Source: Prevotella sp. (GTDB lineage Bacteria; Bacteroidota; Bacteroidia; Bacteroidales; Bacteroidaceae). Taken from it: DNA of 64,000 nt. Where the stretch lies: the NCBI GenBank assembly GCA_017618275.1, contig JAFZUS010000028.1, positions 1 to 64,000 on the forward strand, written 5' to 3'. The position numbers were made by a program, and so were the translations under genes. Under the pieces are notes generated by a model, which ran no database searches, was not told the DNA's origin, and saw only the letters and a program-made list of their open reading frames with translations. This document shows positions 1 through 64,000 of the stretch, one piece after another (position 1 is the first letter of the stretch; each line of letters opens with the position of its first letter).

Positions 1-318
1 ACTGTGGAAGAGGGTGCCGTCCAAAGCATCATAGAAGAGACGGTGGCGAAGGCGATTAAAGAAGGAACCACAGGAACAAATGGAGCAGGAGCGAACACTT
101 GGACGCTTACAGATACAGGTGGCAAGAATCTGGTGGTGACGGAGGCGAGTGGTCTGGCTGCCTTCACGGAGATACCTGGCACTGCAACCCCAGACGGTAA
201 TCCTATCACTATCAATGGGGCTAAGTTCACACCAGCGGCAGGAACAACCTATGTGTTCCAGTTCAGCATGGGTGATCCAATTAAGTATTATTATAAGGTG
301 ATAAAGGTGAAAGAATGA
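1..318 (+). CDS. 3' end of a cut gene, probable secreted or surface protein
   Basis: The reading frame is open from the first base, so the gene begins upstream of the window and only its last 105 or so codons are seen. The fragment is rich in Thr, Gly and Ala and ends in a beta-rich stretch (TYVFQFSMGDP, then YYYKVIKVKE), as in Ig-like or fimbrillin-like surface proteins. Its stop overlaps the start of the next gene in an ATGA, so the two are translationally coupled and the fragment belongs to the fimbrial operon. The family cannot be named from this piece; a fimbrillin-like protein is a guess from position. Confidence 0.6.
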   Translation, partial: TVEEGAVQSIIEETVAKAIKEGTTGTNGAGANTWTLTDTGGKNLVVTEASGLAAFTEIPGTATPDGNPITINGAKFTPAAGTTYVFQFSMGDPIKYYYKVIKVKE

Positions 319-1460
319 ATAGAAAGTTCCGATATATGGCCCTGTTGATGGTAACTGCACTCATGATGTGTGGTTGTCAGGGTGGTGGCGACGAGCCAGG
401 AGGCAATCCTACACCCCAGCCCGGCGTGAAGGCCATCGCCTTCTCAGGCGGTTTGTCGGAAGACCAGAACGTGAACCATGCCAGAACCCGTGCCGGGGAG
501 GTGGGACTCGAAACCTATACGAAGCGGTTTAAGGTGTGGGGCTTTAAGAATGGCGAAGGCTCTTCCGTCAATATCGTGATGAACGGCTATACCGTCAACT
601 GGATCAACAACAGCGCCAACACTACTGCCTCGAACTCCAGTGGCTGGGAATATGTGAACCAGCAGGGACTCGGTGAGATGGAGCAGAGCATCAAGTATTG
701 GGACACTACCGCCTCGGCATACCGGTTCTTCGGAGTGGCAGGAGCCAGTGAGACGAATAATCCAACCGGCAATTATTTACCTAACGAAGCAAACCCCACA
801 TACGAGGTGACCTATGATGCCGATGCTTTCAACGAGAGCAAAACACCCTACTACAGCCACCTGTGGTACGGCAATTCCGCTGATTACGGCAAGCCTGTGC
901 AGTTGGAGTTCATCAAGCCCCTGTCGAAGGTGCGTTTTAAGTTCATTTTCGAAGATCCCAATGCCGCCCAGGATACAGAGTTGACTGGAAAGAACTTCCG
1001 TCCCAGTGATGGTGGTACCATCAAGATGAAGGGTAAGGTGACTGTCACCTATCCTCTGACAGGAACTACAAAGACGGAGTCGTTTGCTGCCACTACCGAG
1101 GCCGAGGGTATAACGGGCTTCACGCAGGACTACTATGAGGCTGGGTCGATAAGTAAGAATGGCAGTGGAACTGTCGTATCTCCATACCTAAATGCAGATG
1201 AGTCTACGTCGGCATTAAGTAAGATATATACGGTGATCCCCACTCCCTCCGGGCAGAGCGACTATACGTTGACGGTCAGCGTCAACGGCGATCCGAAGAC
1301 CACCACCGTACCTGCCAAATATATGACTTGGTTGCCGGGCTACCTCTATACTTACATCTTTAAGATACACGTAGATGGAGGCGTGCAGTTCTCCAAGGTG
1401 CAGTCGGCTTTCACGCCGTGGGTAACATATGATAAACCCCATACAGTATATAACTGGTAA
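315..1460 (+). CDS. Fimbrillin-like lipoprotein (Mfa-like family)
   Basis: The 381-aa protein begins with a charged N-terminus, a hydrophobic stretch and a lipobox ending in CGCQ (Cys 19 or 21), so it should be a lipoprotein exported by Sec. The body shows features of the Bacteroidetes fimbrillin-like family: a short Gly/Pro linker after the Cys, an early FKVWGFKNG strand, then an IKYWD plus YRFFGVAG pair, and a beta-rich C-terminus ending in YIFKIHVDGG and a short tail. In this family the lipidated precursor is processed by an Arg-specific protease and polymerises by strand exchange; ARTRAGEVGLET near residue 60 offers possible Arg sites. It overlaps the upstream gene by 4 nt and lies 24 nt before the next one. 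Whether it is a stalk or a tip subunit cannot be told. Confidence 0.8.
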   Translation: MNRKFRYMALLMVTALMMCGCQGGGDEPGGNPTPQPGVKAIAFSGGLSEDQNVNHARTRAGEVGLETYTKRFKVWGFKNGEGSSVNIVMNGYTVNWINNSANTTASNSSGWEYVNQQGLGEMEQSIKYWDTTASAYRFFGVAGASETNNPTGNYLPNEANPTYEVTYDADAFNESKTPYYSHLWYGNSADYGKPVQLEFIKPLSKVRFKFIFEDPNAAQDTELTGKNFRPSDGGTIKMKGKVTVTYPLTGTTKTESFAATTEAEGITGFTQDYYEAGSISKNGSGTVVSPYLNADESTSALSKIYTVIPTPSGQSDYTLTVSVNGDPKTTTVPAKYMTWLPGYLYTYIFKIHVDGGVQFSKVQSAFTPWVTYDKPHTVYNW

Positions 1461-1484
1461 TATCAGAAAAGAAGAATAGAAAAG

Positions 1485-2747
1485 GTGAAGATATTAGACC
1501 ATAAGACGATGAGATGGCTGTTGCTGCCGCTTCTGTTGCTGCTGCTGAATGCCTGTTCCGACGCTGATGATGCCCCGGGCGATCAGGAGAAGGAACGTGT
1601 GCAGATAGAGTTGAAGCCCTGTGCCCCGTGGTATGTGGATGAGGTGGCTGAGGCAAGGTCTAAGAGTATCACGAGAACTGACCCCGAATCGCCTTCATGG
1701 GCACCGGGCTATTATCTCTACAACGATCTGAATGCTAAGTTCAAGGACCAGACTAATCTAACGAACAAGTCCATCAGTATGTTCTTCACTCAGGACAATA
1801 AAGAACCTTTGGAGGGTACATTCTTCTATAAAAACAGTGACGGCTCTTGGTGGCTGTCGAATACTGAAATTGGAGCCGGTGATTATTATTTCTATGGTTT
1901 CATCCCGAAGGAGGAGGCCGCATCGGCCAGCGTGGTAAGTTACAATGGAACCACTACCAATGGCAACGCAAGTTATAGCGAAGGGGCCGTGCTGACTATC
2001 AATGGTCTTCAGACGGTGACACCCAGCGATGTCTGTGTCCTTATCGGTGCCAAGGATGGTATAGATGAAAATACTGTTCCTGTTCCCGGTCTTAAAGTAG
2101 GTCAATTTGCAACTCATATAAATAGCGGCGAGAACAACAACTATATTTTCCTGCTGTTCGACCATCTTTATGCCTCTCTGCGATTCCGCTTCAAGGTGGA
2201 TGCGACATACGCAGCCCTGCGCACCATCCGGTTGAAAAAACTGGAACTGATAGCCTATTCAAGTGATTCGGGAGGTGCGGTATATGCGAAGTTCAATGTT
2301 CGGATCAAACTGAAAAAGACCGACGACGGCTCGTCACCGATTGACGGCACTGTCGAATATACGCCCGATGTATCCAGTACCAGTGTGGCTCCTGTGCCTA
2401 TCTTCGAATGGGATAATACGTCAGAAAATCAGGTGATACTCAATAGCGTCACCCCTACGGATTTCATGGGGTGCTTCGTGCCTGGCGACAACACCTACTT
2501 TAAGTTGCGCAGCACCTATGATGTGTTTGACAATAACCCACCGTATGATCCCTCGACTTATAGTATCGGCAACCTCATCCGTGAGAACTGCCAGGCAGAG
2601 AATACCATCGACCTGCGTAAATGGTTCGGCACTGAGTTGATAACGACGCGTGGCTGTAGTTACTCGCTCACCATGACGGTGCAGCCCACCTATTTATATA
2701 TGTTGTCGGACCCGGACCTCAACAACCCGACGGTGAAGATAAATTGA
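1485..2747 (+). CDS. Fimbrillin-like lipoprotein, second copy
   Basis: A 420-aa lipoprotein with a run of leucines and the lipobox LLNAC. The start is uncertain: GTG at 1485 gives eight extra residues before the signal peptide, while ATG at 1509 gives a shorter and equally good one (MRWLLLP). The mature part has fimbrillin-like features: a Ser/Thr-rich segment after the lipid anchor, a WWLSNTEIGAGDYYFYGFIP stretch matching the W...YYFY..P strand pair of the family, and a strand-rich core (YASLRFRFKV). It diverges strongly in sequence from its neighbour, so it is probably a different pilus component, for example an anchor or tip subunit, rather than a recent duplicate. The gene sits 10 nt before the giant P1 gene, so the two are presumably co-transcribed. 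Confidence 0.72.
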   Translation: MKILDHKTMRWLLLPLLLLLLNACSDADDAPGDQEKERVQIELKPCAPWYVDEVAEARSKSITRTDPESPSWAPGYYLYNDLNAKFKDQTNLTNKSISMFFTQDNKEPLEGTFFYKNSDGSWWLSNTEIGAGDYYFYGFIPKEEAASASVVSYNGTTTNGNASYSEGAVLTINGLQTVTPSDVCVLIGAKDGIDENTVPVPGLKVGQFATHINSGENNNYIFLLFDHLYASLRFRFKVDATYAALRTIRLKKLELIAYSSDSGGAVYAKFNVRIKLKKTDDGSSPIDGTVEYTPDVSSTSVAPVPIFEWDNTSENQVILNSVTPTDFMGCFVPGDNTYFKLRSTYDVFDNNPPYDPSTYSIGNLIRENCQAENTIDLRKWFGTELITTRGCSYSLTMTVQPTYLYMLSDPDLNNPTVKIN

Positions 2748-2757
2748 GAAGTAAAAA

Positions 2758-5700
2758 GTGAAGACGAAAGATATCATAATAAGTGCATGGATGCTCCTGG
2801 TTGCGATGATGGCACAGGCGCAGCAGGTGAAGATTGGTGGTAATGTCTATGGCGGCGGCAATGCCGGCAACATGACAGGTAGCACGAATGTTACTGTGTA
2901 TGCTGGTGAACTGAACGATGTCTACGGCGGTGCCCGAATGGCGGATGTCGGAGGACGCACTTTCGTTCATATCGACGGTGAGCATGCCAGTGACGAAATC
3001 TTCATACAAAATGTCTATGGTGGCAATGATATCTCAGGAACGATAGGAGAGTCGGGCAATGCAACGGACATCCCGACAAAAATAGAAGAGGCAACTCAGA
3101 GCGGTGTCGATAATACGTGGAAGGCCTTTGTCCGCACCAGTGCCAGCCCTCAGATAACAGAAACGATTGGTGAGGTCTCAGTGACCGGCGACTCTAAGAT
3201 GCTGGTGGTCGGAACGCTCTTTGGCGGTGGCAACGGCGACTATGTTTACAAGGAAAAGTCAGGAGAAACGGAAGTTGACATTCAGGATGGTGAGGGGAAC
3301 TATATCGTCCGTGATGCTGCTGGTACGGTAGTGGCTAAAAGCAAGTCACCATTTAGTGCCCCCGAACTCTCCAAGACCTATCTGGAGATCAAGGGCGGTT
3401 GCATCGCCCATGTCTATGGTGGCGGTAACAATGCCACAGTGACAGCGGCAACAACCATCAACATCAACAACTCGAGTAGCGGCCTGTCGACTACTGCAGG
3501 CATCTTTGCCATCAAAAATAGTCTCGCATCACGAGATGCCGTCATAGATTATTTGAAGGAGAAGGTGAGTATGCCTGACACCCAGTCCGACCTTTCCAGT
3601 TTTAACTACAACCACGCCCGTGTGTTTGGCGGCAACAACAAGGCCGAGATGTCCATCATGCCGAAATGGAACCTGCAGAAGGGTATCGTCCGCGATCTCT
3701 ACTCTGGTGGTAATGAGGGGCACATGACTAGTAAGGACGGTCTGTTGGTGGATATTAAGGAAGGATCGACCATCATTGTCGACAACCTCTTTGGTGGCTG
3801 TCGTAAGGCAGATGTACACCCGATGAATAATGGCGTGGAACAAGACCATGTCTATTCGCCGGCGGGATACAGTTTCCCGATTGACTTGGCAGCACGTGTC
3901 ATTGTGAAAGGCGGTGATGTCAACAATGTCTATGGCGGTAACGATATCTCAGGAAAGGTTCACTTCGGTAGTGCCGTAGGTATCAATACGAGTATTCGTG
4001 GTAACGTGTATGGCGGTGGCAATGGCTATTATGCCTATACCGACAATCCGAAACTGAAGAACGATCCGGGCTGGCGAGACTTCTACTACAACCCCAATGA
4101 GATATTATCGTTAGGCTATACAGGAACAGATGATGCCATATATGCAAGCATCACTGCGGATAATTCGGTCAAGGCCCTGAATAAGTTCCGCCCCAATGCC
4201 GAACAGGTGTCTATCCATATAACAGGTACAGAGGGTAACCCCACCATTATTGGCGGTTCCGTTTTCGTGGGTGGTAACTGTGCCACGCTGAAACCTAAGG
4301 AAGGCTATGAAGACCCCATGGCGGAGTTGAAGATCGGATCGTATGTGATTGCCGACAAGGTGTTCCTTGGCAACAATGGAGAGAAGATGGTGGATGCCTC
4401 CGCAGGTGGTATCTTGGAAAAGTATGCTGGCAGTGTGACTGTCAAAAATGCCAGTAACGTAGATGAAAGCGTTAAATTCAGCAAAATGGATCTGACAGTT
4501 TCATCGACCTTTGCTGAATACATGGAGGGCGTGACGATGGAGATTGAACCCAGTGTTAGGTTCGATGATTTCGAGAGAGACAATTATCCCGACTATGTTG
4601 ATTATTCTTCTTCCATCGGCTCATTCTACTGTGGCGGTAACGTGGGTAGTATGAGGAGCAAGAACAGTGTTTCCAACATCACCTTCGACCACAAGGTCAT
4701 CATCTTCGACAAACTGGTAGGCGGTTGCAACAGTGCCAACGTGCCTGTGCAATATGTTGGTAACGATCCGACGAAAACGCAACTGAATGCTGCCTATCAA
4801 GGCGGTCTCATCGGTGACCCTGATACTGACGGCAACAGACTGATACTCAATCTCTCCGGTCTGAAGATCCAGCCCAAGCGCTGGGCAGTGCAAAGAGATC
4901 CAGACACATACGAGAAAATCTTAACTAATGGCAAAGTCACTTATTTGACGACCACAGGCGACCATCCCCATCGCTATCTGGAATGGAACACCGTCGACAA
5001 TAGTGTCTATGATACGACGACTAAGACCTTCAAAGAGGTTCCTCCTGTGACCGTAGGGGAATATACAGAAGAAACAGCAATTGGATCCAATTCTGCCGAT
5101 ATCAACCGCCGTCTGTTCGGTGGCAATGTCTACGGTGGCTGCTACGACAGCGGTATCGTCAATGGCAATGTGGTCATCAATATCAAAAGTACCATCGTAG
5201 ACCGCGAAGACGATGATCCGTCGGATGGCAAGGACTATGGCGTGTTCGACAGCGTCATTGGCGACAGCGAGGGTGAGGCTATCCTTTACGCATCTAATGA
5301 CTATAAAATCACCAAGCGCCGCACCGGCGTCATCCTCGATGAACAGGGTATGGATGTGTTCGGACATGCCTTGAACGTGTTCGGAGGCGGTCATGGTAAG
5401 GATACTGAGATTTGGGGCAGCACCACCATCAACCTGACGCGTGGCTACACCTTCCAGATATTCGGTGGCAGCGAAGAGGGCGTCATTGGCAAACTAACAG
5501 GCACCTCGGAGGCTACTAACGGCACATACACGAATGACGGCACCTATACTTTTAACGGCAAAACGCTCAAATACGACCCGAAGTACAGTTGTTACATCAA
5601 TGTGATGGGTAAGAACGCCGGTGTATCGAAGCAGAAAGACCATAGTGAGGACATGGCTGAGGCGGAGTTTATCTATGGTGGTGGCTTCTTCGGCCCGATT

Positions 5701-8700
5701 GCCGGCAATACCGTCGTCAACATGGGTAAGGGCCGCGTGTTCAATGCTTTTGCTGGTTCGTGTAACGCTGACATCCTGGGACATACTGAGACCTACGTCG
5801 GACGTATGCCGAAGGAAGATTATCTGAACATATTCCCCAATACTGTCAAGGATGTTGATGAGGGGACGATTGCCGAATCTGCCGTTTATGTGGAAGGCTT
5901 CCCCTGGATCCGAGATTATGTCTACGGCGGCAACGACCTCGGAGGCAAGATCCTGGGTAACAAGGACTTTATCGGTCGTGTCAGCGACTTTGCCAAGACC
6001 AAGATGTACACCCCATCAGTCCCCACCGGCTCAACTGCTCCTGTCCTCACCAAGGCCAATGCCTACGTAGAATACCTGCAGGGCCGTGCCGATGGCCTCT
6101 TCGGTGGCTGCTATGGTACGTACGACTATACCGACCCGAAATTCAAGGAATATTTCTACACAGGAAAGAAAAATGCTACAACAGGCGAATGGGAATATTC
6201 ACCAGATGCTACCGCCAGTAATCTTGGCGATCCCAAGCCTGGAAATAGCAAACCCCATATCAACAATGCTTTCGTGAACTTCCGCCCTGCGTATATCCAG
6301 ACAAACAATGTGGTGAAAACTGTTTTTGGTGCTGGTCAGGGACAGTCGGGTGAGAAGGAACGTGACATCTTGCAGAACCGTAGTTACGTGCTGATTGATA
6401 TTCCGGACGATATTAATGACATGTCTTACTATAAAGGTCTGGAAGTCTTTGGAGCAGGTGCCTGGGGCGGTGTCGGTATGAAGTTTACCCCTTCGGAGGC
6501 TAAGGCGAACCCCGATTCTGCTTCTGCCATCATCGATTTGATGCGCGGAACGATAAGTGCGGCCTATGGCGGCAGTTTCAAGGAAGGCATCACCCGTCGC
6601 ACGGTGGTCAACGTACCCAAACTGTCTACCATCAATATCACCAACATCTTCGGTGGAGCCTACGGCTTTATGGAAACCAAAAAGGTTGGTGAGAATACCG
6701 TTCAAGTGGCTCATAACGAAGTGCCTTGTGATGTCTATGAGGCCAATGTCAATTTCAGCAGTGAGAATGCCTTTGTCACGGGTGCTATCTATGGCGGTAA
6801 CAACGCCTGCCGGCGTACCGTCTTCGGAAAGGTGAACATCAACAGCACGGTTCATTCCAATCCGGATAATCTCTCCTTCCAGGGAAATGTCTATGGTGCC
6901 GGTTACGGTAAGTACTCCTGGTCACATTACACAGAGGTGAACCTAAATAAAAATGCAGTAGTCTATTATGTCTATGGCGGTGGCAATGCCGGAAAGGTGT
7001 TGAATAAGAAATCACTGGAAATACGTGGGGCTCAGGTGACGTTGGATACCGAACTTGAAGAAGGTGACTACAAAGACTTGCTCGTTGCCAGCAACGACAA
7101 CCCCATGATTGCCCCTGCCAAGTATGATGGCGATTATTATAACACCAACGTCCATCTCAAAGAAGGTGCCACCATCACAGGTTATGGCTTCGGTGGTGGT
7201 CACGGTGCTGAAGCCGTCGTCACCGGTACTGCCTATCTCGACATCTTGGGAGGTACTGCCGAGAAGGATGTCTCTGGTTCCGGCAGAAGCGGCGATGTGA
7301 AGAATCTGTATGAAAAGAAGGGCAGCGAAACCTTCACTGCCAAGACGATGGTCTATGTCGAGGGTGGTACGGCACGTAACGTCTATGCCAGCGGATGGCG
7401 CGGTAGCGTGGGCAGGCATAATGGCGATATAGATGTCATTAAAACCGGTAGTGATGAAAGTCTCACAGACTACACAACTTATAACGACGTCGATGGCGAG
7501 GCCAACGTGGTCATCGGCAAGGTCAACGGCACCAGTTATTTGGATGGCATTCCTGCCATCACCCGTAACGTCTATGGCGGTGGCGAGGGCGGCTCTGTCT
7601 TCGGTACCACCAATGTGACCATCAATAAAGGCTACATCGGCTATCGGTATAACCCCGATCTGACAGACAACACTGCTACTACGGGTTTTGACGAGCGATA
7701 TGTTGAGGAACTGGTTGATGGCGACCAGTCTCTGGAAAATGGTGGTAATGTCTTCGGTGGCGGCTATGTGGCCAACAGTTATGTCGATAATGCCGTTATC
7801 AATATGTACGGTGGTCAGGTGCGCGGCAGCATCTATGGCGGAGGCGAGATCGGTCCTGTCGGGCGTGGTACAGCGAGAGCAAAGGGAGAAAGTGAAACAG
7901 ATCCGACAGGTACTTTCAACAATGCCACAGCCAGAATCTATAAAGGCGGCTCGACTCATGTCTATCTCTATGGCGGACATGTGATGCGTAACATCTTCGG
8001 TGGTGGTCGCGGTCAGGACAACTGGGGTGGTGACGGTACGAAACTGATGTCAACCTATATGACGGCAGAGGAAATCGCTGCCCTCGATCTCAGTTCGAAG
8101 GGCTTCGTCTTCGGTAGCACCGATGTGCATATCCGTGGCGGTGAGGTAGGTACGGCTGAGAATGCGCTTCACGGCTATGGCAACGTCTTCGGTGGCGGTG
8201 ACGAGGGATTCGTCTATAGTGCTACGGGTACGAAGGCATCGGATACATACTACAAGAATGCTGGAAAACTGACCCTCGACTGCAACGTTGTGGTGGAGCC
8301 GTATTGTCAGGTCAAACCTGATGAGTCTGTCGAATTTGACGAATACGAAAAGGAAGACGACGGTAGTTTCAAACTTGCAGCAGCAGATGCAACATTACCC
8401 GGGCTTCCCGTCAAGAGTGGAGAAAAGGTTACGTTTAATGAAGGTAAATACGTACCTACGGAATACCTGTTACAGTTGAAAAATAAAACGGCAGATGATG
8501 AAAAATGGGGTAAACTGAATGTCGATGGTGTCACCATCCACAATGCGGTCTTTGCCGGTGGTAACATCGCGACAGGTAGTGATATCGTGAAAGCAGAGAC
8601 ACCGACAGTCTATGGCAATGCGGCTGCTTCGCTGCGTGATATCTTCAACCGCGACTTGATCAGTGTCGGTACCGATGAAATTGGTGGACTCTACGGTGAC

Positions 8701-11700
8701 GGTAACCTGACACTGGTGGATGGCTTCCGCGAACTACATATCGACAATTATGGTACAGACTTCTATAACCTGTCGGAAAAGGTCGATAAGACTATTTACG
8801 ACCAAATGACCCAACGTGAGAAAGATTACTATCAATTGAAATACGTGGCTAAAGGAACCCACACCTATGAGTACTATGTGAGTTCGTCGCTCCATACCGA
8901 CGACGGAACAGGAATTGCCTATAAGAAAGGACAGAAAGTCACAGCAGCCACATACAGCGGATTTAGTTCTACCGAAAAGGCTAATTGGAATCCTGGTACC
9001 AAGACTTATTCCAAGGATGACGAGATAGAAGATACTGAATGGGCTCTCATGGACCCAATAGAACAGACCAACTGGAAGCAAGACGGTATATTCAGTAAAT
9101 ATGCCGGTCGCCCGCTGAATACCATCCAGCGTGCCGACATGTGTGGCGTGTATGGCAGCCGTATGGTGCTGAATGGTGCCCAGGACCGTGCCTCGGAGGA
9201 GGTGGACTACAACGACTACACCATCAACCGTGTGGGCGAGGTGTCGCTGAACCAGCGCAGGACGTTAGCCGTGACTTTCCCCAGCGAAAGCACTTTTGAA
9301 GGTCTCAGTGATATAGCAAAGAATGAATATCTGCATGGCAACTACTTCGGTATTTACAACACGGTGAAATTCCTCGGTAACCTGACCAGCGACGTACGCT
9401 TTACGGACAAACGTGTAACGAATGTGAATGAGAACACTCAGGCTCCCAAGGCGGATGGGAAATCTTATTATGACTTTAAATTAGGCAGGCCGACTGACAA
9501 ATACCGCAACAACGGTACCAGTTTCAACAAGGTTGCTCTGGCTTCGGGTGTCTATCTGGAAATCAAACGTGAGGAAACGGAGAAGACAGGTACGGATGTT
9601 TGGGGCTATATCACCGGTATCGTGGAACTCGACCTGATCAACGTCATGCAAGGCATGGGCGGTGGCTACGTCTATGCCAAGAATGAACACGGAACGAAAA
9701 CGACTGGTTCAAATCCGTTGATCCTCCTCAACTATAACGCTGATGTCGCTTCTTACCGTGAGTTTAACTATACGGAAAGTGATCTTCAACTCATAGAGAC
9801 TTCGGGAAATTTCATTCACAATACCAAGCAGATTGTCGACGACTGCTACCCCAACACTGGTATGTATTCAGACGGCTATGTAGCATCGCCGGCCCACTAC
9901 TGGTATATCCGAGGCCAGATCTACGTCTACGACCAGTATATCTCGGCTTACACGGGTGTGGCCAATGCCTATGCCGAGAAGGTGGAATTACCGCTGACAA
10001 TATCGGCCGCCTCTAACGGACGCATGACGTTGCGTGAGGTGCAGCCCAACTATTATGCCTACTATGATAAGAACGGTATGAAACTGGGTGACTACGAGGA
10101 AAAACTAACAGTTAACGGCAAGACGTATAAGTTGAACGACCCCATCTCCTACTGGGACTACCGTTTGCTGAGTGATGCCGACAAGGAGAAGTTCGTAGAG
10201 GAAACCTATACCACCATCGCCGCATGTACGATTAATGGAATCTCCTATCCCGCAGGCTATACCATGCAGCCTGGCCCGGCATCGCAGGCGGGTACTTATG
10301 AATATATCAAGGCGAGCGCTCCGAAAGGAAAACTGAAGGACACCGATACCAAGGAGGTAAAGTATGTCTTGGATGAAGATAATAATAAGGTGGCCTTCGA
10401 CTTCGTCTTCCGCAAGTCGAACAACATCAGTCACGATCAGGGCTATATCCTGACCTACGAGGTGAACAATCCTGAGGTGTGGAACAGTTACTATACCAAG
10501 TCTGCTGACCGCACGGACAAGATCAACACCAAGGAGTTTACCGACGGTAAGCGGATTGTGATAGTGAACGATGAAGAAGTGGAACAAACCCTCAACACAT
10601 CTGACTATTATAAAGGTCCCACTTTCTCGTTGAAGAGCGGTGTTGCTGGCGGCATCTTTGGCCAACGGGAATATAAGGCTGGCGAGATTGTCAATAAGAC
10701 AGTGAAGAATAATTATGACACTAACGTCTGGCCTACACTGAGTGAGAGTGAAAAGTCTGGTCAGGCTCAGGTGGAAGAAGCCTACATCGTGACCAGTCAG
10801 GTCTCCGTCATGAGTGGAGACAAGGAGGTGCAGCGACTCTATCCAGGTGCGGTGGTTTCCCCGCATTCCCAGTATATCGATGTGGACGATAATAACACGC
10901 TGAAGACTTACACCTCCGATCAGTGGAATGACATCAAGGCTCATCTTGACCAATATGTCGATGAGGAAGACGGACTGACGAAGCCCCGCCAAGCCAGGGT
11001 ATGTACCAGTCTGCTGAAGTTCTCGACGTCGGACTATGTCTATACCGGACAGCCTCTGTCGACTGCAGACATTGACGAGTTGGTGTCAAAGATAAAGGCA
11101 CAGAATACTGGTATGACTGATGCTGAAGCACTGGCCGAACTGAATAAGTACATGTCTGATGCCTACCTGTGCTATCAGGGTGGTGATTATGGTGGTCAGA
11201 ACTTCGCCCAAGGACAGGCTTACCGTGCCCTTGACACCTGGTCTGCCCTCTCAGAGAAAGACCGTAAGAGTTTCACCTTCAACTATGATGCCTTCGACTT
11301 GTTTGTCGATTCGACTTATAGTTACCGTTCTGAAGAGAATTACGGAAAGCAGAAGGTGCAATATGACGGCTATAAGTTAGGTACCACCACCACCAATGCC
11401 ACCACTGGTGCCATCACAGGCACTCCGTTGTTCGAAGGAGATACCTCGCTCAATCCGGCTATTTACTCCGTCACGAAACCAGTAGACTATCAGGCAGTGT
11501 TTGTGGGATACAAGGAAAGTGATGAAACTACAACCATGGTTACGTCATTCTCATACACTGACGAAAATCTCGTAAGCCATCCTATTTCCGTTCCAAGCGA
11601 TATTAACGATCAGTCGAAATGGCTGTCGCGCGAGGAATATGAGGATATCCCCAACGAGCGCCACCACTATTCACCCATCGAAGTGAAGGAACCTCGTACT

Positions 11701-14700
11701 TATTATGTGGTGAAGAAGGCGTTCATGCGTGGTGATGTGCCCTATACCGTAGGTCAGGTCATTGATGTCTCTACTTGGACATCGCTGAATGACCAGCAGA
11801 AACTGAATATCGATCAACTTGATTTTACCGCTGAAGGATTGACAGATTCCACCCCCACACCAGTAGTTGACAAAGATGGTAAGCCCGTATTGGATAGTCA
11901 GGGTAATCAAGTCTATGAGTATGATCCCTTCTACTATTATTATTGCCGTGAACCGTATACTATCAATGAAAAGGGTGAAGGCAAACCTGTCAAAGCCCTG
12001 ATGGCCAATGCCAATGGTAGAGACTCCGATGGAGAGACGGTTGCCATCAGCAAGGATGCTGTTATCGAAAGCGGTGAAGTGCCTGCAGGCTTCGTCATTA
12101 GACAAGGTGCAAGTAATGGAACTGATCAGTATACTTACAACAGCCTGGTGAACAAGCAGAAAGGCTTCGTTATCCATGGTACGGCACCCACAGAGACCAG
12201 TACCCTCTACGTGTCGAGCGGAAGCGATATCTACAACCTGCAGAAGGAGAAGATCATCACCGTCATCTACCTCTATGAGTACGAGGAGAGTGACGAGGGG
12301 GGTAACAACGTCACACCGGTGAGTGAGCGTCATATTGTGAACATCCACATCAACTTCGAGAGTGGTGTGCCTGAGGTGGGCGAGTTACGTAAACCCGACA
12401 TTGTCTACCCGGGTACCTCGCTAACTCTCGACGTGCCAAGCGTCAGTGAGGGTGCCTATCGTGTGACCGATTCCGGCTGGGAACTCTTCTACCAGGAGAG
12501 CGATGCCAACACTCATACCAACGGTATTCCATATACAAATGGTGTGACGCCAGTCTATTGGTATCAGAACAACTACTGGGTTGCCTACTATGCACAGACC
12601 TATCTGGGCAAGACCTATAGTAACTCCGTACAGGTGAGTGTGGCTAATGCGCACGACCTGAAGAGCGTGGTGAACCATCCGCAACATTACTACATAGACC
12701 ATAAGGACGTGGACTACGAGCCGAAGATCTATATTAACGACTACAGCAGTTCTGGCGGTAATGGCCTCGACATGCTGAAGAGCCTCTACGACCTGAGTTT
12801 GCTGGGTAAAGATGATGTCACGACAGACGCAAATGGTCTCATTGACAAAATAAAGGAGAATGGAGAAGCCACTACCACCGACAGCCCGTTCAAGGGCCAA
12901 GCCTTACTTGACGAGCGTGTGAAGGCAGGACAGGGTCTGGAGTTCTTCCTCCACACCGACCTCGACGGCTCAACAGCCAGTGAGGCAGAACCAACGAAGA
13001 ATGCCCTGATTGCCGGCAGTACTGATGGTACCACTTATGAGCCTTGCTTCTCTGGTCGACTTCACGGCGAAGGCCATTATATCAGCGGACTCACCAAGTC
13101 GCTCTTCGGCAATCTCTGTGGTAGTGTCTATAACCTCGGTGTGATGGGCACATTCACCGGTGCCGGTATCGCTGAGACGGGTGATGGCTATGTGGAGAAC
13201 TGCTGGATCAGCACCAGCAGCACGGCGGATAAGACCACACAGCCGGTATTCGGTAATCCTAACAGAACCTCTGGACAGTTGGTTCAGGTTGTAAATAGTT
13301 ATTATAAGGAGAATTACAATGATGCCTACGTGAAAGTAGAAGGTGTTGATGTGCCTAAGCCAGGTTCTTATACCAAACAGATTGCTGACCACAACAATAG
13401 TGATCATGGCACGTCTATCCGCAAGGATGCTCAGGCCTTCTACAACGGTGAGGTGGCCTACGACCTGAACGGCTTCTACCTCTTCAAGCGCTATGCCGAC
13501 GGCAGTGGCCAGAGTACAGGCCTGGAGAACAAGTTCTACACGTACGAGGATGTGACTGATCCGTTGAAGACCACGAGTACTGAGCCGAGGACAGCCCACT
13601 ATGGTACGCCGGATGCTGCACTCAGTTCGTCGGGTGTATCGTCAGATTTGTATTATCCGAGTAATGGCTACGTGGAGGACCGCTTTGCCGATGGTGACTT
13701 CCGCTATTCCGACTGTAAGACCATTCCTTTAGGCGACAACCCGAGAGCCTTCAAATATATGGACGGTGCGGTAGAGAAGACCGCCTGGTATCCTGTATGG
13801 CCCGACGACTATATCTTCTTCGGACAGAACCTGAGTTATGGCCACGTCGAGGGTCGGACGCATCAAGAGGTGCCGTCGAGCATCGTCCGCACGGATGGCT
13901 TCGTGGATGACACCAGCGATGGTAACCGCGTCTATCGTGCACCGGCCTACTTCCGCTCATCGGAGATGAAGACGGCCTACTTCAACCCGGATGCCGTCTT
14001 TGCACAGACGAAGAAGGGCGATGCGACAACCCTTGCCTATAAGAGCATGACGGCTATCGACTTCACCGATGCAAGGTTCGGTACCAACGACACCTATAAG
14101 GTCTATGATAAGGGTGATGTGAATGTCACGTTTGGCACAAAGACCACTAAGGCCTTCTACCCGCCGCTGCTTGACGACGACGGACTGACAGGCTTCCAGA
14201 ATGTCGACCTGACAGCCAACCTGCTGGTCTACACCATGACAGGCACCACGGCTGCCGACAAGACTAATGGCGTGGTGAGCGCTTATCTGGACGACCCGAA
14301 ACTGAGCGACTATGAGTCGAATGACAAGTATCGTAAGGTGGCTGTCTATGACCACTGGTCTAACGCTTTGCGTGGTCACTGGGTGCAGTTGTCGGGTGGT
14401 GCCTATAAGTCCACACGCGACCATCTGCTCATCGACAAGCAGGACTTCAATGCGCCTATCAGTTACACCTTCGACAGCAGTCACCGGATGTGGTATCAGC
14501 GTGAGCCGAACAAAGACAATTTCGTCGACCGCACGAAGGGATGGGATGCTGTCAGCCTGCCGTTCAGTGCCGAACTCGTCAGCACACATCAGAAGGGTGA
14601 GATCACCCACTTCTATAGCGGCAGTCAGGAGAGTGCAAACGGTACTGGTACGAAGATAGGTCACGAGTACTGGTTGCGTGAGTTTGACAAGACAACTGCC

Positions 14701-15636
14701 ATGAGTCTGAAGACCGGTACGACAGATATCGTGGAGGGTAATTTCAAATATCCGTCAGGCACTGAGTCGTCATCCACTGCGGAAGTCATCCTCAAGAAGG
14801 ATGTCATGAATACCTTCCTCTGGGATTATTACTATTTGGGTCTCCACGACCAGGAGGACATGAACAAGGATACGTACCAGTCCTACTACTCGTCTCCGCG
14901 TTCATATACGAGTTACCCGATGGTGACCAAGGGCACACCGTATATCATCGGCTTGCCGGGTCCGACCTATTATGAGTTTGACCTCAGCGGTGTGTTCAAG
15001 CCCACTACGACGGATACTCCTAATCCTCTGCAACTGGAAAAGCAGACCGTCACCTTCGCCTCGCAGAAGGGTGCCACCATCGGCGTGAGCGACGATGAGA
15101 TGATAAGTGTGTCGAATACGTATAGCGGCAATACCTATACCTTCAAGCCAAGTTACCTGAACGAGTCGTTCGCGGCAGGCAGTGACATCTACACGTTGCA
15201 GTCGCAATTCGACAGTGACAAGGATACAAAGGCTGACTGCAGTAGTTTCGTCAAGGTGCCTACAACAGGTGACGATACCGAAGTCTATGCCTTCCGTCCG
15301 TACTTCATGTCAAAGGTTGGCACCGGAGCCCGTCCTGTCACCCGCGCCATCGTCTTCAACAATGACGACTCGGAGATGAAGGGTGTCGAGGAGAAGGGTG
15401 ATCCGGATGGGGACGATCTGGGTAAACTTAAGATATACACCAGGAAACATAAGATCTTCGTGGAGTCGGCCCTGAACCGCGACATCGACATACGCATCCT
15501 CAACGCGGCTGGTATCACCATCAGCACCTTCACCCTCGAACCAGGTGAGACCGTCGAGACGCGCATCATCAATGCCGGTGTCTATATCGTGCAGTCTGCC
15601 GACAACCGCTACATCAAGAAACTCGCCGTGAAATAA
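2758..15636 (+). CDS. Giant Gly/Asn-repeat surface protein with T9SS sorting domain (P1)
   Basis: A 4292-aa secreted protein. It starts at a GTG with a standard signal peptide (cut near MAQA/QQ). Residues 22 to about 2000 are a long array of short strand-rich repeats carrying VYGGGN, VFGGGH and similar turns, which suggests a beta-solenoid (inference). Residues about 2000-3300 are different: Tyr-rich modules of 40-60 aa with the pattern Y..G..I....W..L...[DE][KR]...F, for example around nt 10140, 11240 and 11730. A GLUG-like patch follows (near nt 13100) and a WDAVSLPF segment (near nt 14540). The last 70 or so residues (IFVESALNRDIDIRILNAAG, then AGVYIVQSAD..YIKKLAVK) form a type A T9SS C-terminal sorting domain, so export through the outer membrane and surface attachment is expected. 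It follows fimbrillin-like genes, as the T9SS-exported tip protein Mfa5 does in the Porphyromonas mfa operon; a giant pilus-linked adhesin is the working guess. Confidence 0.85.
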   Translation: MKTKDIIISAWMLLVAMMAQAQQVKIGGNVYGGGNAGNMTGSTNVTVYAGELNDVYGGARMADVGGRTFVHIDGEHASDEIFIQNVYGGNDISGTIGESGNATDIPTKIEEATQSGVDNTWKAFVRTSASPQITETIGEVSVTGDSKMLVVGTLFGGGNGDYVYKEKSGETEVDIQDGEGNYIVRDAAGTVVAKSKSPFSAPELSKTYLEIKGGCIAHVYGGGNNATVTAATTININNSSSGLSTTAGIFAIKNSLASRDAVIDYLKEKVSMPDTQSDLSSFNYNHARVFGGNNKAEMSIMPKWNLQKGIVRDLYSGGNEGHMTSKDGLLVDIKEGSTIIVDNLFGGCRKADVHPMNNGVEQDHVYSPAGYSFPIDLAARVIVKGGDVNNVYGGNDISGKVHFGSAVGINTSIRGNVYGGGNGYYAYTDNPKLKNDPGWRDFYYNPNEILSLGYTGTDDAIYASITADNSVKALNKFRPNAEQVSIHITGTEGNPTIIGGSVFVGGNCATLKPKEGYEDPMAELKIGSYVIADKVFLGNNGEKMVDASAGGILEKYAGSVTVKNASNVDESVKFSKMDLTVSSTFAEYMEGVTMEIEPSVRFDDFERDNYPDYVDYSSSIGSFYCGGNVGSMRSKNSVSNITFDHKVIIFDKLVGGCNSANVPVQYVGNDPTKTQLNAAYQGGLIGDPDTDGNRLILNLSGLKIQPKRWAVQRDPDTYEKILTNGKVTYLTTTGDHPHRYLEWNTVDNSVYDTTTKTFKEVPPVTVGEYTEETAIGSNSADINRRLFGGNVYGGCYDSGIVNGNVVINIKSTIVDREDDDPSDGKDYGVFDSVIGDSEGEAILYASNDYKITKRRTGVILDEQGMDVFGHALNVFGGGHGKDTEIWGSTTINLTRGYTFQIFGGSEEGVIGKLTGTSEATNGTYTNDGTYTFNGKTLKYDPKYSCYINVMGKNAGVSKQKDHSEDMAEAEFIYGGGFFGPIAGNTVVNMGKGRVFNAFAGSCNADILGHTETYVGRMPKEDYLNIFPNTVKDVDEGTIAESAVYVEGFPWIRDYVYGGNDLGGKILGNKDFIGRVSDFAKTKMYTPSVPTGSTAPVLTKANAYVEYLQGRADGLFGGCYGTYDYTDPKFKEYFYTGKKNATTGEWEYSPDATASNLGDPKPGNSKPHINNAFVNFRPAYIQTNNVVKTVFGAGQGQSGEKERDILQNRSYVLIDIPDDINDMSYYKGLEVFGAGAWGGVGMKFTPSEAKANPDSASAIIDLMRGTISAAYGGSFKEGITRRTVVNVPKLSTINITNIFGGAYGFMETKKVGENTVQVAHNEVPCDVYEANVNFSSENAFVTGAIYGGNNACRRTVFGKVNINSTVHSNPDNLSFQGNVYGAGYGKYSWSHYTEVNLNKNAVVYYVYGGGNAGKVLNKKSLEIRGAQVTLDTELEEGDYKDLLVASNDNPMIAPAKYDGDYYNTNVHLKEGATITGYGFGGGHGAEAVVTGTAYLDILGGTAEKDVSGSGRSGDVKNLYEKKGSETFTAKTMVYVEGGTARNVYASGWRGSVGRHNGDIDVIKTGSDESLTDYTTYNDVDGEANVVIGKVNGTSYLDGIPAITRNVYGGGEGGSVFGTTNVTINKGYIGYRYNPDLTDNTATTGFDERYVEELVDGDQSLENGGNVFGGGYVANSYVDNAVINMYGGQVRGSIYGGGEIGPVGRGTARAKGESETDPTGTFNNATARIYKGGSTHVYLYGGHVMRNIFGGGRGQDNWGGDGTKLMSTYMTAEEIAALDLSSKGFVFGSTDVHIRGGEVGTAENALHGYGNVFGGGDEGFVYSATGTKASDTYYKNAGKLTLDCNVVVEPYCQVKPDESVEFDEYEKEDDGSFKLAAADATLPGLPVKSGEKVTFNEGKYVPTEYLLQLKNKTADDEKWGKLNVDGVTIHNAVFAGGNIATGSDIVKAETPTVYGNAAASLRDIFNRDLISVGTDEIGGLYGDGNLTLVDGFRELHIDNYGTDFYNLSEKVDKTIYDQMTQREKDYYQLKYVAKGTHTYEYYVSSSLHTDDGTGIAYKKGQKVTAATYSGFSSTEKANWNPGTKTYSKDDEIEDTEWALMDPIEQTNWKQDGIFSKYAGRPLNTIQRADMCGVYGSRMVLNGAQDRASEEVDYNDYTINRVGEVSLNQRRTLAVTFPSESTFEGLSDIAKNEYLHGNYFGIYNTVKFLGNLTSDVRFTDKRVTNVNENTQAPKADGKSYYDFKLGRPTDKYRNNGTSFNKVALASGVYLEIKREETEKTGTDVWGYITGIVELDLINVMQGMGGGYVYAKNEHGTKTTGSNPLILLNYNADVASYREFNYTESDLQLIETSGNFIHNTKQIVDDCYPNTGMYSDGYVASPAHYWYIRGQIYVYDQYISAYTGVANAYAEKVELPLTISAASNGRMTLREVQPNYYAYYDKNGMKLGDYEEKLTVNGKTYKLNDPISYWDYRLLSDADKEKFVEETYTTIAACTINGISYPAGYTMQPGPASQAGTYEYIKASAPKGKLKDTDTKEVKYVLDEDNNKVAFDFVFRKSNNISHDQGYILTYEVNNPEVWNSYYTKSADRTDKINTKEFTDGKRIVIVNDEEVEQTLNTSDYYKGPTFSLKSGVAGGIFGQREYKAGEIVNKTVKNNYDTNVWPTLSESEKSGQAQVEEAYIVTSQVSVMSGDKEVQRLYPGAVVSPHSQYIDVDDNNTLKTYTSDQWNDIKAHLDQYVDEEDGLTKPRQARVCTSLLKFSTSDYVYTGQPLSTADIDELVSKIKAQNTGMTDAEALAELNKYMSDAYLCYQGGDYGGQNFAQGQAYRALDTWSALSEKDRKSFTFNYDAFDLFVDSTYSYRSEENYGKQKVQYDGYKLGTTTTNATTGAITGTPLFEGDTSLNPAIYSVTKPVDYQAVFVGYKESDETTTMVTSFSYTDENLVSHPISVPSDINDQSKWLSREEYEDIPNERHHYSPIEVKEPRTYYVVKKAFMRGDVPYTVGQVIDVSTWTSLNDQQKLNIDQLDFTAEGLTDSTPTPVVDKDGKPVLDSQGNQVYEYDPFYYYYCREPYTINEKGEGKPVKALMANANGRDSDGETVAISKDAVIESGEVPAGFVIRQGASNGTDQYTYNSLVNKQKGFVIHGTAPTETSTLYVSSGSDIYNLQKEKIITVIYLYEYEESDEGGNNVTPVSERHIVNIHINFESGVPEVGELRKPDIVYPGTSLTLDVPSVSEGAYRVTDSGWELFYQESDANTHTNGIPYTNGVTPVYWYQNNYWVAYYAQTYLGKTYSNSVQVSVANAHDLKSVVNHPQHYYIDHKDVDYEPKIYINDYSSSGGNGLDMLKSLYDLSLLGKDDVTTDANGLIDKIKENGEATTTDSPFKGQALLDERVKAGQGLEFFLHTDLDGSTASEAEPTKNALIAGSTDGTTYEPCFSGRLHGEGHYISGLTKSLFGNLCGSVYNLGVMGTFTGAGIAETGDGYVENCWISTSSTADKTTQPVFGNPNRTSGQLVQVVNSYYKENYNDAYVKVEGVDVPKPGSYTKQIADHNNSDHGTSIRKDAQAFYNGEVAYDLNGFYLFKRYADGSGQSTGLENKFYTYEDVTDPLKTTSTEPRTAHYGTPDAALSSSGVSSDLYYPSNGYVEDRFADGDFRYSDCKTIPLGDNPRAFKYMDGAVEKTAWYPVWPDDYIFFGQNLSYGHVEGRTHQEVPSSIVRTDGFVDDTSDGNRVYRAPAYFRSSEMKTAYFNPDAVFAQTKKGDATTLAYKSMTAIDFTDARFGTNDTYKVYDKGDVNVTFGTKTTKAFYPPLLDDDGLTGFQNVDLTANLLVYTMTGTTAADKTNGVVSAYLDDPKLSDYESNDKYRKVAVYDHWSNALRGHWVQLSGGAYKSTRDHLLIDKQDFNAPISYTFDSSHRMWYQREPNKDNFVDRTKGWDAVSLPFSAELVSTHQKGEITHFYSGSQESANGTGTKIGHEYWLREFDKTTAMSLKTGTTDIVEGNFKYPSGTESSSTAEVILKKDVMNTFLWDYYYLGLHDQEDMNKDTYQSYYSSPRSYTSYPMVTKGTPYIIGLPGPTYYEFDLSGVFKPTTTDTPNPLQLEKQTVTFASQKGATIGVSDDEMISVSNTYSGNTYTFKPSYLNESFAAGSDIYTLQSQFDSDKDTKADCSSFVKVPTTGDDTEVYAFRPYFMSKVGTGARPVTRAIVFNNDDSEMKGVEEKGDPDGDDLGKLKIYTRKHKIFVESALNRDIDIRILNAAGITISTFTLEPGETVETRIINAGVYIVQSADNRYIKKLAVK

Positions 15637-15663
15637 ATGAATCATCCGCAAGAAGATTGATAT

Positions 15664-18600
15664 ATGACACAAGATATAAATAATAAGATATCACACCATA
15701 GACAGGCTGTTGCAAGGGAGATGGCAGGCTCCAGACAGGCTCTAGGCAGGCTCATGGAGCAGCCAAGGAGCAGCCAAGGAGCAGCCAAGGAGCAGCCTAG
15801 GGGCTGGCTAGAGTATGGCTGGGGCGTACTGCATGCGCTCCGCTATGCCGCTTGTGTGCTGATGTTGATGTTGGGGTTGAATGTGTGGGGACAGACAAAC
15901 ATCACGGCATTGAGTCAGATTACAGCAACCGATGGTCATTATGTTATTGCTGCCGATATAAATGCTTCAGGCTTCACATCCTCTATCGCTTCTTTCAGTG
16001 GTACACTGGAAGCAGCAATTGACCCCTCAACTCATATGCCGTACCGCATCAGGAACCTTAGCGTCCCCCTTTTCACTACCCTTACTGGTACGGTGAAGAA
16101 CCTGGTGCTGGAGGATGTTGGAATCAGTGGTCATACAGGTAACACTGGTGCCATTGCATGCACGGCCAATGGCTCGGCACGTATCTATAATGTGGGTATT
16201 CTTAGCGGTGAGGTTGGTGGTACGGGCTACACTGGTGGCTTGGTTGGCCTCCTTGATGTAGAAGCTCGTGTTGTCAATTGCTATAGTTTTGCTGATATAA
16301 CTGGTGGCTCGAATGTAGGTGGAATTGTTGGTTATAATAATGTGGCTACTACCAGCGGTAATCTGAAAACTATGGTTTTTGCATGTATGTTCTACGGAGA
16401 TATTACTGGCGGAACGGATAAGGCTCCTATTTACAATGGAACCCCTATTGTAAATAAAGATGGCACCGGAGTGAGTAATTTTAATTATTTCCGTGCTGAA
16501 GCCTCATATGTACAGAACCAGGACATTGATACCTACAACTGTGCCCTTCTGGCCGAGAAGCGTTTCCTACAGCGTTTCGAATTCTTCCGTCATATACTCA
16601 ACGGTCATCGCGAACTGGCAGGTTGGTGGGCAACAGGTAGTTATGACAAGAGCCAGATGTTGAAATGGGTGATGGAGCCTTCACAGATAGGCACATCTAC
16701 TCCGTACCCCATCCTTAAAGAACAAGGTAGATACCATTCCGTAGTCAATATAGACAACCTTGATGTTGCGAGCGCAAAATCTCGTAGCATTGGAACAAAA
16801 CTTGGTACGCTGACCGTAAATATACAAATGGACAACACATCCGACAATACTGTTCCCTTCCATCATCCAGGAACTGGAGATGACGAGGCGGTAATCACAA
16901 CCTCGCAATTGACGCTCGACATCACCGACAAAGACCCCGAGCATTTCAATTTCAATTATTACAAGGTGCAGTTGCCTTTTTACAATGATGTAGGAACAAA
17001 AAATTACACCAAGGCAAGCGATGATACCTATCGTGTGGTGACTGGATGGAAGATTGTTAATTTCCATGGTGGCGGAACGGCTGGTACCTTCACCAATACA
17101 GGTGCTGATGTAACATTTAAATCAAATGGCGATATTGACAAGATGCCTTTTAACTTTGCTGACCGTAACTGCACCAACAAGGACTATTATGGTACTAATG
17201 GCAGTAAACGTGTCTTTAACCAGGGAGCCTATTTCGATGTACCAGAAGGTGTCACGGAAATAACGATTGAGCCATACTGGGCCAAAGCAGTTTTTCTTAC
17301 CGATGCAAATGCAGATGTTGTGTATAACACAGCAATGGATAGCCAAAAAAATATTAATAATGTTGGTGGCGGAACAATCTATGGTACAAATGGAGGTAGT
17401 TATACCGTCGGTGGTGAGAGTAAAACGGTCTATACTAGTATCTCAACGGCTGTAACAAATCTTGCCCCCAGCACATCACATACTGTAAACGATTATGCCG
17501 TAGTGCTTGTTGGTAATTATCATTTTATTGGTGTCAATAATCAGACCGATGGTTTGCCCTATACTTGGATGTCTGCAGACTTTGATCACGATAATGAACC
17601 CGACTATTCATATTTTCTGCGTTTTAATGGTCGCGTTCAAATGCATCCCTTAAAGGTCGATTTTTTGAACATCATAGGTCTTGGTATGGCGCAGAAATCT
17701 ATAGAAGGCTCTGGAACTTACAATTTGGGTATTCCTCGGCCTTTAGGTTGGTTTGAATTTACCAACACCGCTCTATTCCGTGTTACCCAGATGGAATACG
17801 AGCGAAGTAATCGGGCAGCTCAACCAATTATTCTACATGGAGGTGTCATTGAGCAGTGGGTAAGTGCCCAGAATGATGGCAATGGAAACAAAACGACCTA
17901 TTTCCATGTAGGCAGTAATGTGTGGTTCAAGGAGTTTCATTTAGGGTGTCACATTGATAAAACTTTAACGACTAAACATCCGCCTGTATCAGTAACTGGA
18001 GGAGATTATGACGCTTTTTATCTTACTGGACTCTATTCAAATGCCGGTAACTATAATGATAATGCCGAATGTTATATCAATGGAGGGCGGTTTGGTATGG
18101 TGGCAGGTACAGGCATGGAAGGCATTGGCAATAATTCAACCCACGCTAACGGTCATATCATTTGGCAGATAAACAATGCTGATATTGAGAATTTTTATGG
18201 TGGAGGTATCAATGCTGCTAAGATTGCAGAAGGGAATATTAACACCACCATTAGTAACAGTCGTGTCGGAGTCTTCTGCGGAGGTCCCCAGTTCGGCGAC
18301 ATGAATAGTGGGCGTACCGTTAAGACAACAGCAACTGGTTGCACCTTTGGCACTTTCTTTGGTGCTGGTTATGGTGGTAACTCATATTATACGGCTGCTC
18401 CAGGAAATTTCAGTAATGTGAATAATGACCCATGGAACTCTGATGAAAAAGGTTTCAATCTTGATTGGGACAAGTGGGTTATAGGTACGATAAAGCCTCC
18501 ATCAAGTAACTCAGGAAACTATGCTGGTGGTATTACATATACAGGTTATCATCGTGACTATATTGAAGCTTTCGGAGGTGTATCATCAGGTTTCACTTAT

Positions 18601-19305
18601 GAATTCCTGCCCATGTCAGATAACAAGACCAATGTGGCACGTCTTTACTTGAAATTTGTAAAATTCTCGTTGGCAACTACCCGCAGTGTCACCTCAATAC
18701 TTACGAATTGCATTATTACGGGCAATTTCTATGGTGGTGGTCGTCTTGGTAAAGTGGATGGATCTGTAACTTCCACTCTAACTGATTGTGAGGTGCATGG
18801 AAATGTGTTTGGAGCAGGCTTCTCTGCTGAATTACCCACGGTGGAGATGATGAAAACCGGAGGATTCAAAAAACAGCCATATTATGACAAAAACGCTGGT
18901 GTTTATCTTTCAGGCGAATACAAGGACTCGGACACTTATACTTGGGAACATTCTGAAACAACGGTTAGTTCTACTGCAACAGCCATAAAAGCGCAGGAAA
19001 CCGAGAATGTTGATGATCGGATTCTTTATACAAATGAAAATCTTGATAAGTCCAACCTCGGTTCTGTGGATGGTGATGTCACCCTTACCCTTCAAGGGGA
19101 AACTACCGTGGGCACAGGTGACGAAGAGACTGGCAATGTCTATGGTGGTGGAGAACAAAGTTACGTTACTGGTGACCATACAGTCACTGTCAACATAGAA
19201 GGTAAGACCACCGTGCTCGGCAATGTATTTGGTGGTGGTAAGGACGGTATCGTACAGGGCAATACGGTGGTTAATATTGATGCACCAACAACGACAACAC
19301 CATAA
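15664..19305 (+). CDS. Large GLUG/Gly-repeat exported protein (P2)
   Basis: A 1213-aa protein and full-length paralogue of P3. The start codon is supported because both begin MTQDI. An unusually long N-region of about 54 residues, encoded by 11-bp tandem repeats, precedes the hydrophobic signal core (YAACVLMLMLGLNVWGQ). Residues about 80-270 contain GLUG-type motifs (GGLVG, VVNCYSFADITGG, VGGIVGYN), known from bacterial surface proteins. The middle has FYGGGIN, GVFCGGPQFGD and FGAGYGG turns, and the end repeats NVYGGGE and NVFGGGKDGIV before stopping at DAPTTTTP. There is no T9SS sorting domain. After the stop, 19306-19341 would continue in frame as GGSPGEETIKK, so the tail may have been cut by a nonsense change. 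It lies 27 nt after P1. The middle appears more AT-rich than P1. Function unknown; surface adhesion is inference. Confidence 0.8.
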   Translation: MTQDINNKISHHRQAVAREMAGSRQALGRLMEQPRSSQGAAKEQPRGWLEYGWGVLHALRYAACVLMLMLGLNVWGQTNITALSQITATDGHYVIAADINASGFTSSIASFSGTLEAAIDPSTHMPYRIRNLSVPLFTTLTGTVKNLVLEDVGISGHTGNTGAIACTANGSARIYNVGILSGEVGGTGYTGGLVGLLDVEARVVNCYSFADITGGSNVGGIVGYNNVATTSGNLKTMVFACMFYGDITGGTDKAPIYNGTPIVNKDGTGVSNFNYFRAEASYVQNQDIDTYNCALLAEKRFLQRFEFFRHILNGHRELAGWWATGSYDKSQMLKWVMEPSQIGTSTPYPILKEQGRYHSVVNIDNLDVASAKSRSIGTKLGTLTVNIQMDNTSDNTVPFHHPGTGDDEAVITTSQLTLDITDKDPEHFNFNYYKVQLPFYNDVGTKNYTKASDDTYRVVTGWKIVNFHGGGTAGTFTNTGADVTFKSNGDIDKMPFNFADRNCTNKDYYGTNGSKRVFNQGAYFDVPEGVTEITIEPYWAKAVFLTDANADVVYNTAMDSQKNINNVGGGTIYGTNGGSYTVGGESKTVYTSISTAVTNLAPSTSHTVNDYAVVLVGNYHFIGVNNQTDGLPYTWMSADFDHDNEPDYSYFLRFNGRVQMHPLKVDFLNIIGLGMAQKSIEGSGTYNLGIPRPLGWFEFTNTALFRVTQMEYERSNRAAQPIILHGGVIEQWVSAQNDGNGNKTTYFHVGSNVWFKEFHLGCHIDKTLTTKHPPVSVTGGDYDAFYLTGLYSNAGNYNDNAECYINGGRFGMVAGTGMEGIGNNSTHANGHIIWQINNADIENFYGGGINAAKIAEGNINTTISNSRVGVFCGGPQFGDMNSGRTVKTTATGCTFGTFFGAGYGGNSYYTAAPGNFSNVNNDPWNSDEKGFNLDWDKWVIGTIKPPSSNSGNYAGGITYTGYHRDYIEAFGGVSSGFTYEFLPMSDNKTNVARLYLKFVKFSLATTRSVTSILTNCIITGNFYGGGRLGKVDGSVTSTLTDCEVHGNVFGAGFSAELPTVEMMKTGGFKKQPYYDKNAGVYLSGEYKDSDTYTWEHSETTVSSTATAIKAQETENVDDRILYTNENLDKSNLGSVDGDVTLTLQGETTVGTGDEETGNVYGGGEQSYVTGDHTVTVNIEGKTTVLGNVFGGGKDGIVQGNTVVNIDAPTTTTP
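15701..15821 (+). repeat. 11-bp tandem repeat inside the 5' end of P2
   Basis: Eleven consecutive 11-bp units, for example GGCAGGCTCCA, GACAGGCTCTA and GGCAGGCTCAT, then three perfect GGAGCAGCCAA units at 15756-15788 and a near copy GGAGCAGCCTA. They encode the N-region ahead of the signal peptide core. Because 11 is not a multiple of 3, gain or loss of one unit would shift the frame of the whole 1213-aa protein. Confidence 0.85.
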
Positions 19306-19420
19306 GGCGGTTCGCCAGGCGAAGAAACAATAAAGAAATAAAAGACAACGAAGATCAGACGCATGAACGAAGAAATAAAAGATATGACAATGACGTGACA
19401 AGTCACCTATGCTTCATTGG

Positions 19421-19542
19421 GATTATTCCTATGGGGCATTCCGATAATCCGGACGACTCAAAGAGATTATTCCTTATAGGGTAAAGGGATTATTCGAACG
19501 ACTCGAAGAGACTATCCGGATGACGCGTTAAGATAATCCGAA
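19421..19542 (+). repeat. 22-bp tandem repeat upstream of the Abi gene
   Basis: Most of the 328-nt gap between P2 and the Abi gene is taken up by a degenerate array. Units beginning GATWATYC start at 19421, 19443, 19465, 19488, 19510 and 19532, that is every 22 or 23 bp; units 2 and 4 share ACGACTC.AAGA. The remainder of the gap is the relic of the P2 tail (19306-19341), about 80 nt of unassigned sequence, and the Abi promoter. Confidence 0.8.
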
Positions 19543-19559
19543 CAAAATAATATATATAA

Positions 19560-19591
19560 TTTGGCCGTTTCGGCAAAAAAACGTACTTTTG
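19560..19591 (+). promoter_or_regulatory. Promoter of the Abi-family gene
   Basis: TTTG at 19560-19563 and TACTTTTG at 19584-19591 are 20 nt apart, the canonical Bacteroidetes primary-sigma layout. Transcription would begin near 19598, giving a leader of about 35 nt before the ATG at 19634. The Abi gene therefore has its own promoter inside the giant-protein locus. Confidence 0.7.
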
Positions 19592-19633
19592 CAGAAGAAT
19601 AAAAGGAAATAGCATTGAATGTGAATAGATGCA

Positions 19634-20329
19634 ATGAGATATAAGGAGTTCGAACGGATTATATCAGAAGAGCGCATAGCTCGGTATGTACAGGCTTGTG
19701 GGGGGAATACCCGCAAGGCAATGACGCTTTATCGCTATAATCTGCAACTGTCTCAAGAGATGTTTACCATCATCAGTTGCTTTGAGGTGGCATTACGCAA
19801 TGCCATTAATACGGTTTTGAGGAATCGCCTTGGAAACGACTGGCTGAAAGATTCTATTATGCCAAATGGAATCTTCACCATAAGAAATACCCATAAGACG
19901 TTCGACATTATCCAATATGCTTATCAGAAACTTGTTCATGAACAGTCTTATTCCCATACAAAACTGATTGCAGAAATGGAGTTCGGTATCTGGAAGTATA
20001 TGTTTTCTCCTGTTCAGTTCAATCAGACGGGTCGCGTGCTGTTACGCGTTTTCCCTAACAAGGAACGCTCTACCCCAGAGAATCAATACAATCATTCATA
20101 TTTCTTCAATGAACTTGATAAGATTAATACGATGCGTAACCGTATTGCTCACCATGAGCCTGTTTGTTTTTATCTACAAGACGCGGTGATAGACACTTCC
20201 CATGTCCTTGGCATTTACCTGAAGATGCAACGTCTTTTTGCATGGATGAACATCGACAGTCATGCACTTCTCTATGGCTTAGACCATGTGCAGCAAGTTT
20301 GTGGAAGAATAAATGAATTGAAAGAATAA
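19634..20329 (+). CDS. Abi-family (HEPN-like) abortive infection protein
   Basis: A 231-aa protein resembling the Abi_2/AbiD/AbiF family of phage-defence proteins. Visible family features are an N-terminal SEERIARYVQACGGNTRKAMTLYRYN segment (residues about 11-36), the helical ISCFEVALRNAIN stretch, and RNRIAHHEP near residue 167. The last fits the R-x4-H motif of HEPN ribonucleases, so an RNA-cleaving toxin activated on infection is likely from family knowledge. It has no signal peptide and should act in the cytoplasm, unlike all its neighbours. It has its own canonical promoter, and an oppositely directed promoter with a hairpin overlaps its 3' end. Its position matches where a paralogue of P4 would be expected after P2, so it may be an insertion. 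Confidence 0.8.
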   Translation: MRYKEFERIISEERIARYVQACGGNTRKAMTLYRYNLQLSQEMFTIISCFEVALRNAINTVLRNRLGNDWLKDSIMPNGIFTIRNTHKTFDIIQYAYQKLVHEQSYSHTKLIAEMEFGIWKYMFSPVQFNQTGRVLLRVFPNKERSTPENQYNHSYFFNELDKINTMRNRIAHHEPVCFYLQDAVIDTSHVLGIYLKMQRLFAWMNIDSHALLYGLDHVQQVCGRINELKE

Positions 20330-20379
20330 AAACTAAACCCACCGGTTTGACTTGCATCAGGGACACGGTGGGAATCAAC
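20327..20379 (-). ncRNA. Candidate short hairpin RNA antisense to the Abi 3' end
   Basis: Downstream of a canonical minus-strand promoter the sequence folds into a stem of CCCACCG (20372-20366) with CGGTGGG (20344-20338), followed by a T-rich run (TTTAGTTTTT), which looks like an intrinsic terminator. The transcript would be about 45-55 nt and end against the Abi stop codon. The leader after the -7 box (tagcgttgat) resembles those of the hairpin RNAs near dinD (cagcgtgaaa, ctgcatgaat), and the loop shares TCCC and CAAAC with them, so a common family is possible. Alternatively it is only a terminator. Confidence 0.45.
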
Positions 20380-20383
20380 GCTA

Positions 20384-20414
20384 CAAAGATAGGCATTTAA
20401 ACGATATGAACCAA
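20384..20414 (-). promoter_or_regulatory. Minus-strand promoter for the Abi-linked hairpin
   Basis: On the minus strand TTTGG (its TTG at 20414-20412) is followed after 20 nt by TATCTTTG (20391-20384). The spacing and both boxes are canonical for Bacteroidetes. It points away from P3, toward the hairpin and the end of the Abi gene. Confidence 0.6.
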
Positions 20415-20458
20415 ATATTTCCGCTAGGAATTAACAAAATATAACAAAGAAGTGACAA

Positions 20459-23400
20459 ATGACACAAGATATAAAGAAGGATACGATATTACATACGATA
20501 ACCAAACGATTGGTACGTAACTGGCGCACTCAAGTTCGCCTGGGGGCGCACTCGCGTTCGCTAACCGGCGCACTGAGAACGATGCACCTGCTCCTGATCC
20601 TTACTCTCGGCACCACCACAGCGTGGGCACAGACACCCATCACCGAATTAAGCGAAATTACCGATGCAAACGGCCATTATATTATTACCAAAGATATCAC
20701 AGGTGGCTCTCCTGGTGTCAGCACGTTTAGTGGTACACTGGAGGCAAATATCAATCCTACAACAAAGATGCCCTACCGCATCAAGAATCTCAGTGCGCCT
20801 CTCTTCACTACCCTCACAGGTACGGTGAAGAACCTGGTGCTGGAGAACGTGAACATTACTAGCGGCACCAATGTGGGTGCTATTGCATGTAACATGATCG
20901 GCACCTCTGAAAAACCTGCCTATATCTATAACTGCGGATTACTAGGTTCTGTAACAAGGACTTATGACCAGCATGGCGAACTGGAAAGTATAACTTGTAG
21001 TAGTTCTGTTAGCGGATCTGGTGCTGTTGGCGGATTGGTTGGCGTGTTGGGACAGGATGGAAACAACGACAACTGTTATGCGCGAGTTATCAATTGTTAT
21101 AGTTTTGCTAAAGTTAGTGGCGGCAGTGGAACGACGGGTGGTATTGTTGGTAAGAACTGCTTTTCATCAACAACAGGTAACATTCGAACTATGGTGATGA
21201 ACTGCATGTTCTACGGAACAGGCTCAGGTATTTCTCCAATTTATGGAGGTTCGGCTATCAGTAATGATAATACCAACAAACTGAATAATTATAATTATTT
21301 TTGTTATGAGAATCTGCCATCAGGAAATATTGCCAGTTATAATTGTGCCCTTGCTGCAGAGGAACGTTATTTGATTCGTTTTGAGTTCTATCGTCATTTG
21401 TTGAACTCTACCAGAGAACTGGCGGCATATTATGTTGATCCTAATCCTGAAACTATTAGAGTTAGTAACAAGGATCATAAGCGCTATCATGTCGATTTAA
21501 TGGCAAAATGGGTACTGGATAAGAGCATTGCTTTCTATCCTATCCTCAAGGTACAAGGGACTTATCCTTCTGTGGTGAATTATGAAGATGTGCCTACATT
21601 GGGAACGCTTTCCGTATCTATTAATTTAGGCAGTAATGCGCCTGCTGGTGCAACAGTTTCTGGCACATCACTTCCTATCTACGACAAGGATCCTGAAAAC
21701 TACCATTTTAACTACCGCACCGTGCGTCTTCCTTATTACCATGAGGTGGGTACAGGAAACTACACATCTGTATCAGGTACAAATTATTATAAGGCTGTGA
21801 CGGGCTGGAAAATTACCGGAATGACAGGTGGTACACCAGGAACATTTACAGCAGCCGACGAATGGGGTGGCTATAATTTTGCAGATAGAAGTACATACGC
21901 TAAGGATATTTACAATGCGACAACCAATCCACGCGTGTTTTCACAAGGTGCTTACTTTGATGTTCCTGACGGTGTGACAGGCATTACGATAGAACCCTAT
22001 TGGGGTAATGCCGTTTTCCTTTCTGATCCATATTACGACAAATACGGATATGCTGCTGGAAATGTTGAGGATTATGGTTTACGTTACAACAATGGAAGCA
22101 CATACACTTTTGGAAATCTTAGCCTTAAGGTATATACAGGCATTAGTAATGCTTTGAAACAACTTCCAGATGCAAGCAGTGTTTATGATAATGCTGTGGT
22201 ATTAGTGGGCAATTACCATAAGGGTGGTAATGGTGAACTTTCCGATGGCTCTAAGAACACTGATGGCTCTGATAATATGAAGGCTTTTACCATCATGTCT
22301 ATCGACCTCAATGAGGATAATGAACCTGATTATAGTCTTATTTATCGAAGTGGAAAACAGAATAAATTTGCTCCTATTCGTTTTGACTTTATCAATGTTC
22401 CTGGCATGGCGATGGCACATAAAACAACAAGTGATGCCAATATGGGAATTCCTGGTAATGCAAAACTTGCTGGATGGTTTGAGGTTACCAATACAGCATT
22501 GATTCACTATTCACAGTTTGAATATGACAGTGAAAATAAAAGTGGAAGCCATCCTGTGATTCTATTGGGAGGTGTATTTGAGCAAATAGTGTCTACTAAT
22601 GGTTCAGAAGGTTGCTTGAATAACAAAACCACTAAGTACATTCATGTAGGTAGTAATGTGTGGTTTAAACTATTCAATAATGGTTGTCACTTGGATAAAA
22701 CAAATACAAAAACTCCTCGTGTACCAATATCCGTGACAGGTGGAGACTATGATAAGTTTTATTTATCTGGCTATTTCCAACCTGAAGCCCCGGTTTTTGC
22801 TGACAATGCAGAATGTTACATCAGTGGTGGACATTTTGGTGAAGTAGCTGGTGCTGGTCAAGAACCTATCAATGGCGATGTCCAATGGATGATAGATCAT
22901 GCCGACATTGATAACTTTTATGGAGGAGGCATTAACGATCAGAAACCTATCACTGGCAAGATAACTGTGACCATAAAAGATAGCAAAGTGGGTACCTATT
23001 GTGGCGGACCGAAATTTGGTAATATGAGTGCTGATCAAGCGGTTTCAACTACGGCCACAGGGTGTACTTTTGATAATTTTTATGGTGCAGGCTTCGGAGG
23101 GACATCATATTATAGATACCTTTGGAATGGCAAAACAAACCACAACCAATATGAAAGTGTCAATTACGTATGGAATGGCAGTACTTGGGTAGGTCACACT
23201 ACTTACGGTTTTACTTCAGGCACTCGTGGAAAATATGTCAATGGTAGGGGAATTTTGGTCAGTTATGACTACGAGCATTTTGAAGGTTCCAGTACAAACA
23301 CCGTCGCCCGCCTGTATATGCTTTATGCTTCCTTGTCATTGGCACAGACAAAAGATGTCACCTCTATACTCACAGGTTGTACGATTAATCAAAACTTTTA

Positions 23401-23998
23401 TGGTGGTGGTAAACTGGGAAGTGTAGATGGCAACATAGTATCTTCACTTACTGATTGCACTGTAAAGGGTAATGTATTTGGCGCAGGTTATTCTGGCACA
23501 CCTCCATCGCTTAAAGTTTTTAGTACAGATGGCACTAGTGCTGGTGGATTCAAAACTATTCCTAACTACAATACAACAACCGGTGTGTTTGAGAAGGGAG
23601 TCTATCCTGATGGATTAGAATATACTTGGTCTACGAAAGGTTCTGTGACTGACGGTTCAAATTCCGGCTCCCTTACAGATGATAGTGAAGGGCATTGGAT
23701 ACATACAGATAATTTAAGTAACCTCGGTTCGGTAATTGGTAATGTCACCCTTACGATTAAAGGTGATTCCAGAATAGAGGGAAAGGTGTTCAATGAGGAC
23801 GGCACTGTCAAGACAGATGAGATTGGCGGTGTCTATGGTGGCGGTGAAAAGAGTGCCGTTACAGGTTCTGATTATTCCGTCACCGTCAATATAGAAGGTA
23901 GCGCCACGGTGCTTGGCAATGTCTTCGGTGGTGGTAAGGACGGTATCGTAGAGGGTAACACTGTGGTTAATATTGATGCACCAACGTCAACGCCATAA
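20459..23998 (+). CDS. Large GLUG/Gly-repeat exported protein (P3), paralogue of P2
   Basis: A 1179-aa protein with the same order of parts as P2: MTQDI start, long basic N-region (about 40 residues), signal core ending TTTAWAQ, then S-E-I-T-D-ANGHYII, a GLUG-like zone (VGGLVGVLGQ, VINCYSFAKVSGG, TGGIVGKN), a middle with HVGSNVWFK, SVTGGDYD and FYGGGIN, and an end with GGVYGGGE and NVFGGGKDGIVEG. It ends DAPTSTP without a T9SS sorting domain. A GGLPDDETIKK tail equivalent to that behind P2 is present after the stop but in another frame, so both tails seem cut. The N-region is encoded by 22-bp repeats. P4 follows after 48 nt. Function unknown; the signal peptide and repeats indicate an exported, probably surface-linked, protein. 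Confidence 0.8.
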   Translation: MTQDIKKDTILHTITKRLVRNWRTQVRLGAHSRSLTGALRTMHLLLILTLGTTTAWAQTPITELSEITDANGHYIITKDITGGSPGVSTFSGTLEANINPTTKMPYRIKNLSAPLFTTLTGTVKNLVLENVNITSGTNVGAIACNMIGTSEKPAYIYNCGLLGSVTRTYDQHGELESITCSSSVSGSGAVGGLVGVLGQDGNNDNCYARVINCYSFAKVSGGSGTTGGIVGKNCFSSTTGNIRTMVMNCMFYGTGSGISPIYGGSAISNDNTNKLNNYNYFCYENLPSGNIASYNCALAAEERYLIRFEFYRHLLNSTRELAAYYVDPNPETIRVSNKDHKRYHVDLMAKWVLDKSIAFYPILKVQGTYPSVVNYEDVPTLGTLSVSINLGSNAPAGATVSGTSLPIYDKDPENYHFNYRTVRLPYYHEVGTGNYTSVSGTNYYKAVTGWKITGMTGGTPGTFTAADEWGGYNFADRSTYAKDIYNATTNPRVFSQGAYFDVPDGVTGITIEPYWGNAVFLSDPYYDKYGYAAGNVEDYGLRYNNGSTYTFGNLSLKVYTGISNALKQLPDASSVYDNAVVLVGNYHKGGNGELSDGSKNTDGSDNMKAFTIMSIDLNEDNEPDYSLIYRSGKQNKFAPIRFDFINVPGMAMAHKTTSDANMGIPGNAKLAGWFEVTNTALIHYSQFEYDSENKSGSHPVILLGGVFEQIVSTNGSEGCLNNKTTKYIHVGSNVWFKLFNNGCHLDKTNTKTPRVPISVTGGDYDKFYLSGYFQPEAPVFADNAECYISGGHFGEVAGAGQEPINGDVQWMIDHADIDNFYGGGINDQKPITGKITVTIKDSKVGTYCGGPKFGNMSADQAVSTTATGCTFDNFYGAGFGGTSYYRYLWNGKTNHNQYESVNYVWNGSTWVGHTTYGFTSGTRGKYVNGRGILVSYDYEHFEGSSTNTVARLYMLYASLSLAQTKDVTSILTGCTINQNFYGGGKLGSVDGNIVSSLTDCTVKGNVFGAGYSGTPPSLKVFSTDGTSAGGFKTIPNYNTTTGVFEKGVYPDGLEYTWSTKGSVTDGSNSGSLTDDSEGHWIHTDNLSNLGSVIGNVTLTIKGDSRIEGKVFNEDGTVKTDEIGGVYGGGEKSAVTGSDYSVTVNIEGSATVLGNVFGGGKDGIVEGNTVVNIDAPTSTP
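20523..20577 (+). repeat. 22-bp repeat inside the 5' end of P3
   Basis: GGCGCACT begins units at 20523, 20545 and 20567, exactly 22 bp apart; units 1 and 2 also share GTTCGC. It lies in the N-region ahead of the signal core, the same place as the 11-bp array of P2, although the sequences differ. Confidence 0.75.
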
Positions 23999-24046
23999 AG
24001 GCGGTTTGCCTGATGATGAAACAATAAAGAAATAATAGACAACGAT

Positions 24047-27000
24047 ATGACATATATGAATAGATACAGACTGATATATACTTTGTTGCTAACGGCTCTG
24101 TTGGCTGGCGGAAGCATCACGTCGATGGCGCAGGTGACGATAGGCGGCTCCGTCTATGGCGGAGGCGAAGGTGAAACGACACTCGTACAAGGCACTGTGA
24201 CCGTGAATATCGGAAAGAAAGTTGGTACTACCCTGACAGGTACTGCAACTATTACCGGCGATGTCTATGGCGGCTCGGCAAAGGGTAGGGTGAATGTCAC
24301 AACAGACGGAACTACAAGTGGTACGACTTCGGTCAATATCTATGGTTGCACTTCTATAAGAAATGTCTATGGTGGTGGCCACGGTGACAACACTCCTGAG
24401 GCAGAAATAGCAGCTGACGTTTATGGTCCAGTGACTGTCACTGTTGAGATGGCTGCTGGTACTATAGAAGAAGTATTCGGATGTAACAATCTATATGGAT
24501 CTCCTAAAAATACTGTGGCTGTGATTGTCGACAAGACCAAGGCGCATACGCCTGCTGCTGGTGAGAATCCTGCCGTTTTTGCCATACAGGGCGTCTATGG
24601 TGGCGGAAACCTTGCCGACTATGATGCTAGTGGAGCACCCACAGTAACCATCAACGATTGTGCCAGTAGTGTGAAGGATGTCTTTGGCGGTGGTAATGCA
24701 GCGGCAGTGCCTGCTACAAGTGTTACTGTGAATGGTGGTATCATCGACCGCGTATTCGCCGGAGGTAATGGACAGGTGTCGGCAGCCAATGTAACTGGCA
24801 ATGCCAGTGCTGTTATTCATGGCGGTACCATAAACCAGATATTTACAGGATCAAATACAAGTGGAACCATCGGTGGTACTCCCAGTTTGACTATTGACAA
24901 GACTGGAACTTGTGGAATGCACCTTGCTGAGGTTTATGGTGGTGGTAATGAGGCACCTAGTAAGGCAGGTAATATTTCCATTGCCTGTACTGGTGGTGAA
25001 GGTGAAGGTATTGGCGATGTGTATGGCGGTGCCAATGCTGCAGACGTGGGTACCGAAGATAATCCAAGCAATATCACCCTGAATATTACGGGCGGTTCCA
25101 TCAATCGCGTCTTTGGCGGTAACAATACAAGTGGTACCATTTATGGCACCATAACAGTAAATGTGAATTGGGCTACTGGCGAGGGTGCCTGTGGTACCAA
25201 TTATCTCGGCTCTGTCTTCGGTGGCGGTAACTTGGCGTCATATACAGGCTCACCCGCTGTTAACATCATTAACGGCACCGTTAGCGAAAACGTCTATGGT
25301 GGTGGCAACCAAGCCGGTGTAGGTGGTTCGTCTGTATCTATACAGGGAGGAAGTGTATTAGGTGGCATCTATGGCGGTTGCAATACCTCAGGAACTGTCA
25401 CCGGTGATATCACGGTGGATATTCTGGCCAATGTCGGTGCCTCGGGTACTGGCAACAGCGTGAATATCTTTGGTGGCGGCTATGGTGCTGCTACCAGCAC
25501 CAATGGCAATGTCACAGTGACCATCGGTAAAGAAGATGGTACAAGTACTCCAACAATTTATGGTGACATCTACGGCGGCTCTGCTCTTGGTAATGTGAAC
25601 GATGACAATGATGATGACGAAGACGGTAGCGCGGACGATCTTACTAAGATTGATTTCCTGAACGGTATACTACATGGAAATATTTACGGTGGTGGCTTGG
25701 GCGACAAGGCCAGCCTTAATTCTGGAGAAGATACCAGCCATAGCGATGTGGAAGCCAAGGTTTATGGTCAGGTTGAGGTGAACATCAGTAGCAGCACACA
25801 GACGACAGGAAACTGTCATATTGACCTGAGAGATGCTAACATTTATGGCTGTAACAACACCAACGGTTCGCCACAGGACAATGTGACGGTAAATATCTAC
25901 AAGACGGCCTACAACTATAGCGATTACGCTACAGGCGACAAATACACAGCCTCTTACACTCAAGGCGAGGGCGATCCTGATCCCGCTTATGCCATCAATC
26001 AGGTCTTTGGTGGCGGTAATCAGGCAGACTATGAGCCTGCTGCTTCAACGAAGAAAGCCAGAGTAAACATTATTGGTTGCAACAACACCATCCGACGCGT
26101 GTTCGGTGGCGGTAATGCTGCTGCTGCCACAGGTGTGGCAACTACGATTAGCGGTGGTCGGTTTGACTACATTTTTGGCGGTGGCAACGGTGAGGTGTCG
26201 GCTGCCAATATAGGTACGGGCGGTATCGGACTAACAGTCAACAGTGGTATTATCAACCATCTCTTTGGCGGTGGTAACAAAAACGGCTTAATCACAGGTC
26301 CGATGATTGTGGCTGTTGACAATACCGGTTGTTCCGAGGATATCAAGGAATTCTTTGCCGGTGCCAATGAGGCTACTATCGGTGATAGTGAGCACCCCGT
26401 CAACCTAAGCACCACCATTGCCTGCGGTACCGTATTCGATGAGGTCTATGGCGGTTCGAATCTGGCAAACATCTATGGTAATGTTACTCTTACCATCAAT
26501 GGCGGTACCATAGGCACGGTATATGCCGGTTCCAAAGGCCGTGCTGAGGCATCGGGCGTTACGGCTCAGGCTGCCAATATTAATGGTAACACAACACTCA
26601 ACATTTATGGTGGTGCTATTGGTAACGCATTTGGCGGATCAAACATCAATGGTAATATTACCGGTTCCATCATAGTCAATATGGATTGGAGCGAGAGCGA
26701 CTGTGCCCAGAAGAGCATGGGCAACATCTATGGTGCCAGCAATCTGGCAACCTATACCCCGACCAGCGCTTCAGGCAACTATCCTGAGGTAAACATTATG
26801 CATGGCACGGTAACCAATAGCGTCTATGGTGGTGGTAAGGGTGAAACGGCTGTTGTGACCAGTTGCCCGAAAGTGACAATTGGTGATAACAATGAAGACC
26901 ACTATGCCGTTGTCACTGAGAATGTCTATGGTGGCGGTGATGCTGCTGCCGTAACAGGCTCTACTACAGTTATCTATGATGATAGTCACACGTCAAGTCA

Positions 27001-29527
27001 AGTAGCCCAACTCTTTGGTGGAGGTAATGCGGCAGATGTAAGTGGTCAAGTTAATGTGACCCTGACTAACGGTAAGGTTACAACAGGTGTATATGGTGGT
27101 TGTAATGATACTGGAAGCGTGGGTAAGGTGGTCATGAGTCTTACCGGTGGTACTGTGGGTGTCAATGGTACGACTACTAATGTTGTCTTTGGTGGTGGCT
27201 ATGGTCATAGCACAAGCACCACGGGCGATATAGGCATCACCCTTGGCGCTACCACCGTCTATGGCAACCTTTACGGTGGCTCGGCTCTCGGTAGCGTGAA
27301 CGGCTCGGCTTCTAATACGACTACTCTTACCATTAATGGTAGCAATCTCCACGGCACTATCTTTGGCGGCGGCATGGGTACTGGCTCAAGCGACGATACC
27401 GATACCAGGGCTACATCGAACGGCAAGGTGCAAATCGACTACAATACTGCCAACACCAACCTCACTGGCCTTTACGGAGGTGCCAACGTCAATGGTCATG
27501 TGGCAGGTGCTATTACAGTAAACGTCAAAAACAATGTAGGTGCAGCAGCAGTTGGTGAAGAAAGCGATCCCGGATACGTGGCAGAGAATCGCATCGACAT
27601 CTTTGGTGGTGGTTTTGGTGAGAATACCTCCACAGGAAGCAATGTTACTGTTAATATCGGTGATGATACAAATACTAGCCGCCCTATTGTTTATAGTGAT
27701 GTCTATGGCGGTTCGTCAAAAGGTCAGGTGAACGATGCCACTGCACTTGATGCCAATGGGAAACCTACAAACACAACTATTGTTAATATCCTTTCTGGTA
27801 CCATCAATGGTGATATCTTCGGTGGCGGCCTCGGAGAAGCCAACGTTTATTCAGGAGAAACTTTGGTAACAGATAATAGTGCTAAAGGTCAGGTGAATGG
27901 TAATGTCGAGATCAACATTGGTAAGGATAAGGATCCAACTACAACTACTCCTAATCCCGCGAGAATTATTCAACGCGGTGAAGGTGATGAGGAGGAAGAA
28001 GATGAAGACCCCTACATAGGTTTTGCCACTATTAACGGATCTGTTTATGGCTGTAACAATACGAATGGTTCGCCAAATGGTACTGTGACGGTGAATATTT
28101 ATAGGACAGCTCACACTCCAACAGATGAGGCCGGATATCCAGGAGATGACGCGACTTATGCCATTGCGAACGTCTTTGGTGGCGGCAACATGGCTGACCA
28201 AAGTTCTACGAACAACAAAACCAAATGTAAAGTGCATGTGCATGGCTGCCATAATACCATCGAGAATGTCTATGGTGGTGGTAACGCAGCAGAGACACTT
28301 GGTGTAGTAACCGTGGTCGACGGTGGTCGTTTCGACCGTGTCTTCGGTGGTGGTAACGGTGAGGATACTCCTGCCGATATAACTTCCACAGGAACAAGTC
28401 TGATAATCCATGGCGGAAATATTAAGCAACTCTTTGGTGGAAGCAATGAACAAGGCTCCATTAGTGGTGGTATGACCGTAACAGTGGATGCTGATGGCCC
28501 TTGCGCTGCAACTCATATGCATATTGCCGATTTCTTCTGCGGCAATAACAGGGCTGACTTAACTTCCGATATTAATACAATTATCGGTTGCGGTACGAGT
28601 TTTGGCAATGTCTATGGCGGCTGTAACCTGGCCGACATCACAGGTAATGTGACTCTCACCATTATAGGTGGTAAAATGGATAACGTCTTTGGAGGCTCCA
28701 AAGGTGATTTGGCAAGTTTGAACGAAACTCTCAGCGAAACCGGCCATACAGACAAACCGGCTAATATCAGCGGTAATGTTACCCTCAACATCTATGGCGG
28801 TACGATAGGAAACGCATTTGGCGGTTCAGATGTTTACGGAAATATTGATGGAACCATCACAGTCAATATAATAAACCTCATGGACGAAGAAACCGATGAT
28901 TGCAAGTTCTCCGTGAATAATGTCTATGGGGCCGGTCGCGATGCGGCCTACACGCCAACCTTTACGCCGGATAGCGGCTCTGACCGTATTTCTCCTGTGG
29001 TCAACATCATTCATGGTACTGTCTCCAAGAATGCTGAAGGCGATGGCACTGATGGTAATGTGTTTGGCGGTGGCTTGGGAAACGATGCCGTTGTTTCATC
29101 CAACCCGAAGGTCAATGTGGGCTATGACGCAAGCACCATGTCGGGCTACTTACCCGATGATGAAACACTTGAACTTTTTACGGGATATAGTTTGCCCTCA
29201 ACTTATTCTGTCGAAGTCGAAGGTGATGTCTTCGGTGGCGGTGATGCTGCCCAAGTCAGTGGATATACAAACGTTACAATTAATGAAGGAACCATTAACC
29301 AGAGTGTCTTCGGTGGTGGTAATAATGCTGCTGTAACCGGGAATACGACGGTGAATCTGTACAATGGTACCATCGAAGGCGATGTCTTCGGTGGTGGTAA
29401 CCAAGGTGTTGTAAATGGCAGTGCGACGGTCAATATACAGGAGGCACCAACTTCTGGCGGTAGTGGCTCAGGAAGTGGCTCAGGTAGTGGCTCAGGCGGT
29501 GACGAACCTGGCGGTGAAGAGCCTTAA
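24047..29527 (+). CDS. Gly/Asn-repeat exported protein (P4)
   Basis: A 1826-aa protein. Its signal peptide (RLIYTLLLTALLAGGSITSM, cut at AQ) is nearly the same as that of P5 at both DNA and protein level. Almost the whole mature chain is repeats of the type [TV]NI.GG.I..V[FY]GGGN. A higher-order unit that begins GCNN.[YN]GSP and runs through VFGGGN.AD, CNNTI..V[FY]GGGNAA and V[FY]GGGNG[EQ] occurs three times (near nt 24480, 25850 and 28050). The tail is a Gly-Ser low-complexity stretch ending GGDEPGGEEP. No T9SS sorting domain is present. By repeat pattern it is probably a beta-solenoid; binding partner unknown. It lies between P3 (48 nt) and P5 (43 nt), in the same operon. Confidence 0.8.
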   Translation: MTYMNRYRLIYTLLLTALLAGGSITSMAQVTIGGSVYGGGEGETTLVQGTVTVNIGKKVGTTLTGTATITGDVYGGSAKGRVNVTTDGTTSGTTSVNIYGCTSIRNVYGGGHGDNTPEAEIAADVYGPVTVTVEMAAGTIEEVFGCNNLYGSPKNTVAVIVDKTKAHTPAAGENPAVFAIQGVYGGGNLADYDASGAPTVTINDCASSVKDVFGGGNAAAVPATSVTVNGGIIDRVFAGGNGQVSAANVTGNASAVIHGGTINQIFTGSNTSGTIGGTPSLTIDKTGTCGMHLAEVYGGGNEAPSKAGNISIACTGGEGEGIGDVYGGANAADVGTEDNPSNITLNITGGSINRVFGGNNTSGTIYGTITVNVNWATGEGACGTNYLGSVFGGGNLASYTGSPAVNIINGTVSENVYGGGNQAGVGGSSVSIQGGSVLGGIYGGCNTSGTVTGDITVDILANVGASGTGNSVNIFGGGYGAATSTNGNVTVTIGKEDGTSTPTIYGDIYGGSALGNVNDDNDDDEDGSADDLTKIDFLNGILHGNIYGGGLGDKASLNSGEDTSHSDVEAKVYGQVEVNISSSTQTTGNCHIDLRDANIYGCNNTNGSPQDNVTVNIYKTAYNYSDYATGDKYTASYTQGEGDPDPAYAINQVFGGGNQADYEPAASTKKARVNIIGCNNTIRRVFGGGNAAAATGVATTISGGRFDYIFGGGNGEVSAANIGTGGIGLTVNSGIINHLFGGGNKNGLITGPMIVAVDNTGCSEDIKEFFAGANEATIGDSEHPVNLSTTIACGTVFDEVYGGSNLANIYGNVTLTINGGTIGTVYAGSKGRAEASGVTAQAANINGNTTLNIYGGAIGNAFGGSNINGNITGSIIVNMDWSESDCAQKSMGNIYGASNLATYTPTSASGNYPEVNIMHGTVTNSVYGGGKGETAVVTSCPKVTIGDNNEDHYAVVTENVYGGGDAAAVTGSTTVIYDDSHTSSQVAQLFGGGNAADVSGQVNVTLTNGKVTTGVYGGCNDTGSVGKVVMSLTGGTVGVNGTTTNVVFGGGYGHSTSTTGDIGITLGATTVYGNLYGGSALGSVNGSASNTTTLTINGSNLHGTIFGGGMGTGSSDDTDTRATSNGKVQIDYNTANTNLTGLYGGANVNGHVAGAITVNVKNNVGAAAVGEESDPGYVAENRIDIFGGGFGENTSTGSNVTVNIGDDTNTSRPIVYSDVYGGSSKGQVNDATALDANGKPTNTTIVNILSGTINGDIFGGGLGEANVYSGETLVTDNSAKGQVNGNVEINIGKDKDPTTTTPNPARIIQRGEGDEEEEDEDPYIGFATINGSVYGCNNTNGSPNGTVTVNIYRTAHTPTDEAGYPGDDATYAIANVFGGGNMADQSSTNNKTKCKVHVHGCHNTIENVYGGGNAAETLGVVTVVDGGRFDRVFGGGNGEDTPADITSTGTSLIIHGGNIKQLFGGSNEQGSISGGMTVTVDADGPCAATHMHIADFFCGNNRADLTSDINTIIGCGTSFGNVYGGCNLADITGNVTLTIIGGKMDNVFGGSKGDLASLNETLSETGHTDKPANISGNVTLNIYGGTIGNAFGGSDVYGNIDGTITVNIINLMDEETDDCKFSVNNVYGAGRDAAYTPTFTPDSGSDRISPVVNIIHGTVSKNAEGDGTDGNVFGGGLGNDAVVSSNPKVNVGYDASTMSGYLPDDETLELFTGYSLPSTYSVEVEGDVFGGGDAAQVSGYTNVTINEGTINQSVFGGGNNAAVTGNTTVNLYNGTIEGDVFGGGNQGVVNGSATVNIQEAPTSGGSGSGSGSGSGSGGDEPGGEEP
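29462..29497 (+). repeat. 12-bp repeat encoding the Gly-Ser tail of P4
   Basis: Three copies of AGTGGCTCAGG plus one variable base encode (SGSG) in frame. Copy changes here would lengthen or shorten the tail without a frameshift. Confidence 0.8.
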
Positions 29528-29570
29528 GGTGACTGATTCTCAGAAAATGGATAAAGTAACAGACAACGAT

Positions 29571-32500
29571 ATGGCATATATGACTAGATACAGACTGATA
29601 TATACTTTGTTGCTGACAGCCTTGCTGGCTGGCGGAAGCATCACTTCGATGGCGCAGACCACTGGCGTCAGAGTCAAGGGCAACGTCTATGGTGGCGGCA
29701 ACCTGGCTGATGTGAAGACCAATACCGCAGTGAACATGAGCACCGGTACGGTAGAAAAAAACGTGTTCGGTGGCGGCAAGGGCAAGGCCGACAATTTTAC
29801 ATGCGATAAAGCCATGGTGGGAATTGGAATTAATGATGATGGCGTAACATTAGTTTCAGGCACAGGTGAAAATGCAATTTACACTCTTAAAGATGGTGGA
29901 ACGACCGTCACCATCACTAATGGTAGGGTGAAAGGTGATGTCTATGGTGGCGGCGAGATAGGCCGCGTGGAACGAAATACTATAGTGACGATAGGAGAAG
30001 AAGGGAATACGACTTTGACACCTATCGTCGAAGGTCACGTGTTCGGTGCCGGCAAAGGCTTAGAGACACATGGATATTCTGCTTTGGTACGCGGTAACGC
30101 AACAGTCACTATTCAGGGCCAGGCCGAGGTATGGCAGAACGTCCATGGCGGAGGCGAGAAGGCTTCAGTAGGCAGGTATTATGTTGCTCAAACGCAACCA
30201 GACGCAGATGCATATCATGTTCGTATAGGAATGCCGTGTTATTTGAAAGCCGGCGGTAAATGTACTGTCAATATTCTGGATGGTGCTACAATCGGAAAAG
30301 AAGTCAACACAGGTGATGTCTATGGTGCAGGTCAGGGAATCAAGCCAGATTATAGGGAAACTGATGATGCGGTTACTGGTAAGAAAAGATCAAAACGTAT
30401 GATGCCCCATGTTGAGTATGCTTCAGGAATTGGTCATAATCCAGATGATGAAGGAACGACTTGGGATTATTATGTTGATGATGAAGGGCACCAAGATACC
30501 AGATATGTCTGGGAGTATTTTACTGGTTCTACTGGTCCAAATGATTACCTTCTGTTTGTTGAGACGCTGGCTCGAGCCTCTGAGACCGATGTTGTCATTG
30601 GCGGAAAAAGGGTTGACGCAAGCACTATCACAACTTCTTCCGGGTCTCCAACCGTCAAGGGTACTGTCTATGGCGGCAGCGAGAGTGGTTTTGTGTATTA
30701 TGGCACTTTAGTAAATATCCCGAATGGCACTGTTAAAGGTGATGCCTTTGGCGGTGGAAAAGGACTTGACTCATATTCAGAAGCCGGTCGAGTAAGGAGG
30801 AATACCAACCTCACTGTCAATGGTGGCACTGTTGAGGGCAATGTCTATGGCGGCGGAAGTTTGGGTGATGTGGGTTATATCACGAAGAATTTCACCAACT
30901 ATAACCATACATGGAAACAGAACAATGGCGAAACACCCAACGCCTCTCACAATAACAGCCCCTCTGCACCTGCTACAAACACAGGAGTATGTAATGTCAC
31001 GATTTCTAATGGTAGTACGATAGGTATCAATGGAACTGTTTCATCTGAGCATGGCAATGTATTCGGAGCGGGCAAGGGTAAGGATGATACCTGGTGGTGT
31101 GAGAAAGCCATGGTGTTCGCAACGAATGTAAATGTCAGTGGTGCCAGCACGAAAGTGTATGGTAGCGTCTTCGGCGGCGGAGAGATCGGCCGCGTGGAAG
31201 ATGATGCGAAGGTGACGATAGGAACCTCAGGAGGATCAGATGCTCCCAACATCACTGGCAGCGTGTTTGGTGCCGGCAAGGGCTTAGCGACGCACGGCTA
31301 CTCAGCACTGTTGCGTGGCAACACAGAAGTCACTGTTCAGGGCGGCGCAACGGTTGGACACAGTGTCTATGGTGGCGGTGAAATCGCTACGGTGGGCAGA
31401 TATGTAGTTGTCAATGGCGTACCGACCGAGCCGGACGGCGGAGGAGATTGTACTGTCACTATTAAGGACAATGCCGAAATCGCAGAAGACGTGTTTGGTG
31501 CAGGTCAGGGAGTGGATCCAACTACTTATAGAGCTTCTGGTGAGGATAGATCCAAACGTATGATGGTCTATGATTCGGGACGCGATTATGCTGGTGGCCC
31601 TTATGAATGGGAATATATTACAACTTATGGCACATCCTATGACGGACCCAAATATGTTTGGGAGTATTTCACAGAGGCCCAATATCGTACGTTCCTTGAA
31701 ACACTTGCTTTAGCCAGCGATACCGAAGTTGAAATCGGTGGAACGTCAGGCAAAACGACCAAGGTCAATGGCTCCGTCTATGGCGGTAGCGAGAGCGGTT
31801 TCCTGCAGCGCCATACTCAGGTGACAATTAAGGACTACTGCGAGATTGGTACGACAAGTGGCACGACAGGCGGTAACGTATTTGGCGGTGGAAAAGGTCT
31901 TGCGGGATATGATGCAGGAGGTCGAGTGAGTGGATATACCGATGTCACTATCAGTGGCGGTACCATGTATGGTTCTGTCTATGGCGGTGGCGAGAATGGT
32001 ATCGTCAAAGGTGGTGTGAAGGTCAATATGAATGGTGGTACGGTCAACAAAGATGTCTATGGCGGCGGTGCCTTGGCCGACACGAACACAGGCAACGGAA
32101 GCGACTACATCGCGGTTCCCGAAATTCCAAGTAATCCTAAAAATGCTGGCCTTTATGAGAAAACATACGTATCAGCAGGCTCAGGTACGGCTGTTGCTGG
32201 TACGACGTATTATGAATACAAGGATGGTAAGCATGTAGTTAAATCTGTAGCAGTGGGAGATCCATTAACCGATCTTTATGTAGTAGAATATACATCGACT
32301 ACCAACGAAACAGTTGTTGCAAACAAAGCATATTATACTCAAACCCACCCAACTACCGTCAACCTGCTTGGCGGCACTATCAAGGGTGATGCCTACGGCG
32401 GTGGACTGGGACAGAAGACGGGATTCTATAATTCTCAGAATCAAATTGCCGGGAGTGACATCCCTGCTGTGGTGAATGGTGACATCTATGTGAATCTTGG

Positions 32501-35500
32501 CAGTAATGGCAGTTCAACAGCAACTTCCTTCTATACCATTTACGATAATGCTGGCACAACCGATAAACCGATACAGGTGATTAAGAGCGGCCGCATATTC
32601 GGTTGCAACAACCTGTTGGGCTCACCTCAGGGCGATGTGACGGTGACGGTCTGGAGAACCGTTGCTGGCAATGGTGGTACTAAAGTGAGGACAACTGCAG
32701 CAGCAAAAGCGAGCAATAAAACAATAAAAGAAAACTATCCGGATGATTATGAAAGTCATGGGTATGTAACTCCAACCTATGAAGTTGCTGCAGTCTATGG
32801 CGGTGGTAACTTGGCTCCATACGAGACAGTTGGCAAGAAAACTCACGTCATCATCAATGGATGTGATTTAACCAGCATTGAGACTGTCTATGGCGGTGGT
32901 AATGCCGCTGCCGTTCCTGAGACGGCTGTAGATGTCAATAGTTGCTATGAAATAGGTAGTTTATTCGGTGGCGGAAACGGTAAGGACAAATATAAAAAAG
33001 GAAATACCTGGACGACGAACCTTGGTGCAAATGTTAATGGAAACGCCAACACCCTAATCTATGGCGGTACCGTGCATGAGGCATATGGTGGCAGTAACGA
33101 GAAGGGAACGATCACTGGAAATGTCACTATTGACATTGCAGATAGTGGTCTTGACCCGGACGACCCCAACTACTGTGAACAGAACGTTGAGAAATTAGTC
33201 GGTGCCGGAAAGAATGCTGATGTCAATGGTGACCTGAAGATCATCATGGGTTGTAAACCAGAGACGAAAATCCCTCTTGTATACGGTGGTGCCGACAATG
33301 CCAACGTGAATGGCAATGTGGAACTGACCATCACCAGCGGTAACTTCGGCAAGGTGTTCGGTGGCAACAACGACGGTGGCAGCATCAAGGGTCACATCTT
33401 CCTGAATATTGAGGAAACAACCTGTATTCCTATCAATATAGACCATCTCTATCTCTGCGGCAACAATGCTGCCTATTCGCAATATGGGTATTATGTGAAG
33501 ACAACACAAACCGAAGCTGGCACGGGTATAGGTGATCCCGATAATGAGATAGCTGAACTAACGGATGCTGGTAAGATCCAATTGGTTCCAAGGGAATCAG
33601 CAGATGATACCCATAAGGCTGTGAAGAAATATGAATATGATGAGTCTGGCGGAGTGTCATGGGAGGTCTATTCGGGAGACGAAGGAGACAAATGTGAATA
33701 CCCTGCGCCTAATTTGAACGTCATCTCCTGTACCAGCATCGGTGAGGTGTTTGGTGGAGGCTATGGTGAGGATGCTACAGTATACGGCAACCCAAAGGTG
33801 AACATCAACATGATTCCGGGTGCTCATGCCGATGAAATTGACCGCAATGGAGTAACAGGTAATAACCATGCCTTAGGAGCAATTGGCGCTGTATATGGCG
33901 GCGGTGATGCTGCTGCTGTCCATGGTAACACCACGGTAAATGTTGGTACGGCCACAACGGTTGATGTGTATGAGTTTGCTCAAGTGAGTGGTGAATGGAA
34001 ATTGCAATATGGTACTGATGGGGTTACTCCCAAAATGCATACGGAAAATGTCGAGGGTGCCTATATCACTGGCAACCTTTATGGCGGCGGTAAATTGGCT
34101 GATGTCACAGGTAATACGTACGTGAATGTCTGTGCAGAACAAGTTGCAGTTCTAGACGCAAATGACGAACCTACTGGAGAATACACCTACAATATCGTCA
34201 ATATTACGGGTACAGATTATCAAGGTGTAATCATTGGCGGTAACGTGTATGGCGGCGGCGAGGGTTATGCAAAGATGGAAGCCGGAACAGCCGGAGAAGC
34301 ATTCTTGTGCGCGAAAGCCATGATTGGCGTTGACGGTGAAGGTATAGCTCATCCTAATGGCGGAACGAATGTCGTTATTGCTAACGGTACCGTGGCAGGC
34401 AACGTCTATGGTGGCGGTAAGGTAGGCCGCGTTGAAAAGAACACGAAGGTGACGATTGGAATAGGAGAAGGTACAGGAACCAGTGAGGCCGCGAGTACAC
34501 CTGTTATCGAGGGCAACGTGTTCGGTGCCGGTGCCGGTGTCGACACACATGGCTACTCTGCTCTGGTACGTGGCACAAGTACGGTCCTCGTAGAAGGTGA
34601 TGCCAAGGTTCTGGGTAGCGTCTATGGCGGTGGCGAAAAGGCTTCGGTGGGCAGATATAAAGTTGTAGATGGTCTGCCTCAGGCATTGAATAATGCTTCA
34701 GCCCCCACCAGTGGATATTGCTACGTCACCATTCGGGGCTATGCCGAGATTGGTCCCGACGATATGGAAATGACAAAGGATGGTGGCCCCTCAGATGCAG
34801 GTCACGTCTTTGGTGCCTGCCAGGGAGTCCTGCCATACGATGGGGTTAATGACGGCGTACAGCCCTTCCACATGAATGGCCAACAAGTCCTGGATGCAAA
34901 TGGCAAGTGGGATGGCAAATCATGGGAAGATGAGGAGAAAAAATATCCTGTATATAATGCCAATGCAGTTTTAGATGCAGGTTACGCTAAGTTTATCAAG
35001 TCGTTGGCCTTAGCCACCCAGACTGAAGTAACCATCAGTGGAAATCCCTTCATCAAAGGTTCCGTCTACGGTGGCAGCGAGAATGGTTATGTACAGTATG
35101 ATACCCATGTAACGATATCGGGCGGTCAAATTGGTAACGGCTATGTACAGATGAAAGATGACGGAACAAATCTGGATACCAAACGTAGCGTTAATCGTCG
35201 CTATACTGCTAAAGAGTGGGCAGATGGACGTTTGTTCGCTGAAAGTGATCCTGACTATACTGCTGGTACAGATACAGAGTTGGAAGGTTTAGTTTCTCCA
35301 GATGCTTCTACTCACTATTATACCTCTTCTTTGCCAGAATGTGCAAGTTGGCCGTATGGAGAAAACATAGGTACGGCTGAAAGCCCACAGATGATTTATG
35401 CTCCTTACGACAAATTTGCTCAGACAACATCAGGGAATGAGGAAAAATATGAGGGTGGAAGCACTACTCACGGTGGTCGTCGTATGGGTTCCGACGGTCA

Positions 35501-38500
35501 TACTTTCTACGGCAACGTGTTTGGCGGCGGCTCGGGCTACTATCCTTACAAGCCGGGCAGATGGTTTGAGGATGCTGGTGCCGTCTATGGCAATACTTAC
35601 CTGACGATTACCGGCGGACACATCCTGACCAGTGTGTACGGCGGTAATGAGATGACTGATGTGGGTAAATATGATGCCAACGACAACCTCAAACTCGTCT
35701 CAGGAGGTACCTGTTATGTCACTATGATAGGTGGCACTATCGGTGTGCCACGCACGTTGGGGCAGATTCAGGCTCACCCCGTCACTTGCTACCTCTTCGG
35801 AGCTGGAAAGGGTGACCAACGTGTCTTCTTCAACAAGTCGACCAATGTGGGTAATGCTGTCATTCATATCTCTGATGATGCCAGAATCTACGGCTCCGTC
35901 CTTGGCGGTGGTGAGGATGGTCACGTCATGAAGGATGTGACACTGAACATCGGTGGCACCGTACTACCAACAGCAGTCTCAGGCAACTCAGCATTAACTT
36001 CTGTATTTACTGGTGTATCGCTGGTTGGCAGTAAGACCGTGGATGAAGTAAATTATCCGTACATCGGCACCTGGGGCACCTCCTACGTCGATGGTAACGT
36101 GTTTGGCGGAGGGCGTGGCTTCGGTGGTGACGCTTATACTGCTGGTAATGTGGCGGGCAGTGTCACGATGAAAATCATGGGCGGTTCAATTCTCGGTTCC
36201 GTCTATGGTGGTGGACGACTTGGTTCTGTGGGTTATGGTCTCTTCGACGCAAAGACGACATCAGGTGCTGATATGCCGGGCTATGGCGAGATGCGCCCCG
36301 ACAATACGACTGAGAGTTATAGCGGTAGTAGCGGTTCTTTGGCCAATTTCAAACGCGGCTATGTTGACATAGAAATCAGTGGCGGTACCATTGGTAATGA
36401 CCATGAATACCTCTATGTTGCTCCTAACACCAGTGCTGCTGATTTGGCAACTTTGAAGACAAACAATTACATGCCCAACACCGAGTTTGAACTTGTCAAA
36501 GATGCCAATAATAATGATGTCTACCGTCTGAAGCATACCAAAGGTGGCAATGTCTTTGCAGGAGGTATGGGACGCCGCTTACAGTTGGATAACTCAACCC
36601 CAATCTCTAGTATTGACTGGATGAAGTTGGGTAATGTCAAGCAGACCAAGTTGAAGATAACTGGTGGTACTATCAAGAGCAATGTCTATGGTGGCGGTGA
36701 ACTTGGAGCCGTGACACATGCCAATGGAAGTACCACTGAGGGTGGTAAAACTGAAATTGAGATTAGTGGTACGGCAATCATTGGATCAGAGGTCAAGGAA
36801 ACTGTCACAATTCCCGCTACGGACACTACCCCTGCTTCTACACAAAACATCGTCCGCTATACCTTCGGTAGCGTCTATGGCGCTGGTATGGGTAGTGAGG
36901 ACGACACATCCACTGAAGAGAAGATTGGTGGTCGCGTGGAAGGCAGCACCAAGATATCCATGTCGGGCGGTACAGTGAATGCCAGTGTCTATGGCGGTGG
37001 TGAGTTGGCCGTCGTGCAGGGTAGTCATACTATTAAGGACTACGAAGACAATACCAAGACTGTAAATGTAGGTACTGAAATTAACATCAGCGCAGGAACC
37101 ATTGGCTACGATCAGGACGGTTTCGGTGGTGCTACGATGGGTAATGTTTATGGTGCCGGTAAAGGTAGCCTCAATACGCCTAAGGCCGGTCTCATCATGA
37201 ACAACACCAGAATCAAAATCACTGGCTCGCCCACCATCTACCATAATATATATGGTGGCGGCGCGTATGCCTCGGTGGGTACCTTCACTTTCGATACGAA
37301 CGGACCAACCATAACCAATGAGACCACAGGCACTGGTAAGGCTGAGGTGATTATCGAAGGTGGTACCATTGGCATCAACGGCCATGAGAACGGTATGATC
37401 TTCGGCTCATCGCGAGGCGATGTGGCTAAGCCTGACGCATCAACCGAGAAAGACCCGAACAACAAGTTAGCGTGGGTACTCGACACCCATGTAGTCATTG
37501 GTACTAAAGATAGTAATACTGGACCACAGATTAGGGGGTCTGTCTACGGCAGTGGCGAGAACGGCCATGTGCTGAACAATACCACAGTCGACATTCATAG
37601 CGGCACCATCGGCATTGATAATGACACCCAAAAAGCATTTGACATCACCTCTAACGGCGTGACCTACAACGGTGCAGAATACCCCTCTCGCGGTAATGTC
37701 TACGGCGGTGGTTGCGGTACGGATACCTACTCTATCACGACTGACACAGGCGACGATGCCGGTACCAAATACTATTTCAACCCGACGGCTGGCATCGTGC
37801 GTGGCAATGCCACAATCAATATGGATGGCGGCAAAGTGGTGCGAGCCATCTATGGTGGCGGTGCCATGGGCTCGATAGGCAAGTATCACAGGAAAACTGC
37901 TACCACAACGAACCTTTATGTGCCAGAACCGATGGAAAGCTGTGAGCCAAACACTGGCTTATGCACTATCAACATCAGCCGCGGTCAAGTTGGTCCTGAC
38001 AATTTGAAGGCGAACCTCGATGCCGGCAATGTGTTTGGTGCTGGACGCGGTGAGATACACAACACTGTGGAGTATCCTAATCTCGAAAGACTCGTCTATA
38101 CCAACAACACCATTGTGAACGTCAGTGGCACAGCAGATGTCAAAGGTTCCGTCTATGGCGGTGGCGAGACAGGTAACGTGCTGAATAATACGGAAGTGAA
38201 TGTCTGTGCCCAGAAACAAACGAGTGGTACGACTGTTACGTATACGGCTACTTCAGGAACTCCTACCATCGGTGGTAATGTCTATGGAGGTGGCAAGGGT
38301 AGTGCCGACAACTTCAAGTGCGACAAAGCCATGGTGGGACTCGTTGACCAAGGCGTAGATGAAGACAACAATCTGCAACCTGGCGGAACGACTGTCAGAA
38401 TCTTTAACGGTACGGTAACAGGCAATGTCTATGGCGGCGGTGAGATTGCCCGTGTGGAAAGGAATACCGTAGTGGAGATAGGAGCAGCGACAGGAACCAC

Positions 38501-41500
38501 TGCGCCCACTATCCAAGGCAGCGTCTTCGCTGCCGGTGCAGGTTTGGAGACCCATGGCTACTCGGCATTGGTGCGCGGCACCAGTACCGTCACCGTCCAG
38601 GGCAGCGCCAAGGTAAAGAAGAATGTCTATGGCGGCGGAGAGAAGGCCTCAGTGGGAAGATATAAGGTGAAGATTGCTGATGGTAATCCTGATGATGCAC
38701 CTGACGACTTGCCTAATGGAATGCCGTATGGCTTGAAAGCCGGTGGAATAAGTTATGTCGTGATTCAAGGCAATGCAGAAATCGGAACAGCCAACGTCGC
38801 TACAACTGGTCACGTCTATGGTGCAGGTCAGGGTGTTGAGCCAGGTAATTATGATTTTGTTTCTGAAGACGATTATAGTGGAGAAGGAAAATATAAGATA
38901 GATGAGCATCAGCCCAAACGCATGATTGGCAATAATACTTGGGAGTATTTCGGTAGTGAGAGTGCTTACCATCAGTATCTTGAGACCTTGGCCATATCTG
39001 CTTCCACCGATGTAACCATCAATGGAACCAAAACCACGGGATACAATGTCATGGGCTCCGTATTCGGTGGCAGTGAGAGCGGTTTCGTGTATCAGAATAC
39101 AGACGTGAAGATTCAGGGTGGCACCGTTAAGGGTGACGCCTTTGGCGGTGGTCGTGGTCTCGCTTCTTTCGCAGAGGCTGGACGTGTGAGATGGAACACC
39201 AACCTCGCTGTCAGTGGCGGTACTGTCGAGGGCAATGTGTATGGCGGCGGTAACCTGGGTGATGTGGGTACCATCTACAAGCCTACTGGCTCTTACGATT
39301 ATATCTGGAGAAATACTGATGCCAATGGTAATAATATGGATGAAGACCATAACAATACCTCTGGTAATAACACTATCGTTGTTACAGATGAGAATCCCAA
39401 TACTAACACTGGCATTTGCACGGTTACCATCTCTGGTGGTACGATAGGTATTGATGATCCTTCCGACAAGACCAAGCATGGTAATGTGTTCGGAGCAGGT
39501 GAGGGCCTTGCCACCACTTTCTGGTGTGAGAAAGCCATAGCATTCGCCACGAATGTTAGCATCAGCGGTGCTTCCACAACTGTGAAAGGTAACGTTTATG
39601 GTGGTGGTGAGGTAGGCCGCATAGAAGATGATGTGAAAGTGATGGTAGGTACTGCGAGTGCATCAGATGCCCCCTCTATTACGGGTAGCGTCTTTGGTGG
39701 CGGTGCCGGTGTGGAGACTCACGGCTACTCGGCTCTGGTGCGTGGCAACACGAAAGTCAACGTTGAGGGCCGAGCCAGTGTAGGACATAGCGTCTATGGT
39801 GGCGGAGAGATTGCTTCGGTAGGCAAGTATGGCCTTGATAAAGATAAAATGCCGTCAATATTGAAAGGCGGCGGCTATTGCTATGTCACCGTCCAGGGCA
39901 ATGCCACCATCACAGATGACGTCTTTGGTGCCGGTGAGGGTGTCAAGTCTCATTTCGACAATTCTAATTCAGATCGTTCGAAGCGATCAAGACGTATGAC
40001 GGTCTATTCTAATTCTGATGATTTCCCTGATGGAAAACAATATCCTGCTTCAGGTTATACTTGGGAGTATTATGAAGATTATCCCGGTGGTTATGCAGGA
40101 CCGAAATTTGTATGGGATTATCTCCAGGATGGGCCCGCCTATTCAACGTATCTTGAGACGCTGGCCTTGGCCACACATCCCGAAGTGACCATCGACGGCA
40201 CTGCCTCTATCAGCGGCTCTGTCTTTGGCGGCGGCGAGTTGGGTCTTACCAAAGGCAGCGTCATCGTGAACATCCAAGGCGGTACGATAGCCGAAGATGT
40301 GTATGGCGGTGGCTCGCTGGCCGATACGAACACAACAACTAAAGCCGATCTCAACAATGATGGAACATTAGAAGATTACTCTCCCACCACAACGGTAAAA
40401 CTGAAGAGCGGCACCATTAACCGTAATGTTTATGGCGGCGGACTGGGACAGTTGGCGAAGGATGCCGTGGCTGAAGTTCTTTATACTGCTGAAGATGCAG
40501 AAGTAATTGCAGGAACTAAGCAAGAAGGTGATGTTAAGACTCCTGGAGTTGCAGCCCAGTCTGCCATTCCGGCCAAGGTCTATGGTGAAGTGCTGGTGGA
40601 ACTTAACAAACCAGTAACAACGACTCAGACTACAGGTGAGGGAGAGGGCGCTTCTTCCACTTCCACTACCACATACGGCGACTGTGTGGTGAAGGGTGCC
40701 ATCTTCGGCTGTAATAACCTGAACGGCAGCCCGCAGAAAGATGTCACCGTCCATGTGTATAAGACACAGGGATGGACGGAAGGTACTGGAGATAATGTAG
40801 TCAGCCATGATGTGTCGGCAGGAAAGAACAGTACCAATCCAACTAAGAATACTGGTGTCTACGAACTGACTGCCGTCTATGGCGGCGGCAATCTGGCTGC
40901 CTATTATCCTGATGGTGCCACGACCAGTTCTACAGCCAAGGCCAACGTCATCATCGACGGTTGTAAACTGACTAGTATCCGGAGCGTTTATGGCGGCGGT
41001 AATGCTGCGTCGGCACCGGCTACGGAGGTGACTGTGAACGGTACGTATGAGATTGGTGAGGTATTCGGTGGCGGTAACGGTAAGGACTCTTATCAGATAG
41101 ATGGTAAGACCTACGAGAACCCGGGTGCCAACGTCGGTTACAAGAGTTATGCATATCATACTTGGAATGCAACACCCGACCCTGGACAGTATGTCGTCTC
41201 AGAATATACCTCTTCCGACGGAGCAGGTAAAGATGCCTCTACCAAGGAAAAGCGTGAAGCCAACTATGCCTATGGCACGGGAAAGACCCAGGTGAATATC
41301 TACGGCGGTACGGTTCATTCCATCTACGGTGGATCGAATTCTAAGGGTAATGTGCGTGTGGCATCTGTGGCACTGCTCGATGGTGAGGCAGTAGCAGAAG
41401 GCGATGATGATTATTGTCCCTTTGATGTCGATGAGGCCTACGGTGGTGGTAAGAATGCCGACATGGACGGTACGGCCACATTGATCATGTCTTGTATTAA

Positions 41501-42563
41501 TGGCTTGTCGGAAGTATATGGCGGTGCGAAGGATGCTGACGTGAACAGTGATGTCAGCCTGACAATCACCAACGGTACTTACGGTCAGGTGTTTGGAGGC
41601 AATAATGTCGGTGGACGCATCAGTGGTGCTATTACAGTGAACGTTGAGGAAACGGGATGTAAGCCGGTCATCATCGGTGAACTGTATGGTGGCGGTAACA
41701 AAGCCTGCTACTCTATCTATGGCTATAAAGATTCCGGTCGTAAGGACGAAGACGGCAAGACTATATGGTTACCGTTTAAGGCCGGGGATGCTGCCACGAC
41801 TGTTGGAGGAGTGACATATACCCCACAGACTGAAGCAACGAAATACGGTAATCCTGTAGTGAATGTCCATTCATTTACGAGTATCGGTACTATCTACGGT
41901 GGCGGTTATGGTGAAACTGCTGTGATGGTGGGCAGCCCGACGGTGAACGTCGATGTCTACGAAGGCAGATATTACAACGACACTAAATCTGTTATCAATC
42001 CTAATGCTAAAGTGGTAGGAGCAACCGTGAAGTATTCTGGAGAAGGCTATGACAAGGGCTATCCTATTCCGACCCACACGAAGGGTGATATCGGTGCCAT
42101 CAATACCATCTTCGGTGGTGGTAATGCTGCTGAGGTGGTTGGCAACACGACGGTGAACATCGGTACTCATACGGGCGAAGAATTGGATGAGTATGAGAAA
42201 GTGCCTGATGCAGATATCACTGTTGGCACAACAGATGTTTCAAGTTATTATACCTATAGCTCGGCAAGTTATACTGCCGCCTCTGGCACTGCCGTAGAAG
42301 GCACTACCTACTACCAGAAGACAGGCGATGTATATAGTGTAGTGGAAATTGCAGCCGGTTCGGAAATTGGAGCAGACTGCTATACTCTTACCAGCGAAGC
42401 AGGTTATACTGCTGCTACAGGAAAAGCCGCAGCAGATACCACCTACTATTGGAAAAAGACTGTGAAGGGTGCCGACATCCGTGGTAACGTCTATGGCGGC
42501 GGTAACAATGCTCCTGTGACGGGCGACACTAACGTTGTCATCGGAAAACAAGCCACAGAGTAA
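29571..42563 (+). CDS. Giant Gly/Asn-repeat exported protein (P5)
   Basis: About 4330 aa. The open frame extends back into P4, but ATG 29571 is chosen because it opens a signal peptide almost identical to that of P4 (MAYMTRYRLIYTLLLTALLA, cut at MAQ). The chain consists of VYGGG-type repeats gathered in two large units. Unit A (CDKAM or CEKA, then a H-GYSAL[VL]RG segment, GGGE[KI]A[ST]VG[RK]Y, a KR-MM or KRMI stretch, WEYF, and YLETLALAS) recurs about five times. Unit B (GCNNL.GSP to a C-rich VFGGNN block) recurs twice and is shared with P4. Tyr-rich inserts of the form GTAV.GTTYY interrupt the array near nt 32190 and 42280. It ends abruptly at VIGKQATE with no T9SS sorting domain, 21 nt before a strong terminator. 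Export by Sec is clear; how it reaches the surface is not. Confidence 0.82.
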   Translation: MAYMTRYRLIYTLLLTALLAGGSITSMAQTTGVRVKGNVYGGGNLADVKTNTAVNMSTGTVEKNVFGGGKGKADNFTCDKAMVGIGINDDGVTLVSGTGENAIYTLKDGGTTVTITNGRVKGDVYGGGEIGRVERNTIVTIGEEGNTTLTPIVEGHVFGAGKGLETHGYSALVRGNATVTIQGQAEVWQNVHGGGEKASVGRYYVAQTQPDADAYHVRIGMPCYLKAGGKCTVNILDGATIGKEVNTGDVYGAGQGIKPDYRETDDAVTGKKRSKRMMPHVEYASGIGHNPDDEGTTWDYYVDDEGHQDTRYVWEYFTGSTGPNDYLLFVETLARASETDVVIGGKRVDASTITTSSGSPTVKGTVYGGSESGFVYYGTLVNIPNGTVKGDAFGGGKGLDSYSEAGRVRRNTNLTVNGGTVEGNVYGGGSLGDVGYITKNFTNYNHTWKQNNGETPNASHNNSPSAPATNTGVCNVTISNGSTIGINGTVSSEHGNVFGAGKGKDDTWWCEKAMVFATNVNVSGASTKVYGSVFGGGEIGRVEDDAKVTIGTSGGSDAPNITGSVFGAGKGLATHGYSALLRGNTEVTVQGGATVGHSVYGGGEIATVGRYVVVNGVPTEPDGGGDCTVTIKDNAEIAEDVFGAGQGVDPTTYRASGEDRSKRMMVYDSGRDYAGGPYEWEYITTYGTSYDGPKYVWEYFTEAQYRTFLETLALASDTEVEIGGTSGKTTKVNGSVYGGSESGFLQRHTQVTIKDYCEIGTTSGTTGGNVFGGGKGLAGYDAGGRVSGYTDVTISGGTMYGSVYGGGENGIVKGGVKVNMNGGTVNKDVYGGGALADTNTGNGSDYIAVPEIPSNPKNAGLYEKTYVSAGSGTAVAGTTYYEYKDGKHVVKSVAVGDPLTDLYVVEYTSTTNETVVANKAYYTQTHPTTVNLLGGTIKGDAYGGGLGQKTGFYNSQNQIAGSDIPAVVNGDIYVNLGSNGSSTATSFYTIYDNAGTTDKPIQVIKSGRIFGCNNLLGSPQGDVTVTVWRTVAGNGGTKVRTTAAAKASNKTIKENYPDDYESHGYVTPTYEVAAVYGGGNLAPYETVGKKTHVIINGCDLTSIETVYGGGNAAAVPETAVDVNSCYEIGSLFGGGNGKDKYKKGNTWTTNLGANVNGNANTLIYGGTVHEAYGGSNEKGTITGNVTIDIADSGLDPDDPNYCEQNVEKLVGAGKNADVNGDLKIIMGCKPETKIPLVYGGADNANVNGNVELTITSGNFGKVFGGNNDGGSIKGHIFLNIEETTCIPINIDHLYLCGNNAAYSQYGYYVKTTQTEAGTGIGDPDNEIAELTDAGKIQLVPRESADDTHKAVKKYEYDESGGVSWEVYSGDEGDKCEYPAPNLNVISCTSIGEVFGGGYGEDATVYGNPKVNINMIPGAHADEIDRNGVTGNNHALGAIGAVYGGGDAAAVHGNTTVNVGTATTVDVYEFAQVSGEWKLQYGTDGVTPKMHTENVEGAYITGNLYGGGKLADVTGNTYVNVCAEQVAVLDANDEPTGEYTYNIVNITGTDYQGVIIGGNVYGGGEGYAKMEAGTAGEAFLCAKAMIGVDGEGIAHPNGGTNVVIANGTVAGNVYGGGKVGRVEKNTKVTIGIGEGTGTSEAASTPVIEGNVFGAGAGVDTHGYSALVRGTSTVLVEGDAKVLGSVYGGGEKASVGRYKVVDGLPQALNNASAPTSGYCYVTIRGYAEIGPDDMEMTKDGGPSDAGHVFGACQGVLPYDGVNDGVQPFHMNGQQVLDANGKWDGKSWEDEEKKYPVYNANAVLDAGYAKFIKSLALATQTEVTISGNPFIKGSVYGGSENGYVQYDTHVTISGGQIGNGYVQMKDDGTNLDTKRSVNRRYTAKEWADGRLFAESDPDYTAGTDTELEGLVSPDASTHYYTSSLPECASWPYGENIGTAESPQMIYAPYDKFAQTTSGNEEKYEGGSTTHGGRRMGSDGHTFYGNVFGGGSGYYPYKPGRWFEDAGAVYGNTYLTITGGHILTSVYGGNEMTDVGKYDANDNLKLVSGGTCYVTMIGGTIGVPRTLGQIQAHPVTCYLFGAGKGDQRVFFNKSTNVGNAVIHISDDARIYGSVLGGGEDGHVMKDVTLNIGGTVLPTAVSGNSALTSVFTGVSLVGSKTVDEVNYPYIGTWGTSYVDGNVFGGGRGFGGDAYTAGNVAGSVTMKIMGGSILGSVYGGGRLGSVGYGLFDAKTTSGADMPGYGEMRPDNTTESYSGSSGSLANFKRGYVDIEISGGTIGNDHEYLYVAPNTSAADLATLKTNNYMPNTEFELVKDANNNDVYRLKHTKGGNVFAGGMGRRLQLDNSTPISSIDWMKLGNVKQTKLKITGGTIKSNVYGGGELGAVTHANGSTTEGGKTEIEISGTAIIGSEVKETVTIPATDTTPASTQNIVRYTFGSVYGAGMGSEDDTSTEEKIGGRVEGSTKISMSGGTVNASVYGGGELAVVQGSHTIKDYEDNTKTVNVGTEINISAGTIGYDQDGFGGATMGNVYGAGKGSLNTPKAGLIMNNTRIKITGSPTIYHNIYGGGAYASVGTFTFDTNGPTITNETTGTGKAEVIIEGGTIGINGHENGMIFGSSRGDVAKPDASTEKDPNNKLAWVLDTHVVIGTKDSNTGPQIRGSVYGSGENGHVLNNTTVDIHSGTIGIDNDTQKAFDITSNGVTYNGAEYPSRGNVYGGGCGTDTYSITTDTGDDAGTKYYFNPTAGIVRGNATINMDGGKVVRAIYGGGAMGSIGKYHRKTATTTNLYVPEPMESCEPNTGLCTINISRGQVGPDNLKANLDAGNVFGAGRGEIHNTVEYPNLERLVYTNNTIVNVSGTADVKGSVYGGGETGNVLNNTEVNVCAQKQTSGTTVTYTATSGTPTIGGNVYGGGKGSADNFKCDKAMVGLVDQGVDEDNNLQPGGTTVRIFNGTVTGNVYGGGEIARVERNTVVEIGAATGTTAPTIQGSVFAAGAGLETHGYSALVRGTSTVTVQGSAKVKKNVYGGGEKASVGRYKVKIADGNPDDAPDDLPNGMPYGLKAGGISYVVIQGNAEIGTANVATTGHVYGAGQGVEPGNYDFVSEDDYSGEGKYKIDEHQPKRMIGNNTWEYFGSESAYHQYLETLAISASTDVTINGTKTTGYNVMGSVFGGSESGFVYQNTDVKIQGGTVKGDAFGGGRGLASFAEAGRVRWNTNLAVSGGTVEGNVYGGGNLGDVGTIYKPTGSYDYIWRNTDANGNNMDEDHNNTSGNNTIVVTDENPNTNTGICTVTISGGTIGIDDPSDKTKHGNVFGAGEGLATTFWCEKAIAFATNVSISGASTTVKGNVYGGGEVGRIEDDVKVMVGTASASDAPSITGSVFGGGAGVETHGYSALVRGNTKVNVEGRASVGHSVYGGGEIASVGKYGLDKDKMPSILKGGGYCYVTVQGNATITDDVFGAGEGVKSHFDNSNSDRSKRSRRMTVYSNSDDFPDGKQYPASGYTWEYYEDYPGGYAGPKFVWDYLQDGPAYSTYLETLALATHPEVTIDGTASISGSVFGGGELGLTKGSVIVNIQGGTIAEDVYGGGSLADTNTTTKADLNNDGTLEDYSPTTTVKLKSGTINRNVYGGGLGQLAKDAVAEVLYTAEDAEVIAGTKQEGDVKTPGVAAQSAIPAKVYGEVLVELNKPVTTTQTTGEGEGASSTSTTTYGDCVVKGAIFGCNNLNGSPQKDVTVHVYKTQGWTEGTGDNVVSHDVSAGKNSTNPTKNTGVYELTAVYGGGNLAAYYPDGATTSSTAKANVIIDGCKLTSIRSVYGGGNAASAPATEVTVNGTYEIGEVFGGGNGKDSYQIDGKTYENPGANVGYKSYAYHTWNATPDPGQYVVSEYTSSDGAGKDASTKEKREANYAYGTGKTQVNIYGGTVHSIYGGSNSKGNVRVASVALLDGEAVAEGDDDYCPFDVDEAYGGGKNADMDGTATLIMSCINGLSEVYGGAKDADVNSDVSLTITNGTYGQVFGGNNVGGRISGAITVNVEETGCKPVIIGELYGGGNKACYSIYGYKDSGRKDEDGKTIWLPFKAGDAATTVGGVTYTPQTEATKYGNPVVNVHSFTSIGTIYGGGYGETAVMVGSPTVNVDVYEGRYYNDTKSVINPNAKVVGATVKYSGEGYDKGYPIPTHTKGDIGAINTIFGGGNAAEVVGNTTVNIGTHTGEELDEYEKVPDADITVGTTDVSSYYTYSSASYTAASGTAVEGTTYYQKTGDVYSVVEIAAGSEIGADCYTLTSEAGYTAATGKAAADTTYYWKKTVKGADIRGNVYGGGNNAPVTGDTNVVIGKQATE

Positions 42564-42584
42564 TAGCATTGATACCCTTTAAAT

Positions 42585-42625
42585 AGCGCTACGATAACCC
42601 CATGGTTATTTGTAGCGCTTTTTTG
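42585..42625 (+). terminator. Intrinsic terminator of the giant-protein operon
   Basis: AGCGCTAC pairs with GTAGCGCT, and inside it ATAACC pairs with GGTTAT around a CCAT loop; six T residues follow. It lies 21 nt after the P5 stop. Confidence 0.85.
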
Positions 42626-42634
42626 TTAGCCATT

Positions 42635-42744
42635 CCCTTGCTACATCCTTGCTATACCTCTGCTACATCCTTGCTATTCCTTCGCTATTCCTTCGCCCTT
42701 CCTTCGCCCTTCCTTCGCCCTTCCACCTCCCTTGCATCTCCCTT
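42635..42744 (+). repeat. 11-bp tandem repeat downstream of P5
   Basis: Ten units of 11 bp, from CCCTTGCTACA and TCCTTGCTATA through CCTTCGCTATT to three perfect CCTTCGCCCTT (42690-42722), then CCACCTCCCTT and GCATCTCCCTT. It begins just after the P5 terminator and runs up to the Rpn-type remnant. The unit length is that of the P2 array. Confidence 0.85.
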
Positions 42745-42759
42745 CCACTGAAAATATAC

Positions 42760-42906
42760 GGGGCTGAGGCTTGTGAAGTACGTGCTGAAGGTCGGGCTGA
42801 GGCCATGAAGGAAACTGCTCGTAATCTGAAGTCAATTGGGATGCCAAGTGAAGATATCGCAAAAGTGACGGGACTTACTCTGGAAGAAATCAAAGAACTA
42901 TCATGA
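42760..42906 (+). pseudogene. C-terminal remnant of an Rpn/PD-(D/E)XK family transposase
   Basis: The last 48 codons read GAEACEVRAEGRAEAMK, then ETARNLKSIGMP, EDIAKVTGLTLEEIKEL and stop. This matches the Ala/Glu/Gly/Arg-rich linker and the short helix-turn-helix-like tail typical of Rpn-family transposase-associated nucleases of Bacteroidetes. The catalytic PD-(D/E)XK domain is absent; the sequence upstream is the 11-bp repeat array, so any longer frame is an artefact. It is followed by its own intrinsic terminator. Confidence 0.65.
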
Positions 42907-42915
42907 AATAGAAAG

Positions 42916-42939
42916 GCCCTCCGTTTGGGAGGGCTTTTT
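42916..42939 (+). terminator. Intrinsic terminator after the Rpn-type remnant
   Basis: GCCCTCC pairs with GGAGGGC around GTTTG, followed by five T residues. It also separates this strand from the converging mgtC-like gene that ends at 42942. Confidence 0.8.
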
Positions 42940-42941
42940 GG

Positions 42942-43406
42942 TTATTGCTTGTCCGACTTGTCGCGCTTCTTGTCGAACTTCTTTAGGATAATCCTGAAGG
43001 CTTCGAGGCCGACAAGGACAAGGACGGTCGAAAAGGCTGCAAGGATGTACATACCGCCTCCGCAGGCCAGACCGATGGCGGCGGTGACCCAGAGACCGGC
43101 AGCGGTGGTGAGACCACGGATGGCATTCTCGTTCTTCTGGAAGATGATGGTGCCTGCACCGATGAAACCGATACCGGATACGACCTGGGCCGCCACACGC
43201 GATACATCCCAGCGGTGTTCTGGCGATCCGAGAGCACCCTCGAAGCCATAGGCGGAGACAATCATAAACAGGGCCGAACCCAATGCCACGAGGAAGTGGG
43301 TGCGGAAACCGGCTTCCTTGGCACGGTACTCACGTTCCAGACCGATGGCACCGCCTAACAGCGCTGCCACGAATATCCTCAATATAAAATCCCAAGTCAT
43401 TTCCAT
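42942..43406 (-). CDS. MgtC/SapB family membrane protein
   Basis: A 154-aa integral membrane protein with the family hallmarks: an N-terminal RIFVAALLGGAIGLEREYRAKEAG segment with the conserved Glu-Arg-Glu, FRTHFLVALGSALFM, and VVSGIGFIGAGTI followed by an RGLTTAAGLWVTAAIGLA stretch, making four or more membrane helices. The C-terminus is a short Lys-rich cytoplasmic tail (KKFDKKRDKSDKQ), so this is the short form without the extra C-terminal domain of Salmonella MgtC. MgtC proteins influence survival at low magnesium, in some species by acting on the F-ATPase; the role here is unknown. It is the second gene on this strand after the GNAT gene, from which a 7-bp-repeat element separates it. 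Confidence 0.88.
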   Translation of the reverse strand: MEMTWDFILRIFVAALLGGAIGLEREYRAKEAGFRTHFLVALGSALFMIVSAYGFEGALGSPEHRWDVSRVAAQVVSGIGFIGAGTIIFQKNENAIRGLTTAAGLWVTAAIGLACGGGMYILAAFSTVLVLVGLEAFRIILKKFDKKRDKSDKQ

Positions 43407-43410
43407 ATAA

Positions 43411-43553
43411 TAATAATGAGTAATTAGTAATTAGAAATTAGTAATTATGATTACCCTGCAAGCCATTCATGACCGCAAAAATACTGACTGCAAATTCTCG
43501 TCTATAGAAGAAATCATAATTATTCATTACTCATTACTAATTATTAATTCTTT
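43411..43553. repeat. Inverted-arm 7-bp repeat element (non-coding)
   Basis: The left arm (TAATGAG, TAATTAG and AAATTAG-type heptamers ending in TATGATTACC) and the right arm (ATCATAATTA, TTCATTACTCATTAC) are inverted copies around about 70 bp of unique sequence. The right arm supplies the last codons and stop of the GNAT gene (LIISNE). Confidence 0.65.
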
Positions 43554-44672
43554 CTTATAGCACCGGTGGCGGCGGTAGGGGATGGACTCTAAGTATTGCC
43601 ATTGTGAGAGGACACCCTCATTGGTCTCCATCTGAGGACCGGTGACGGCCCACTCGAAGCCGTAGCGCTGGAACTGACGGATGAGGTCGTCGAAGATGAG
43701 GGCATTGGCGCCCTTGCTGCGGTATTCGGGCAGTACACCAATCAACAACAGGTCGACGATATTCGTCTTGTGCCACTTCAGGATCTTCAGCAGATGCCAC
43801 CAGCCGAAAGGCAGGAAGCGTCCGTCGCGGGTCTTTTGTAAGGCGCGGGAGAACGAGGGGAAGGTAATGCCGAAGCCGATCATCTTCTCACCGTCCATGA
43901 CGGCGGTGACGAGGTTCAGGTCGGCAATCTTGATGTAGTCGTTGACGAGTTTGTCTATCTGTTGCTGTGAGAGTTCGGAGAAACCATAGAGGTCTTTGTA
44001 TGTGGCGTTGAGCAGGTGGAACACCTCGCGCCCCCAACCCTCATCAATGAGTTCACGACGCGTGAACTTATGTACGCTGAGGCCATAGCGTTTCTGCACC
44101 AGTTGGGTGGTCTTGGCAAACTTGTCGGGCACCACCTCCGGCACCTTTACCTTATATTCCAGGTAGTCGTTGTCCTTCACAAACCCGCTCATGCGCTCCA
44201 GATGTTGCGCGTAGTAGGGGTGGTTGTAGTTGACATACATCGTGGAGAGTTCCTCGAAACCCTCGACGAGCATTCCCTCACGGTCGGTATCGATGAATCC
44301 CATCGGACCGACAATCTCGTTCATCCCCTTCTCACGCCCCCAGTCTTCAACGGCTTTTAGAAGAGCGGTGGACACCTCGATATCATCGATGAAATCGAAC
44401 CATCCGAAGCGGATGGCCTGGCGCTTCCAGCGTTCGTTGGCACGGTGGTTGATGATGGCTGCCACGCGCCCCACCACCTTTCCTCCGTCCATTGCCAGGA
44501 AGTATTGGGCCTCGCAACACTCAAACGATGGGTTCTTGTCGCGCCGTAACGTCGCCATCTCATCCGAATAAAGATAGGGAACGGCGTAGTTGCTGCCACG
44601 ATAGAGGTCGTAGTAGAACTGGATGAACTGCTCCAATTGCTTGGTATTGGTAACTCTCTTTATCTGAATCAC
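43527..44672 (-). CDS. GNAT-family N-acetyltransferase, Bacteroidetes type
   Basis: A 381-aa cytoplasmic protein. It has a conserved N-terminus (IKRVTNTKQLEQFIQFYYDLY), a middle YFLAMDGGKVVGRVAAI strand that matches the acetyl-CoA fold, DFIDDIEVSTALL.AVEDWGREKGM with an IVGPMGFIDTDREGML segment, and a C-terminal acetyltransferase part (LLLIGVLPEYRSKGANALIFDDLI). Such proteins are widespread in Bacteroidetes; the substrate is unknown. The start is taken as GTG 44672 because conservation begins there and a -7 box lies only 4 nt upstream; the frame stays open upstream but would then include promoter sequence. The last six residues come from a 7-bp-repeat arm, so the original C-terminus may have ended slightly earlier. 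Confidence 0.78.
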   Translation of the reverse strand: MIQIKRVTNTKQLEQFIQFYYDLYRGSNYAVPYLYSDEMATLRRDKNPSFECCEAQYFLAMDGGKVVGRVAAIINHRANERWKRQAIRFGWFDFIDDIEVSTALLKAVEDWGREKGMNEIVGPMGFIDTDREGMLVEGFEELSTMYVNYNHPYYAQHLERMSGFVKDNDYLEYKVKVPEVVPDKFAKTTQLVQKRYGLSVHKFTRRELIDEGWGREVFHLLNATYKDLYGFSELSQQQIDKLVNDYIKIADLNLVTAVMDGEKMIGFGITFPSFSRALQKTRDGRFLPFGWWHLLKILKWHKTNIVDLLLIGVLPEYRSKGANALIFDDLIRQFQRYGFEWAVTGPQMETNEGVLSQWQYLESIPYRRHRCYKKELIISNE

Positions 44673-44676
44673 GCTG

Positions 44677-44684
44677 CAAAGGTA
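44677..44684 (-). promoter_or_regulatory. -7 box of the GNAT gene
   Basis: TACCTTTG on the minus strand ends 4 nt before the GTG start, so the message would start at or next to the start codon (leaderless or nearly so). The -33 box is weak. Confidence 0.5.
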
Positions 44685-44748
44685 CACATTTTTTAGGAAT
44701 AAAACATATTTTTTCTGTGAGAATCTGTGTAATCTGTGGCTTTTTTCG

Positions 44749-44756
44749 TACCTTTG
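44749..44756 (+). promoter_or_regulatory. -7 box of the acyl-CoA synthetase gene
   Basis: TACCTTTG on the plus strand, 23 nt before ATG 44780, divergent to the GNAT promoter. No good TTG lies at the expected spacing. Confidence 0.5.
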
Positions 44757-44779
44757 CATCCAAAATTAGTAGGATACGT

Positions 44780-46588
44780 ATGCAGACAAACAGTCATTTA
44801 TCTCGGTTGATACACGACCAGGCCAAGAAATACGGCGATCGCGAGGTGCTGATCTATAAGGATTTCGGTGGCAAGGAATGGAAATCGATGACCTGGAATC
44901 AGTTCTCTGCGAAGGTCAAGCAGGTGTCGAATGCATTGCTGAACCTCGGTGTGAAGGTGCAGGAGAATGTGGGTGTGTTCTCGCAGAACTCCGTCCAGTA
45001 CCTGTTTACCGACTTCGGTGCGTGGGGCATCCGCGCTGTGACCATCCCTTTCTATGCCACCAGTTCGGAGCAACAGATACAGTTCATGGTCAGCGACGCG
45101 AAGATACGGTTCCTCTTCGTCGGTGAACAGGAACAGTACGACAAGGCCCGTCGTGTGGTGTCGATGTGCCAGACCTTAGAGCGGATCATCATCTTCGACA
45201 AGAATGTACGTATCTCTACCCATGACCCCAATGCGATGTATTTCGACGACTTCCTGAAACTGGGCGAGAACCTGCCCCGTCAGACGGAGGTGGAGGCACT
45301 GCAGGAACAGGCTTCGATGGACGATATCGCGAATATCCTCTATACCTCAGGCACAACTGGCGACTCGAAGGGTGTCATCCTGACTTGCGGACAGTATCAT
45401 GCGGCTATGGAGGCCAATAATAAGTGTGTGCCGGTGGGGGAGAACGACCGCGTACTGAATTTCCTGCCGTTTACGCATATCTTCGAGAAGGGTTGGAAGA
45501 TCCTTTGTCTGACGGAGGGTGCCAAACTGATTGTGAATACCTATCCTCTGGAGGTACAGCAGTCGATGAAGGAGACGCACCCCACCTGCATGTCGTCTGT
45601 ACCCCGTTTCTGGGAGAAGGTGTTTATGGGCGTTCTGGAACAGATAGAGAAGGCAAGTGCCCCGAAGCGGAAACTCTTCCAGCATGCGCTGAACATCGGC
45701 AAGAAGCATAACATCGACTATCTCTCGAAGGGGAAGCGTCCGCCGCTGGCCCTGCATCTGCAATACGAGATGCTCAACAGGACCGTCTTCTCTCTGGTCC
45801 GTAAGGAGTTGGGATTGGAGAATGCCCATTTCTTCCCCACAGCAGGAGCCACGGTGAACCCGCAAGTGGAGGAGTTTGTGCATGCCATCGGTATTAATAT
45901 GGTGGTGGGCTACGGTCTGACGGAATCGTTGGCTACGGTAAGTTGTAACCATTTGGGCGAGCCCTTTACGGTAGGTGGTGTCGGTATTCCCATCGAGGGC
46001 ATCGACATCCGTATCAGCGACGAGGGTGAGGTGCTGCTGAAAGGTCCCACCATCACCATCGGCTACTACAACCGCGACGACCTGACGCGGGAGGCGTTTA
46101 CGGAGGATGGTTACTTCAAGACGGGTGACTCGGGCTACCTGAAGAATGGTGAACTCTTCCTGAAGGAGCGCATCAAGGATCTCTATAAGACTTCAAACGG
46201 CAAATATATCGCCCCGCAGATGATTGAGTCGAAACTGCTGGTGGATAAGTTCATCGACCAGATTGCCATCATCGCCGACCAGCGGAAGTTCGTGTCAGCG
46301 CTGATTATCCCGGTCTATCCGTTGTTGGAGGAATATGCCCGCGAACATAAAATCCCGTTTGAGAACCGTGAGGAACTTTGCGCCAACCCGAAGATCAATG
46401 AGATGATGAAGGAACGTATCGACACGCTCCAGCAGCAGTTAGCCCACTATGAGCAGATCAAGCGCTTCACGCTGTTGCCACACCATTTCTCGATGGAGAG
46501 GGGCGAACTCACCAACACACTGAAGATCAAGCGTCGTGTGCTGAACGAGAACTACAAGCGGGAGATAGATAAGATGTACGAGGAATAA
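44780..46588 (+). CDS. Long-chain acyl-CoA synthetase (AMP-forming)
   Basis: A 602-aa member of the adenylate-forming superfamily that activates fatty acids to acyl-CoA through an acyl-AMP. Visible motifs are the P-loop ILYTSGTTGDSKGV (about residues 185-199), the adenine-binding VVGYGLTES, the TGDSGYL motif and the hinge with LKDLYKTSNGKYIAP replaced here by IKDLYKTSNGKYI, all as in the FadD15-like bacterial group. Length fits the family (about 600 aa). The start ATG 44780 is chosen over an upstream in-frame ATG at 44717 because the latter lies before the promoter. It should act in the cytoplasm or at the inner membrane face in lipid recycling. Its stop runs straight into a 7-bp-repeat element, with prfB behind it. 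Confidence 0.9.
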   Translation: MQTNSHLSRLIHDQAKKYGDREVLIYKDFGGKEWKSMTWNQFSAKVKQVSNALLNLGVKVQENVGVFSQNSVQYLFTDFGAWGIRAVTIPFYATSSEQQIQFMVSDAKIRFLFVGEQEQYDKARRVVSMCQTLERIIIFDKNVRISTHDPNAMYFDDFLKLGENLPRQTEVEALQEQASMDDIANILYTSGTTGDSKGVILTCGQYHAAMEANNKCVPVGENDRVLNFLPFTHIFEKGWKILCLTEGAKLIVNTYPLEVQQSMKETHPTCMSSVPRFWEKVFMGVLEQIEKASAPKRKLFQHALNIGKKHNIDYLSKGKRPPLALHLQYEMLNRTVFSLVRKELGLENAHFFPTAGATVNPQVEEFVHAIGINMVVGYGLTESLATVSCNHLGEPFTVGGVGIPIEGIDIRISDEGEVLLKGPTITIGYYNRDDLTREAFTEDGYFKTGDSGYLKNGELFLKERIKDLYKTSNGKYIAPQMIESKLLVDKFIDQIAIIADQRKFVSALIIPVYPLLEEYAREHKIPFENREELCANPKINEMMKERIDTLQQQLAHYEQIKRFTLLPHHFSMERGELTNTLKIKRRVLNENYKREIDKMYEE

Positions 46589-46751
46589 TGAGTAATTAGT
46601 AATGAGTAATGAATAATTATGATTTGTTCTAAAGGCGAGAATGCAAACCAAAAAGTGAGATTAAGATAGTAATAAGAAAGGAAATGTGGCGAATGAGGAA
46701 CAGCAAGAGTATTCACAATTACTCATTACTAATTACTCATTACTAATTAAA
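46587..46751. repeat. Inverted-arm 7-bp repeat element (non-coding derivative)
   Basis: The left arm (46587-46620) and right arm (46715-46749) consist of TAATTAG/TAATGAG-type heptamers in inverted orientation around about 95 bp. Just inside the right arm, GAGGAACAGCAAGAG matches the end of the four-helix-bundle gene at 48268-48286 (GAGGAATCAGCAGGAG), so this looks like an internally deleted copy of the element at 47875-48328. Confidence 0.6.
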
Positions 46752-47876
46752 ATGATAACAAGCGATCAATTAAAAGATGTTTTAGAGCGTGCCGATGCGC
46801 TGCATCGGTATCTCGAAATAGATAAGAAACAGATGGAGTACGAGGAGGAGGATCTTCGTACGCAGGCTCCTGACTTCTGGGAGGACCGCAAACGGGCCGA
46901 AGAACAGATGAAGAAGGTGAAGGGCATCAAGAAATGGCTCGACGGCTATAAGGAGGTACGTACCCTGGCCGATGAACTGCAACTGGCCTTCGATTTCTAC
47001 AAGGACGAGATGGTGACGGAGGAGGAGGTGGAAGATACCTACGCCAAGGCCGTTCAGGCCATCGAGGACTTGGAACTGAAGAATATGCTCCGTCAGAAGG
47101 AGGACCCGATGGAGGCCGTGCTGAAGATCAACAGCGGAGCCGGTGGTACGGAAGCACAGGACTGGGCCTCGATGCTGATGCGTATGTATATGCGTTGGGC
47201 GGAGGCACACGGTTATAAGGTGACCGTCTCCAACCTGCTCGACGGTGATGAGGCGGGCATCAAGAGTGTGACGATGCAGATAGAGGGAGGCGACTATGCC
47301 TACGGTTATCTGAAATCGGAGAACGGTGTCCACCGTCTGGTGCGCGTGTCGCCGTTTAATGCCCAGGGCAAGCGTATGACGAGTTTTGCCTCTGTGTTCG
47401 TCTCGCCGCTGGTGGATGACACCATCGAGGTGTATGTCGATCCCGCCAAACTGTCGTGGGACACGTTCCGTAGCAGCGGTGCAGGTGGACAGAATGTCAA
47501 CAAGGTGGAGTCGGGTGTGCGTCTGCGCTACTGGTACACCGACCCCGATACGGGCGAGGAGGAGGAAATCCTCATCGAGAACACGGAGACACGTGACCAG
47601 CCCAAGAACAAGGAGCGCGCCATGACACTGCTGAAATCGCAACTCTACGACCGTGCGATGAAGAAGCGCCTAGAAGCACAGGCGAAGATCGAGGCGGGAA
47701 AGAAGAAGATAGAGTGGGGCAGTCAGATACGTTCCTACGTCTTCGATGACCGCCGTGTCAAGGATCACCGCACCAACTACCAAACCACCGATGTCGATGC
47801 CGTGATGAACGGCAAGATCGATGACTTCATCAAGGCCTACCTCATGGAGTTTCCTTCCTCTGACGAGGAAAATTAG
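46752..47876 (+). CDS. prfB: Peptide chain release factor 2
   Basis: A 374-aa release factor that recognises UGA and UAA stop codons and triggers peptide release. The stop-codon reading tripeptide of RF2, SPF, is at residues 200-202 (RVSPFNAQGKR), and the catalytic GGQ at 245-247 (SGAGGQNVNKVES). The N-terminus MITSDQLKDVLERADALHRYL aligns with E. coli RF2. At the place where most bacteria have an in-frame UGA and a +1 frameshift site (after RYL), this gene reads CTC GAA with no stop, so the autoregulatory frameshift is missing. ATG 46752 is chosen because residues encoded upstream come from a repeat arm. Cytoplasmic; essential in general. Confidence 0.95.
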   Translation: MITSDQLKDVLERADALHRYLEIDKKQMEYEEEDLRTQAPDFWEDRKRAEEQMKKVKGIKKWLDGYKEVRTLADELQLAFDFYKDEMVTEEEVEDTYAKAVQAIEDLELKNMLRQKEDPMEAVLKINSGAGGTEAQDWASMLMRMYMRWAEAHGYKVTVSNLLDGDEAGIKSVTMQIEGGDYAYGYLKSENGVHRLVRVSPFNAQGKRMTSFASVFVSPLVDDTIEVYVDPAKLSWDTFRSSGAGGQNVNKVESGVRLRYWYTDPDTGEEEEILIENTETRDQPKNKERAMTLLKSQLYDRAMKKRLEAQAKIEAGKKKIEWGSQIRSYVFDDRRVKDHRTNYQTTDVDAVMNGKIDDFIKAYLMEFPSSDEEN

Positions 47877-48328
47877 TAATTAGGAATTAGAAATTAGAAA
47901 TTGTGATTACCTGATTATGCTGAAAAGGCCCGAAAATGTTATCCTACAGAAAACAGAAGATTTTAGCGATAGGATTGTCAGAATGTATAAATATCTTTTG
48001 CGTAAGAAAGAGGGTAATTCAGACTTGTTGAAACAGGTGTTACGTAGTGGAACAAGTGTAGGAGCTAATACTGCAGAGAGTCAGTATGCACAAAGCAAGG
48101 CTGACTTCTTGACGAAATTGACAATAGCCTTGAAAGAGGCTAACGAAACAAAGTTTTGGTTGGCTCGGCTATATGCGGCAGAACACCTGTCAGAAACAGA
48201 ATATAATTCAATCATCAATGATAATGTTGAAATCATCAAATTATTAACAAGTATAACAAAAACGGTAAAGAGGAATCAGCAGGAGTAATCACAATTACTC
48301 ATTACTAATTACTCATTACTAATTAAAA
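47875..48328. repeat. Inverted-arm repeat element carrying the four-helix-bundle gene
   Basis: The left arm (TTAGTAATTAGGAATTAG, ending ATTGTGATTACCTG, to 47912) and right arm (GGAGTAATCACAATTA then ACTCATT-type heptamers, from about 48281) are inverted and enclose exactly one gene. The right arm supplies its stop codon. Similar arms around non-coding interiors occur elsewhere in the window. Confidence 0.65.
47917..48288 (+). CDS. Four-helix-bundle protein (S23/IVP, Avd-like family)
   Basis: A 123-aa helical protein of the family first known from 23S rRNA intervening sequences and related to the Avd accessory proteins of diversity-generating retroelements. Typical features are the early DFSDRIVRMYKYL helix, LLKQVLRSGTSVGANTAESQYAQSKADFL with the conserved G-T-S-x-G-A-N and the Gln/Ser turn, KEANETKFWLARL, and a last helix ending in IKLLTSITKTVK. 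Members form pentameric barrels and bind nucleic acid. No reverse transcriptase or template repeat lies nearby, so it is not part of a visible retroelement. It is enclosed by inverted 7-bp-repeat arms, and non-coding elements in the window keep what seems to be its 3' end, so it may travel with them. Confidence 0.88.
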   Translation: MLKRPENVILQKTEDFSDRIVRMYKYLLRKKEGNSDLLKQVLRSGTSVGANTAESQYAQSKADFLTKLTIALKEANETKFWLARLYAAEHLSETEYNSIINDNVEIIKLLTSITKTVKRNQQE

Positions 48329-48337
48329 AAATGTATT

Positions 48338-48496
48338 ATGGCACAGATTGCAAAAGCATCAAAGGCAACCGGTAAGAAGGTGGCTTATCAGAAGAAAGTA
48401 GAAGACAAGGGTAAGAAAGTGGTGAACTGGATTTTCGCAGCGCTCATTGCACTCGCCCTCTTGTTTGTGGTCTATTCCGTCTTTATCGTTTCTTAA
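48338..48496 (+). CDS. Small single-span membrane protein
   Basis: A 52-aa protein: a basic, Lys-rich N-terminal half (MAQIAKASKATGKKVAYQKK) followed by one membrane helix (WIFAALIALALLFVVYSVFI). The stop overlaps the start of the CYTH gene by one base (TAATG), which supports translation of both and coupling. The family is not recognised. An inner membrane location with the Lys-rich end in the cytoplasm is predicted from the positive-inside rule. It may be a small partner of the CYTH protein, but only the coupling suggests this. Confidence 0.7.
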   Translation: MAQIAKASKATGKKVAYQKKVEDKGKKVVNWIFAALIALALLFVVYSVFIVS

Positions 48497-48972
48497 TGAG
48501 CGGACTGGAGATAGAACGCAAATTCCTGGTGAAAGGCGAAGGCTATAAGCAACAGGCATATAGCCATAGCCACATCCAACAAGGTTATATCTGCAGCAGT
48601 CACGGACGTACCGTCAGGGTACGCATCCGTGACGAACGCGGATACCTGACCATCAAAGGCCCCTCGGAGAACGGCGGACTGAGTCGCTATGAGTTTGAGA
48701 AGGAGATCACGCTCGACGAGGCGGAACACCTGATGCAACTCTGTGAACCGGGCATCATCGACAAGACCCGTTGGCTCGTGAAGAGCGGTAGTCATACCTT
48801 TGAGGTGGATGAGTTCTTTGGCGAGAACGAAGGACTGGTGATGGCCGAGGTGGAACTTGGTGCAGAGGACGAAGCCTATGAAAAACCCGATTTCATCGGT
48901 CAGGAAGTCACCGGCGATCGCCGTTACTACAACTCACATCTGAGGAAACTTCCATTTGCAAAATGGAAGTAA
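48496..48972 (+). CDS. CYTH-domain triphosphate tunnel enzyme
   Basis: A 158-aa member of the CYTH superfamily (triphosphate tunnel metalloenzymes; tripolyphosphatases and class IV adenylyl cyclases). The signature ExExK is at residues 5-9 (EIERK), and alternating charged residues of the tunnel follow: RVRIRDERGYLTIKG, YEFEKEI, DKTRWLV, FEVDEFFGENEGLVMAEVEL. The size fits the short bacterial form, which is usually an inorganic polyphosphatase; the substrate here is inferred from family only. Coupled to the small membrane protein upstream. The stop abuts a 7-bp-repeat stretch shared with the converging VanZ-like gene. Confidence 0.88.
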   Translation: MSGLEIERKFLVKGEGYKQQAYSHSHIQQGYICSSHGRTVRVRIRDERGYLTIKGPSENGGLSRYEFEKEITLDEAEHLMQLCEPGIIDKTRWLVKSGSHTFEVDEFFGENEGLVMAEVELGAEDEAYEKPDFIGQEVTGDRRYYNSHLRKLPFAKWK

Positions 48973-49009
48973 TGAGTAATTACTCATTACTAATTATTCA
49001 TTATTTTCT
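48971..49009. repeat. Fused 7-bp repeat arms between converging genes
   Basis: AATGAGTAATTACTCATT is a perfect 18-bp palindrome at 48971-48988, made by the two arm types meeting with no interior. The adjoining heptamers provide the VanZ-like gene's last codons (MNN) and stop. Confidence 0.6.
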
Positions 49010-49382
49010 TTCCTATCATCCCAATTACTGCCGCAACGGTGACACCCGTGGCATTGGCGGCCAGGTCGAGAAAGTCGCCGTTGCGATGACCGAAGGTGCA
49101 GTATTCCTGCAATAACTCCAACACACCACTCATGAGGATGGGTCCTAGCCAGCCCCAGAAAAACAGTTTTTCCCAATCATACGTCTTGTGCTTGAAATAG
49201 TATTCCAGCCAGACGACGGTGAAAGTACCGCCGTACATCAGGATATGGACCCATTTGTCGATGAAACGGACATTATCGAGTGGGGTTTGGGGGAAGATGG
49301 GAGTCAGCGACAAAATCCATATCAGGGCGATACAGATGCAGGACAACGGATATTTCTTGACGAAATGACGGATTAAATTCAT
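48990..49382 (-). CDS. VanZ-family membrane protein
   Basis: A 130-aa protein with about four membrane helices. It shows the VanZ-like pattern: YPLSCICIALIWILSLTP in the first helix, DNVRFIDKWVHILMYGGTF with the conserved D-K-x-x-H-x-x-x-Y/F-x-x motif, a GPILMSGVLELLQEY second motif and a final NGDFLDLAANATGVTVA stretch (D-x-x-N-x-x-G). The family is named for a teicoplanin-resistance protein, but most chromosomal members have no known function. ATG 49382 is preferred; the frame upstream passes through repeat and promoter sequence. A -7 box at 49403-49410 fits this start. The last codons come from a repeat arm. Confidence 0.85.
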   Translation of the reverse strand: MNLIRHFVKKYPLSCICIALIWILSLTPIFPQTPLDNVRFIDKWVHILMYGGTFTVVWLEYYFKHKTYDWEKLFFWGWLGPILMSGVLELLQEYCTFGHRNGDFLDLAANATGVTVAAVIGMIGKKIMNN

Positions 49383-49402
49383 CTTTGTTACAATTTCGGC
49401 TG

Positions 49403-49410
49403 CAAAAGTA
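49403..49410 (-). promoter_or_regulatory. -7 box of the VanZ-like gene
   Basis: TACTTTTG on the minus strand, 20 nt before ATG 49382; no TTG at the usual distance. Confidence 0.45.
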
Positions 49411-49453
49411 CTAAATAATTCACAATTCATAATGCATAATGCATAATTATTTG

Positions 49454-49461
49454 TAATTTTG
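49454..49461 (+). promoter_or_regulatory. -7 box of the first NSS transporter
   Basis: TAATTTTG on the plus strand, 27 nt before ATG 49489, preceded by ATGCATA-type repeats (49427-49446). No clear -33 box. Confidence 0.45.
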
Positions 49462-49488
49462 CAGGCAAATATTGAGAGAAAAGAGCAA

Positions 49489-50859
49489 ATGGCTAAATTA
49501 GAAAGAGCGAATTTCGGAAGTAAACTCGGAGTGATTCTGGCCACGGCGGGTTCAGCCGTGGGACTGGGCAATGTATGGCGCTTCCCCTATATGACGGGAC
49601 AGAATGGCGGAGCCGTATTCATCCTGATCTACATGGGGTGCGTGCTGTTGTTGGGCATTCCCTGTATGATCAGCGAGTTTATCATCGGACGTCATGCACA
49701 GGCCAATACTGCCCGTGCCTATCGTAAGGTGGGAGGCAGGAATCCATTATCGCTCATCGGTTATATGAGTGTGCTCACAGGATTCCTCATCACAGGTTAT
49801 TATGCTGTGGTGTCGGGATGGTGCCTCCAGTATATCTGGGCCTCTCTGCTCGGACACCTGAACAGCGGCGACCCGACCTACTTCAAGGATTATTTCGTAC
49901 AGTTTTCCGAAGACCCCGTAAAGCCGATCTTCTGGACGCTTCTGATGCTCTTGGCAACCTATTTTATCATCGAACATGGGGTGCGCGACGGCATTGAACG
50001 GGCTTCGAAACTGCTGATGCCCACCTTATTTATTATATTACTGATTATCGTCGGGGCGGCTTGTCTGTTGCCGAATGCCTCCAAAGGCATTGAGTTTCTG
50101 TTTAAGCCAGACTGGAACATGATCAACGGCGATGTGTTCCTAGGGGCTCTCGGACAGTCGTTCTATTCGATGAGCATCGCCATGGGCTGCATCTGTACCT
50201 ACGCCAGTTATTTCTCCAAACAGACTAACCTGACGACTTCTGCCGTCCAGATCGGTGTCATCGACTCAGTGGTGGCTGTCCTCGCAGGACTGATGATTTT
50301 CCCGGCAGCCTTCTCGGTAGGCGTGAATCCTGACAGTGGTCCCTCGCTGATCTTCATCACCCTGCCAAACGTTTTCCAGCAGGCCTTTAGCAGTCTGCCG
50401 GTATTAGGCTATGTCATCTCCCTGCTGTTCTATCTGCTCTTGTCGTTGGCAGCATTGACCTCCCTGATGTCACTCCATGAGGTGAGCACGTCGTTCTTCC
50501 AGGAAGAGTGTCACATCACGCGCAGGTCGGCAGCCTTGATCGTGACCGTCTCTTGCTGCATTATCGGAGCCTTCTGCTCTCTGTCGCTCGGACCTACGGG
50601 ACAGTTCATGCATGTCTTGGGCAAATCTCTGTTTGACATCTTCGACTTTGTGACAGGTCAGATATTCCTACCGGTTGTCGGTTTTCTGACTTGTATCTTG
50701 ATTGGTTGGTTCGTGCCGCATAAGTTGGTGCGTGACGAGTTTACGAATTACGGGACGCTACGGGTGCAGCATTTCTTCCATGTCTATCTCTTCCTAGTGA
50801 AGTACGTCTGTCCGATCTGTATCTTGTTTATCTTCCTGCATCAATTAGGACTATTGTAA
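49489..50859 (+). CDS. Sodium-dependent NSS-family transporter, copy 1
   Basis: A 456-aa, roughly 11- to 12-helix transporter of the neurotransmitter:sodium symporter family (LeuT fold), probably taking up amino acids with sodium. The family core is clear: SKLGVILATAGSAVGLGNVWRFPYM in helix 1 with the unwound sodium/substrate site, GGAVFILIYMGCVLLLGIP, a YYAVVSGWCLQYI helix 3, an ASYFSKQTNL segment, and LPNVFQQAF. ATG 49489 is chosen over an upstream frame extension that overlaps the promoter. Followed after 42 nt, mostly a repeat arm, by a close paralogue. The substrate cannot be read from the sequence. Confidence 0.93.
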   Translation: MAKLERANFGSKLGVILATAGSAVGLGNVWRFPYMTGQNGGAVFILIYMGCVLLLGIPCMISEFIIGRHAQANTARAYRKVGGRNPLSLIGYMSVLTGFLITGYYAVVSGWCLQYIWASLLGHLNSGDPTYFKDYFVQFSEDPVKPIFWTLLMLLATYFIIEHGVRDGIERASKLLMPTLFIILLIIVGAACLLPNASKGIEFLFKPDWNMINGDVFLGALGQSFYSMSIAMGCICTYASYFSKQTNLTTSAVQIGVIDSVVAVLAGLMIFPAAFSVGVNPDSGPSLIFITLPNVFQQAFSSLPVLGYVISLLFYLLLSLAALTSLMSLHEVSTSFFQEECHITRRSAALIVTVSCCIIGAFCSLSLGPTGQFMHVLGKSLFDIFDFVTGQIFLPVVGFLTCILIGWFVPHKLVRDEFTNYGTLRVQHFFHVYLFLVKYVCPICILFIFLHQLGLL

Positions 50860-50897
50860 TCATAATTTCTAATTCCTAATTTCTAATTCCTAATTAA
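50860..50897. repeat. Solo 7-bp repeat arm between the two transporters
   Basis: TCATAATTTCTAATTCC then TAATTTCTAATTCCTAATTA fills the gap between the two NSS genes. It has right-arm orientation; no left arm is nearby. Confidence 0.55.
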
Positions 50898-50901
50898 AAA
50901 T

Positions 50902-52254
50902 ATGAGTGAGAGGGGTGGTTTCGGAAGCAGGCTCGGCATTGTGCTGGCGACGGCGGGATCGGCCGTGGGACTGGGCAATGTGTGGCGCTTCCCGTATATG
51001 ACGGGACATAATGGCGGGGCAGCCTTTATCCTGATTTATTTAGGCTGTATCCTGATGTTGGGTATCCCTGGGATGGTCAGCGAGTTTATCGTGGGCCGTC
51101 ACTCACAGGCGAATGCTTTTCGTGCCTATGCCAGTTTCACCAAAGGGAAAGGCTGGGGCTTGGTGGGTATCTTAGGTGTCATCACCTCCACGATTATCCT
51201 TGGTTTCTATGCAGTGGTGGCGGGCTGGTGCCTGCAGTACCTCGGAGTGTCTGTCGTCGGTGGACTGGAAGGTGATACGGGTTATGTGCAACAGTACTTC
51301 CAGACGTTCTCGGGCGATCCCGTGAAACCGGCTGTCTTGGGAATCGCCTTTATCCTGATCACGCATTTCATCATCGTACGGGGTGTGCAGAACGGCATCG
51401 AACGGGCTTCGAAGTTGCTGATGCCATTGCTCTTTGTCCTGCTGTTGGTCATCGTCATTGCTTCGTGCTCGTTGCCAAATGCATCGAAGGGTATAGAGTT
51501 CCTGTTGAAGCCCGATTTCTCGAAGGTCACCAACAGCGTATTCCTCGAGGCCTTGGGTCAGGCGTTCTTCTCGCTGAGTCTTGGTACGGCCTGTCTCTGC
51601 ACCTACGCCAGTTATTTCTCGAAGCATACCCGTCTGTTGGCTTCTGCCACACAGATTGCCTTGTTGGACTTTCTGATTGCGCTGTTGGCGGGCCTGATGA
51701 TCTTCCCTGCCGCTTTCTCCGTAGGGGTGCAACCCGACAGTGGTCCTTCGCTGATCTTCATCACCCTGCCGAATGTGTTCCAACAGGCGTTTGCGTTTAT
51801 GCCTGTCTTGGGTTATGTCATCTCCATCATGTTCTATGCCCTGTTGGTGTTCGCCGCCCTCACTTCCACCATCTCCATGCACGAAATTGGGACGGCTTTC
51901 TTCCATGAGGAACTGAAGATGAAACGCTCGTATGCGGCCTGGATCCTGACGGTGGTGTGCAGTGTGATTGCCGTATTCTGTTCCCTGTCGGTGGGGAGGT
52001 CTGAGATTCAGTTGTTTGGCAAACCGCTCATGGACTTCTGCGACTACCTGACGGCTCAGATCATGTTGCCTGCTGGTGCCCTGTTGACGAGCATCCTCGT
52101 GGGATGGTTTGCCTCGAAGGCTCTGGTGCGTGAGGAGTTTACGAACTGGGAGACAACGGGCAAGTCATTGTTTGGCATCTACGTGTTCTGTGTCCGATAT
52201 GTCGTACCCGTCTGTATCTTCCTGATCCTGATGCATCAGTTTGGAGTCATATAA
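50902..52254 (+). CDS. Sodium-dependent NSS-family transporter, copy 2
   Basis: A 450-aa paralogue of the preceding gene, sharing SRLGIVLATAGSAVGLGNVW, the FYAVVAGWCLQYL helix, FILITHFIIVRGVQNGIERASKLLMP, LFSLS-type helix 6 (QAFFSLSLGTACLCTYASYF) and QPDSGPSLIFITLPNVFQQAF almost residue for residue. The two copies differ most in the extracellular loop after helix 3 and near the C-terminus, where substrate access may differ. Tandem NSS pairs are common in Bacteroidales. Its stop is followed directly by a repeat arm and then the helix-hairpin-helix gene. Confidence 0.93.
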   Translation: MSERGGFGSRLGIVLATAGSAVGLGNVWRFPYMTGHNGGAAFILIYLGCILMLGIPGMVSEFIVGRHSQANAFRAYASFTKGKGWGLVGILGVITSTIILGFYAVVAGWCLQYLGVSVVGGLEGDTGYVQQYFQTFSGDPVKPAVLGIAFILITHFIIVRGVQNGIERASKLLMPLLFVLLLVIVIASCSLPNASKGIEFLLKPDFSKVTNSVFLEALGQAFFSLSLGTACLCTYASYFSKHTRLLASATQIALLDFLIALLAGLMIFPAAFSVGVQPDSGPSLIFITLPNVFQQAFAFMPVLGYVISIMFYALLVFAALTSTISMHEIGTAFFHEELKMKRSYAAWILTVVCSVIAVFCSLSVGRSEIQLFGKPLMDFCDYLTAQIMLPAGALLTSILVGWFASKALVREEFTNWETTGKSLFGIYVFCVRYVVPVCIFLILMHQFGVI

Positions 52255-52292
52255 ATTAGGAATTAGGAATTAGGAATTAGAAATTATGATTA
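52254..52292. repeat. Solo 7-bp repeat arm after the second transporter
   Basis: Heptamers AATTAGG, AATTAGG, AATTAGG and AATTAGA end in AATTATGATTACCTGATG, the same left-arm terminus as the element at 47875 (AATTGTGATTACCTGATT). No right arm follows within the next gene. Confidence 0.55.
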
Positions 52293-52301
52293 CCTGATGC
52301 T

Positions 52302-53012
52302 ATGAAAATACTAAGTGAGTTTTTTTATTTGAGGAAGTCGGATAGGAAGGTGATTCTTACCTTGCTCTGCGTGATTGCCATTGCCCTCGTCGTTATCTTC
52401 CTGACGGGTGGCGAGAATAGTGAGTCGAATGCACTCGTGGCTGCTGACAGTGTCCCTGCGAAGCAGAACTATCGTGACTCCTTCCGTCGTCAACCCTATC
52501 GCGACAGAACGGTCTATGTCCGCACGAAGGTGGTTTATCGCGACACAGCCTTCAGTCGAGGAAAGGCTTTGGTTGACGTAGAGCATGACTCTGTGGTGGC
52601 CCATTATCAGACGAAGATCAAGGCTGGTGAGCATATTGTACTGAACACGGCAGACACCACCCAACTGAAGATGGTGCCAGGCATCGGGTCTTATTTTGCA
52701 CGGAAAGTGGTGCAGTACGGACAGCGTCTGGGAGGTTATGTGAGTATCGATCAACTCGATGAAATCGAGAATTTTCCTCTGGATGCCAAGGACTATCTGG
52801 TCATTGAGAACGCCCATCCCCATAAGTTGAATGTCAACACGCTCTCGCTCAACGACCTGAAAAAGCACCCTTACATCAATTTCTATCAGGCCCGTGCTAT
52901 CACGGATTACCGTCGCCTACATGGACCCCTCAAGAGTCTTCAGGACCTCCGCCTCTCCAAAGACTTCCCCCCAGAAACCATCGCCCGCCTCACCCCCTAC
53001 GTGGAATATTAA
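52302..53012 (+). CDS. Helix-hairpin-helix (ComEA-like) membrane-anchored protein
   Basis: A 236-aa protein: short cytoplasmic start, one membrane helix (VILTLLCVIAIALVVIFL), a linker of about 70 residues, then two helix-hairpin-helix units. The first is INTAD-like here as LNTADTTQLKMVPGIGSYFARKVVQY (about residues 113-138, with the PGIG hairpin), the second LNVNTLSLNDLKKHPYINFYQARAI. The arrangement resembles ComEA-type DNA-binding proteins of Gram-negatives, which pull in DNA during uptake, but no other competence gene is visible; a DNA-repair or other role is possible. The C1 peptidase gene starts 17 nt downstream, so the two may form an operon. Confidence 0.8.
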   Translation: MKILSEFFYLRKSDRKVILTLLCVIAIALVVIFLTGGENSESNALVAADSVPAKQNYRDSFRRQPYRDRTVYVRTKVVYRDTAFSRGKALVDVEHDSVVAHYQTKIKAGEHIVLNTADTTQLKMVPGIGSYFARKVVQYGQRLGGYVSIDQLDEIENFPLDAKDYLVIENAHPHKLNVNTLSLNDLKKHPYINFYQARAITDYRRLHGPLKSLQDLRLSKDFPPETIARLTPYVEY

Positions 53013-53029
53013 CAAAATAAGATATAGCA

Positions 53030-54106
53030 ATGAAGAATCTTTTAGCATTCATACTGATGGCGTTAAGTCCGCTTGCTGTTCAGGCAGCGGATGGGGAGCA
53101 GGACTCCCTGACATTCACCATCATCAAGGAGAATCCCATCACCTCAGTAAAGAACCAGAACCGTAGCGGTACCTGTTGGGATTTCGCGACGGTGGGATTC
53201 TTCGAGGGTGAGATACTCCGTAAGACAGGTCGCACCTACGACCTCTGTGAGATGTTCGTGGCGAATAAGAACTATGTGGATGAGGCCATCTATCACGTCA
53301 GGATGCATGGCGACAGCCGTTTCTCAGAGGGTGGCTCAGCAGATGATGTGCTCTCGGTACTGAAGACGCATGGTATCTGTCCTGAGGAGGCGATGCCTGC
53401 GCCAGGTACGCTGACGGGTGACTCACTGGCAAACTTCACTGAATTTTTCAGTGTGCTTACGCCCTACATCGAGGCTGTGGCCAAAAGCAAGGCGAAGAAA
53501 CTCTCGCGCCAGTGGCTCGAAGGCTATCAGGCCATCCTCGATGCCTATCTGGGAAAATGCCCTGAACTGTTTGTCTATGAGGGAAAGGAATATACCCCAA
53601 AGAGTTTTGCGGAGAGCCTTGGTCTTGACTTCGACGACTATGTGAGCATCACCAGTTTCACGCATCATCCTTTCTACACGTCGTTCTACATTGAGGCACC
53701 TTATAAGTGGCGCCCCAGTTTGAGTTATAACGTGCCGCTCGACTCTCTTATGATTATCATCGATACTGCCCTTGACAAGGGTTACAATGTCTGCTGGGGT
53801 GGTGACGTGAGTGGCAATGGATTCAATCGTCAGGGGCTGGCACAAGAGGATGTCACGCCAACTCAGGAACTGCGCCAACAGCGGTTTGATGCGTGGGACG
53901 CCACCTACGATCATGTGATGCTGATCTATGGAAAGGCCAAGGACCAGAAGGGCAACGAGTACTATCTGGTGAAGAACTCTTGGGGCGAGGCGGGTGCTCA
54001 TAAGGGTATCTGGTATATGCGCAAGAACTATATTGCTCTGAATACCACCTATATCTTCCTGAACCGCCACGCGCTCAATATTCAACTCCCTTGCCTTGAT
54101 AATTAA
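53030..54106 (+). CDS. C1-family cysteine peptidase (bleomycin hydrolase/PepC-like), exported
   Basis: A 358-aa papain-fold peptidase with a signal peptide (MKNLLAFILMALSPLAVQA). The catalytic residues can be placed: Gln in KNQNRSGTCWDFA as the oxyanion-hole residue, Cys 49 in the same motif, His 295 in TYDHVMLIYG and Asn 316 in VKNSWGE. The order Q-C-H-N and the FATVGFFEGEILRKTG helix fit the C1B aminopeptidase C/bleomycin hydrolase group, but the export signal is characteristic of Bacteroidetes members that work in the periplasm or outside. Length is shorter than bleomycin hydrolase (about 450 aa), mainly in the middle insertions. Substrate unknown. Confidence 0.88.
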   Translation: MKNLLAFILMALSPLAVQAADGEQDSLTFTIIKENPITSVKNQNRSGTCWDFATVGFFEGEILRKTGRTYDLCEMFVANKNYVDEAIYHVRMHGDSRFSEGGSADDVLSVLKTHGICPEEAMPAPGTLTGDSLANFTEFFSVLTPYIEAVAKSKAKKLSRQWLEGYQAILDAYLGKCPELFVYEGKEYTPKSFAESLGLDFDDYVSITSFTHHPFYTSFYIEAPYKWRPSLSYNVPLDSLMIIIDTALDKGYNVCWGGDVSGNGFNRQGLAQEDVTPTQELRQQRFDAWDATYDHVMLIYGKAKDQKGNEYYLVKNSWGEAGAHKGIWYMRKNYIALNTTYIFLNRHALNIQLPCLDN

Positions 54107-54124
54107 AGCCTTTATTCCGTTAAG

Positions 54125-54190
54125 TTGTTGCTATTTTAATAAGTCGCTTGCCAGACCAACTGGGGCTCTTACCCTAAATAGGTTCCATTC
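54125..54190 (-). ncRNA. Candidate structured RNA A, divergent from dinD
   Basis: On the minus strand, downstream of a canonical promoter, lies a three-tier hairpin: outer stem TAAATAG (54175-54181) with CTATTTTA (54131-54138), middle TAAG/CTTA (54140-54143, 54068-equivalent 54168-54171) and GC/GC (54146-54147, 54165-54166), inner CCAG/CTGG (54151-54154, 54160-54163) with a 5-nt loop. The 56-bp core is identical to RNA B. No clear terminator is seen. Confidence 0.6.
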
Positions 54191-54196
54191 ATGCAG

Positions 54197-54227
54197 CAAA
54201 GATATACTCTTTTTCTGATATCTGCAA
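54197..54227 (-). promoter_or_regulatory. Minus-strand promoter of structured RNA A
   Basis: TTG at 54227-54225 and TATCTTTG at 54204-54197 with exactly 20 nt between. It fires away from dinD. Confidence 0.65.
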
Positions 54228-54243
54228 GTATTTCCTTTTTTTC

Positions 54244-54274
54244 TTGCTCATTTCCCAAATTTGTAATAAATTTG
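54244..54274 (+). promoter_or_regulatory. dinD promoter with operator-like spacer
   Basis: TTG at 54244-54246, 20-nt spacer, TAAATTTG at 54267-54274. The spacer holds CATTTCCCAAAT (54249-54260), an ATTT-CCC-AAAT inverted repeat found at the same offset in the promoter at 55384. A repressor site is likely. Confidence 0.65.
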
Positions 54275-54298
54275 CAAGCAAAATCAAACAATAGTAAT

Positions 54299-55171
54299 AT
54301 GGATATCCAAAAGATACAACACTATAAAACAGCCTTCGATCTAATTGTAAAAGAAATCAAGGATGAAGAAGGCAACAGCATTGAAGTATGGTATGCCCGT
54401 GAACTTCAACCACAATTGGGCTATGCCCGTTGGGAAAACTTTGTGGTGGCTATTGGTCGTGCGATGGAATCGTGTAAGACACTGGGAATCAACATTGATG
54501 ATCATTTTCGTGAGGTCACGAAAATGATAGCCTTGGCTAAGGGTGCTCAACGTGATATTCAGGATTTTATGCTCACCCGCTATGCCTGCTATCTGATAGC
54601 CCAGAATGGTGACCCAAAGAAGGAGGAGATTGCTTTTGCGCAGAGTTATTTCGCTGTGCAGACCCGCAAAGCCGAACTTATAGAAAAGCGACTCAATGAG
54701 ATTGCCCGTCTTGATACCCGTGAGCGTCTTCGTGCATCAGAAAAACAACTAAGTCGCAATATCTTCCAACGTGGAGTTGATGACAAAGGATTTGGGCGCA
54801 TCCGCTCTAAAGGTGATCAAGCCTTGTTTGGAGGTCTAACCACAGAGCAAATGAAACTGCGCCTAGGAATTAAGAGCGGTGCCTTGGCTGACCGTTTGCC
54901 AACGTTGACTATTGCTGCTAAGAATCTTGCTACAGAAATGACCAACTATAATGTTGAGCAGAAAGACCTTCACGGTGAAATGAGCATTACGGCAGAACAT
55001 GTTCAAAACAACCGCAGCGTCCGTGGCATGTTGGGACAGCGTGGCATCAAACCTGAAGAACTACCCCCTGCTGAAGACATCAAGAAGGTGGAGCGTCGTG
55101 TAGCCAAAGACGAGAAGGATATGTTGAAAGAAAACAAGAAACTCCCGAAAGGAAGGAAATGTGATGTATAA
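54299..55171 (+). CDS. dinD: DinD-like DNA-damage-inducible protein D
   Basis: A 290-aa protein with the DinD layout: N-terminal WYARELQPQLGYARWENFVVAI segment (residues about 28-49, the BRO/DinD-like part), a GAQRDIQDFMLTRYACYLIAQNGDP motif, YFAVQTRKAELIEKR, and the C-terminal LFGGLTTEQMKLRLGIKSG and LTIAAKNLATEMTNYNV stretches. E. coli DinD is SOS-induced and inhibits RecA-driven strand exchange; homologues often lie in defence or mobile regions. ATG 54299 is chosen because promoter boxes occupy the upstream part of the longer frame. The gene sits between hairpin-RNA modules and shares an operator-like site with the nuclease gene downstream, so the two are probably co-regulated, perhaps by DNA damage (inference). 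Confidence 0.88.
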   Translation: MDIQKIQHYKTAFDLIVKEIKDEEGNSIEVWYARELQPQLGYARWENFVVAIGRAMESCKTLGINIDDHFREVTKMIALAKGAQRDIQDFMLTRYACYLIAQNGDPKKEEIAFAQSYFAVQTRKAELIEKRLNEIARLDTRERLRASEKQLSRNIFQRGVDDKGFGRIRSKGDQALFGGLTTEQMKLRLGIKSGALADRLPTLTIAAKNLATEMTNYNVEQKDLHGEMSITAEHVQNNRSVRGMLGQRGIKPEELPPAEDIKKVERRVAKDEKDMLKENKKLPKGRKCDV

Positions 55172-55195
55172 TATGCTTAATATAATGGAGTTGCA

Positions 55196-55329
55196 TGGGT
55201 ACTCCGTTTTAACAGGTCGTTTGCCAGAGCAACTGGGACTCCTGTCCTAAACGGAGTTTAAAAGTGCTTCTATTTTAATAAGTCGCTTGCCAGACCAACT
55301 GGGGCTCTTACCCTAAATAGGTTCCTTTC
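55196..55329 (-). ncRNA. Candidate structured RNAs B and C in tandem
   Basis: Together with the minus-strand promoter at 55336-55366, this covers most of the 302-nt gap after dinD. Hairpin B (55325-55270) is identical over 56 bp to RNA A. Hairpin C (55257-55201) keeps the core loops (GTCG, TTGCCAGA, CAACTGGG) but has new stems: ACTCCGTTT/AAACGGAGT, ACAGG/CCTGT and GT/AC in place of CTATTTTA/TAAATAG, TAAG/CTTA and GC/GC. Paired changes on both sides of three stems argue for selection on structure. One transcript could run through both and end antisense to the dinD 3' end. Confidence 0.62.
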
Positions 55330-55335
55330 ACGCTG

Positions 55336-55366
55336 CAAAGATAGGTGTTTTTCACTTAACTTCCAA
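55336..55366 (-). promoter_or_regulatory. Minus-strand promoter of structured RNAs B/C
   Basis: TTTGG (TTG at 55366-55364) and CCTATCTTTG (-7 box 55343-55336) with a 20-nt spacer, matching the promoters of RNA A and of the Abi-linked hairpin. Confidence 0.65.
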
Positions 55367-55383
55367 ATCTTTTAGGCAAAAAC

Positions 55384-55414
55384 TTGTTCATTTCCCAAAT
55401 TCTTTGTATTTTTG
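55384..55414 (+). promoter_or_regulatory. Promoter of the putative nuclease gene with operator-like spacer
   Basis: TTG at 55384-55386, 20-nt spacer containing CATTTCCCAAAT (55389-55400), TATTTTTG at 55407-55414. Identical layout to the dinD promoter. In the 60-nt leader, ATCTGC-TTT-GCAGAT forms a short hairpin (from about 55438). Confidence 0.65.
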
Positions 55415-55473
55415 CACCTACATCTATTATAGATGAAATCTGCTTTGCAGATATTAAAAGCATATTAAAGAAT

Positions 55474-55989
55474 ATGATTAACTTTCAGTTTTTCCCAAGA
55501 TCGCATGGTGTAACACCTGAGATTCAAGCGGTCATAGATTGCTTTAAGAAGATAGAAATAACACTTGAAGATGGTACACATCGTGTTTCAAACGATGTCC
55601 TTGCTCTTTTGCGCCCACACCTTGAGGCCTGTGGTTATAGCGTTGAAAAGGGGAAAGGCCGAGATGAAAAAATAGATGTTCCCGTACTTTTTGGAGAGAA
55701 CAACGCTATTGACAAATCGTTTTATGCAGATGCTTTTAATAGGGAACATAATATTGTCATCGAAGTTGAGGCTGGACGCGCTGTTAGAAACAATCAGTTC
55801 CTCAAGGATATTTTCCAAGCCTGCATGATGTTTGACGTGGAATATCTTGTTGTTGCAGTATTAAATGAATATTCTGGCGGAGGAGTTGTTAGCAAAGATT
55901 ACCAAGAAGTAAAGACCTTTCTTGAGACTCTGTATATCTCAAATCGTCTTAAACTTCCGTTAAAAGGAATTTTACTAATCGGATACTAA
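55474..55989 (+). CDS. Putative PD-(D/E)XK nuclease (restriction-endonuclease-like)
   Basis: A 171-aa soluble protein. After an N-terminal helical part (TPEIQAVIDCFKKIEI), it has GYSVEKGKGRDEKIDVPVLFGE and NIVIEVEAGRAVRNNQFLKDIFQACMM. An acidic residue on one strand (D in KIDVPV) followed by E-x-E on the next (IEVEAG) is the pattern of BglII-like and other PD-(D/E)XK nucleases, and the following YLVVAVLNEYSGG resembles the strand that closes that fold. The Lys of the motif is not plain, so activity is uncertain. Transcribed from a promoter almost identical in layout to that of dinD and followed after 3 nt by a small gene of unknown type. No methyltransferase is present, so it is not an ordinary restriction-modification enzyme. 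Confidence 0.6.
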   Translation: MINFQFFPRSHGVTPEIQAVIDCFKKIEITLEDGTHRVSNDVLALLRPHLEACGYSVEKGKGRDEKIDVPVLFGENNAIDKSFYADAFNREHNIVIEVEAGRAVRNNQFLKDIFQACMMFDVEYLVVAVLNEYSGGGVVSKDYQEVKTFLETLYISNRLKLPLKGILLIGY

Positions 55990-55992
55990 AAT

Positions 55993-56247
55993 ATGAGGTG
56001 GAACTATACCATAATAAGATGCCAAACAACAGACAAATTCAAAATAATGGATTTATTGTGCGATGCCGAGGAATACAAACTCATTAGAGATCATGTCGAT
56101 GTTGTTTATTACTATGGTGATACCCCACGTGAAAAGAAAGAAACACAACAGTTGATAGAGAGAAACATAAAAATACTTATTGTGAACAATATACGGTCTG
56201 AAAGTCACCCAGAATTTATTGATGATTGGTTTTTTATATTAAAATAA
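55993..56247 (+). CDS. Unknown 84-aa protein downstream of the nuclease gene
   Basis: Starts 3 nt after the putative nuclease, so translation is almost certainly coupled. The 84 residues are charged and hydrophilic with alternating strands and helices (WNYTIIRCQT, VDVVYYYGDTPREKKE, IKILIVNNIRSESHPEFIDDW). No signal peptide or membrane helix. No family is recognised. The short size and coupling would suit an inhibitor or specificity partner of the nuclease, but nothing in the sequence shows it. An intrinsic terminator follows, closing the operon. Confidence 0.65.
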   Translation: MRWNYTIIRCQTTDKFKIMDLLCDAEEYKLIRDHVDVVYYYGDTPREKKETQQLIERNIKILIVNNIRSESHPEFIDDWFFILK

Positions 56248-56262
56248 AAAGCAACAGATTTC

Positions 56263-56285
56263 ACCGATTATCTCGGTTTTTTTTT
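56263..56285 (+). terminator. Intrinsic terminator after the nuclease operon
   Basis: ACCGA (56263-56267) pairs with TCGGT (56273-56277) around TTATC, followed by a run of eight T residues. It separates the accessory genes from the Nudix gene. Confidence 0.75.
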
Positions 56286-56293
56286 GCGGAGGA

Positions 56294-56749
56294 ATGAAAC
56301 AGATAGAAGTTGTTGCAGCGATTATCCACGATGATGAGGGTCGTATCTTCGCCACGCAACGGGGATATGGCGATATGAAGGATGGTTGGGAGTTTCCTGG
56401 GGGGAAGATGGAACCAGGGGAAAGTCCTGAGGAGGCTCTGAGGCGTGAGATATGGGAGGAACTGGAAACGAGAATCGTCGTTGAGCGGTTGGTGCAGACG
56501 GTGGATTATGACTATCCCAAGTTGGCCAATGGCCGAGCCTGCTCACGCTCGGAAGTCTCAAAGCAAGCTTTGGCCTCCTCTCGCTCAACCGCAGCCTTTC
56601 ATCTCAAGATGCATTGCTTCTGGTGTCACATCGAGAGTGGAAGTCTCACGCTGAAGGAGCATAAGGCTGCGCGATGGCTCAGCAAAGACCACCTGGACAG
56701 CGTGGATTGGCTGCCAGCAGATAAGGAAGTGATAAAAGTACTAATCTGA
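56294..56749 (+). CDS. Nudix hydrolase, MutT/CTP-pyrophosphohydrolase-like, with in-frame insert
   Basis: A 151-aa Nudix enzyme. The box GGKMEPGESPEEALRREIWEEL (residues 37-58) fits G-x5-E-x7-R-E-U-x-E-E, with Glu where the usual final Gly stands. The start (VVAAIIHDDEGRIFATQRGYGDMKDGWEFPGG) is that of MutT-type enzymes that clean oxidised or unwanted nucleotides. After VDYDYPK the protein has about 25 extra residues (77-101, Ser/Ala-rich) before it resumes with FHLKMHCFWC; in ordinary members YP is followed directly by FHL. The insert is encoded by palindromic DNA. The frame is intact, so the enzyme may still fold with a surface loop, but activity is uncertain. Confidence 0.88.
   Translation: MKQIEVVAAIIHDDEGRIFATQRGYGDMKDGWEFPGGKMEPGESPEEALRREIWEELETRIVVERLVQTVDYDYPKLANGRACSRSEVSKQALASSRSTAAFHLKMHCFWCHIESGSLTLKEHKAARWLSKDHLDSVDWLPADKEVIKVLI
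56522..56596. repeat. 75-bp palindromic insert inside the Nudix gene
   Basis: Contains three hairpins in a row: GGCC-AAT-GGCC (56524-56534), CCGAGC/GCTCGG (56533-56538, 56547-56552) and CAAAGC-AA-GCTTTG (56559-56572). Length is a multiple of three, so the reading frame is preserved. It looks like a REP-type or miniature element. Confidence 0.65.
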
Positions 56750-56751
56750 CT

Positions 56752-57378
56752 TTATTTCCCGAAGCCGATAGGATGGTTCAGCAGGATGATGCTGGTGTCG
56801 GCAAGGTTCAACTCTTTCTTGATGGCATCTTTGTCCATCATGGCGCGAGCCACGGTGTGCAGGCCGAGAGCAGTGCAGGCCAGATAGATGTTCTGCGACA
56901 CATAGCCGGCATCCACGCCGCCATAGCGGTTGTTGTCCATCCGTTCATTGTCCTTTGTGCTGACGAGGAGTAGCGACACTGGGGCTGTCTTTGCAAAGTC
57001 CTGTCCTGCTGCGAGACTGGAACGGATGTCTGTCATCGTAACGGGAACCAACGTGTTTTCTTTAGGCATATAGCGGCAGACACCATACTGTGAACATACA
57101 AACACCTTGATGTCCTGCATATTGATAGCCGAGGGAGCCGTGATCTTGCCTGTGGCGGGATCGCTGATACCGCAGGCGGCCCAGAGGATGGTGGAGACGG
57201 TTTGGAGATCAACGTCTTTGTCAGACATGTCACGGTAGGAGCGACGCTGCTTCAGGGCATCGCCAAGCGACATGGAGAGTTTCTGTACTTCTGGCTGAGG
57301 CAGGGAGATGGATTCCTGCGCATTTGCCGTCCCAATCATCGTAGTCAGGGCAAGCAGTGATAATAGCAATTTTTTCAT
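56752..57378 (-). CDS. SagB/ThcOx-type nitroreductase-family protein, exported
   Basis: A 208-aa FMN-dependent oxidoreductase of the nitroreductase superfamily, in the SagB/ThcOx branch. Features are SLGDALKQRRSYRDMSDKDVDLQTVSTILWAACGI near the start (flavin-phosphate Arg pair RR), AQD-like middle, GGVDAGYVSQNIYLACTALGLHTV, and LLNHPIGFGK at the end. The start at ATG 57378 gives a signal peptide (MKKLLLSLLALTTMIGTANAQ), so the protein is exported to the periplasm, common for Bacteroidetes members. The usual substrate role in peptide oxidation cannot be assigned here; no peptide-modifying partners are nearby. Converges with the Nudix gene (2 nt gap). Confidence 0.85.
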   Translation of the reverse strand: MKKLLLSLLALTTMIGTANAQESISLPQPEVQKLSMSLGDALKQRRSYRDMSDKDVDLQTVSTILWAACGISDPATGKITAPSAINMQDIKVFVCSQYGVCRYMPKENTLVPVTMTDIRSSLAAGQDFAKTAPVSLLLVSTKDNERMDNNRYGGVDAGYVSQNIYLACTALGLHTVARAMMDKDAIKKELNLADTSIILLNHPIGFGK

Positions 57379-57405
57379 TTTCGTATTTTTGTTTAGAATC
57401 GGGAG

Positions 57406-57413
57406 CAAATATA
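57406..57413 (-). promoter_or_regulatory. -7 box of the nitroreductase gene
   Basis: TATATTTG on the minus strand, 27 nt before ATG 57378; no clear -33 box. Confidence 0.45.
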
Positions 57414-57462
57414 CGAAAAAAATAATGTAATAGAATTATTTTGTTAATATTTCGAAGATTTT

Positions 57463-57493
57463 TTGTTGTTTTTAGGGATTATTTGTATTTTTG
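57463..57493 (+). promoter_or_regulatory. tatA promoter
   Basis: TTTTG (TTG at 57463-57465) and TATTTTTG (57486-57493) with a 20-nt spacer, 26 nt before the tatA ATG. Canonical. Confidence 0.65.
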
Positions 57494-57519
57494 CAATCAA
57501 AACTAGAAACGAATCAGAT

Positions 57520-57714
57520 ATGTTTGAATCATTGTTGTTGTTTGGACTTGGAATGCAAGAGATACTGGTTATCGCATTGATTGTCTTGTTGCTTTTCGGT
57601 GGCAAGAAGATTCCTGAGTTGATGAAGGGCCTTGGCAAAGGTGTGAAGAGTTTCAAGGAGGGAATGAATGAGGTGACGGATATCACGAAGGACGAAGAGA
57701 AAAAGGATGAGTAA
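57520..57714 (+). CDS. tatA: Sec-independent translocase subunit TatA/E
   Basis: A 64-aa protein: N-terminal membrane helix ([23 protein letters not shown]) with the FGGKKIPEL hinge typical of TatA, an amphipathic helix ([13 protein letters not shown]) and an acidic/basic tail (EEKKDE). It forms the pore of the Tat system that moves folded proteins through the inner membrane. Start ATG 57520 is supported by the promoter. The stop overlaps the start of tatC by 8 nt. No tatB is present, as in other Bacteroidetes with a two-component Tat. Confidence 0.9.
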
Positions 57715-58486
57715 AGGGTTGGGGAAGGCAAATCCCCTCCAACAGGACCGAGAGGTTATGACCTTTTGGGATCACCTTGATGAACTGCGCTCTGTCATCA
57801 TCCGTAGCCTTGTCATCACGGTGTTGGCTGGTGCGGTGGCTTTCTGTCTGAAGGAACAGTTGTTTGCCGTGGTACTGGCGCCTCGTACGAGTGATTTCAT
57901 CACTTTCAGGCTGATGGGTGTGGAGCCGTTCAGCATCCACCTGATGAACACGGGATTGACGGAGCAGTTTATGGTTCACCTGAAGACGGCGATGTATGTG
58001 GGTGTGTTGGTAGCCTCACCTTATATTATCTTTCTGCTCTTCCGTTTCGTCTCACCTGCGCTCTATGACAATGAGAGAAAATATGCCACGGCTCTGGTGA
58101 CGAGCGGTTACCTGATGTTCATGCTGGGCACGCTGCTGAACTACTTCTTGATCTTCCCGTTGACGGTGAAGTTTCTTGGAACGTATCAGGTGAGCGAGGA
58201 TGTGGCGAACATGCTGACGCTGCAGTCGTATATGGACACGCTCATCATGATGAGTCTCGTGATGGGAATCGTCTTTGAACTGCCTGTTGTCAGTTGGCTA
58301 CTGGGAAAGATGGGCCTGATCAATGCTTCGATGATGAAGACCTGGCGGAAGCATGCCATTGTGGCTATCCTGATAGTGTCGGCTATCATTACCCCAACGA
58401 CAGATGCCTTTACGCTCTTTATCGTGGCTCTGCCAATATGGCTCCTTTACGAAGTGAGCATTCTAATCGTTAGAAATAATGAGTAA
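57707..58486 (+). CDS. tatC: Sec-independent translocase subunit TatC
   Basis: A 259-aa integral membrane protein with six helices that recognises twin-arginine signal peptides. Family motifs are [16 protein letters not shown] near the N-terminus (with the functional Glu), [28 protein letters not shown] in the middle and the last [34 protein letters not shown] (P-x-D) segment. Overlaps tatA by 8 nt. The C-terminus IVRNNE and its stop are supplied by a 7-bp-repeat arm, so the original end may have differed by a few residues. A Tat substrate (aldo/keto reductase) lies two genes downstream. Confidence 0.93.
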
Positions 58487-58643
58487 TTAGTAATGAGTAA
58501 TTGTGATTACTTCTAAAGACAGGTGAAAAGTGTAATAACAGGTAAGTATGAATTATTTGAAATGTAACATAAAAATGGATAAAATGAGGAATGGCAGGGG
58601 TAATCATAATTACTCATTACTAATTACTCATTACTAATTAAAA
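58481..58643. repeat. Inverted-arm 7-bp repeat element (non-coding derivative)
   Basis: Left arm TAATGAGTAATTAGTAATGAG, ending ATTGTGATTAC, and right arm GGTAATCATAATTACTC (from about 58598) face each other around about 90 bp of unique, non-coding sequence between tatC and the polyferredoxin gene. Inside the right arm AATGAGGAATGGCAGGGG again matches the 3' end of the four-helix-bundle gene. Confidence 0.6.
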
Positions 58644-58649
58644 AGACTT

Positions 58650-60113
58650 ATGCTAAAGAAAATCAGAACAATCCTTGCAGCGGTGTTCTTTGTATTGATC
58701 ACCCTGCTCTTCCTCGACTTCACGGGGACACTGCATCACTGGCTCTCGTGGATGGCCAAGATTCAGTTCCTGCCTGCTGTGATGGCACTCAATGTGGTGG
58801 TCGTCGTGGCACTTCTGTTGCTGACGCTCGTCTTCGGACGCATCTACTGTTCCGTCATCTGTCCGCTGGGTGTCCTGCAAGATGTCTTGGCGAGGATTCG
58901 CAGGAAGAAGAACAAATACAGTTATAGCAAGGAGGTGCGCTGGTTGCGCTATCCGGTTTTTGTGGTATTCGTCATTGCTGTGGTGACTGGCGTAGGTTCG
59001 CTCTTTCAGTTGTTGGCACCATATAGCGCCTATGGCCGTATCGCCACGATGATCTTCCAACCAGTGTGGAAGTTCGGAAACAACATATTGGCGACGTTGG
59101 CAGAGCGGGCCGACAGTTATGCTTTTTATAGCGTCGATACGTGGATGCGTTCGATGCCTGTGTTTGTCATCGCTGCCGTGACATTGGCGGTTCTCTTCGT
59201 ATTGGCTTGGCGCGGAGGACGAACTTATTGCAATACCGTCTGTCCCGTTGGTACCATTCTCTCGTTCTTTGCCCGTTTCTCGTGGCTGAAGATCCGTTTC
59301 AATGAGGAGAAGTGCAAGAACTGTTCGATGTGTTCAAGGAACTGTAAGGCGGCTTGTATCGACTATAAGACGCATACCGTCGACTATAGTCGTTGCGTGG
59401 CCTGTGGCAATTGCATCGATAAGTGTAAGTTCGGGGCGCTGTCTTATTCTTTTTCGCCATCGGCGAAAAAGAATAAGTCAGTCGATGCTTCGAAGCGCTC
59501 CTTCCTCATAGCATCGGCTCTCGTCTCTACCGCTGCACTGGCGCAGAAGAAAGAGAAACTGATGGATGGTGGCCTGGCAGAGATTGAGGACAAGGTAGCC
59601 CCTAAGCGTCAGACGCCACTCACACCTCCGGGCTCTCTCTCTCATTGGCACTTTGCCAGACATTGCACAGGTTGTCAACTCTGTGTCTCGGAGTGTCCCA
59701 ATGGCGTGCTTCGTCCCTCAACCGACCTGATGCACCTGATGCTGCCAGAGATGTCGTATGAGCATGGCTACTGCCGTCCGGAGTGTACGCGTTGCTCGGA
59801 GGTCTGTCCTGCAGGGGCTTTTCATCTGATTGATCAGGACGAGAAAACCTCGATACAGATTGGTCATGCCGTCTTTATCAAGAAAAACTGTGTGGCAGTC
59901 ACCGATGGTGTGGAGTGCGGCAACTGTGCCCGTCACTGTCCCTCCGGAGCCATTGAGATGGTGATGCTCGACGAGAACGATGAGGAATCGCCGTCGGTGC
60001 CCGCCATCAATGAGGCTGCCTGCATCGGTTGTGGTGCCTGTGAGTATGTCTGTCCGTCGCGTCCCTTCTCGGCCATCTATGTCGAGGGGCACGAAGTGCA
60101 CAAGAAGATATAA
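58650..60113 (+). CDS. Membrane polyferredoxin (NapH/NosR-like plus ferredoxin domains)
   Basis: A 487-aa electron-transfer protein. The first 220 or so residues hold several membrane helices with two short CxxxCP loops (CSVICPLGVLQD and YCNTVCPVGTILS), as in NapH/NosR-type quinol-linked proteins. A 4Fe-4S pair follows (CKNCSMCSRNC, CVACGNCIDKC), then an Arg/Lys plus hydrophobic segment (KRSFLIASALVSTAALA) and further cluster motifs (CTGCQLCVSECP, CTRCSEVCP, CGNCARHCP, CIGCGACEYVCP). It should carry electrons between the quinone pool or cytoplasm and the periplasmic side. Encoded just ahead of a Tat-exported reductase with ferredoxin-like cysteines, so it may be that enzyme's electron partner (inference). 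Confidence 0.85.
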   Translation: MLKKIRTILAAVFFVLITLLFLDFTGTLHHWLSWMAKIQFLPAVMALNVVVVVALLLLTLVFGRIYCSVICPLGVLQDVLARIRRKKNKYSYSKEVRWLRYPVFVVFVIAVVTGVGSLFQLLAPYSAYGRIATMIFQPVWKFGNNILATLAERADSYAFYSVDTWMRSMPVFVIAAVTLAVLFVLAWRGGRTYCNTVCPVGTILSFFARFSWLKIRFNEEKCKNCSMCSRNCKAACIDYKTHTVDYSRCVACGNCIDKCKFGALSYSFSPSAKKNKSVDASKRSFLIASALVSTAALAQKKEKLMDGGLAEIEDKVAPKRQTPLTPPGSLSHWHFARHCTGCQLCVSECPNGVLRPSTDLMHLMLPEMSYEHGYCRPECTRCSEVCPAGAFHLIDQDEKTSIQIGHAVFIKKNCVAVTDGVECGNCARHCPSGAIEMVMLDENDEESPSVPAINEAACIGCGACEYVCPSRPFSAIYVEGHEVHKKI

Positions 60114-60146
60114 GAGACCTACCCCTAACCCCTCCCAAGGGAGGGG
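60114..60146. repeat. REP-like palindrome, left copy of an inverted pair
   Basis: Starts directly after the polyferredoxin stop: GAGACC, then CCCCTCCC-AA-GGGAGGGG. Its mate at 60211-60243 is in inverted orientation. Confidence 0.75.
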
Positions 60147-60176
60147 AATAATTACATCATAAAACAGATATCAATT

Positions 60177-61643
60177 ATGAACAAGAAAGATAATAGTAAA
60201 GCATATCACTCCTCCCCCTTGGGGGAGGTCGGAAGGGGGTCTCTGTCCCGTCGTGGGTTCCTGAAGGTGTTTGGAGCCGGAGCAGTGGGTACTGCCGCCA
60301 TGTTGGCAGGTTGTAAGGAAGTCAACAAGGCCGGAGAACAGGCAGCAGAAGAATATAAGAACCAGGTGGAACCGCCTGTTGGTCAGATGACCTATCGCGA
60401 GAATCCCAAGACCAAGGAGAAGGTTTCGCTCTTAGGCTATGGTATGATGCGTCTGCCGACGAAGGTGGACAATTCTGACGAGTTCGATCAGGAGATGATC
60501 AACAGACAGATTGACTATGCCCTGGAGCATGGCCTGAACTATATCGACACGTCGCCTGTGTATTGTCAGGGAAAGTCGGAACACTGTACGGGTGTCGCTC
60601 TCAGTCGTCATAAGCGCAGCGAGTATTTCATTGCCACGAAACTCTCCAACTTCAACCGTGACTACTGGACGTTTGAGAAATCGAAGGAGATGTACCTCAA
60701 CTCGATGAAAGAACTGCAGGTCGACTATATCGACTACTATCTGCTGCATGCCGTGGGTGGTGGTATGGATGAGTTCAATGGTCGCTATGTGGATAATGGC
60801 ATCATGGATTTCCTGTTGAAAGAGCGTGAGGCAGGTCGCATCCGTAACCTCGGTTTCTCTTTCCATGGCTATCAGAGCGTGTTCGACGAGGTGCTTGCCA
60901 TGCAGGACAAGTATCACTGGGACTTTGTGCAGATAGAACTCAACTATCTTGACTGGGACTATGCCAATGAGATCAACGACCGTAACGTGGATGCCAGTTA
61001 TCTCTATGCCGAACTTCAGAAACGTGGTATTCCTGCTGTCATCATGGAACCATTGCTCGGAGGTCGTCTGACCAATTTGCCCCAGTACCTGATGACCGAA
61101 CTGAAGAGTAAGGCTCCGGAGCGCAGTGTCGCCTCATGGGCCTTCCGCTATGCGGGAACACCGGAAGGGGTACTCACCGTACTCAGTGGTATGACTTATA
61201 TGGAGCATCTGAAGGATAATCTGCTTTCTTATTGTCCGCTAACACCACTCACGGAGGAGGAGATGCGCTATCTCGACGGTGATATTGCCCACAGGATTGT
61301 GCGTTTGGAGAATATTCCTTGTAATGACTGTAAGTACTGTATGCCCTGTCCCTACGGTATTGACATTCCCGCCATCTTCGTGCATTATAACAAGTGCAAG
61401 AACGAGGGCTCGTTGCCGATGGGGGTGGGCGATTCAGAGTATCGCAAGCACCGTCGCCAGTACCTGATTTCACTGGATCGTGCCGTGCCAAGGGACCGTC
61501 AGCCAGACCACTGCATCCAGTGTGGTCAGTGCGAGCCCCATTGTCCGCAGAACATCCGCATCCCTCGTGAACTCCGCAAGATTGACGAGATGATCGAAGA
61601 ACTCAAGCGAGACCCGGAGGGCAAGGGACTTGCCACCAAATAA
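60177..61643 (+). CDS. Tat-exported aldo/keto reductase with C-terminal 4Fe-4S motifs
   Basis: A 488-aa protein. A twin-arginine signal SRRGFLKVFGAGAVGTAAML is followed by AGC, so it is likely a Tat substrate and a lipoprotein. The aldo/keto reductase barrel spans about residues 75-370: LGYGMMRLP, YIDTSPVYCQGKSE (Asp and Tyr of the active site), FIATKLS-like Lys and DYYLLHAVGG. The C-terminal quarter carries cysteine sets CNDCKYCMPCP and CIQCGQCEPHCP, the second a 4Fe-4S ferredoxin motif. Residues 12-23 (SSPLGEVGRGSL) are encoded by a REP-like palindrome and lengthen the N-region of the signal. Substrate unknown; the polyferredoxin upstream could supply electrons. Confidence 0.88.
   Translation: MNKKDNSKAYHSSPLGEVGRGSLSRRGFLKVFGAGAVGTAAMLAGCKEVNKAGEQAAEEYKNQVEPPVGQMTYRENPKTKEKVSLLGYGMMRLPTKVDNSDEFDQEMINRQIDYALEHGLNYIDTSPVYCQGKSEHCTGVALSRHKRSEYFIATKLSNFNRDYWTFEKSKEMYLNSMKELQVDYIDYYLLHAVGGGMDEFNGRYVDNGIMDFLLKEREAGRIRNLGFSFHGYQSVFDEVLAMQDKYHWDFVQIELNYLDWDYANEINDRNVDASYLYAELQKRGIPAVIMEPLLGGRLTNLPQYLMTELKSKAPERSVASWAFRYAGTPEGVLTVLSGMTYMEHLKDNLLSYCPLTPLTEEEMRYLDGDIAHRIVRLENIPCNDCKYCMPCPYGIDIPAIFVHYNKCKNEGSLPMGVGDSEYRKHRRQYLISLDRAVPRDRQPDHCIQCGQCEPHCPQNIRIPRELRKIDEMIEELKRDPEGKGLATK
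60211..60243. repeat. REP-like palindrome, right copy, within the reductase gene
   Basis: CCTCCCCC-TT-GGGGGAGG followed by TCGGAAGGGGGTCTC, the inverted form of the copy at 60114. It encodes residues 12-23 of the Tat-exported reductase without breaking the frame. Confidence 0.75.
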
Positions 61644-61646
61644 TAA

Positions 61647-61678
61647 AAGAAGTGGTTGCCATTTGGCAACCACTTCTT
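61647..61678. terminator. Bidirectional intrinsic terminator
   Basis: AAGAAGTGGTTGCC and GGCAACCACTTCTT form a perfect 14-bp stem around ATTT, between the converging reductase and tRNA genes; A and T tracts on each side are short. Confidence 0.75.
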
Positions 61679-61699
61679 GCTAAAAGCCTCTTGCTGTTG

Positions 61700-61772
61700 T
61701 CGGGATGAGGCGACTCGAACGCCCGACCCCTACGTCCCGAACGTAGTGCGCTACCAACTGCGCTACATCCCG
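61700..61772 (-). tRNA. tRNA-Pro (anticodon CGG)
   Basis: Reads CGGGATG acceptor, GCGC D-stem, anticodon arm CTACG-TTCGGGA-CGTAG with CGG at positions 34-36, T-arm GGGCG-TTCGAGT-CGCCT, and CATCCCG plus discriminator A. CCA is not encoded. A -7 box lies 43 nt upstream, and the leader can form a hairpin (61773-61800). Confidence 0.95.
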
Positions 61773-61814
61773 CAATTGCTTCAGTAATGAAGCGCAATTG
61801 GCTTTTAGCGGCTG

Positions 61815-61822
61815 CAAAGGTA
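61815..61822 (-). promoter_or_regulatory. -7 box of tRNA-Pro
   Basis: TACCTTTG on the minus strand. Between it and the tRNA lies CAATTGCTTCA-GTAA-TGAAGCGCAATTG (61773-61800), a hairpin in the tRNA leader that may guide 5' processing. Confidence 0.5.
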
Positions 61823-61831
61823 CGAATTTTA

Positions 61832-61860
61832 GTTGAGAGTTGAGAGTTGAGAGTTGATAA
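61832..61860. repeat. Solo 7-bp repeat, GAGAGTT type
   Basis: AGTTGAG repeated four times, ending ATAATTTAC, between tRNA-Pro and the end of the lipoprotein gene. The same unit length as the TAATTAG arms, with a different sequence. Confidence 0.6.
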
Positions 61861-61881
61861 TTTACTACACGTTGACGTTTT

Positions 61882-63954
61882 TTAACGATGCTGACGGTAG
61901 TATTTGCGGAACTGATCGTACTCATCACATTTGCGGATATAGTCTTCCTCCGGCTGGTCACCTGTCAGTTCGTAGAGGGCCTGATAGGCACGGTACTGCG
62001 GGGCACTCGGATTGTATTTATTTACATAATCAGCCTTATCAGAATCCCATACTTTGTCAGTCCACAGGTTCTTGTTGATTTCGCCATAGAATACAACGCC
62101 GTAGAGTTCACGGTAGCCCATGGCGAAGAGGGCCTTGCGCTTCAGGGCTGGATCGGATGACGTGGCTACTTTCTGAAGCATCTCTAAGGCCTTTTTGTCA
62201 AAGTCGACCTCATTGACACTCACATTGTCGTAGATACCTTTGGCGCTGTGCAACAGCCACCAGCAGTCGCCGTGGATACTGGCCTGGGCATAGTAGACGG
62301 CGAGGTTATAGCAACGCTGGTCGTATGCTTTGCCTTTCAGGAGATTGAGTGAACCTTCCATCATCTGCATCTCTTTACAGAAGTCGAGTTTGATGTGCTT
62401 CCACCACTTTAGGTCTTTCTCCCAGAGTTCATTGGTGTTCACCCACTGGCGCTTCATCCATGGCTCCACGTCATAGTGGCGGACGATGGAATAGTAACGG
62501 TATTCGCTTCCGTAGTGGTTGTTATAAAAAGAGATGGGGATATCCTTCAGCCATTGGATGGCTTTGTCCCACTGACAGAGACGCATGTACTTCGTGCCGA
62601 TAAGTTCGGAGAGCACGGTGTCGTTTTCGTGGAGGTTGGCCTTCAGGTATTTGTCGAGTTTGTTGTTGCCTGGGGTGTTGGTGTAGAAGAGGTATTTCTC
62701 GGTACTGCCCACATTGAGGGTATCGAGGTCGAAGCCGCTGCCTCCGCTTTTGAGGGCACGGCAGATGGCAGTAAGACGTATGGGGTTGGATCTGTAATGC
62801 GGCACGAGCACTTTGTTGGTGAGCCTGACCTCGACATCATCGAAGAAATCGTCGTTCACGGATTCTTTCTGCTTTTCCCTAAGCCAGACGAGTTCGTCGG
62901 CGATGTAGTCATCGAGAGCCTCGCTGGGCTTGGCCTGGGCGGCAGTAATATAGAGCATCAGCACGTGAGCGTTGTCTTTCATACGGGCCGTACCATCGAG
63001 TTTGACGGCTTCGAGGATGTCGTTGGCGGCTTCCTTCTTGTTGCCGGCGAGGAACTCCAACCAGGCCTTGGCACTCTTCCACATGACGGGACAGTCGGTC
63101 TTGCCCTCGCGAACCACCATCTCACAGAACTGCTGCATCTGCCAGGACTCCTGTTGGTTGATGTCGCGGATGAACTGCTTACCGATGGAACCTCCACCGC
63201 CCTCGACAGCATCGGCAGCCTCCTGAGCATTGTTCACGAAATCCTTCAGCAACCAGGGCAGAGCCTTCGAGGTAGGGTTCTGCTTATAGAACTGGCTGAT
63301 GGCGAGGTAGGAGCGCTTCTTGTAGAACTGTGTCATCAGACTCTCCTCGTCGTCCATCTCCGCAAAGAGTTCGGCAGCCTCGGCCTCACGACCTGTCTTG
63401 TAGAGGGCACCAGCATAGATGTTTTTCATCATATCCTTATAGACCGTCTCAATAAACTCGCTGGCGGTCTGTTCCCAGTAGGTGATGTTCTCTTGGTGCT
63501 GTCCCAGTATCATGTTACAGCGCATATAGAGCAGGGCGTGCTGGGAGCGCAACTTGGTCTTGGTCTTGCCAAGGGCGTATGTGCGAACGACTTGCAAGGT
63601 ACGCTTCTGACCGTCGAGGTCTTCCTTCGTGGGATAGTCCCACTCATATTGCTTGCGCTGTTCGATGTCGACACAGTCAAGATATTTCTGAAGGTTCTGT
63701 ATATAACTGACCATCAGGGCATCACCCTTCTGTTGGGCAGCCTTGATGACTTCGTCGGCATTGAACCAAAAATATTCCTCTGTTGAGCCGAGATAGGCCT
63801 TCCAGTTGTCGTTGCAGATCTTCTCCACGCGACTCTTGAAATTGTTGCCGACGAAGGGGCTGAACAGGTAATAGTTGTCTGTACCACCTCCGGCACAGGC
63901 AAGCATTGGCAGCGTCATGGCTGTCATCAGACTAATGATGATAAATCTCTTCAT
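61882..63954 (-). CDS. Large lipoprotein of unknown function
   Basis: A 690-aa protein with a lipoprotein signal (MKRFIIISLMTAMTLPMLAC, Cys 20). The mature part is mainly helical, rich in Tyr, Trp, Lys and Glu, with repeat-like helical pairs (for example ALYKTGREAEAAELFAEM and LLYITAAQAKPSEALDDYIADELV) that resemble TPR-type arrays. A central stretch mentions no catalytic motif. It should be anchored in the outer or inner membrane, facing the periplasm or surface. The family is not recognised; similar long lipoproteins are frequent in Bacteroidales. The promoter lies near or beyond the end of the window, so its upstream neighbours are not seen. Confidence 0.75.
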   Translation of the reverse strand: MKRFIIISLMTAMTLPMLACAGGGTDNYYLFSPFVGNNFKSRVEKICNDNWKAYLGSTEEYFWFNADEVIKAAQQKGDALMVSYIQNLQKYLDCVDIEQRKQYEWDYPTKEDLDGQKRTLQVVRTYALGKTKTKLRSQHALLYMRCNMILGQHQENITYWEQTASEFIETVYKDMMKNIYAGALYKTGREAEAAELFAEMDDEESLMTQFYKKRSYLAISQFYKQNPTSKALPWLLKDFVNNAQEAADAVEGGGGSIGKQFIRDINQQESWQMQQFCEMVVREGKTDCPVMWKSAKAWLEFLAGNKKEAANDILEAVKLDGTARMKDNAHVLMLYITAAQAKPSEALDDYIADELVWLREKQKESVNDDFFDDVEVRLTNKVLVPHYRSNPIRLTAICRALKSGGSGFDLDTLNVGSTEKYLFYTNTPGNNKLDKYLKANLHENDTVLSELIGTKYMRLCQWDKAIQWLKDIPISFYNNHYGSEYRYYSIVRHYDVEPWMKRQWVNTNELWEKDLKWWKHIKLDFCKEMQMMEGSLNLLKGKAYDQRCYNLAVYYAQASIHGDCWWLLHSAKGIYDNVSVNEVDFDKKALEMLQKVATSSDPALKRKALFAMGYRELYGVVFYGEINKNLWTDKVWDSDKADYVNKYNPSAPQYRAYQALYELTGDQPEEDYIRKCDEYDQFRKYYRQHR

Positions 63955-64000
63955 AGGTTTCTGGTTTATATCTGTTAATGTTTTCTTGGTCTAAATGATA

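Follow-up and report, generated by a model that had tools for sequence, protein, structure and literature searches.

The window analyzed here (the whole stretch of 64,000 nucleotides at the start of Prevotella sp. contig JAFZUS010000028.1) carries two copies of one module, each consisting of a hairpin and a pair of divergent promoters, which precede dinD (DNA damage-inducible protein D) and a gene for a 171 amino acid protein, respectively (Table 1). The latter protein, a putative nuclease in the original prediction, had no Pfam match, and its gene is followed immediately 3' by an 84 amino acid ORF (55993-56247) for which no family was found. A third hairpin, C, lies between dinD and the right copy. 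These features had been described from the DNA alone, and they held up: re-reading of the sequence and a repeat search of the window, in which A, C, and B appear as direct repeats in the minus-strand reading, confirmed the three hairpins; direct comparison recovered the 56-bp run identical between A and B; and the compensating changes named for the stems of C (TAAG/CTTA to ACAGG/CCTGT, GC/GC to GT/AC, and a replaced outer stem) are correct. Between A and C, 48 of 79 positions are the same. The canonical promoters said to stand back to back, one for the hairpin RNA and one for the gene, could be read at their bases as well, with 16 and 17 bp between the paired TTGs as counted on the sequence; we take these boxes of the TTG-20 nt-TATCTTTG type to be the Bacteroidetes promoter consensus.

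Hairpin A is apparently a truncated relic, and the U-tract after C has been lost in the window (1 T in the next 8 nt). The folding energy of C lies 3.9 SD below that of shuffled sequences, and A and B alone fold no better than shuffles (z of 0.36 and -0.14, respectively), so that the evidence for structure is covariation, not energy. The core occurs exactly three times in the source genome, always inside the window; 11 further matches with two mismatches equal the yield of a reversed-pattern control (also 11), and the core was absent at up to three mismatches from 150 other sampled members of the family.

Table 1. Features of the window and of related loci (window coordinates unless a locus is named; hairpins A, B, and C match model R1 by construction, since R1 was built from them among others).
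Feature	Position	Strand	Basis or remark
Left copy of module (hairpin and divergent promoters)	54126..54276	+	Repeat search
Hairpin A of the RNA	54127..54186	-	R1 covariance model, 79.7 bits; B-type single hairpin without C partner or U-tract
Promoter of RNA A	54197..54227	-	TTG-20-TATCTTTG
dinD promoter	54244..54274	+	TTG 54244-54246, 20-nt spacer, TAAATTTG 54267-54274
dinD (DNA damage-inducible protein D, Bro-N)	54299..55171	+	NCBIfam NF008573, 2e-103; Pfam Bro-N
Hairpin C of the RNA	55200..55259	-	R1, 81.8 bits; terminator hairpin in relatives
Right copy of module (hairpin and divergent promoters)	55265..55416	+	Repeat search
Hairpin B of the RNA	55266..55325	-	R1, 82.8 bits
Promoter of RNA B-C	55336..55366	-	TTG-20-TATCTTTG
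Promoter of nuclease-like gene	55384..55414	+	TTG 55384-55386, TATTTTTG 55407-55414
171 amino acid protein (putative nuclease)	55474..55989	+	No family found
RNA and 281-303 amino acid protein	L188 2058-3096; L190 4476-5669; L214 1501-2724		Type-2-like terminal hairpin precedes protein with TIVYVFGPEQC...WVKIG motif
RNAs by RhuM (ORF6N-like) and Doc genes	L190 2654-2712; L213 1501-1562		G471, after the genes; G265, before the genes
Eight strongest repeat-flanked X-RNA units	L092, L100, L104, L109, L118, L124, L182, L187		Repeats close to the X promoter and to that of the following gene

A family of small RNAs with covarying stems

We built a first covariance model (R1) from nine hairpins, whose alignment has two-sided changes at 10 of 18 pairs. 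Among 93 hairpins (74 distinct) from the window, two earlier loci, and 50 fetched loci, 15 of the 18 pairs change on both sides, giving 190 two-sided cells where shuffling yields 59 on average and sliding the structure along the same set no more than 32; being fitted to the model, this alignment leans toward the model structure, and the innermost pair fails in 42 of the 74 distinct rows. A separate MAFFT alignment of whole RNAs (A10; 30 of 36 distinct RNAs) gave 28 pairs, 15 of them two-sided, across both hairpins. The modelling covered nested pairs only; pseudoknots are usual in type III antitoxin RNAs. In the covariance search proposed in the original prediction, with neighboring genes listed, pairing was kept family-wide rather than lost among random unrelated neighbors.

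In a search with R1, 41 of 398 genomes from the genus and 6 of 399 from the family had a match (the source genome counted in both; two of the six weak). The weak matches, in other genera, had E values of 0.0155 and 0.0318; the one in G120 is real, and that in G649, judged by eye to be coding sequence, was discarded. A scan of a species-genome collection returned six stretches, five of them in MAGs of Prevotella or Prevotellaceae (rumen in two titles, RUG isolates in two more, and no source for the fifth) and the sixth, in an actinobacterium, looking like chance; all five MAGs have the C-B pair in the same order, 66-67 bp apart. Two hairpins of one fold occur at 39 of 54 RNA loci, and the layout in Prevotella is promoter, hairpin B, short linker, hairpin C, and U-tract, over ~140-150 nt. 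Upstream of the RNA, TTG-19/20 nt-TAnnTTTG is present at 36 of 52 loci and missing at 16 (two loci cut by contig ends excluded), against a background of 1.1% of 10,200 random positions, coding DNA included; its distance and spacing are near-constant although the upstream sequence differs between loci. In most loci, hairpin C is followed by 8 nt with 4-7 T.

Rfam gave only tRNA in the window at gathering score and, at E up to 5 in 10 related loci, three chance-level matches, none over the RNA. The A region had no match in 50,697 phage records and the C-B region none in 72,556 plasmid records; five viral contigs from a first pattern scan were chance-like by eye. Among the literature matches listed, the excerpts of the sources describe neither this RNA nor its pairing with the gene X introduced below (the 3161 mostly unnamed candidates of PMC8040213 left out), and the small-RNA family is real and apparently undescribed.

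At four loci (L108, L116, L130, and L131), single hairpins resemble the 5' half of B fused to the 3' half of C, and look as if recombination had removed the middle.

The fixed neighbor of the RNA is gene X

The original prediction had linked the RNA to DNA-damage or defense-type genes. A structured family that keeps its pairing and has a promoter of its own stood; a fixed link to dinD, or to defense genes as such, was not supported. Neither RNA model found the RNA at any of 19 loci with dinD homologues, some of them truncated at contig ends, and the fixed neighbor is instead a gene on the 3' side of the RNA, here called X. The nuclease-like gene was also set aside as a partner, being found in no fetched locus of another genome; no viral contig (peptide pattern) and no plasmid carried it. 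Of 48 loci, 22 have a divergent gene nearest on the promoter side and 26 have one on the same strand (out of 54 entries, the two window loci and four without a listed gene were omitted; ORFs were picked by length), which rules out a constant divergent gene. By eye, some of these neighbors are toxin-antitoxin or restriction genes, such as MntA/HepT (L024) and helicase and type IIG-like genes (L025/L028), and others are housekeeping genes.

X encodes a protein of ~145-151 amino acids and is absent from the window. Using one X query (tblastn, E 1e-3), X or a piece of it was found at the RNA 3' end in 35 of 54 RNA loci, with 31 of the 39 two-hairpin RNAs and 4 of the 15 single-hairpin RNAs, where X is broken; in all 35, X and the RNA lie on opposite strands, tail to tail. 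Where X is intact, the end of its match and the 3' end of the RNA hairpin are within ~20 nt of each other, mostly within 10. Across 398 genomes of the genus, the RNA above (type 1) occurs in 41, X in 42, and both in 29, against 4.3 expected (Fisher p = 1.3e-24).

Near-full-length X genes (at least 130 of 149 positions covered; 33 rows, the in-frame-stopped G346 copy left out) have an RNA beside them in 32 of 33 cases, 25 of type 1 and 7 of the second type described below; the lone exception, in G156, has a disrupted 3' end 139 bp from a contig edge. Two of the 25 type-1-paired genes (G183 and G374 contig 47) are altered at one end. Conversely, 24 of the 49 type-1 RNA loci in the genus sample are without a near-full-length X, an asymmetry expected of a toxin and its antidote that could also come from easier decay of the longer gene. 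In the order-level sample, X occurred in 1 of 159 genomes, as a fragment in the source genome, and it had no match among 50,697 phage or 72,556 plasmid records.

The proteins were compared in an alignment (A3) of 24 of 30 open frames, with the L024/L026 copies, L113, and the three altered frames L118, L120, and L122 left out. Residues H97, R108, R119, and K128 (A3 numbering) are invariant. At E up to 1, Pfam returned 13 families led by LPD3 (PF18798), which matched 23 of the 24 proteins (best E 8.3e-6) with bit scores, where given, of 17.7, 17.3, and 20.8 against a curated cut-off of 27; Abi_2 was not among these matches. The three best fold matches in BFVD carry polyvalent or LPD3 names (E 6.1e-5 to 1.6e-4, probability 1.00), with TM-scores of only 0.53-0.56 and rmsd of 5.6-8.9, and comparison with the PDB gave no strong match, ToxN-like fold included. 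X resembles phage LPD3 domains and bears a weak resemblance to RelE/HigB-type RNases.

A second RNA type, phage copies, and other neighbors

Starting from X genes without type-1 RNA, we reached a second RNA type, which stands tail to tail with X of subfamily 2 and has the same promoter type, followed by CCGCUGAA-AUGAAAGAGUAGCACCGUAAUCGGGUUAGCAAAUCA-UUCAGCGG and a U-run. By inspection, types 1 and 2 share a core of GAG, GC, CCG-loop-CGG, and GC. Twelve type-2 matches were found in 200 genomes of the genus: six by X or an X fragment, two by X remnants (by eye), and four by other genes. The source genome itself (G000) has, on contig 210 (71269-71544; L181), a type-2 RNA with promoter and U-run beside an X fragment (residues 2-62). 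Two IMG/VR viral contigs share one X, 42% identical, with the same hairpin at its 3' end and nearby genes that look by eye like terminase genes, and a third viral contig has a 90 amino acid piece of X with the same hairpin.

Some RNAs end in a related hairpin and have, by eye, longer 5' parts. In G120, G471, and G269 they lie upstream of a 281-303 amino acid protein, and in G265 upstream of RhuM/Doc-like genes, in each case on the same strand, so that the RNA family may extend beyond its partnership with X. We take the motif of the 281-303 amino acid protein to be GIY-YIG-looking, a label that Pfam did not bear out (nothing for one protein, sub-threshold RAMA for another). Two 38%-identical homologues had no RNA by either model. 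The upstream element TCTCACGTAGATG is common to both RNAs of G471.

History of the window and mobility of the X-RNA unit

Genome G470 has neighboring genes collinear with those of the window (85-91% in three main blocks) and a C-B region 99% identical; the interval between the ComEA-like gene and C-B is occupied by X in G470 and by a C1 peptidase gene, hairpin A, and dinD in the window. Over 42 bp (55384-55425), the promoter stretch before the nuclease-like gene shares 93% identity with the region before X in G470, and 54209-54261, which overlaps the dinD promoter, shares 83% with it over 53 bp. The simplest reading of these alignments is that the duplicated module derives from X-RNA units, and that dinD and the nuclease-like gene now stand behind X-type promoters. 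Since X is gone, dinD lies before C-B, and the nuclease-like gene follows an X-like promoter, the RNAs of the window would be orphans or relics.

Direct repeats of 28-148 bp (78-96% identical, rarely common to several loci) flank 11 of 34 X-RNA units; random gaps taken from those loci scored as high in 15 of 680 cases, and mismatched flanks did so in 8 of 1122. The other 23 units are without such a repeat. In five of the eight strongest cases, the left copy ends at most 4 nt from the end of the -7 box of the X promoter. Judged from sequence, this pattern resembles insertion with duplication of the promoter region.

Possible function of the X-RNA pair

We are evenly divided on whether X and the RNA form a toxin-antitoxin pair, in which an RNase-like X would be neutralized by a two-motif RNA whose copies in the window would have outlived their partner. 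The antitoxin-like role suggested in the original prediction is plausible. In the proposed mechanism, X would be an RNase-like toxin, and the RNA, two copies of one hairpin with conserved loops, would mask X by binding it, in the way RCd22 acts on AbiF; the predicted terminator of the RNA, hairpin C, overlaps or abuts the 3' end of X.

RCd22 of Clostridioides difficile (Rfam RF03085) lies upstream of abiF, is co-transcribed with it, and binds and neutralizes the AbiF toxin (PMC12373285). The two systems share a short ncRNA with promoter and terminator, two motif copies, and an adjoining phage-borne protein, and differ in that RCd22 is upstream of abiF whereas our RNA is tail to tail with X; X is also not Abi_2 (24 X proteins, Pfam E up to 1), and the RF03085 motif was absent from the window at gathering score and from 10 related loci at E up to 5. 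Type III systems (ToxIN, CptIN, TenpIN), which are described as a single operon where the RNA precedes the toxin and a terminator separates the two (PMC5086642), likewise have an RNA of repeated units and a terminator beside a protein that here is possibly an RNase, but the X-RNA order is convergent and X is LPD3-like. Our best reading is that the X-RNA pair works like AbiF-RCd22, yet is a member of neither AbiF-RCd22 nor type III as defined. LPD3 is, in the excerpt, a domain of phage polyvalent proteins that is given no function (PMC5512222), whereas X stands alone as a small protein and is paired with an RNA. Type I pairs such as yonT/SR6, in which the RNA is antisense to, and overlaps, the 3' end of the toxin gene (PMC5848175), resemble the present layout, but here the RNA is structured and covarying and the protein has ~150 amino acids, against the 58 given there.

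The nearness of the 3' ends of intact X and the RNA (within ~20 nt, mostly within 10) would also suit a cis antisense or convergent regulator that lowers X expression by pairing or polymerase collision and binds no protein. We consider this unlikely, as complementarity would suffice for it, leaving the paired hairpins of the same fold, the conserved unpaired loops, and the covarying stems unexplained, along with the same core beside the 42%-identical phage X. We are just as doubtful that the RNA is an independent mobile or phage-derived regulator recruiting varied effectors, with X as its commonest passenger. The related-hairpin RNAs before the 281-303 amino acid protein (G120, G471, G269) and the RhuM/Doc-like genes (G265) speak for such recruitment, as do dinD and the nuclease-like gene behind X-like promoter regions in the window; however, X dominates (31 of the 39 RNAs with two hairpins have X, and 32 of the 33 near-full-length X genes have an RNA), and the non-X relatives are few and lower-scoring.

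It is far less probable that the hairpins act as DNA, as folded recombination sites or mobile-element ends comparable to attC or REP. Such sites would account for loops kept while stems vary and for the excess of direct repeats around 11 of 34 units over both controls, but they would need neither a conserved promoter nor a U-tract after hairpin C; moreover, the covariance model found no further hairpin across X at the repeat-flanked type-1 loci, so that the flanking repeats there are not hairpin copies. The least credible account, to which we give hardly any weight, is an ordinary duplication of an intergenic promoter-terminator region with functionless hairpins: it would explain a module preceding two unrelated genes in the window and a C without U-tract, and is disfavored by the family-wide covariation and the linkage to X.

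In a broader and speculative reading, which we think improbable as a whole, one RNA fold would serve as an exchangeable antitoxin or control module for unrelated effectors, tail to tail with X and head to tail with the GIY-YIG-looking protein and RhuM/Doc. The unit would spread by insertion near transcription starts, with a duplication of the promoter region that leaves one promoter for the incoming effector and one for the gene already there, and the window would be a slot-swapped descendant in which dinD and the nuclease-like gene inherited the promoters and RNAs of X.

The RNA family is structured and unmatched by Rfam, its tail-to-tail layout is unusual for a small RNA-protein pair, and phage LPD3-like domains gain a concrete RNA partner. 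If X is indeed an RNase held by the RNA, the range of RNA antitoxins would come to include a new protein fold and a new gene order, found in Prevotella and in phages.

In the phage copies L191 and L192, the RNA perhaps starts ~150 nt earlier, at TTACCTTTGC, with a different 5' part.
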